Assembly: GCF_946479975.1 (NCBI RefSeq)
Contig: NZ_CAMLIX010000072.1
Span: 1 to 20,342, forward strand
DNA from: an uncultured Flavobacterium sp.
GTDB lineage: Bacteria > Bacteroidota > Bacteroidia > Flavobacteriales > Flavobacteriaceae
DNA: 20,342 nucleotides
Reading direction: 5' to 3'
The notes beneath the pieces were generated by a model. It worked only from the letters and a program-made list of their open reading frames with translations, had not been told where the DNA came from and made no database searches. A program made the translations under genes and the position numbers. Below are positions 1 through 20,342 of this stretch, piece by piece (the first letter of the stretch is position 1; each line of letters begins with the position of its first letter).

Positions 1-197
1 TCATTCGATTTTAAACAACTTTTACTTTTTATATGCTTCGTACAATTTTGTTAAGCAATTTTACGTTTTAAATATTTAAGATGCGTTCTTAATTAAATAA
101 GAAACGAAATACGAGATTTTCATTCTTCGAAAATCCTTTTAAAACCTGCCTTTTCTGCCTCAAAATTTACCTGTTTACTGTATACGTTACCCACAAA
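1..197. other. Gene-free AT-rich upstream region
   Basis: No convincing gene, RNA or strong hairpin was seen here. The stretch is AT-rich and stop-dense on both strands. It ends at the palindrome and sigma-54 promoter that serve the glycosyltransferase. The 3' or 5' end of a neighbouring gene may lie just outside the window. Confidence 0.5.
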
Positions 198-214
198 GTG
201 TAAAATAATTACAC
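198..214. promoter_or_regulatory. Palindrome, candidate enhancer-binding-protein site
   Basis: GTGTAA-N5-TTACAC is a perfect 6-bp inverted repeat. A looser outer pair flanks it: ACCCA at 189-193 and TGGGT at 224-228. It lies about 55 bp upstream of the sigma-54 -24 element, so roughly 80-95 bp before the predicted transcript start. That is the usual spacing for the upstream activator site of an NtrC-type enhancer-binding protein. The palindrome is seen directly; the role is inferred. Confidence 0.5.
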
Positions 215-267
215 ACTCTTTTTTGGGTTCAATTTCTTAAATGGCTCTACACCAACTTTAAACTGTA

Positions 268-284
268 TTGGCACGACGCTTGCA
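268..284 (+). promoter_or_regulatory. Sigma-54 (RpoN) -24/-12 promoter
   Basis: TTGGCACGACGCTTGCA matches the RpoN consensus (YTGGCACGrNNNTTGCW) at every defined position. The GG at 270-271 and the GC at 282-283 have the required 12-nt spacing. It is on the strand of, and the only strong promoter upstream of, the glycosyltransferase. The predicted transcript start is near 295, giving a leader of about 115 nt. Such promoters need an ATP-dependent enhancer-binding protein, so expression should be tightly conditional. Confidence 0.8.
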
Positions 285-411
285 AATTGTGTTTGTATCA
301 AAATCTTAATGAATTTGTTTTTTGTTGCTTTCCATACGAGTAACATCAATCAAGAAAGAAGATTTTACTAAAAGCCATATTTAAAAAGCAAATCAAAAAA
401 AGGAGTATAGC

Positions 412-1857
412 ATGGAAAGCGAAACAATTATCTCAAAACAATTTTATGCGAACAATAGTTCAGCTATCAGCGAAAAAACATTAAACGGTTCTTTTTTTAG
501 AACGAATGAAAAAGCAAAACAAATACACGTTAAAAGACCATCAAGCCCAATTGGATTAACCATTATTATTGCAACATTTTTATTGATGATTGCAGGTGTT
601 TGTTCTGTGTTTTTATTACAAGACGAATTTGAACAATTTCATTTTGAAAGAATCGCTTCAACTTGGGGATTACCATTTTTGGTTTTCACAACACTATTAT
701 TTCTTTATCAAACGGGAGTTTTCTTGTACAGTTCTTATTTATATTTAAGATACAAACCAATCGAATCTGTATCTGACGAATTATTGCCGACTTGTACGAT
801 TATTGTTCCGGCTTATAATGAAGGAAAATTAGTTTGGGATACTTTATTGAGTCTTGCAGACAGCGATTATCCAGCCGAAAAATTACAGCTTTTAGCTATT
901 GACGATGGAAGTAAAGATGATACTTGGTATTGGATGCAGGAAGCAAAAGCAAAATTAGGAGATCGTGTAACGATTTTTCAGCAGCCAAAAAACCAAGGAA
1001 AACGTCAAGCTTTATACAGAGGATTCAAATTAGGAACAGGAGAAATCTTTGTAACTGTAGATTCTGATTCTATTGTGAAAAAAGATACACTAAGAAACTT
1101 AGTTAGTCCGTTTGTGGTAAACGAAAAATGTGGAGCTGTTGCAGGAAACGTACAAGTTTTAAACAACAAATCGGCAATTTTACCAAAAATGCTGAACGTA
1201 AGTTTTGTAATGAGTTTTGAATTCCAACGTTCTGCAGAAAGCGAATTAGGTTCTGTTTTATGTACTCCTGGGGCTTTGGCAGCGTACAAAAGAGATGCTG
1301 TTTTCAATTGTCTTCCAGAATGGATCAACCAAACTTTTATGGGCGAACCATCAGATATTGGAGAAGATCGTGCTTTGACAAATATGATTTTAAAACAAGG
1401 TTTTGAAGTTAGATTTCAAAGAAATGCAGTAGTATTGACAAATGTTCCTGAAGAATATAAAGGATTGTACAAAATGTTCATCAGATGGGCGAGAAGTAAC
1501 GTTCGTGAAAACTTGATGATGGCGAAATATGTTTTTACAGATTTTAGAAAAACATCAAAATTTGGTCCGAGAATGTTGTTCATAAACCAATTCTTTAAAA
1601 TCGCAATGACATACCCATTTATCTTATTTATGTTTTATTTTATTGCAGTTCACCCGGTATTATTTTTAAGTTCAACCTTTTTAGGAATCTTAATTTTTTC
1701 AAGTTTCTCAATGATCTTTTATGCAAAAAGATACAACTTGTCTGAGTCATTCTGGGCTTATTCTTATAGTGTTTTCTACACTTTCAGTTTATTCTGGATT
1801 GCACCTTATGCAATAGCAACAGCCAACAAAAAAGGATGGCTGACAAGAGGTTTATAA
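412..1857 (+). CDS. Membrane family-2 glycosyltransferase (NodC/HAS/cellulose-synthase-like)
   Basis: 481 aa, a processive inverting GT2 enzyme that should build a beta-linked polysaccharide from a nucleotide sugar while passing it across the inner membrane. There are two N-terminal membrane segments (about 48-70 and 86-112). The cytoplasmic catalytic domain has DDGS at 164-167 (first Asp pair), DSDS at 217-220 (DxD metal site), GED at 317-319 (catalytic base) and an R358-W359 motif standing in for the family's QxxRW. Three or so C-terminal membrane segments follow (about 388-470). The ATG has a good AGGAG at 401-405, which is unusual in this phylum. The gene stands alone, with no PilZ, secretin or modification genes visible, so the sugar cannot be named. 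Transcription should start at the sigma-54 promoter and end at the hairpin just downstream. Exopolysaccharide or a chitin- or hyaluronan-like polymer are all possible. Confidence 0.85.
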   Translation: MESETIISKQFYANNSSAISEKTLNGSFFRTNEKAKQIHVKRPSSPIGLTIIIATFLLMIAGVCSVFLLQDEFEQFHFERIASTWGLPFLVFTTLLFLYQTGVFLYSSYLYLRYKPIESVSDELLPTCTIIVPAYNEGKLVWDTLLSLADSDYPAEKLQLLAIDDGSKDDTWYWMQEAKAKLGDRVTIFQQPKNQGKRQALYRGFKLGTGEIFVTVDSDSIVKKDTLRNLVSPFVVNEKCGAVAGNVQVLNNKSAILPKMLNVSFVMSFEFQRSAESELGSVLCTPGALAAYKRDAVFNCLPEWINQTFMGEPSDIGEDRALTNMILKQGFEVRFQRNAVVLTNVPEEYKGLYKMFIRWARSNVRENLMMAKYVFTDFRKTSKFGPRMLFINQFFKIAMTYPFILFMFYFIAVHPVLFLSSTFLGILIFSSFSMIFYAKRYNLSESFWAYSYSVFYTFSLFWIAPYAIATANKKGWLTRGL

Positions 1858-1893
1858 TTTAGTACACTATCATTCTATATAAAAACTCCAAAG

Positions 1894-1924
1894 AAAAACC
1901 CGCTGTATTTTACAGCGGGTTTTT
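1894..1924 (+). terminator. Rho-independent terminator of the glycosyltransferase
   Basis: AAAAACCCGCTGTA - TTT - TACAGCGGGTTTTT is a perfect GC-rich stem with A and T tails, about 40 bp after the stop codon. Its flanks (ACTCCAAAGAAAA before, TTTTTCGATTA after) recur with decayed stems at about 1973-2016, 2287-2324, 2626-2666 and 2706-2755. The terminator therefore appears to be the intact member of a repeated module. Confidence 0.9.
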
Positions 1925-2030
1925 CGATTATGTGAATGTGGAATGTTTCATTGAGAACAATTCGTTATATAAAGTCCCAAGAAAAGAGATGTGTTTTATA
2001 ATGGTTTTTTCGATTCATATAACTGCATCA

Positions 2031-2209
2031 ATGTTCCGTTAGGAACATTTCGTCGGTAGAAAAAAATAATGTCGTTTTGAGTTTGTGTCCTGTAGGGACA
2101 CTTGATTTATGCAGAGAATATCTAAACCCATAATCAAACGTTCCTACGGAACGTATTATCGACGCCTTCAAATTTTGTTTCTACCGATGAGATGTTCCTA
2201 ACGGAACAT
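2031..2209. repeat. REP-like palindromic unit, copy 1
   Basis: The 18-bp ends (2031-2048 and 2192-2209) are perfect reverse complements, and each also folds on itself (ATGTTCC...GGAACAT). Inside them a GTCGGTAGAAA block faces its reverse complement, giving a near-perfect outer stem of about 32 bp (2031-2062 with 2178-2209). The interior holds two small hairpins, GTGTCC/GGACAC at 2085-2101 and ACGTTCC/GGAACGT at 2138-2154. This nested architecture resembles REP/BIME elements mobilised by RAYT (Y1) transposases. No transposase is in the window. Confidence 0.85.
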
Positions 2210-2240
2210 ACAACTGGGTTGATAGAAGGTATTCAAAAAA

Positions 2241-2282
2241 TTAATTTTCTAAGGAAGTTATGATTTGCTTTTTCATTGAAGT
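2241..2282 (-). pseudogene. Duplicated 3' end of the AAA ATPase gene, fragment 1
   Basis: On the minus strand this reads TSMKKQIITSLEN-stop, against TSMKKQIIASLEN-stop at the true end of the ATPase gene (2982-3020). It is a fossil copy of the last 13 or so codons, carried with repeat copy 1. The differences are mostly third-position changes, so the duplication is not very recent or the original was under coding constraint. Confidence 0.75.
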
Positions 2283-2339
2283 CACATAAACTCCACGTTA
2301 TATTTTAAAGTGGTTTTTTCGATTACATGCAAATGTGTA

Positions 2340-2516
2340 ATGTTCCGTTAGGAACATCTCGTCGGTAGAAAAAAATAATGTTGTTTTGAGTTTGTGTCCC
2401 GTAGGGACACTTGATTTAGGCAAAGAATATCTAAATCAATAATCAAACGTACCTACGGAACGTATTGTCACGTTTCAAATCTTGTTTCTACCGACGAAAT
2501 GTTCCTAACGGAACAT
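2340..2516. repeat. REP-like palindromic unit, copy 2
   Basis: This has the same layout as copy 1. The 18-bp terminal palindromes (2340-2357 and 2499-2516) are exact reverse complements, and the internal TCGGTAGAAA/TTTCTACCGA arms and GTGTCCC/GGGACAC hairpin are kept. The second internal hairpin is slightly decayed (ACGTACC facing GGAACGT). Confidence 0.85.
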
Positions 2517-2547
2517 ACAATTGGGATGATAGAAAGTATTCAAAAAA

Positions 2548-2587
2548 TTTATTTTCTAACGAAGTTATGATTTGCTTTTTCATTGAG
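2548..2587 (-). pseudogene. Duplicated 3' end of the AAA ATPase gene, fragment 2
   Basis: On the minus strand this reads SMKKQIITSLEN followed by AAA where the true gene has its TAA stop. It is a second fossil of the ATPase gene end, tied to repeat copy 2 and already lacking the stop. It shares the IIT variant with fragment 1, so those two are closer to each other than to the functional end. Confidence 0.7.
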
Positions 2588-2766
2588 ATTAATGCCGAAC
2601 CTTCTGTTAGGAACGTTTTATCACATAAACTTCACTTTGTGTTTTTACACAGGATTTTTCGATTACACGCAAATGTGTAATGTTTTATGACAACAATTCG
2701 TCATATAAACTCCAAAGAAAAGAGTTGTGTTTTTATAACGGTTTTTTCGATTAAATGCAATGTGTA

Positions 2767-2947
2767 ATGTTCCGTTAGGAACATCTCGTCGGTAGAAAAA
2801 AATAATATCGTTTTGAGTTTGTGTCTTGTAGGGACACTTGGATTTTATACAAAAGAATATCTAAACCAATATTCAAACGTTCCTACGGAACGTATTATCG
2901 ACGCCTTCAAATTTTGTTTCTACCGACGAAATGTTCCTACGGAACAT
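2767..2947. repeat. REP-like palindromic unit, copy 3
   Basis: Third unit of the array, with the same outer arms (2767-2784 and 2931-2947) and internal hairpins. The right-hand palindrome is one base shorter (ATGTTCC-TAC-GGAACAT). It lies about 35 bp from the true 3' end of the ATPase gene and may be the ancestral copy next to the genuine gene end. It could also act as the 3' boundary structure of that transcript. Confidence 0.85.
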
Positions 2948-2981
2948 ACACTTGGGTTGATAGAAGGAAGATGTTCAAAAA

Positions 2982-3683
2982 TTAATTTTCTAACGAAGCT
3001 ATGATTTGTTTTTTCATAGAAGTATGAATATAATCCAAAGCTTCAGAATAGGAAACATTATAACGTCTTTCGATGTTTTGAAATTGTTCGGGAAACTCAC
3101 TTAAAATTTTATCGTAATAAATATCCAAATAACTTTCAGAAGGCATTTCATATTTCAAACGAAGCTGAAATCTTCTTAATAAAGCGCTGTCAATTATTTC
3201 GTAATGATTCGTTGCACAAATAACCAAACTATCTGAAGGAAAGTAATCAAAAAGCTGAATTAATGTATTGACCAATCGTCTCATTTCGCCAACATCTTTA
3301 TCATCGCTGTCACGGCTTTTTCCGATTTGGTCAAATTCATCTAAAAATAAAACCGCTCTTTCACGAATCGCTTTATCAAAAATGGCTTTTAGATTTTTAG
3401 AAGTTTCACCAATTCGCGCGTCTATAACCGTGCTGAGGTTAATAATGATAATTTTTTTATTTAAACTATGAGCAATCGCTTTTGCTGTCGTCGTTTTACC
3501 ACAGCCCGAACTTCCGTGCAGTAAAATTTTGTTGTCAACTTTAAGATTGTATTTTTTTAATTCGTCAATATATTGATGCTCTTTGATAATCTGAAGAAGC
3601 GATATTTTATTTTCTTCGCTAAAAAACAAATCGTCTAAAGCAATTTTTTCAGTATCAATTACAGTAAGATCATTCAGGTTCAT
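2982..3683 (-). CDS. Small AAA-family ATPase
   Basis: 233 aa from the ATG at 3683. A TTG seven codons upstream also opens the frame, but the ATG is more plausible. It is a single AAA module. In that numbering it has Walker A GSSGCGKT (57-64), Walker B VLFLDEFD (111-118), sensor-1 CATN (156-159) and an S-A-L-L-R-R-F segment (166-172) typical of the arginine-finger and sensor region. There is no membrane segment, protease domain or long N-terminal adaptor domain, so it resembles the compact stand-alone AAA proteins of unknown client (a KGGVGR/SpoVK-like core). It begins 30 bp after yggS on the same strand and is probably cotranscribed with it. Its 3' end borders the REP-like array, where two copies of its last codons lie. 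The ATPase fold is confident; the substrate is unknown. Confidence 0.8.
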   Translation of the reverse strand: MNLNDLTVIDTEKIALDDLFFSEENKISLLQIIKEHQYIDELKKYNLKVDNKILLHGSSGCGKTTTAKAIAHSLNKKIIIINLSTVIDARIGETSKNLKAIFDKAIRERAVLFLDEFDQIGKSRDSDDKDVGEMRRLVNTLIQLFDYFPSDSLVICATNHYEIIDSALLRRFQLRLKYEMPSESYLDIYYDKILSEFPEQFQNIERRYNVSYSEALDYIHTSMKKQIIASLEN

Positions 3684-3713
3684 CTGCGTTTTTATTTGGT
3701 GCAAAATTAAGTT

Positions 3714-4445
3714 TTATTCTGCAATGTTTTCGTTCCAGATTTCTTTTCCTAAAAAACGGTTTCCAAAGATCGAAGTTCCAATTCTGACCATATTTGAACC
3801 TTCTGCAATCGCAAGTTCCAAATCCTGAGACATTCCCATTGAAAGTTTTAAATCTTGTAAACCTTCAATTTCTTCGGCATAAATCTCATCGCGGACAGTT
3901 CGTAAAAGTCGAAGCGACGGAATCATTTTTTCTTTTTCAACATCTAGAAGTCCAATGCTCATTAAACCTTTAATATTCAAAGTTTCGTAGTTTTTTATTT
4001 TTTTAATGAAAGACAAAACGTTTTCTGGCGCCAATCCGAATTTACTTTCTTCGTAAGAAGTATTTACCTGAACAAAAACGTCTACTTTTCTGTTTTGATT
4101 TTGAAGCTGTTTGTGCAATTCATCAGCAAGACTTAAACGATCCAAAGATTGAATGCAAGTAACATATTTCAAAACATCTTTGACTTTATTCGTTTGAAGA
4201 TGTCCAATAAAATGGCGTTCGACAGGAAGATATTTTAACTCAAAATCTTTATCCCGCAGTTCCTGCATTTTATTTTCACCCATTAACGTTTCACCAGCTT
4301 CAACCGCAATTCGTATTTGTTTTGCCGGAACAGTTTTGGTTGCCAGTAAAAGCTGTACTTCATCGGGATTTCGACCAGCACTTCGGCAGGCGTTTTCAAT
4401 TCGCTGATGGACTTTAATCAAATTAAAAATAATGTCGTTTTTCAT
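3714..4445 (-). CDS. yggS: YggS/PROSC-family pyridoxal-phosphate homeostasis protein
   Basis: 243 aa, full length for the family. It is a cytoplasmic fold-type III TIM-barrel protein that binds PLP without a known enzymatic reaction and buffers B6 and amino-acid pools. The visible signatures are LLLATKTVPAKQ with the PLP Lys at position 37, GENKMQE, HFIGHLQTNK, and the C-terminal phosphate-binding stretch SMGMSQDLELAIAEGSNMVRIGTSIFG. The start is the ATG at 4445. The AAA ATPase follows 30 bp downstream. A PLP-domain MocR-type regulator lies upstream on the same strand, and short TGGACT-like sites occur near both starts, so a B6 link is possible. Confidence 0.9.
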   Translation of the reverse strand: MKNDIIFNLIKVHQRIENACRSAGRNPDEVQLLLATKTVPAKQIRIAVEAGETLMGENKMQELRDKDFELKYLPVERHFIGHLQTNKVKDVLKYVTCIQSLDRLSLADELHKQLQNQNRKVDVFVQVNTSYEESKFGLAPENVLSFIKKIKNYETLNIKGLMSIGLLDVEKEKMIPSLRLLRTVRDEIYAEEIEGLQDLKLSMGMSQDLELAIAEGSNMVRIGTSIFGNRFLGKEIWNENIAE

Positions 4446-4465
4446 ACTGCGAAATTAATAATAAT

Positions 4466-4510
4466 CTGGAATGTAGTTAAATCCAGTTTTTTAAATTAAA
4501 AGTAGTCCAG
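4466..4510. promoter_or_regulatory. CTGGA inverted repeat and AGTCCAG element upstream of yggS
   Basis: CTGGA (4466-4470) and TCCAG (4482-4486) form a short inverted repeat just upstream of yggS, and AGTCCAG follows at 4504-4510. The same heptamer (CTGGACT, reverse complement AGTCCAG) lies at the start of the MocR-type gene (6228-6234). The sequence match is observed; a role as a regulator-binding site is inference from short words and could be chance. Confidence 0.25.
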
Positions 4511-4551
4511 GTGAATTAAATATTAATTAAATAGACAAATTTATTGCATAG

Positions 4552-4576
4552 CCCCTAGTTTCAACTAGGGGTTTTT
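4552..4576. repeat. Hairpin with T tract
   Basis: CCCCTAGTT - TC - AACTAGGGG, followed by five T residues on the plus strand. It looks like a rho-independent terminator for plus-strand transcription, but no plus-strand gene lies upstream. It is more likely the first element of a block of intergenic hairpins between the MocR-type gene and yggS. Confidence 0.6.
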
Positions 4577-4590
4577 AGAAGTGCACAAGA

Positions 4591-4634
4591 ATGGCTTTAG
4601 CCAAATTGGTGTAGTTTAGGCTAAAGCCATTTTT
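4591..4634. repeat. 12-bp inverted repeat, GGCTTTAGCC type
   Basis: ATGGCTTTAGCC (4591-4602) and GGCTAAAGCCAT (4619-4630) are perfect complements around a 16-nt loop, with T residues after. This is the kind of short palindrome found repeated between genes in Bacteroidetes genomes. It is seen once in this window. Confidence 0.65.
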
Positions 4635-4649
4635 AAGCGAATTTATAAA

Positions 4650-4669
4650 CCTCCATCTAAAGATGGAGG
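4650..4669. repeat. 9-bp tight hairpin, CCTCCATCT type
   Basis: CCTCCATCT-AA-AGATGGAGG is a perfect stem with a 2-nt loop. It follows the preceding hairpin by about 16 bp and belongs to the same intergenic block. Confidence 0.65.
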
Positions 4670-4720
4670 CAATTGATGAGAAATATTAGTTAACTTAATG
4701 GACTCTGATAAAAAAGATTC

Positions 4721-4808
4721 GCTATTGCGAAAACGCTGATTGACGCAGATTTTAAAAATCAGTTTTTTTTCCGCGTCTTTGCGATAGCAAATTTGTAAAA
4801 TCCGCGTC
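4721..4808. repeat. Imperfect inverted repeat with GCGTC/TCCGCGTC motifs
   Basis: GCTATTGCGAAAACGC (4721-4736) faces GCGTCTTTGCGATAGC (4773-4788), an imperfect stem enclosing a second arm pair (CTGATT/AATCAG at 4736-4762). On the minus strand it reads as sequences of the ATCTGCGTCAATCAGCG type, which I associate with intergenic repeats in this phylum. It follows the MocR-type stop within 10 bp and could serve as that gene's transcript end. Confidence 0.5.
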
Positions 4809-4817
4809 TCATTTTAT

Positions 4818-6227
4818 TTACAGCAAGTTAGAAAGCGCTTTAATTCCTTCTTCAATTTGTTTTTCAGAAAGAGAAGCATAACCAAGACGGAAACCTTTAA
4901 TCGTTTCATCAAAACTAAATCGATCAGGACTCATAATTTGAATTCCGTGAGATTTTAGTTTTTCATAAATTTCCAAAACATCGATTTCAGCTTTAGGAAC
5001 AATCCAAAAAGCAAGTCCGCCTTCGGGTTTGGTAAAAGTGATTTTATCTTGAAGATATTGATTTAAAACACTTTCAAAATAATCTCGTTTACTTTTATAA
5101 ATCAAATTGGCTTTTTTGAGATGACGCTTTATTTTTCCTTCATTGATGAGGCTTAAAATTGCTTCTTCCATAATATTATCCCCTTGAACATCAATGATTT
5201 TTCTATGAATTCCAATTTTCAGAATATTCTCAGTAGAACTAACTAAATAACCAATTCGCAGTGCGGGCGCAACCACTTTGCTGAAACTTCCAATATAAAC
5301 GTAATTTTTCAAAGCCGAATAACTACAGATCGGCAGAATTGGCCGCTGTCCAAAATGAAACTCATTATCGTAATCATCTTCAATAATTGTAAAGTGATAT
5401 TGATTAGAAAGTTCGATCAATTTTAATCTCTTTTTTAAAGACAAAGTAACCGTAGTCGGAAATTGATGATGAGGTGTGACATAAATCGCTTTTATATGTT
5501 TGTGCTGCAAGTATTTTTCGACTTGATCGATATCCAAACCATCTGCTTCTACATTTACAGGAAGGAGTTTTGCACCAGAATTTTCAAAAGTTTCCCACGC
5601 GGGTTTGTAGCCAGGGTTTTCGACCAAAACATAATCGCCCGATTTTAAAATGCAGTGCGAAGCCAAATACATCGCCATTTGACTCCCGCGCGTAATACAG
5701 ATTTGATCCTGCGAAATGCTCATGCCTCGTTTAAAATTAAGCATTTGAGCAATCGATTTTCTAAACTCTGGATTTCCCAATTCGCTGCTGTAACCCATAA
5801 TCTGCCAGCGCGATTTTCGGCTGAACAATTCACGATACGCTCTTGCAAGATCATTCATAGGTGCCAATCGGCTGTCGGGAAGTCCGTCATCAAAAACTAA
5901 AAAACTTTTAGGTTCTTCAATTTCAATTTTATGTTCTTTTTTATTTTCTAATGAATGCTTGATTTGCGGAAGTTCCTGCGTTACAAAAGTTCCTTTTCGG
6001 TCAATTGAAATCAACCATCCTTCGGCAATCAAAACATCTAAAGCTTCGACAACTGTATTCCGATTTACTTTTAATAATGCAGCCAATTGCCTGCTTCCGG
6101 GAAGTGCGTTACCGCTAATTAATTTTCCTGTTTTAATGGCATCAATTACAGCATCGGCGATTTGAAGGTAAATGGCTTTATCTGATTTTTTGTCAAGCTG
6201 AATCTCTAGTGGCCAAGGACGTAGCAT
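4818..6227 (-). CDS. MocR/PdxR-type GntR regulator with aminotransferase-like domain
   Basis: 469 aa, full length. The N-terminal GntR winged helix (about 15-82) contains LPGSRQLAALLKVNRNTV and the wing W-L-I-S-I-D-R-K-G-T-F-V. A linker (about 85-108) leads to a fold-type I aminotransferase-like effector domain that senses PLP or an aldimine rather than catalysing. PLP motifs are TPHHQFP (251-257), EDDYD (283-287, pyridine-nitrogen Asp), GSFSK (313-317, Schiff-base Lys317) and Arg324 (phosphate). The TPHHQFP stretch is typical of the MocR/PdxR subfamily. Most MocR genes lie divergent from their target, but here none does. The nearest B6-related gene is yggS, 372 bp downstream on the same strand. 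Control of PLP supply is plausible, but the target is not proven. Confidence 0.85.
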   Translation of the reverse strand: MLRPWPLEIQLDKKSDKAIYLQIADAVIDAIKTGKLISGNALPGSRQLAALLKVNRNTVVEALDVLIAEGWLISIDRKGTFVTQELPQIKHSLENKKEHKIEIEEPKSFLVFDDGLPDSRLAPMNDLARAYRELFSRKSRWQIMGYSSELGNPEFRKSIAQMLNFKRGMSISQDQICITRGSQMAMYLASHCILKSGDYVLVENPGYKPAWETFENSGAKLLPVNVEADGLDIDQVEKYLQHKHIKAIYVTPHHQFPTTVTLSLKKRLKLIELSNQYHFTIIEDDYDNEFHFGQRPILPICSYSALKNYVYIGSFSKVVAPALRIGYLVSSTENILKIGIHRKIIDVQGDNIMEEAILSLINEGKIKRHLKKANLIYKSKRDYFESVLNQYLQDKITFTKPEGGLAFWIVPKAEIDVLEIYEKLKSHGIQIMSPDRFSFDETIKGFRLGYASLSEKQIEEGIKALSNLL

Positions 6228-6271
6228 CTGGACTGTTTTTTATTTGTAGAAGAAATAAATTTGCTAGTCCA
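6228..6271. promoter_or_regulatory. GGACT/AGTCC inverted repeat at the MocR-type gene start
   Basis: CTGGACT (6228-6234) abuts the start codon, and TAGTCCA lies at 6265-6271, so the AGTCC half-sites are inverted across about 31 bp. Autoregulation through spaced half-sites is common in MocR/PdxR proteins. The same words occur upstream of yggS. This is a candidate only. Confidence 0.3.
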
Positions 6272-6320
6272 AAAATACAATTTTCAACAGATGATATGAA
6301 ATATGTTTGTGTTAAAAATA

Positions 6321-6357
6321 AAAAAGCGGTTATCTCAATGAGATAACCGCTTTTTTT
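6321..6357. terminator. Strong terminator after the DUF1810 gene
   Basis: AAAAAGCGGTTATCTC - AAT - GAGATAACCGCTTTTTTT is a perfect stem flanked by A and T runs, so it can act in both directions. It lies about 15 bp after the stop of the minus-strand DUF1810 gene and so ends that transcript before the MocR-type gene. Confidence 0.9.
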
Positions 6358-6372
6358 AGAGTCCTAAGAATA

Positions 6373-6831
6373 TTAAGAAAGTACTGCTTCTGGCAGGATA
6401 ACAGTTTTTTGAGTAAAATTTAAAGTCAAAGGATCTAAATGTCCGTAGAAAAAAGTATCCAGAACTTCTTGAAATACCGGATCAGCATTTTCTACCTGAA
6501 CAAATAAACTCATAGACGAATGCAGTTTTCTAGCGTCTAGTTCGCCCAAAATACCTTCGGCAGATTTCTTTTTAAAAGTTAGTAAAAGTTTCGAAATCTC
6601 AATTAGATGTCTCGCCAAAACCGGATGATTTAAAAATTCAGTTGCCTCTTTCAAATCTGCAACAGCATAATAATCAGAAAGAGCACTTTTTCCTAAGCCT
6701 TGAATCTGCGGGAAAATAAACCACATCCAATTGGTTTCTTTTTTGCCTTTTTTCAGTTCAGAATATGCTTTTAAATAAAGTTTGTTTTGAGCATCTAAAA
6801 ATCGGGTCAAATCATTTTGTGCATAAATCAT
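6373..6831 (-). CDS. DUF1810 family protein
   Basis: 152 aa from the ATG at 6831. The frame stays open upstream to a TTG at 6930, but the family usually begins just before its N-D-L-x-R-F-L-D-A-Q motif, so the ATG is chosen. Motifs: DLTRFLDAQ (7-15), WMWFIFPQIQGLG (35-47), then a helical C-terminal half with L-D-A-R-K-L-H-S-S-M and F-Y-G-H-L-D-P-L-T. The length matches the family (about 140-150 aa). These are soluble single-domain bacterial proteins with no established biochemical role. It stands alone, ended by a strong hairpin, with a gene-free stretch upstream. Confidence 0.85.
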   Translation of the reverse strand: MIYAQNDLTRFLDAQNKLYLKAYSELKKGKKETNWMWFIFPQIQGLGKSALSDYYAVADLKEATEFLNHPVLARHLIEISKLLLTFKKKSAEGILGELDARKLHSSMSLFVQVENADPVFQEVLDTFFYGHLDPLTLNFTQKTVILPEAVLS

Positions 6832-7280
6832 ATTGAGATCACTTATTAAATGGTTTGTAAATCGGGTTTCTATATTGGGTAACACTTGTAAATTTTCTGT
6901 ATTATAATTGGTCGAATTTTCGATACCCAAAAGTAGATTTAAGGTCCCTCAGGAAGTTATAGAATTACGGCAGGTTGTTATATAATTCCGATACAAAATG
7001 AAACTGTAAGAATGTCCTGTTAATTTAGTTTTAAAGTTTCCGCTGTCGTTAAATTCTAATGTTATTTTAATGTTATAAAAAAAAAATGGATTTAAATTGC
7101 GCGCTCAGAAAAATTAGGATAATTGCTCTAAATCACTGAGATATTCAACGAATTGAACGTGGTTTTTTAGACTAGAAAATAAATTTAGAGGCAAATAGAA
7201 GACAAAAAATTAGAATAGTACTCTTTGAAATGTCTTTTTAATAATGATTTAGAGGTGGTGAAACTTTTGTTTTTTAGATT
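6832..7280. other. Gene-free region between divergent DUF1810 gene and export operon
   Basis: About 450 bp without a convincing gene. It must hold the promoters for both divergent units. The only ordered element seen is a near-perfect direct repeat, GTTATAGAATTACG at 6956-6969 and GTTATATAATTCCG at 6977-6990. Its 21-bp period is two helical turns, compatible with a cooperative regulator site. No clear TTG/TAnnTTTG pair was found for the plus-strand operon. Confidence 0.45.
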
Positions 7281-7685
7281 ATGATGAATAAAATTAGAAA
7301 TAGCTTTTTTTGTAAATGCCTTCAGGTGTTACTAGTCGGCTATTTTTTAATCAGCAGTCTAAACATCTCAAATGGGGTAAGCAGAATCATCAATGATAAT
7401 GCAGAAACCTATACTGTAAAAGGGATTACCTGTAATTTCTTAAAAAAAATCTTCAAATGTGACGGAATTCCAGAAGAACTGGATGACTACAAAACAAAAG
7501 AAACCAAAACAGCCAAATTAGCAAAGGGAATTCCTCCAATGGAATATCTGATTTCAGCAGAAGAATTCATGCCTAAAATGTATTTTCTAATCGAACAGAA
7601 AGGAAAAAAATATATTGATAATACAATCTTCTCGTTTGGTTTTCATGGTAAAATAGATATACCGCCTCCTCGGTTGAACTCATAG
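7281..7685 (+). CDS. Small exported or membrane-anchored protein of unknown function
   Basis: 134 aa starting with tandem ATG codons (7281 or 7284). A basic N-terminus is followed by a hydrophobic segment (about 14-31, C-L-Q-V-L-L-V-G-Y-F-L-I-S-S-L), so it is either secreted or N-terminally anchored with a periplasmic remainder. A Cys pair lies before the segment (C11, C13) and another after it (C51, C60). The C-terminus has a Pro triplet (128-130, D-I-P-P-P-R). No enzymatic motif is visible. It lies about 100 bp upstream of the exporter genes on the same strand. Small proteins of this shape ahead of Bacteroidetes efflux/export operons are familiar to me, but I cannot name a family. It could be an exporter accessory, a sensor or a substrate. 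Confidence 0.6.
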   Translation: MMNKIRNSFFCKCLQVLLVGYFLISSLNISNGVSRIINDNAETYTVKGITCNFLKKIFKCDGIPEELDDYKTKETKTAKLAKGIPPMEYLISAEEFMPKMYFLIEQKGKKYIDNTIFSFGFHGKIDIPPPRLNS

Positions 7686-7732
7686 ATGCTCGTTTTGTGG
7701 GATTTAGAATAAAAATCTAATCCTGCCTGCGG

Positions 7733-7766
7733 TTTTTGCCGTATATTTATTCTATGTATAATCTTG
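7733..7766 (+). promoter_or_regulatory. Possible Bacteroidetes-type promoter inside the leader of the ABC gene
   Basis: TTTTTG ends at 7738 and TAATCTTG (one mismatch to TAnnTTTG) lies at 7759-7766, with a 20-bp spacer. If real, transcription would start shortly before the ATG at 7784, supporting that start over the ATG at 7754. Weak evidence. Confidence 0.25.
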
Positions 7767-7783
7767 TATTTATATCTAAATTC

Positions 7784-9439
7784 ATGACACCATTCAAACG
7801 ATTTTACAACTTATTGCAGCTCGATAAACGCGATGTATATCAAATTATCTTTTATGCTGCTTTTGCAGGTTTAGTAAACCTTTCTCTGCCTTTAGGAATT
7901 CAGGCCATCATTAATTTTATTCAAAGCGGGCAACTTAGTGTTTCTTGGATTGTTCTTGTCATTCTGGTTACGGTTGGAGTTGGTTTTGGCGGTGTTCTGA
8001 CAATTTTACAGCTGCGCATTGTAGAAAATCTGCAGCAGCGAATTTTTGTGCGTTCATCATTTGAATTTGCGTACAGAATGCCTTTAATTAAATTTAAAGA
8101 AATGTACTCAGAGTATGCTCCAGAAAAAGCCAATCGTTTTTTTGATACTTTGATGGTCCAGAAAGGAACAGCAAAACTGCTTCTTGACTTCTGTACAGCA
8201 TTTCTTCAAGTTGGTCTTGGGATTATTTTATTGGTTCTTTACCATTCGTTCTTTATGGTAATCGGACTTTTATTCATTGTTATTTTATGGGTAATTTTTA
8301 AATTCTCTTATAAAGATGGTTTAGAAACCAGTTTAAACGAATCCAAGTTTAAATATAAAGTGGCAGCTTGGCTTCAGGAAATTGCTCGTAACCGAGAAAG
8401 TTTCCGCAGAAAAGGCGCTTTTGAATATGCTTTACAAAGAAACGACGGCTATGTTAGCAGTTACGTCAATTACCGTGAAAAGCACTTTCAGGTAATGAAA
8501 AAACAATATATACAGCTGACTATTTTTAAAGTAATTGTTACTGCTGCCTTATTATCGATCGGTGGTTTTCTGGTAATTCACCACCAAATGAACATAGGGC
8601 AGTTCGTAGCAGCTGAAATCGTAATTGTACTATTAATCAACTCGGTAGAAAAAATCATCTTCGGATTGGAATCTTTCTACGACGTTTTGACTTCTGTTGA
8701 AAAAATCGGACAAGTTACAGATATGGAAATTTCATGTATTCCGAATACTTCAGATAAAACGGAGAAAGGAATTAATATTGAAACAGAAAGCATCAATTAC
8801 AATTATCCAAATCACACCAAAAAGTCACTTAAGAATATTAATTTGAAAATCTCTCAGGGAGAAAAAATCATTCTTACAGGAACAAACGGCGCAGGAAAAA
8901 GTACGTTGTTACGATTACTTTCGGGCGTTTTAGAACCAGAAAGCGGTGCCATGTATGTGACAGATAATTATATGAATCGCCTTAACGAAGATACTTACAG
9001 AGCGCAGGCAGGAACTTATTTGCAGGGTGATACGCTTTTTGCAGGAACAATTAGAGAAAATATTGTTTTTGGAAACGAGCAGTTAAATAGTGATGATTTA
9101 AAATGGGCTTTAGATAATGTTGGTTTAACTCCATACATTAAATCTTTTGAAAACGGACTGGAGAATCAAATTCATCCAGGCGGACGTGAACTTTCTGCTT
9201 CAGATGTGCAAAAAATTCTTTTGGCACGAAGCATTGTCGGAAAACCAAATATTTTATTCTTAGAAGATCCTGTTGATAAAATGGATGATTTGACTTCGGG
9301 TAAAATTGTTGATTTTTTACTTTCCGAAGAGAATGACTGGACTGTAATTGTTACTTCTAAAAGTGATGTTTGGAAAAACAAATGCAGTCGTATGATCACC
9401 ATCGACGACGGAAAAATTATTAACGACATAAAGCTTTAA
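7784..9439 (+). CDS. ABC exporter (membrane plus ATPase fusion) with degenerate nucleotide-binding domain
   Basis: 551 aa from the ATG at 7784 (M-T-P-F-K-R-F-Y, the usual N-terminus of this family as I recall it). The open frame continues upstream to a TTG at 7736. A type-I exporter membrane domain (about 18-310, several membrane spans, no N-terminal C39 peptidase) is followed by a nucleotide-binding domain. Walker A is intact (GTNGAGKST, 366-374) and there is a Q-loop Gln414. The signature is LSASD (470-474) instead of LSGGQ. Walker B reads ILFLEDP with Asp and Glu swapped (E494, D495). The H-loop His is replaced (TSK, Lys526). ATP may bind, but turnover should be impaired or unusual. It lies 2 bp from the adaptor gene and with it and the outer-membrane gene forms a type I secretion-like export operon. 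The substrate is unknown. Confidence 0.85.
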   Translation: MTPFKRFYNLLQLDKRDVYQIIFYAAFAGLVNLSLPLGIQAIINFIQSGQLSVSWIVLVILVTVGVGFGGVLTILQLRIVENLQQRIFVRSSFEFAYRMPLIKFKEMYSEYAPEKANRFFDTLMVQKGTAKLLLDFCTAFLQVGLGIILLVLYHSFFMVIGLLFIVILWVIFKFSYKDGLETSLNESKFKYKVAAWLQEIARNRESFRRKGAFEYALQRNDGYVSSYVNYREKHFQVMKKQYIQLTIFKVIVTAALLSIGGFLVIHHQMNIGQFVAAEIVIVLLINSVEKIIFGLESFYDVLTSVEKIGQVTDMEISCIPNTSDKTEKGINIETESINYNYPNHTKKSLKNINLKISQGEKIILTGTNGAGKSTLLRLLSGVLEPESGAMYVTDNYMNRLNEDTYRAQAGTYLQGDTLFAGTIRENIVFGNEQLNSDDLKWALDNVGLTPYIKSFENGLENQIHPGGRELSASDVQKILLARSIVGKPNILFLEDPVDKMDDLTSGKIVDFLLSEENDWTVIVTSKSDVWKNKCSRMITIDDGKIINDIKL

Positions 9440-9441
9440 TC

Positions 9442-10794
9442 ATGCTCAACATATCTAAAGATAATAACGTACTTATAACTCCGGGCAAATACAAATCGAT
9501 TACGAGCGTTGCCCGAAGACCACATTATAGAATTTTAAATAAAGTAATAATTGGGTTTTTAATCTTTTGTGTCGGCTGTCTTTTTCTGCCTTGGACACAA
9601 AATATTTCAGGAAGTGGTTCTGTTACGACTTTAAAACCAGATCAAAGACCTCAAACGGTACACAATGCAATTGCTGGACGAATTGATAAATGGTTTGTAA
9701 AAGAAGGAGATTATGTAAAAAAAGGAGATACGATTCTTTTTATTACAGAGATCAAAGAAGATTATTTAGATCCAAATTTGGTTGGAAATACCAAACAACA
9801 GGTCGATGCTAAAAAAATGGCTGTAGAATCATACGGCGATAAAGTAAATTCTCTTGATGTTCAAGCGCAGTCTTTGAATACCGAAAGACAATTAAAACTG
9901 GAACAAGCAGCAAATAAAATCAAACAAGCCCGGCTGAAAATAAAAAGTGACAGTATGGATCTTGTTGCAGTAAGAACACAGCTTCGAATTGCAACAACAC
10001 AATTTGACCGTTCCACTGCCTTAAATAAAGAAGGCTTAAAGCCAATGACAGATGTTGAGCAGAAAAGACTAAAACTGCAAGAATCTGAAGCATATATTAT
10101 TACGCAGGAAAATAAATTGTTAAGCAGCAGAAACGAATTGATTAATGCGAAAGTAGAAATCAACAGAATTACGGCAGAATATGCTGAAAAAATATCAAAA
10201 TCTAGAAGTGATAAGTTTACAGCTTTAAGCACACAGTATGATACAGAAGCGCAGGTAAATAAGCTTGAAAATCAATACACAAATTACAGATTAAGAAGCG
10301 GTTTGTATTACATTACGGCACCTCAGAGCGGTTATGTAAACCGTGCATTATTGGCAGGTTTAGGAGAAACGATTAAAGAAGGAACTCCAGTTGTGAGCAT
10401 TATGCCTTCTCAATATGATATTGCGGTTGAAACCTATGTTGACCCAATTGATTTACCATTGGTACATCGTGGTGCAAAAGTTCGTGTTTGGTTCGACGGA
10501 TGGCCTAGAATTGTATTTTCTGGATGGCCTGGATTGTCTTACGGAACTTACGGCGGTAAAGTCGTAGCGATAGAAAACTTTATTAGCTCAAATGGAAAAT
10601 ACAGAATTTTAGTTTCACCTGATGGAGAAGACCGTCACTGGCCAAAAGAACTGAGTATTGGTGCTGGTGCGCAAAGTATTGCTTTGCTGGAAACCGTTTC
10701 GGTATGGTACGAGATTTGGCGAAACTTAAATGGTTTCCCTCCAAATTATTATAATTCTGGTGACAAAGAAGATAAAGGAAAGGAGAAAAAATAA
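9442..10794 (+). CDS. HlyD-family periplasmic adaptor (membrane fusion protein)
   Basis: 450 aa, anchored by one N-terminal membrane span (about 34-50). Next come a biotinyl-lipoyl half-motif (about 69-104, H-N-A-I-A-G-R-I-D-K-W with V-K-E-G-D-Y-V-K-K-G-D), a long coiled-coil hairpin (about 115-285) and the second lipoyl half (Y-Y-I-T-A-P-Q-S-G-Y-V, 289-299). A C-terminal beta-barrel domain is rich in Trp (V-W-F-D-G-W-P near 348-354). It bridges the inner-membrane exporter to the TolC-type channel. It follows the ABC gene by 2 bp and precedes the channel gene by 1 bp, so translation is probably coupled. The C-terminal tail is Lys/Glu-rich. Confidence 0.9.
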   Translation: MLNISKDNNVLITPGKYKSITSVARRPHYRILNKVIIGFLIFCVGCLFLPWTQNISGSGSVTTLKPDQRPQTVHNAIAGRIDKWFVKEGDYVKKGDTILFITEIKEDYLDPNLVGNTKQQVDAKKMAVESYGDKVNSLDVQAQSLNTERQLKLEQAANKIKQARLKIKSDSMDLVAVRTQLRIATTQFDRSTALNKEGLKPMTDVEQKRLKLQESEAYIITQENKLLSSRNELINAKVEINRITAEYAEKISKSRSDKFTALSTQYDTEAQVNKLENQYTNYRLRSGLYYITAPQSGYVNRALLAGLGETIKEGTPVVSIMPSQYDIAVETYVDPIDLPLVHRGAKVRVWFDGWPRIVFSGWPGLSYGTYGGKVVAIENFISSNGKYRILVSPDGEDRHWPKELSIGAGAQSIALLETVSVWYEIWRNLNGFPPNYYNSGDKEDKGKEKK

Positions 10795-10795
10795 A

Positions 10796-12193
10796 ATGAG
10801 AAATCTTGTAAAATTGTTTTCTTTCTTATTGCTGCTTAGTTTTTCTTCGCTTCAAAGTCAGAACTTTAATCAAGAAGAATTGAGTTTCAGCGAGTATTTG
10901 GGATATGTAAAAAAATACCATCCGCTGGTAAAACAAGCCAATCTTGAAGTGTCAAATGCACAAGCCAGATTAATGGCAGCGCGTGGTGGTTTTGATCCAA
11001 AAATTGAAGTAGATTATAGTAAGAAAGAATTTAAAGGAACAGAATATTATTCGTTATTAAACAGCAGTTTCAAAATTCCGACTTGGTACGGAATTGATGT
11101 AAAAGCAGGTTTTGACGATACAGATGGAGAATATTACAACCCGCAGAACCGTACGCCGCAAGCTGGTTTGGCATCGCTTGGATTAACGGTTGCTTTGGGT
11201 CAGGGAATGTTCATCAATCAGCGAATGGCTGATGTGAGAGAAGGAAAACTGCAGATACGATTAAGCGACGCCGAACGAAAACTAAGAGCGATTGCCGTTT
11301 TAGCCAAAGCAAGTGAAGTGTATTTTGAATGGAGAAAAAGCTACAACGAAGCCGAACTTTACAAAAACTATTTAGGGTTTGCAAGCACCCGTTTTACTGG
11401 AGTTAAAAAATTAATTGAATCTGGTGATTCGCCTGCAATTGATAGTGTTGAAGCTAAAATTACCGTTAGAAACCGAGAATTAAATGTTGAAAACGGAAAT
11501 CTAAAATTAGCCAAAGCAAAACTAAATTTAGCCAATTATTTATGGATTGAAAATGTTCCAGTTGAATTGGGAGAAATGGTAAAACCAGAGCAGAACTTAG
11601 CGCAGACAGTAGAACAAACGCTGAAAACAGATGCGATGATGGTGGATGTACAATCGTTAGAATCTCACCCGAAAATTCAGTCGTTAGAAACGAAAATGGA
11701 TATTTTGGAAGTAAATCGACAGTTGAAAGCCAATTCGTTACTGCCAAAAATTAATGTAGGTTACAATTATATCTCAGATCCAAATTACTGGAATACTTTT
11801 AATGCCGACGATTATAAGTTTAATATCGATTTTAGTTTTCCAATTTTCTTAAGAAAAGAGAGAGGGAATTTAAAAATGGCAAAAATTAAAATCCAAGATT
11901 TACAGTTTGATATCGGACAGCAGCGATTGGAACTTAAAAATAAAATAAAAGCACAGCAGACAGAAATTGCATCTTTAAGAAGGCAAAAAGTGGTAATTGA
12001 TAATTTGGTAAGCGATTATACAACGATGCTGAATTCAGAAGAAAAACTATTCTCATTTGGTGAGAGTTCGATTTTCTTAATCAATTCAAGAGAAAATAAT
12101 CTGGTAAGTGCTAAGTTATCTCAGATAAGTTTAGAGAATCAATTTTATCTTTCGAATGCCGAATTGTATAAAATATTGGCAAATCCAGATTAA
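10796..12193 (+). CDS. TolC-family outer-membrane efflux protein
   Basis: 465 aa from the ATG at 10796. The start is chosen because it follows the adaptor's TAA by one base, has GGAG nearby, and begins a clean signal peptide (MRNLVKLFSF..., cleavage near S-L-Q-S-Q, residues 18-22). The mature part has the two outer-membrane efflux repeats with long helices and beta strands (for example F-S-E-Y-L-G-Y-V-K-K-Y-H-P-L-V at the N-terminal repeat and F-N-I-D-F-S-F-P-I-F-L later). It forms the trimeric channel through the outer membrane and completes the tripartite export complex. It is the last gene of the operon, ended by a hairpin about 60 bp downstream. Confidence 0.9.
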   Translation: MRNLVKLFSFLLLLSFSSLQSQNFNQEELSFSEYLGYVKKYHPLVKQANLEVSNAQARLMAARGGFDPKIEVDYSKKEFKGTEYYSLLNSSFKIPTWYGIDVKAGFDDTDGEYYNPQNRTPQAGLASLGLTVALGQGMFINQRMADVREGKLQIRLSDAERKLRAIAVLAKASEVYFEWRKSYNEAELYKNYLGFASTRFTGVKKLIESGDSPAIDSVEAKITVRNRELNVENGNLKLAKAKLNLANYLWIENVPVELGEMVKPEQNLAQTVEQTLKTDAMMVDVQSLESHPKIQSLETKMDILEVNRQLKANSLLPKINVGYNYISDPNYWNTFNADDYKFNIDFSFPIFLRKERGNLKMAKIKIQDLQFDIGQQRLELKNKIKAQQTEIASLRRQKVVIDNLVSDYTTMLNSEEKLFSFGESSIFLINSRENNLVSAKLSQISLENQFYLSNAELYKILANPD

Positions 12194-12251
12194 AAGAGGA
12201 ATATACAGTTTGCGATAACTGTACTATATTAATTTTCAGATTTAATTTTAG

Positions 12252-12281
12252 AAAAGCTTTAGAGAAATCTAAAGCTTTTTT
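12252..12281 (+). terminator. Terminator of the export operon
   Basis: AAAAGCTTTAGA - GAAA - TCTAAAGCTTTT then TT is a perfect 12-bp stem with a GNRA-type tetraloop and a T tail, 58 bp after the TolC stop. It separates the export operon from nagA. Confidence 0.85.
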
Positions 12282-12296
12282 AATTAGAAAATAATT

Positions 12297-12304
12297 TAAA
12301 TTTG
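12297..12304 (+). promoter_or_regulatory. TAnnTTTG -7 element for nagA
   Basis: TAAATTTG matches the Bacteroidetes -7 consensus exactly, 13 bp before the nagA ATG. No TTG is visible at the -33 position, which falls in the preceding terminator's T run. The predicted leader is under 10 nt. Confidence 0.35.
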
Positions 12305-12317
12305 AAAAAAACTTAAA

Positions 12318-13436
12318 ATGAAAAAAGCAATCGCAAACGCCGTTATATATACAGGAGAAGAAATAATTGAAAATGGAGTTGTAATTGTAGAAAACGGAAA
12401 AGTAATTTCGGTGCAGAAAGAAATTCCAAACGATATTGAAATAATCAATTTAAAAGGAAGTCATATTTCGGCAGGTCTTATAGATATTCAGATTAATGGC
12501 GGAGAAAAATTGTATTTCAGCCAAACGCCAAACGAAGAAACTATTCAGGATATTTACGATGCAAGTATGAAATACGGTACAACGCATGTTTTACCTTGTT
12601 TGATATCTTCTTCAAAAGAAACTATTTTAAAAGGAATTGAAGCTGTTCGAGAATATAGAATAAAACACAATAACGGCGTGATGGGAATGCATTTAGAAGG
12701 TCCGTTTTTAAATCCGCTGCGACGAGGTGCACACAGCATTGACCAAGTTAGAAAACCAACCGATGAAGAACTTCAGGAAATCATCGAAAAAGGAAAAGAC
12801 GTTATAAAAGTCATTACCATTGCTCCAGAATGTTTTACAGAAAAACAATTGAATATGCTGATCGAAAGCGGTATCAAGATCTCGATCGGACATTCGACAA
12901 TAACGCACAAAGAAGCACAGCCTTATTTTGCAAAAGGAATAAATCTCGTAACCCATTTATTTAATGCAATGACACAATTTGGTCATCGCGAACCGGGTTT
13001 GGTTGGAGCTGTTTTTGAAAACGAAGACGTTTATGCTCCAGTAATTTTAGACGGAGTTCATTGCGATTATGCAGCAGCAAAAGTGGCGTACAAACTAAAA
13101 AAAGAAAAGTTTTTCCTAATCAGTGATGCGACATTTTTAGGTCGAAAAGTTGCCAATTTTAACTGGGATAATTTTGATGCCCATTTAGTAGATGGTTTTT
13201 ATAGAAATGAAGACGGCAATTTGGCGGGAGCAACAATATCAATGACAGAAGCTGTTCAAAATGCATACAATTATTTGAATGTTTCTGTAGATGAAGCCAT
13301 AAAAATGGCAACAACAAGAGTCGCTTCTGCAATTGGAATGCAAGATAAAATAGGAAAAATTAAAGTTGGATTTCCGGCAAGTTTTGTCAGATTCAACGCT
13401 GATTTAAGTGAGATGGAAACACTTAATTTATCTTAA
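12318..13436 (+). CDS. nagA: N-acetylglucosamine-6-phosphate deacetylase
   Basis: 372 aa, the expected family length. It is a cytoplasmic amidohydrolase that removes acetate from GlcNAc-6-phosphate, yielding glucosamine-6-phosphate for catabolism or wall-sugar recycling. Motifs: the G-L-I-D-I-Q-I-N-G entry strand (54-61), HLEGPFLNP with metal Glu127 (125-133), GHST with His192, H213 in HLFNAMTQFGHREPG (213-227, substrate site), DGVHCD (245-250) and catalytic Asp270 in ISDAT. Like other NagA proteins it lacks the HxH of many amidohydrolases. It appears monocistronic; no nagB, permease or chitinase is adjacent. The ATG at 12318 follows a -7 element closely. Confidence 0.93.
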   Translation: MKKAIANAVIYTGEEIIENGVVIVENGKVISVQKEIPNDIEIINLKGSHISAGLIDIQINGGEKLYFSQTPNEETIQDIYDASMKYGTTHVLPCLISSSKETILKGIEAVREYRIKHNNGVMGMHLEGPFLNPLRRGAHSIDQVRKPTDEELQEIIEKGKDVIKVITIAPECFTEKQLNMLIESGIKISIGHSTITHKEAQPYFAKGINLVTHLFNAMTQFGHREPGLVGAVFENEDVYAPVILDGVHCDYAAAKVAYKLKKEKFFLISDATFLGRKVANFNWDNFDAHLVDGFYRNEDGNLAGATISMTEAVQNAYNYLNVSVDEAIKMATTRVASAIGMQDKIGKIKVGFPASFVRFNADLSEMETLNLS

Positions 13437-13443
13437 AAGTAGT

Positions 13444-13560
13444 ATTCCGTAGAAATCTTTCATCGGTAGAAAATAAAGATTGTGTTTTTTATCACATACG
13501 TAGATATCCATATAACTGCAACCGAGACAATATAGTGCTTATCAAATATTTCTACAGAAT
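13444..13560. repeat. Degenerate solo REP-like element
   Basis: ATTCCGTAGAAATCTTT (13444-13460) faces AAATATTTCTACAGAAT (13544-13560) as near-perfect inverted ends. The core TCATCGGTAGAAAA and the following T-rich stretch resemble the interior of the array at 2031-2947. It is about 117 bp, against about 180 bp for the array units, and lacks their internal hairpins. It is a distant, decayed relative. Confidence 0.55.
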
Positions 13561-13577
13561 GACTGAAAATCATTAAA

Positions 13578-13605
13578 AAAAGCTTCAGACAAATCTAGAG
13601 CTTTT
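13578..13605 (+). terminator. Weak hairpin, probable nagA terminator
   Basis: AAAAGCTTCAGA - CAAA - TCTAGAGCTTTT is an imperfect stem with a short T run, placed after the REP-like remnant. It is a plausible end for the nagA transcript, but weak. Confidence 0.4.
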
Positions 13606-13632
13606 ACTTTGATTAGCAATCGTTTTAGTAGT

Positions 13633-13647
13633 CTATCAATTTGATAG
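13633..13647. promoter_or_regulatory. 15-bp palindrome, operator candidate for the met operon
   Basis: CTATCAATTTGATAG is a perfect palindrome around a central T. It lies about 50 bp upstream of a TAnnTTTG -7 element and upstream of the metNIQ leader. This position suits an activator, or a repressor acting at a distance. The cognate regulator is unknown; an Rrf2-type sulfur regulator is one guess. Confidence 0.45.
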
Positions 13648-13696
13648 GTTAATAAAAGTTTTGATATTTTTTATATAAAAATTAAAATTTACTGCT

Positions 13697-13704
13697 TAAA
13701 TTTG
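13697..13704 (+). promoter_or_regulatory. TAnnTTTG -7 element of the met leader transcript
   Basis: TAAATTTG is an exact consensus match. Transcription would start around 13709-13713, right at the ATG of the leader ORF, making that message leaderless or nearly so. No TTG is found at the ideal -33 distance; the nearest is about 33 bp upstream at 13661-13663. Confidence 0.45.
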
Positions 13705-13712
13705 CAACCGCA

Positions 13713-13808
13713 ATGAGAAAAAGTAACCAGAATATGAAGAATTATTATAACACCAGTACAATGTGCTGTGATGGGATAATGCTATTTATTGAACTGGCTT
13801 ATATATAA
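13713..13808 (+). CDS. 31-codon leader peptide upstream of metNIQ
   Basis: A short ORF (ATG at 13713, TAA at 13806) lies between a -7 element and a strong terminator that precedes metN. The peptide contains Met at 1, 8, 17 and 23 and a tandem Cys pair (TSTMCCDGIM, residues 14-23). Met and Cys codons in a leader ahead of a methionine importer suggest ribosome-mediated attenuation. GGCTT (13796-13800), inside the last codons, could pair with AAGCC (13828-13832) of the terminator's 5' arm, helped by ATATAT/ATATAT (13801-13806 with 13813-13818), although a 9-nt bulge weakens that fold. A ribosome reaching the stop would block this pairing and favour termination. One stalled at Met-Cys-Cys would not. 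The ORF and hairpin are seen; the mechanism is inferred. Confidence 0.5.
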   Translation: MRKSNQNMKNYYNTSTMCCDGIMLFIELAYI

Positions 13809-13824
13809 AATGATATATTTATTT

Positions 13825-13860
13825 AAAAAGCCTTTCATAATTATGTTGAAAGGCTTTTTT
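13825..13860 (+). terminator. Terminator or attenuator directly upstream of metN
   Basis: AAAAAGCCTTTCA and TGAAAGGCTTTTT form a 13-bp stem around a 9-nt loop with a run of T, ending 22 bp before the metN ATG. It can only affect transcripts entering metN, so it is either the end of the short leader transcript or the regulated element of an attenuator. Confidence 0.85.
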
Positions 13861-13882
13861 GTTTTTAAATCTTAAATAAAGA

Positions 13883-14914
13883 ATGATTGAATTAAAAAAT
13901 GTAACCAAAACGTTTCATCAGAAGGACAGGATTGTTTCTGCTTTGTCTGATGTCTCGCTGAGCGTTCCTGCAGGGAAGATTTTTGGTGTAATTGGTACTT
14001 CGGGCGCAGGAAAAAGTACGCTGATTCGTTGTGTAAATTTACTGGAAAGACCAACTTCGGGCGAAATTATTGTAGACGGTAAAGCCTTGATGCAGTTATC
14101 AAATTCAGAATTAGCGATTGAAAGAAGACAAATCGGAATGATTTTTCAGCATTTTAACCTGCTTTCTTCAAGAACGGTTTTTGATAATGTTGCTTTTCCA
14201 TTAGAATTGGCGGGAATTTCAAAAAACGAAATTAAAACTCGTGTTTTAGAATTACTGCAATTAGTTGGTTTGGCCGAAAAAGCAAATGATTATCCGGCAA
14301 GTCTTTCGGGCGGACAAAAACAAAGAGTTGCAATTGCGAGAACTTTGGCTAATAATCCAAAAGTTTTATTGTGTGATGAAGCTACAAGCGCACTGGATCC
14401 AGCAACAACAAGATCAATTTTGAATTTGTTGAAAGATATTAACAAACGCCTAAATATTACCATTTTGCTGATTACACACCAAATGGAAGTCGTAAAATCT
14501 ATTTGCGATGAAGTTGCCGTAATCAGCCACGGAAAACTGATAGAGCAGGGAAGTGTCGGCGAAATTTTCGCAGATCCAAAACATGAATTGACAAGAGAAT
14601 TTATTTCTTCTTCGCTTCATATTGAGGTTCCGTCTGTTTATCAGGAAAAATTACAAAAAGAAGATAATGGAAATCTGAATCCGTTATTGAAATTGGAAAT
14701 GACAGGAAAATCGGTTAATGAACCTGTGATCTCAGAAGTTTCAAGACTTTTTGATACCGATTTCAAAATCGTGAGCGCACAGATGGATCAGGCAGGCGAA
14801 GTAAATTTTGGAGTAATGCTGATTGAACTTTCAGGAAAACGCGAAAATTACGACGCGGCAATTCAATATTTTAATTCGAAACATATTAAAACAGAAATTA
14901 TAGGTTATGTCTGA
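13883..14914 (+). CDS. metN: Methionine ABC importer, ATP-binding subunit MetN
   Basis: 343 aa. It drives uptake of methionine delivered by MetQ through MetI in the inner membrane. The ATPase domain (about 1-240) has a full motif set: Walker [10 protein letters not shown] (38-46), Q-loop Q89, signature LSGGQKQR (141-148), Walker [10 protein letters not shown] (164-172) and H-loop His in L-I-T-H-Q. A C-terminal NIL (ACT-like) domain (about 265-343), which binds methionine and inhibits transport when internal methionine is high, is present. The gene begins 22 bp after the attenuator-like hairpin and its last 8 bases overlap the metI start. The intact motifs contrast with the degenerate ABC protein at 7784. 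Confidence 0.95.
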
Positions 14915-15560
14915 TTCACTTATAGATTTATTATTAAAAGGAACATGGGAAACCATTGTGATGACTTTTGTATCGGGCTTTTTTGGTTTTTTAATTGGTC
15001 TTCCAACAGGAATTTTATTATTTCTGACTCGTAAAAACCAGATTTTAGAACAGCCTGTTTTAAATAGAACATTATCAGTTTTGGTCAATGTTTTTCGTTC
15101 TATTCCATTCATTATTTTAATCGTTTGGATGATTCCGTTTACACGTGCAATTGTTGGAACTTCAATTGGTGTAAGCGCCGCTTTGGTTCCGCTAAGTATT
15201 GGCGCAGCGCCATTTATTGCCCGTTTGGTAGAAAATAGTTTACTGGGTCTTCCATCAGGATTAATTGAAGCCGCAAGAGCTTTGGGAGCAACACCTTTTC
15301 AAATTGTTTACAAAGTATTATTGCCAGAAGCGCTTCCTTCTTTAATCAACGCAGCATCGATTACATTAATTACTCTTGTGGGATATTCTGCAATGGGTGG
15401 AGCTGTTGGAGCAGGCGGTTTAGGGCAGGTTGGCTATCAATACGGTTACATTGGTTATGATGCCGTGACCATGAATTCGGTATTAGCGTTATTGGTAATC
15501 TTGGTTTTCATCATTCAGTTTGTGGGAGACAAATTATCAAAACGATTTGATCACAGATAA
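14907..15560 (+). CDS. metI: Methionine ABC importer, permease MetI
   Basis: 217 aa, full length, about five membrane segments. The cytoplasmic coupling loop carries the EAA motif ([14 protein letters not shown], about 121-134), followed by L-L-P-E-A-L-P, which docks on MetN. The ATG lies inside the end of metN with an 8-nt overlap (ATGTCTGA), implying translational coupling. Conserved Gly-rich segments near the C-terminus ([13 protein letters not shown]) are typical of MetI. Confidence 0.95.
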
Positions 15561-15607
15561 TTATTAATTAGAAATTAGAATTAAAAATTAAAAAATATAA
15601 AATCAAT

Positions 15608-16420
15608 ATGAAACTAAATATTTTAAAAACGGCTGGAATTTTAGCTCTGGCACTTGTTTTATCGAATTGCGGAAAAAGTAAAAACAACGATCCTCATTTT
15701 ATTAAAGTTGGAGTAGCTTCTGGTCCTGAATTAAAAGTGGCTGAAGCAGCAAAAAAAGTAGCAAAAGAAAAATTCGGATTAGAAGTAGAATTGGTTTCTT
15801 TTAACGATTATGTTATTCCAAACGAAGCTTTAAGTCAGGGAGATATCGATGCAAACGCTTTTCAGCACAAACCTTATTTAGACGAACAATCAAAACAACG
15901 TGGTTATAAATTGGCTATCATTGGGAAAACATTTGTGTACCCAATTGCTGGATATTCTAAAAAGATAAAATCGCTTGCTGAATTGAAAAACGAAAGCACG
16001 ATTATTATTCCGAATGACCCAACAAACGGCGGCCGTTCTTTATTGCTTTTGCAGCAAAATGGTTTATTAAAGTTGAAAGATGGAGTTGGACTTCTTCCAA
16101 AAGTAACAGACATTGTCAGCAATCCTAAAAACTTAAAAATTTTAGAATTAGAAGCGCCTCAACTGCCTCGTGCTTTAGATGACGAAAATGTTTCTATCGC
16201 AATTATAAATAATACGTTTGCATCTGCAGCAGGATTGGTTCCTTCACGTGACGCTTTGTTTGTTGAAGACAAAGAATCGCCTTATGTGAATTTGGTGGTG
16301 AGCCGTGAAGACAATAAAAACGAAGAAAAAGTAAAACAGTTTTTACAAGCTTTTCAATCTCCAGAAGTAGAAAAAGTAGCCGCACAGGAATTTAAAGGCG
16401 GCGCTGTAAAAGGCTGGTAA
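15608..16420 (+). CDS. metQ: Methionine-binding lipoprotein MetQ
   Basis: 270 aa substrate-binding protein of the NlpA/MetQ family. The signal peptide ends in a lipobox-like L-S-N-C with the lipidated Cys at 21, so it should be tethered to a membrane facing the periplasm. Family motifs are visible: I-K-V-G-V-A-S-G-P, an N-E-A-L-S-Q-G-D-I-D-A-N-A-F-Q-H-K-P-Y-L-D stretch, and I-I-P-N-D-P-T-N-G-G-R-S-L-L-L-L-Q in the binding cleft. It follows metI after 47 AT-rich bases and is ended by a strong hairpin. MetQ proteins may also bind D-methionine or related compounds; methionine is the best prediction. Confidence 0.93.
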   Translation: MKLNILKTAGILALALVLSNCGKSKNNDPHFIKVGVASGPELKVAEAAKKVAKEKFGLEVELVSFNDYVIPNEALSQGDIDANAFQHKPYLDEQSKQRGYKLAIIGKTFVYPIAGYSKKIKSLAELKNESTIIIPNDPTNGGRSLLLLQQNGLLKLKDGVGLLPKVTDIVSNPKNLKILELEAPQLPRALDDENVSIAIINNTFASAAGLVPSRDALFVEDKESPYVNLVVSREDNKNEEKVKQFLQAFQSPEVEKVAAQEFKGGAVKGW

Positions 16421-16441
16421 TTGTTATAATTAATTTTTAAT

Positions 16442-16479
16442 AAAAAGACAGATAATTGCTTTAATTATCTGTCTTTTTT
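16442..16479. terminator. Bidirectional terminator between metQ and the membrane-protein gene
   Basis: AAAAAGACAGATAATT - GCTTT - AATTATCTGTCTTTTT is a perfect 16-bp stem with A and T runs on both sides. It lies 21 bp after metQ and touches the stop of the converging minus-strand gene, so it can end both transcripts. Confidence 0.9.
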
Positions 16480-17665
16480 ATTTTTTACTTATTACTTGAA
16501 ACCACGGAATATCCAGCTTTCCTTTTTTAACATTAATTGTAATTTTACTATTAATGGCAAAATTTTGATATTCATTCTTTGATACCGTTATTTCATTGAT
16601 TTCCTTTTTAGTTCCCCACGGAGATAATTTTATGTAATAGGTATTTCTATCTCCTTCAATCATTCTTTTATCTAAAACAGATACTTTAAACGATTTGGGT
16701 TGTGATTGATCAAAAGCGCAATTTAAAATAATACAGGTGCCGTAAGCATAACTTAAAGTGCAGATTATTATACTAAAGATGTTTGAAAAGCCAATGTTTT
16801 TTTCTGCATTTGTCTGCGGATTCCGAAATAAAAATACTATTAAGGAAATGACAAAGATTATCACAAACGGAAGCCAAACCTTATTGTAATCTACAATATT
16901 AAAATCAATAAAACTTCTTATAATAATTGCAGCTATGGGTGTAAAAAGTCCCACAGATATACTGGGATAAGTAGTTTTTTTGCGTTCGTCAATTCTAATT
17001 AAGCCATTAAAATATTTCAATATAAAAATATAAAGAACAGGAAATAGTACTGATGCTAAAAGAGAATATTGATAAGGTTTCGGAAAAAGCAATGTCCAAA
17101 GTCCAATGGCGACACCGGCCAAATTCATGATTTTAGCAATTTTAAACGCTTGGGTTAACTTTTGTTCTCGTTCTTTTTGAGAGATTCCAAATTCAAGGTT
17201 ATTTAGAATTTCTTTTTTCTCCTCCAGGGCTTCTGCTACATCTAAATTTGGATATTGGTTTTGATTAAGCCATTCTATAATTTCATTTGTTTTATCAAAA
17301 TAAGTAGTGATTTTAATTTGCTTTTTGAGTTTACTTTTACTTTCAATCAGAATAAATTTCTCCGTTTTTCGGTAACCTTTTATTTCATGAAAAAATAATT
17401 CTCTGTTTAAGAAAGCATTAGTGAAATAGACTCGGTTTTTATCAATTACAAATTTGTTTGTAATCATGGTTATAATTATAACTGCCGTTAATGCAAGCAT
17501 TATGATAGAAATTAGGGCAATACCCCAGTAACCATCATTCTTAAATTCATTTTTTAATTCAGGGATAAAAGGCATTAGCAATAAGAAGCTAAAAAGAGAG
17601 ATTGCAACCAAAGCAAAGAGATAGCATATAATGGCCCATACTTTGGCTGTTTTGTAAACTTTCAT
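16478..17665 (-). CDS. Polytopic membrane protein of unknown function
   Basis: 395 aa, not recognised. About seven hydrophobic segments are visible: 8-32, 47-69, 177-194, 199-218, 236-252, 263-280 and 293-314. Between the second and third lies a soluble stretch (about 70-135) of short strands ending in an amphipathic helix (E-I-I-E-W-L-N). It resembles the PH-like domains found after paired helices in other bacterial membrane proteins, but this is inference. A charged helical linker (about 143-172) follows. The C-terminal 75 residues are soluble and beta-rich (S-F-K-V-S-V-L-D-K-R, Y-Y-I-K-L-S-P-W-G). No catalytic motif was found. It starts at an ATG, and a TATATTTG -7-like box lies about 35 bp upstream. 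The gene is alone between two converging or diverging neighbours. Confidence 0.7.
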   Translation of the reverse strand: MKVYKTAKVWAIICYLFALVAISLFSFLLLMPFIPELKNEFKNDGYWGIALISIIMLALTAVIIITMITNKFVIDKNRVYFTNAFLNRELFFHEIKGYRKTEKFILIESKSKLKKQIKITTYFDKTNEIIEWLNQNQYPNLDVAEALEEKKEILNNLEFGISQKEREQKLTQAFKIAKIMNLAGVAIGLWTLLFPKPYQYSLLASVLFPVLYIFILKYFNGLIRIDERKKTTYPSISVGLFTPIAAIIIRSFIDFNIVDYNKVWLPFVIIFVISLIVFLFRNPQTNAEKNIGFSNIFSIIICTLSYAYGTCIILNCAFDQSQPKSFKVSVLDKRMIEGDRNTYYIKLSPWGTKKEINEITVSKNEYQNFAINSKITINVKKGKLDIPWFQVISKK

Positions 17666-17698
17666 TTATTGAAGAATTAAAATCGTATTTATTCTGAA

Positions 17699-17706
17699 CA
17701 AATATA
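17699..17706 (-). promoter_or_regulatory. TAnnTTTG -7-like box for the membrane-protein gene
   Basis: TATATTTG on the minus strand matches the -7 consensus, 33 bp before the ATG at 17665. No good TTG is present at the -33 distance, so the assignment is tentative. Confidence 0.3.
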
Positions 17707-17863
17707 AATAAATTAACTTTTTGATTTTCTGATAAAAGATGTACTGATTTATAAAAATAATATTCTTCGTATACGTTTAAAAATGTAAAACTATCTGTAT
17801 ATTCTATAAGTTTCAAGTTGTTCATTTACTTTAATTTAGAGTTCAATTTAAAATACAAAAGTC

Positions 17864-18649
17864 ATGAGATCAATTTGGACAGGTTCAGTAAGTTTTGGAT
17901 TAATTAATATTCCGATAAAAATTTTTTCTGCAGTTGAAGAAAGCAGTCTAGATATGGATATGCTGGATAAAAAAGATCATGCACACATTAAGTTTAAACG
18001 TGTAAATGAAGATACGGGCAAAGAAGTTGATTTTGCTAATATCGTAAAAGGCTATAAAATTGAAGACAAATATGTAATCTTAGACGATGCCGATTTTGAA
18101 GCTGCAGACGCCATAAAAACTAAAACGATCGATATTGAAAGTTTTGTTCTCGAAAAAGAAATTCAAAGTATTTATTACGAACAACCGTATTATTTAGAAC
18201 CAGACAAAGGCGCTATGAATGCGTACGGATTGCTTCGTGATGCGCTTCAAGCTTCGGGAAAAGTAGGGGTAACCAGATTTGTTTTACGAAACAAGGAAAG
18301 TCTTGCGATTTTAAAACCCTACAATGATGTAATTGTTTTAAACCGAATTCGATTTGAGCAGGAAATTAGAAGTACAAGCGAATTAAAACTACCGCCTTTA
18401 TCTAAAAAAGCCACAAAAGAAATGGATATGGCCGAAAAGCTAATCGATCAGCTGACGGAAAAATTTGATATTGCCGGTTTTAAAGACGAATATACTGCCA
18501 AACTTTTGGACATTATTAAAAAGAAAGCCAAAGGAAAACCACAAAAAGCTTCTCCGAAACTTAAAGTGGTACACAAACAAAGCGACGATTTGATGGCAAT
18601 GCTGAAAGCAAGTTTAGAGACGAAATCAAAAAGCAAGAAATCGTCTTAA
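17864..18649 (+). CDS. ku: Ku homologue, DNA end-binding protein for NHEJ
   Basis: 261 aa, typical bacterial Ku. It begins [20 protein letters not shown], the family's N-terminal signature, followed by a beta-barrel/bridge core to about residue 200 (V-K-G-Y-K-I near 62-66, Y-L-E-P-D-K-G-A and Y-G-L-L-R-D-A-L mid-protein). A Lys/Ser-rich tail follows (about 213-261), which in bacterial Ku contributes to DNA binding and contact with LigD. As a homodimer it rings double-strand break ends and recruits LigD. The gene converges on ligD and their stop codons overlap by 4 bp. The promoter was not identified. Confidence 0.95.
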
Positions 18650-20342
18650 GCTTCGTGTGGTTTTTCTTCGAGTTTCAAAATAATCTTTTTAATGTTCGCT
18701 CCTTTTGATAAAACAGGTTTCCATAAGTCACCTTTTTTCTCAAAACGAGGCAATACATTGTTAATGGTAAATTGAGATGGATGCAATTTTTCGTTGACTT
18801 CATTCCATTCCAACGGTGTCGAAACTGTAGCTCCAGGTTTTGGACGGACAGAATACGGTGCTGCCAAAGTTTGTCCGCGTCGGTTTTGAAGAAAATCAAT
18901 GTATAATTTATTGTTTCTTTTTTTGATACTTCTTTCAATAGAAGTAATATCTGGAATTCTTGAATGTACTTCCTGAGCGATTAATTCCCCTAAAATTTTT
19001 ATAGAATCATAATCGTACTGCGCTCCAAGCGGAATGTAAATATGCAGTCCAGAAGCTCCAGAAGTTTTACATAAACATTCTGTTTCCAGCTCGTCTAAAA
19101 CTTCTTTTACTACCAAAGCGGTGGTTATTACAGGAGTAAAATCACTGCCGGCAGGATCTAAATCAATTACCAGCCAGTCTGGATTTTGAATATGTTTTAC
19201 GGTTGAATTCCACGGATTCATTTCGATACAGCCCAAATTTGCCATGTAAAGTAAGGTTTCCTTATCGTTACAAATTAGATAATCAATTTCGGCATCATTC
19301 GATTCAGAGTAGATTTTTTTTGTTTTCAGCCATTTTGGAACTTTGTCAACGTCGACATCTTTTTGGTAAAAACTTGGACCGTCAATTCCGTTAGGAAAAC
19401 GATTCATAGATTCCGGACGATCTTTTAAATAAGGCAGCATCAAAGCAGCAACTTCATTGTAATATTGCACCACATCGCCTTTCGTAATTCCGTCCTTCGG
19501 AAAATAAATTTTATTCTGATTCGTTAAATGCAAAGTCGTTTTGCCAACCTTTAAATCGTAATCATTTTCGGTTTTCTGTTCTTTTGAGTTTTTCATTTCG
19601 TTTAGATTAGATTTTTCATTTTCAGTGCTATTTTCGTTTTCATTAAAATTATCATCATCATCGCCATCGGCATTGATATTGATATTGTCATTGACATTGC
19701 CATTGATTTTACCATTAAACGTAACTTCAGAAGCTTTTTTATCAATTCGTAAACCAAGATAAACGGGATGTCTCAAATGGTTGTCCTGCGTCCATTCTGA
19801 ATATTTAACCTGACAAACCAGCTTCGGTTTTACCCATTGAATTTTATCTCGCAAAGGCACTTTTTCCTTCACAGGAGATTTCTCAACAAACAACGGTTTT
19901 AATTTGGCATGAAGTTCCTTTAGAACAGATTCTGTAAAACCAGTACCGCATTTTCCAATAAATTTCAAATCCTTTCCGACATATTGCCCGAGCAGAATCG
20001 CACCAAAATATTTTCGTGAATTTTTAGGTTCTGTAATTCCGATAATAATGGCTTCTTCTTCGTTCGAAATTTTAATTTTCTGCCAATTACTACTGCGGTT
20101 TCCAATGGTATAAGAACTGTTTGCTTTTTTTGCTATAATGCCCTCGCTCTTGTTTTTTCCAGCATTTTCAAATTGTTTAATTCCGTCTCCAACGGTATGT
20201 TCAGAATAGAAAACATTCGAAAAAGAATATTTGTTGAATAAGATTTTCAAGAGTTCTTTTCTTTCCAGCAATGACAATTCGGTGATGTCGTTTCCATCCA
20301 AATTCAATAAATCAAAAACATAATATTTTAGATTTCCAATTC
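18646..20342 (-). CDS. ligD: ATP-dependent DNA ligase LigD (LIG-POL), 5' end outside the window
   Basis: The reading frame is open to the window edge (Y-Y-V-F-D-L-L then N-L-D-G, ligase motif IIIa region), so about 565 C-terminal codons are seen. Order: the rest of the ATP-dependent ligase domain, with motif IV EGIIAKK and motif V WQKIKI (20115-20145 region); the OB fold (G-K-C-G-T-G-F-T); an acidic/Asn-rich linker (about 19560-19720); then the archaeo-eukaryotic-primase-type polymerase domain. The polymerase has catalytic DLDP (19153-19164), S-G-A-S-G-L-H-I and [10 protein letters not shown]. It seals and fills breaks held by Ku. Whether an N-terminal phosphoesterase domain exists cannot be told here. 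A TTG inside the frame at 20307 is not the start. Stop codons of ligD and ku overlap. Confidence 0.93.
19565..19720 (-). repeat. Asn/Asp/Glu-rich linker with short DNA repeats in ligD
   Basis: Between ligase and polymerase domains the protein is almost only Asn, Asp, Glu, Lys and Ser (for example [17 protein letters not shown]). The DNA holds iterated ATTGATATTG/ATTGACATTG and ATCATCATC motifs on the plus strand. Slippage-prone sequence probably lengthened the linker. It stays in frame and is likely disordered. Confidence 0.7.

Follow-up and report, generated by a model that had tools for sequence, protein, structure and literature searches.

A probable ribosome-mediated attenuator with a methionine/cysteine leader peptide ahead of metNIQ in Flavobacterium and related bacteria

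Comparison of related loci indicated that the metNIQ operon of the window (the whole stretch of DNA that was analysed, 20,342 nt) is very probably controlled by a ribosome-mediated transcription attenuator, which would respond to how much charged Met- and Cys-tRNA is available. A preliminary description had read the metN leader as a case of amino acid attenuation, and the comparison across relatives supported this reading. At the level of sequence, the comparison demonstrated a conserved leader ORF with a Met/Cys core, a terminator and compensatory change in the antiterminator of the Chryseobacterium set, and in most loci a geometry that would suit both ribosome positions. The window was regarded as Flavobacterium-like because its MetN is 92% identical to MetN of F. 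hercynium, F. araucananum and F. pectinovorum. A nagA gene (12318–13436) lies upstream of a palindrome, a promoter box, the leader ORF, a terminator and metN, whose ATG is at 13883. The features are as follows.

13631–13649, no strand assigned: palindrome GTCTAT-N7-ATAGG(T), conserved; predicted to be a probable operator upstream of the promoter
13697–13704, + strand: −7 box TAAATTTG; TTTGC invariant in a 15-sequence alignment
13713–13808, + strand: leader ORF of 31 codons plus TAA, peptide MRKSNQNMKNYYNTSTMCCDGIMLFIELAYI; begins 8 nt past the −7 box
13727–13730, + strand: region 1, CCAG; potential partner of CUGG at 13794–13797 (1:2 hairpin)
13761–13769, + strand: control codons Met-Cys-Cys; additional Met codons at 13734–13736 and 13779–13781
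13790–13800, + strand: region 2, UGAACUGGCUU; 5′ side of the antiterminator, predicted to lie within the footprint of a ribosome on the leader stop
13828–13837, + strand: region 3, AAGCCUUUCA; shared by the antiterminator (3′ side) and the terminator (5′ arm)
13825–13866, + strand: intrinsic terminator with a 13-bp stem (13825–13837/13847–13859), 9-nt loop and T-rich tail
13883–14914, + strand: metN, methionine ABC transporter ATPase with NIL domain (TIGR02314, 548 bits, cut-off 499.7; PF09383)
14907–15560, + strand: metI, permease (NF008049, 384 bits)
15608–16420, + strand: metQ, substrate-binding lipoprotein (NF008285, 426 bits)

A 17-bp hairpin with a T tail at 16442–16478, past metQ, is likely the operon end.

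The elements named in the preliminary description were present in the window. These included an exact −7 box, TAAATTTG, which we take to be the Bacteroidetes-type promoter element, and a 31-codon ORF with a Met-Cys-Cys run and four Met codons (codons 1, 8, 17 and 23). The strong intrinsic terminator claimed ahead of metN was verified as a perfect 13-bp inverted repeat with a T run, immediately upstream of the gene. The RNA of 13713–13870 folded at −35.9 kcal/mol compared with −22.8 kcal/mol (SD 3.6) for shuffled sequences (z = −3.6), and none of 200 shuffles was equally stable. GGCTT (13796–13800) was complementary to AAGCC (13828–13832) as claimed. The 9-nt bulge, described as a weak point of the alternative fold, proved unnecessary, and the bulged fold was discarded in favour of a better antiterminator, in which UGAA-CU-GGCUU (13790–13800) pairs with AAGCC-U-UUCA (13828–13837) through 4 + 5 bp with a 2 × 1 internal loop.

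We infer the transcription start, translation, stalling, the kinetic competition and which amino acid dominates, and propose the following course of events. RNA polymerase would start just past the −7 box, and a ribosome would load at once on the near-leaderless ORF. When Met and Cys are plentiful, the ribosome at the leader stop would cover region 2, region 3 would then pair with region 4, and transcription would stop short of metN. If either Met- or Cys-tRNA becomes scarce, the ribosome would stall at or near Met-Cys-Cys, ca. 20 nt further upstream, and region 2 would stay exposed. It could then pair with region 3 while region 4 had yet to be transcribed, so that no terminator would form and the importer would be expressed. 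If the leader is left untranslated, the 1:2 hairpin (CCAG:CUGG) may sequester region 2 and lead to termination. In 35 Flavobacterium-type rows, 95% of the cells of this hairpin were paired and RNAalifold selected it, although its covariation was weak (17–37 of 500 shuffles were equally high).

A Met/Cys leader ORF with a terminator downstream of it was found in 98 of 119 metN-upstream loci (37 Flavobacterium-type, 59 Chryseobacterium-type and two of another genus), placing codons for the amino acid of the operon in frame ahead of metNIQ. The 119 loci consisted of the window, 20 from an 80-locus set (L001–L009 plus 11 rows from Chryseobacterium; the 60 not used were mostly proteobacterial), and 58 and 40 from further collections. 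These collections partly overlap, and 84 rows were distinct across the stretch from region 2 to the terminator. Rows were accepted on the Met/Cys pattern in the ORF; the terminator was parsed automatically in 84 of the positive loci, and 14 were added by eye and script. No leader with terminator was found in the remaining 21 loci, namely L005 (only 21 nt upstream), L204 (212 nt in total), L006–L009, L065, L116, L117, L124, L172–L176 and L179–L184. Among the metN-upstream loci examined, those of Pedobacter and Dyadobacter, L065 and L124 yielded no leader. Short Cys-containing ORFs were seen by eye ahead of a terminator in L174–L176. In another genus (L174–L178), a different Cys-run leader (MFCCCDLTF, VCC) and a terminator precede metN, possibly of independent origin, and ACACUAUU:AAUAGUGU could form a 1:2 hairpin there, as judged by eye.

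At the genome level, metN was detected in 33 of 199 Flavobacterium genomes (E ≤ 1e-100) and in 112 of 118 genomes of Chryseobacterium (the genus of G002). Because the two leader models, R1 and R2, were built from such leaders, their counts arise partly by construction: R2 had a strong match (E ≤ 3.7e-14) in 28 of the 199 Flavobacterium genomes, all within the 33 metN-bearers (five of which had no strong R2 match), and R1 had 96 strong copies (E ≤ 5.6e-11), one per genome, in 246 family genomes, counted by model match alone. A profile of 20 leader peptides searched against five genomes recovered the metN leader in four Flavobacterium and missed the known one in Chryseobacterium G002; 12 of its 21 weak additional rows were inspected and read as chance. 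The in-frame conservation on which the preliminary description depended was borne out, with the Met/Cys leader kept in most close Flavobacterium loci and in Chryseobacterium loci, and the competing helices kept as well. A Met/Cys ORF beside a terminator might arise by chance in a single sequence, but because it is conserved across relatives it is not attributable to chance here, and an accidental ORF was rejected on the grounds that it is kept across two genera.

The leader lay > 1 kb upstream of metN in 27 of the 98 loci, and a gene of 331–335 codons was found between them by script in 25 of the 27 (the exceptions being L137 and L187). This gene was EamA in all 10 loci scanned and also in L190. 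In operons headed by EamA, the leader precedes EamA rather than metN directly; judging from these arrangements, the leader follows the operon head. L190 (complement strand) carries two leader–terminator modules in series before EamA-DUF4395-metN. In L242 (598–1055), a Met/Cys leader and terminator precede a 96-codon NIL-only gene (PF09383), apparently a metN remnant.

Within the leader peptide, a constant core stands against a drifting remainder. Of 35 distinct Flavobacterium-type ORFs, 31 retained the core Met and 33 and 31 the two core Cys, and among 56 Chryseobacterium-type ORFs the Cys columns were kept in 40–51 and Met in all. Outside the core, nearest-neighbour pairs differed at 22 synonymous versus 179 non-synonymous codons in the Flavobacterium set and 85 versus 291 in the Chryseobacterium set. 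Met and Cys codons after the start averaged 5.9 (Flavobacterium) and 7.5 (Chryseobacterium) in frame versus 0.4–2.5 out of frame, an excess that is partly built in because a Met/Cys core was required for a row to be chosen. Gaps in the ORF were only 3, 6 or 9 nt long when the DNA of the 56 Chryseobacterium-type rows was aligned. An 8-nt gap in L106 and L107 shifts the frame past the core, yet the stop still adjoins region 2. The core is nearly lost in L115, where one Cys and one Met remain.

These patterns bear on what the ORF does. Its conserved Cys and Met codons would suit a functional thiol- or metal-binding peptide beside an ordinary terminator. The drift of the peptide outside the core led us to reject such a small protein, and region 2 is complementary to the terminator arm even in loci whose ORF stops short of region 2 (L003, L106, L107) or terminates on it (L108, L112), making this explanation highly improbable. 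It is also unlikely, though slightly less so, that the same anatomy operates through nascent-peptide arrest (TnaC/SecM type, perhaps ligand-induced) instead of hunger for charged tRNA. The core MMxCCM is alike across loci, as would fit an arrest peptide, but loci differ in how many Met and Cys they have and in what order (MMMYCCMP, MMKDICMP, MMCICMP, MFCCCD), the upstream residues that would lie in the tunnel drift (the 22 synonymous versus 179 non-synonymous codons above), and other operons have leader peptides that share the Met/Cys runs but are otherwise dissimilar. A tentative case can be made for an attenuator that senses mainly one amino acid, either cysteine or methionine, with the other incidental: Chryseobacterium cores may drop one Cys (NC, IC) while keeping two or three Met, in one genus the Cys runs are accompanied by few Met (VCC, FCCC), and the leaders of a cysM-like operon are Cys-rich. 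Against this, the large majority of metN leaders keep both (Cys in 31–33 of 35 and 40–51 of 56; Met in 31 of 35 and 56 of 56).

Methionine genes elsewhere are controlled by metabolite riboswitches (SAM, SAH) or T-boxes, and an element of this kind could in principle control the terminator. Nevertheless, no Rfam family reached its gathering score in the window and eight relatives, nothing convincing appeared in Rfam at a relaxed E-value, and the conserved part is a reading frame. A metabolite riboswitch was rejected on the lack of a family match, and we give this explanation almost no credence.

Returning to attenuation by charged Met- and Cys-tRNA, the preliminary description expected both competing pairings to co-vary in relatives. 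This held for the terminator and for the Chryseobacterium antiterminator. An intrinsic terminator lies between the leader and the first gene, and 99.5% of the cells in its columns were paired with 16 double-change cells, a result matched in none of 500 shuffles. In the Chryseobacterium-type loci, native 2:3 duplexes averaged −11.51 kcal/mol versus −10.64 kcal/mol (SD 0.15) with permuted partners, and none of 5000 permutations was as low; partner swaps across genera gave −5.8 and −5.6 kcal/mol. The Flavobacterium set alone showed no covariation in the 2:3 pairing (853 of 5000 permutations were as low), as this pairing varies too little there for covariation to show. Compensated 2:3 pairs were recognised by eye and from the duplexes as GGAGU:ACUCC (L191, L200), CAUGGU:ACCAUG (L128), UAUUGU:GCAAUA (L202) and UGUCGUA:UACGACA (L190). 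An exclusive antiterminator with compensatory change was thus found in the Chryseobacterium set, while the column counts were mixed. The antiterminator columns were 88.1% paired versus 34%–54% for slid versions, with five double-change cells (0 of 500 shuffles). For the fixed antiterminator columns, no clear excess over shuffles was seen in the score for covariation (170 of 500), in additional pair types (125 of 500) or in paired cells (50 of 500), and a register slid by +1 contained six double-change cells versus five in the actual one.

As far as geometry goes, the spacing of the pairing would suit the two ribosome positions in most loci. In an unbounded search of the leader, the best pairing ended −20 to +15 nt from the stop in 88 of 96 loci (37/37 Flavobacterium-type, 51/59 Chryseobacterium-type) and began at least 12 nt beyond the core in 73 (23/37 and 50/59). 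In the other 23 it began nearer to or before the core. The longest duplex began nearer the core in 14 of 37 Flavobacterium-type loci, and a better partner lay near or before the core in 8 of 59 Chryseobacterium-type loci. When the search was bounded, the pairing ended by 15 nt past the stop in 96/96 loci, left 12 nt to the core in 95/96 and formed as the antiterminator in folds of the stalled nascent RNA in 96/96, counts that are partly built in because the search was made to start 18 nt upstream of the stop codon's last base, or 10 nt downstream of the core. The fold criterion was lenient, with dinucleotide-shuffled spacers passing at 0.62–0.63 per locus. At equilibrium with a stalled ribosome, the terminator still won in 93 of 96 loci; therefore, the switch would have to be kinetic, working through kinetic trapping.

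Similar modules occur elsewhere. Of 40 weaker R2 places examined in Flavobacterium genomes, 33 had a Met/Cys leader and seven did not (L280–L282, L288–L291). Thirty of these leaders preceded one and the same Glu/Leu/Phe/Val-type dehydrogenase, two preceded EamA-like genes (L260 by scan, L261 by likeness) and one an APC permease (L266). The dehydrogenase of the one locus scanned (L264) matched PF00208, and its best NCBIfam match was a glutamate dehydrogenase, below the cut-off. Thus, L264 (201–530) and 29 similar Flavobacterium loci have a glutamate-dehydrogenase-type gene preceded by a Met/Cys leader with its terminator. Pairing between leader end and terminator arm was stronger than in mononucleotide shuffles (z < −1) in 27 of the 30 dehydrogenase leaders (not in L262, L273 and L283) and in all three others, in a search bounded at 24 nt before the stop end. 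Except for L273 and L283, the dehydrogenase loci had a second small Met/Cys-containing ORF (MRSNRNTNIMMQCCLIKIPCC type) with no obvious terminator. In L260 and L261 (both complement strand), a second Met/Cys leader and a second terminator were seen by eye.

Examination of 13 R1 places (12 weak ones and G299) identified Met/Cys leaders in two, L242 and L246; the other 11 were read as gene ends or spacers with terminators. L246 (complement strand) carries tandem leaders, MNTLIQYNNTQKTSMMVCCVCMQSRNCCIG and MKSKINNITAKICCMEKTIPIFCV. Behind each lies a terminator with an arm that, judged by eye, is complementary to the end of the leader over 7 bp. These modules precede a cysM-like gene (261 bits to TIGR01138, cut-off 394) and two further genes, one with a JAB domain and the other with a ThiS/ThiF domain. 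The cysM-like gene was matched in 5 of 296 genomes of the order (seven of the genus were also searched), and among these five, leaders were seen only in G736; the tandem-leader case was thus encountered in a single genome.

The palindrome upstream of the promoter is shared by metN and dehydrogenase leaders. Its 17-mer pattern preceded 37 of 37 Flavobacterium-type metN leaders and was absent from 91,643 nt of downstream background, and the 19-mer occurred in 36 of the 37 Flavobacterium-type loci and in 55 of the 59 of Chryseobacterium type. In both genera, the 19-bp form GTCTAY-N7-RTRGAC/ATAGG lies at a near-fixed distance from the metN leaders. The Flavobacterium-type 19-mer was located at −79 to −82 from the ORF start, except in L195, where it is at −40 because the ORF was called from an earlier ATG. 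The strict pattern preceded 19 of the 30 dehydrogenase leaders, and many of these leaders had the form TCTAC-TAATTC-KATAGA. The palindrome is likely the operator of some regulator, which would give dual control. Given that the modules are alike and that the metN and dehydrogenase copies share this palindrome, we consider it reasonably likely that the metNIQ switch is one of an undescribed Flavobacteriales family of sulphur-amino-acid leader attenuators. Its members would lie, some in series, before metNIQ, EamA transporters, the APC permease, the cysM-like/JAB/ThiS operon and the glutamate-dehydrogenase-type gene, placing glutamate dehydrogenase under Met/Cys-starvation control.

In Proteobacteria, ribosome-mediated amino acid attenuators include the trp, his, leu, ilv, thr and phe leaders. 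The metN leader resembles them in its control-codon leader peptide, 2:3/3:4 alternatives, a stop placed so that a ribosome there would probably cover region 2, and possible 1:2 hairpin, but differs in its Met and Cys control codons, importer operon and near-leaderless start, and some of its relatives carry tandem modules. The preliminary description knew of no example in this phylum. Leader-peptide attenuation as such is known there, as Rfam RF01692 (Bacteroid-trp, ‘Bacteroidete tryptophan peptide leader’) is a leader-peptide element from the same phylum, and a Flavobacterium psychrophilum transcriptome study refers to ‘strong clues’ for leader-peptide attenuation upstream of amino acid biosynthesis operons (PMC9723704). 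The former differs from the metN leader in its tryptophan codons, going by its name, and the window scored 22.4 bits against its gathering score of 49, outside the family. The latter share the genus and the clues of attenuation; ‘methionine’ occurs 0 times in the main text of that study. The claim stood for Met/Cys attenuators: no Met-reading leader-peptide attenuator was found among the matches listed for open-licence PMC main texts or in Rfam. In Actinobacteria, short ORFs with Cys runs lie ahead of sulphur genes, like the metN leader, and those of mycobacteria are leaderless; unlike the metN leader, they are Cys only, no conserved terminator hairpins were found with them, and translation attenuation is reported (PMC1262725; Canestrari et al. 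2020, as cited in PMC9031893). The S-box is also named in PMC1262725 in connection with methionine-gene control. The Met/Cys specificity and the controlled genes thus look new.

If true, these findings would show how a large, little-studied phylum senses sulphur amino acids, would offer a ready reporter system and would explain unannotated small ORFs rich in Met and Cys. The tandem modules would lend themselves naturally to testing whether attenuation can be graded or take two inputs. A sulphur regulon of transporters, cysteine synthesis and, unexpectedly, glutamate dehydrogenase would be predicted, and, if the family reading holds, nitrogen metabolism would be tied to sulphur through glutamate dehydrogenase.
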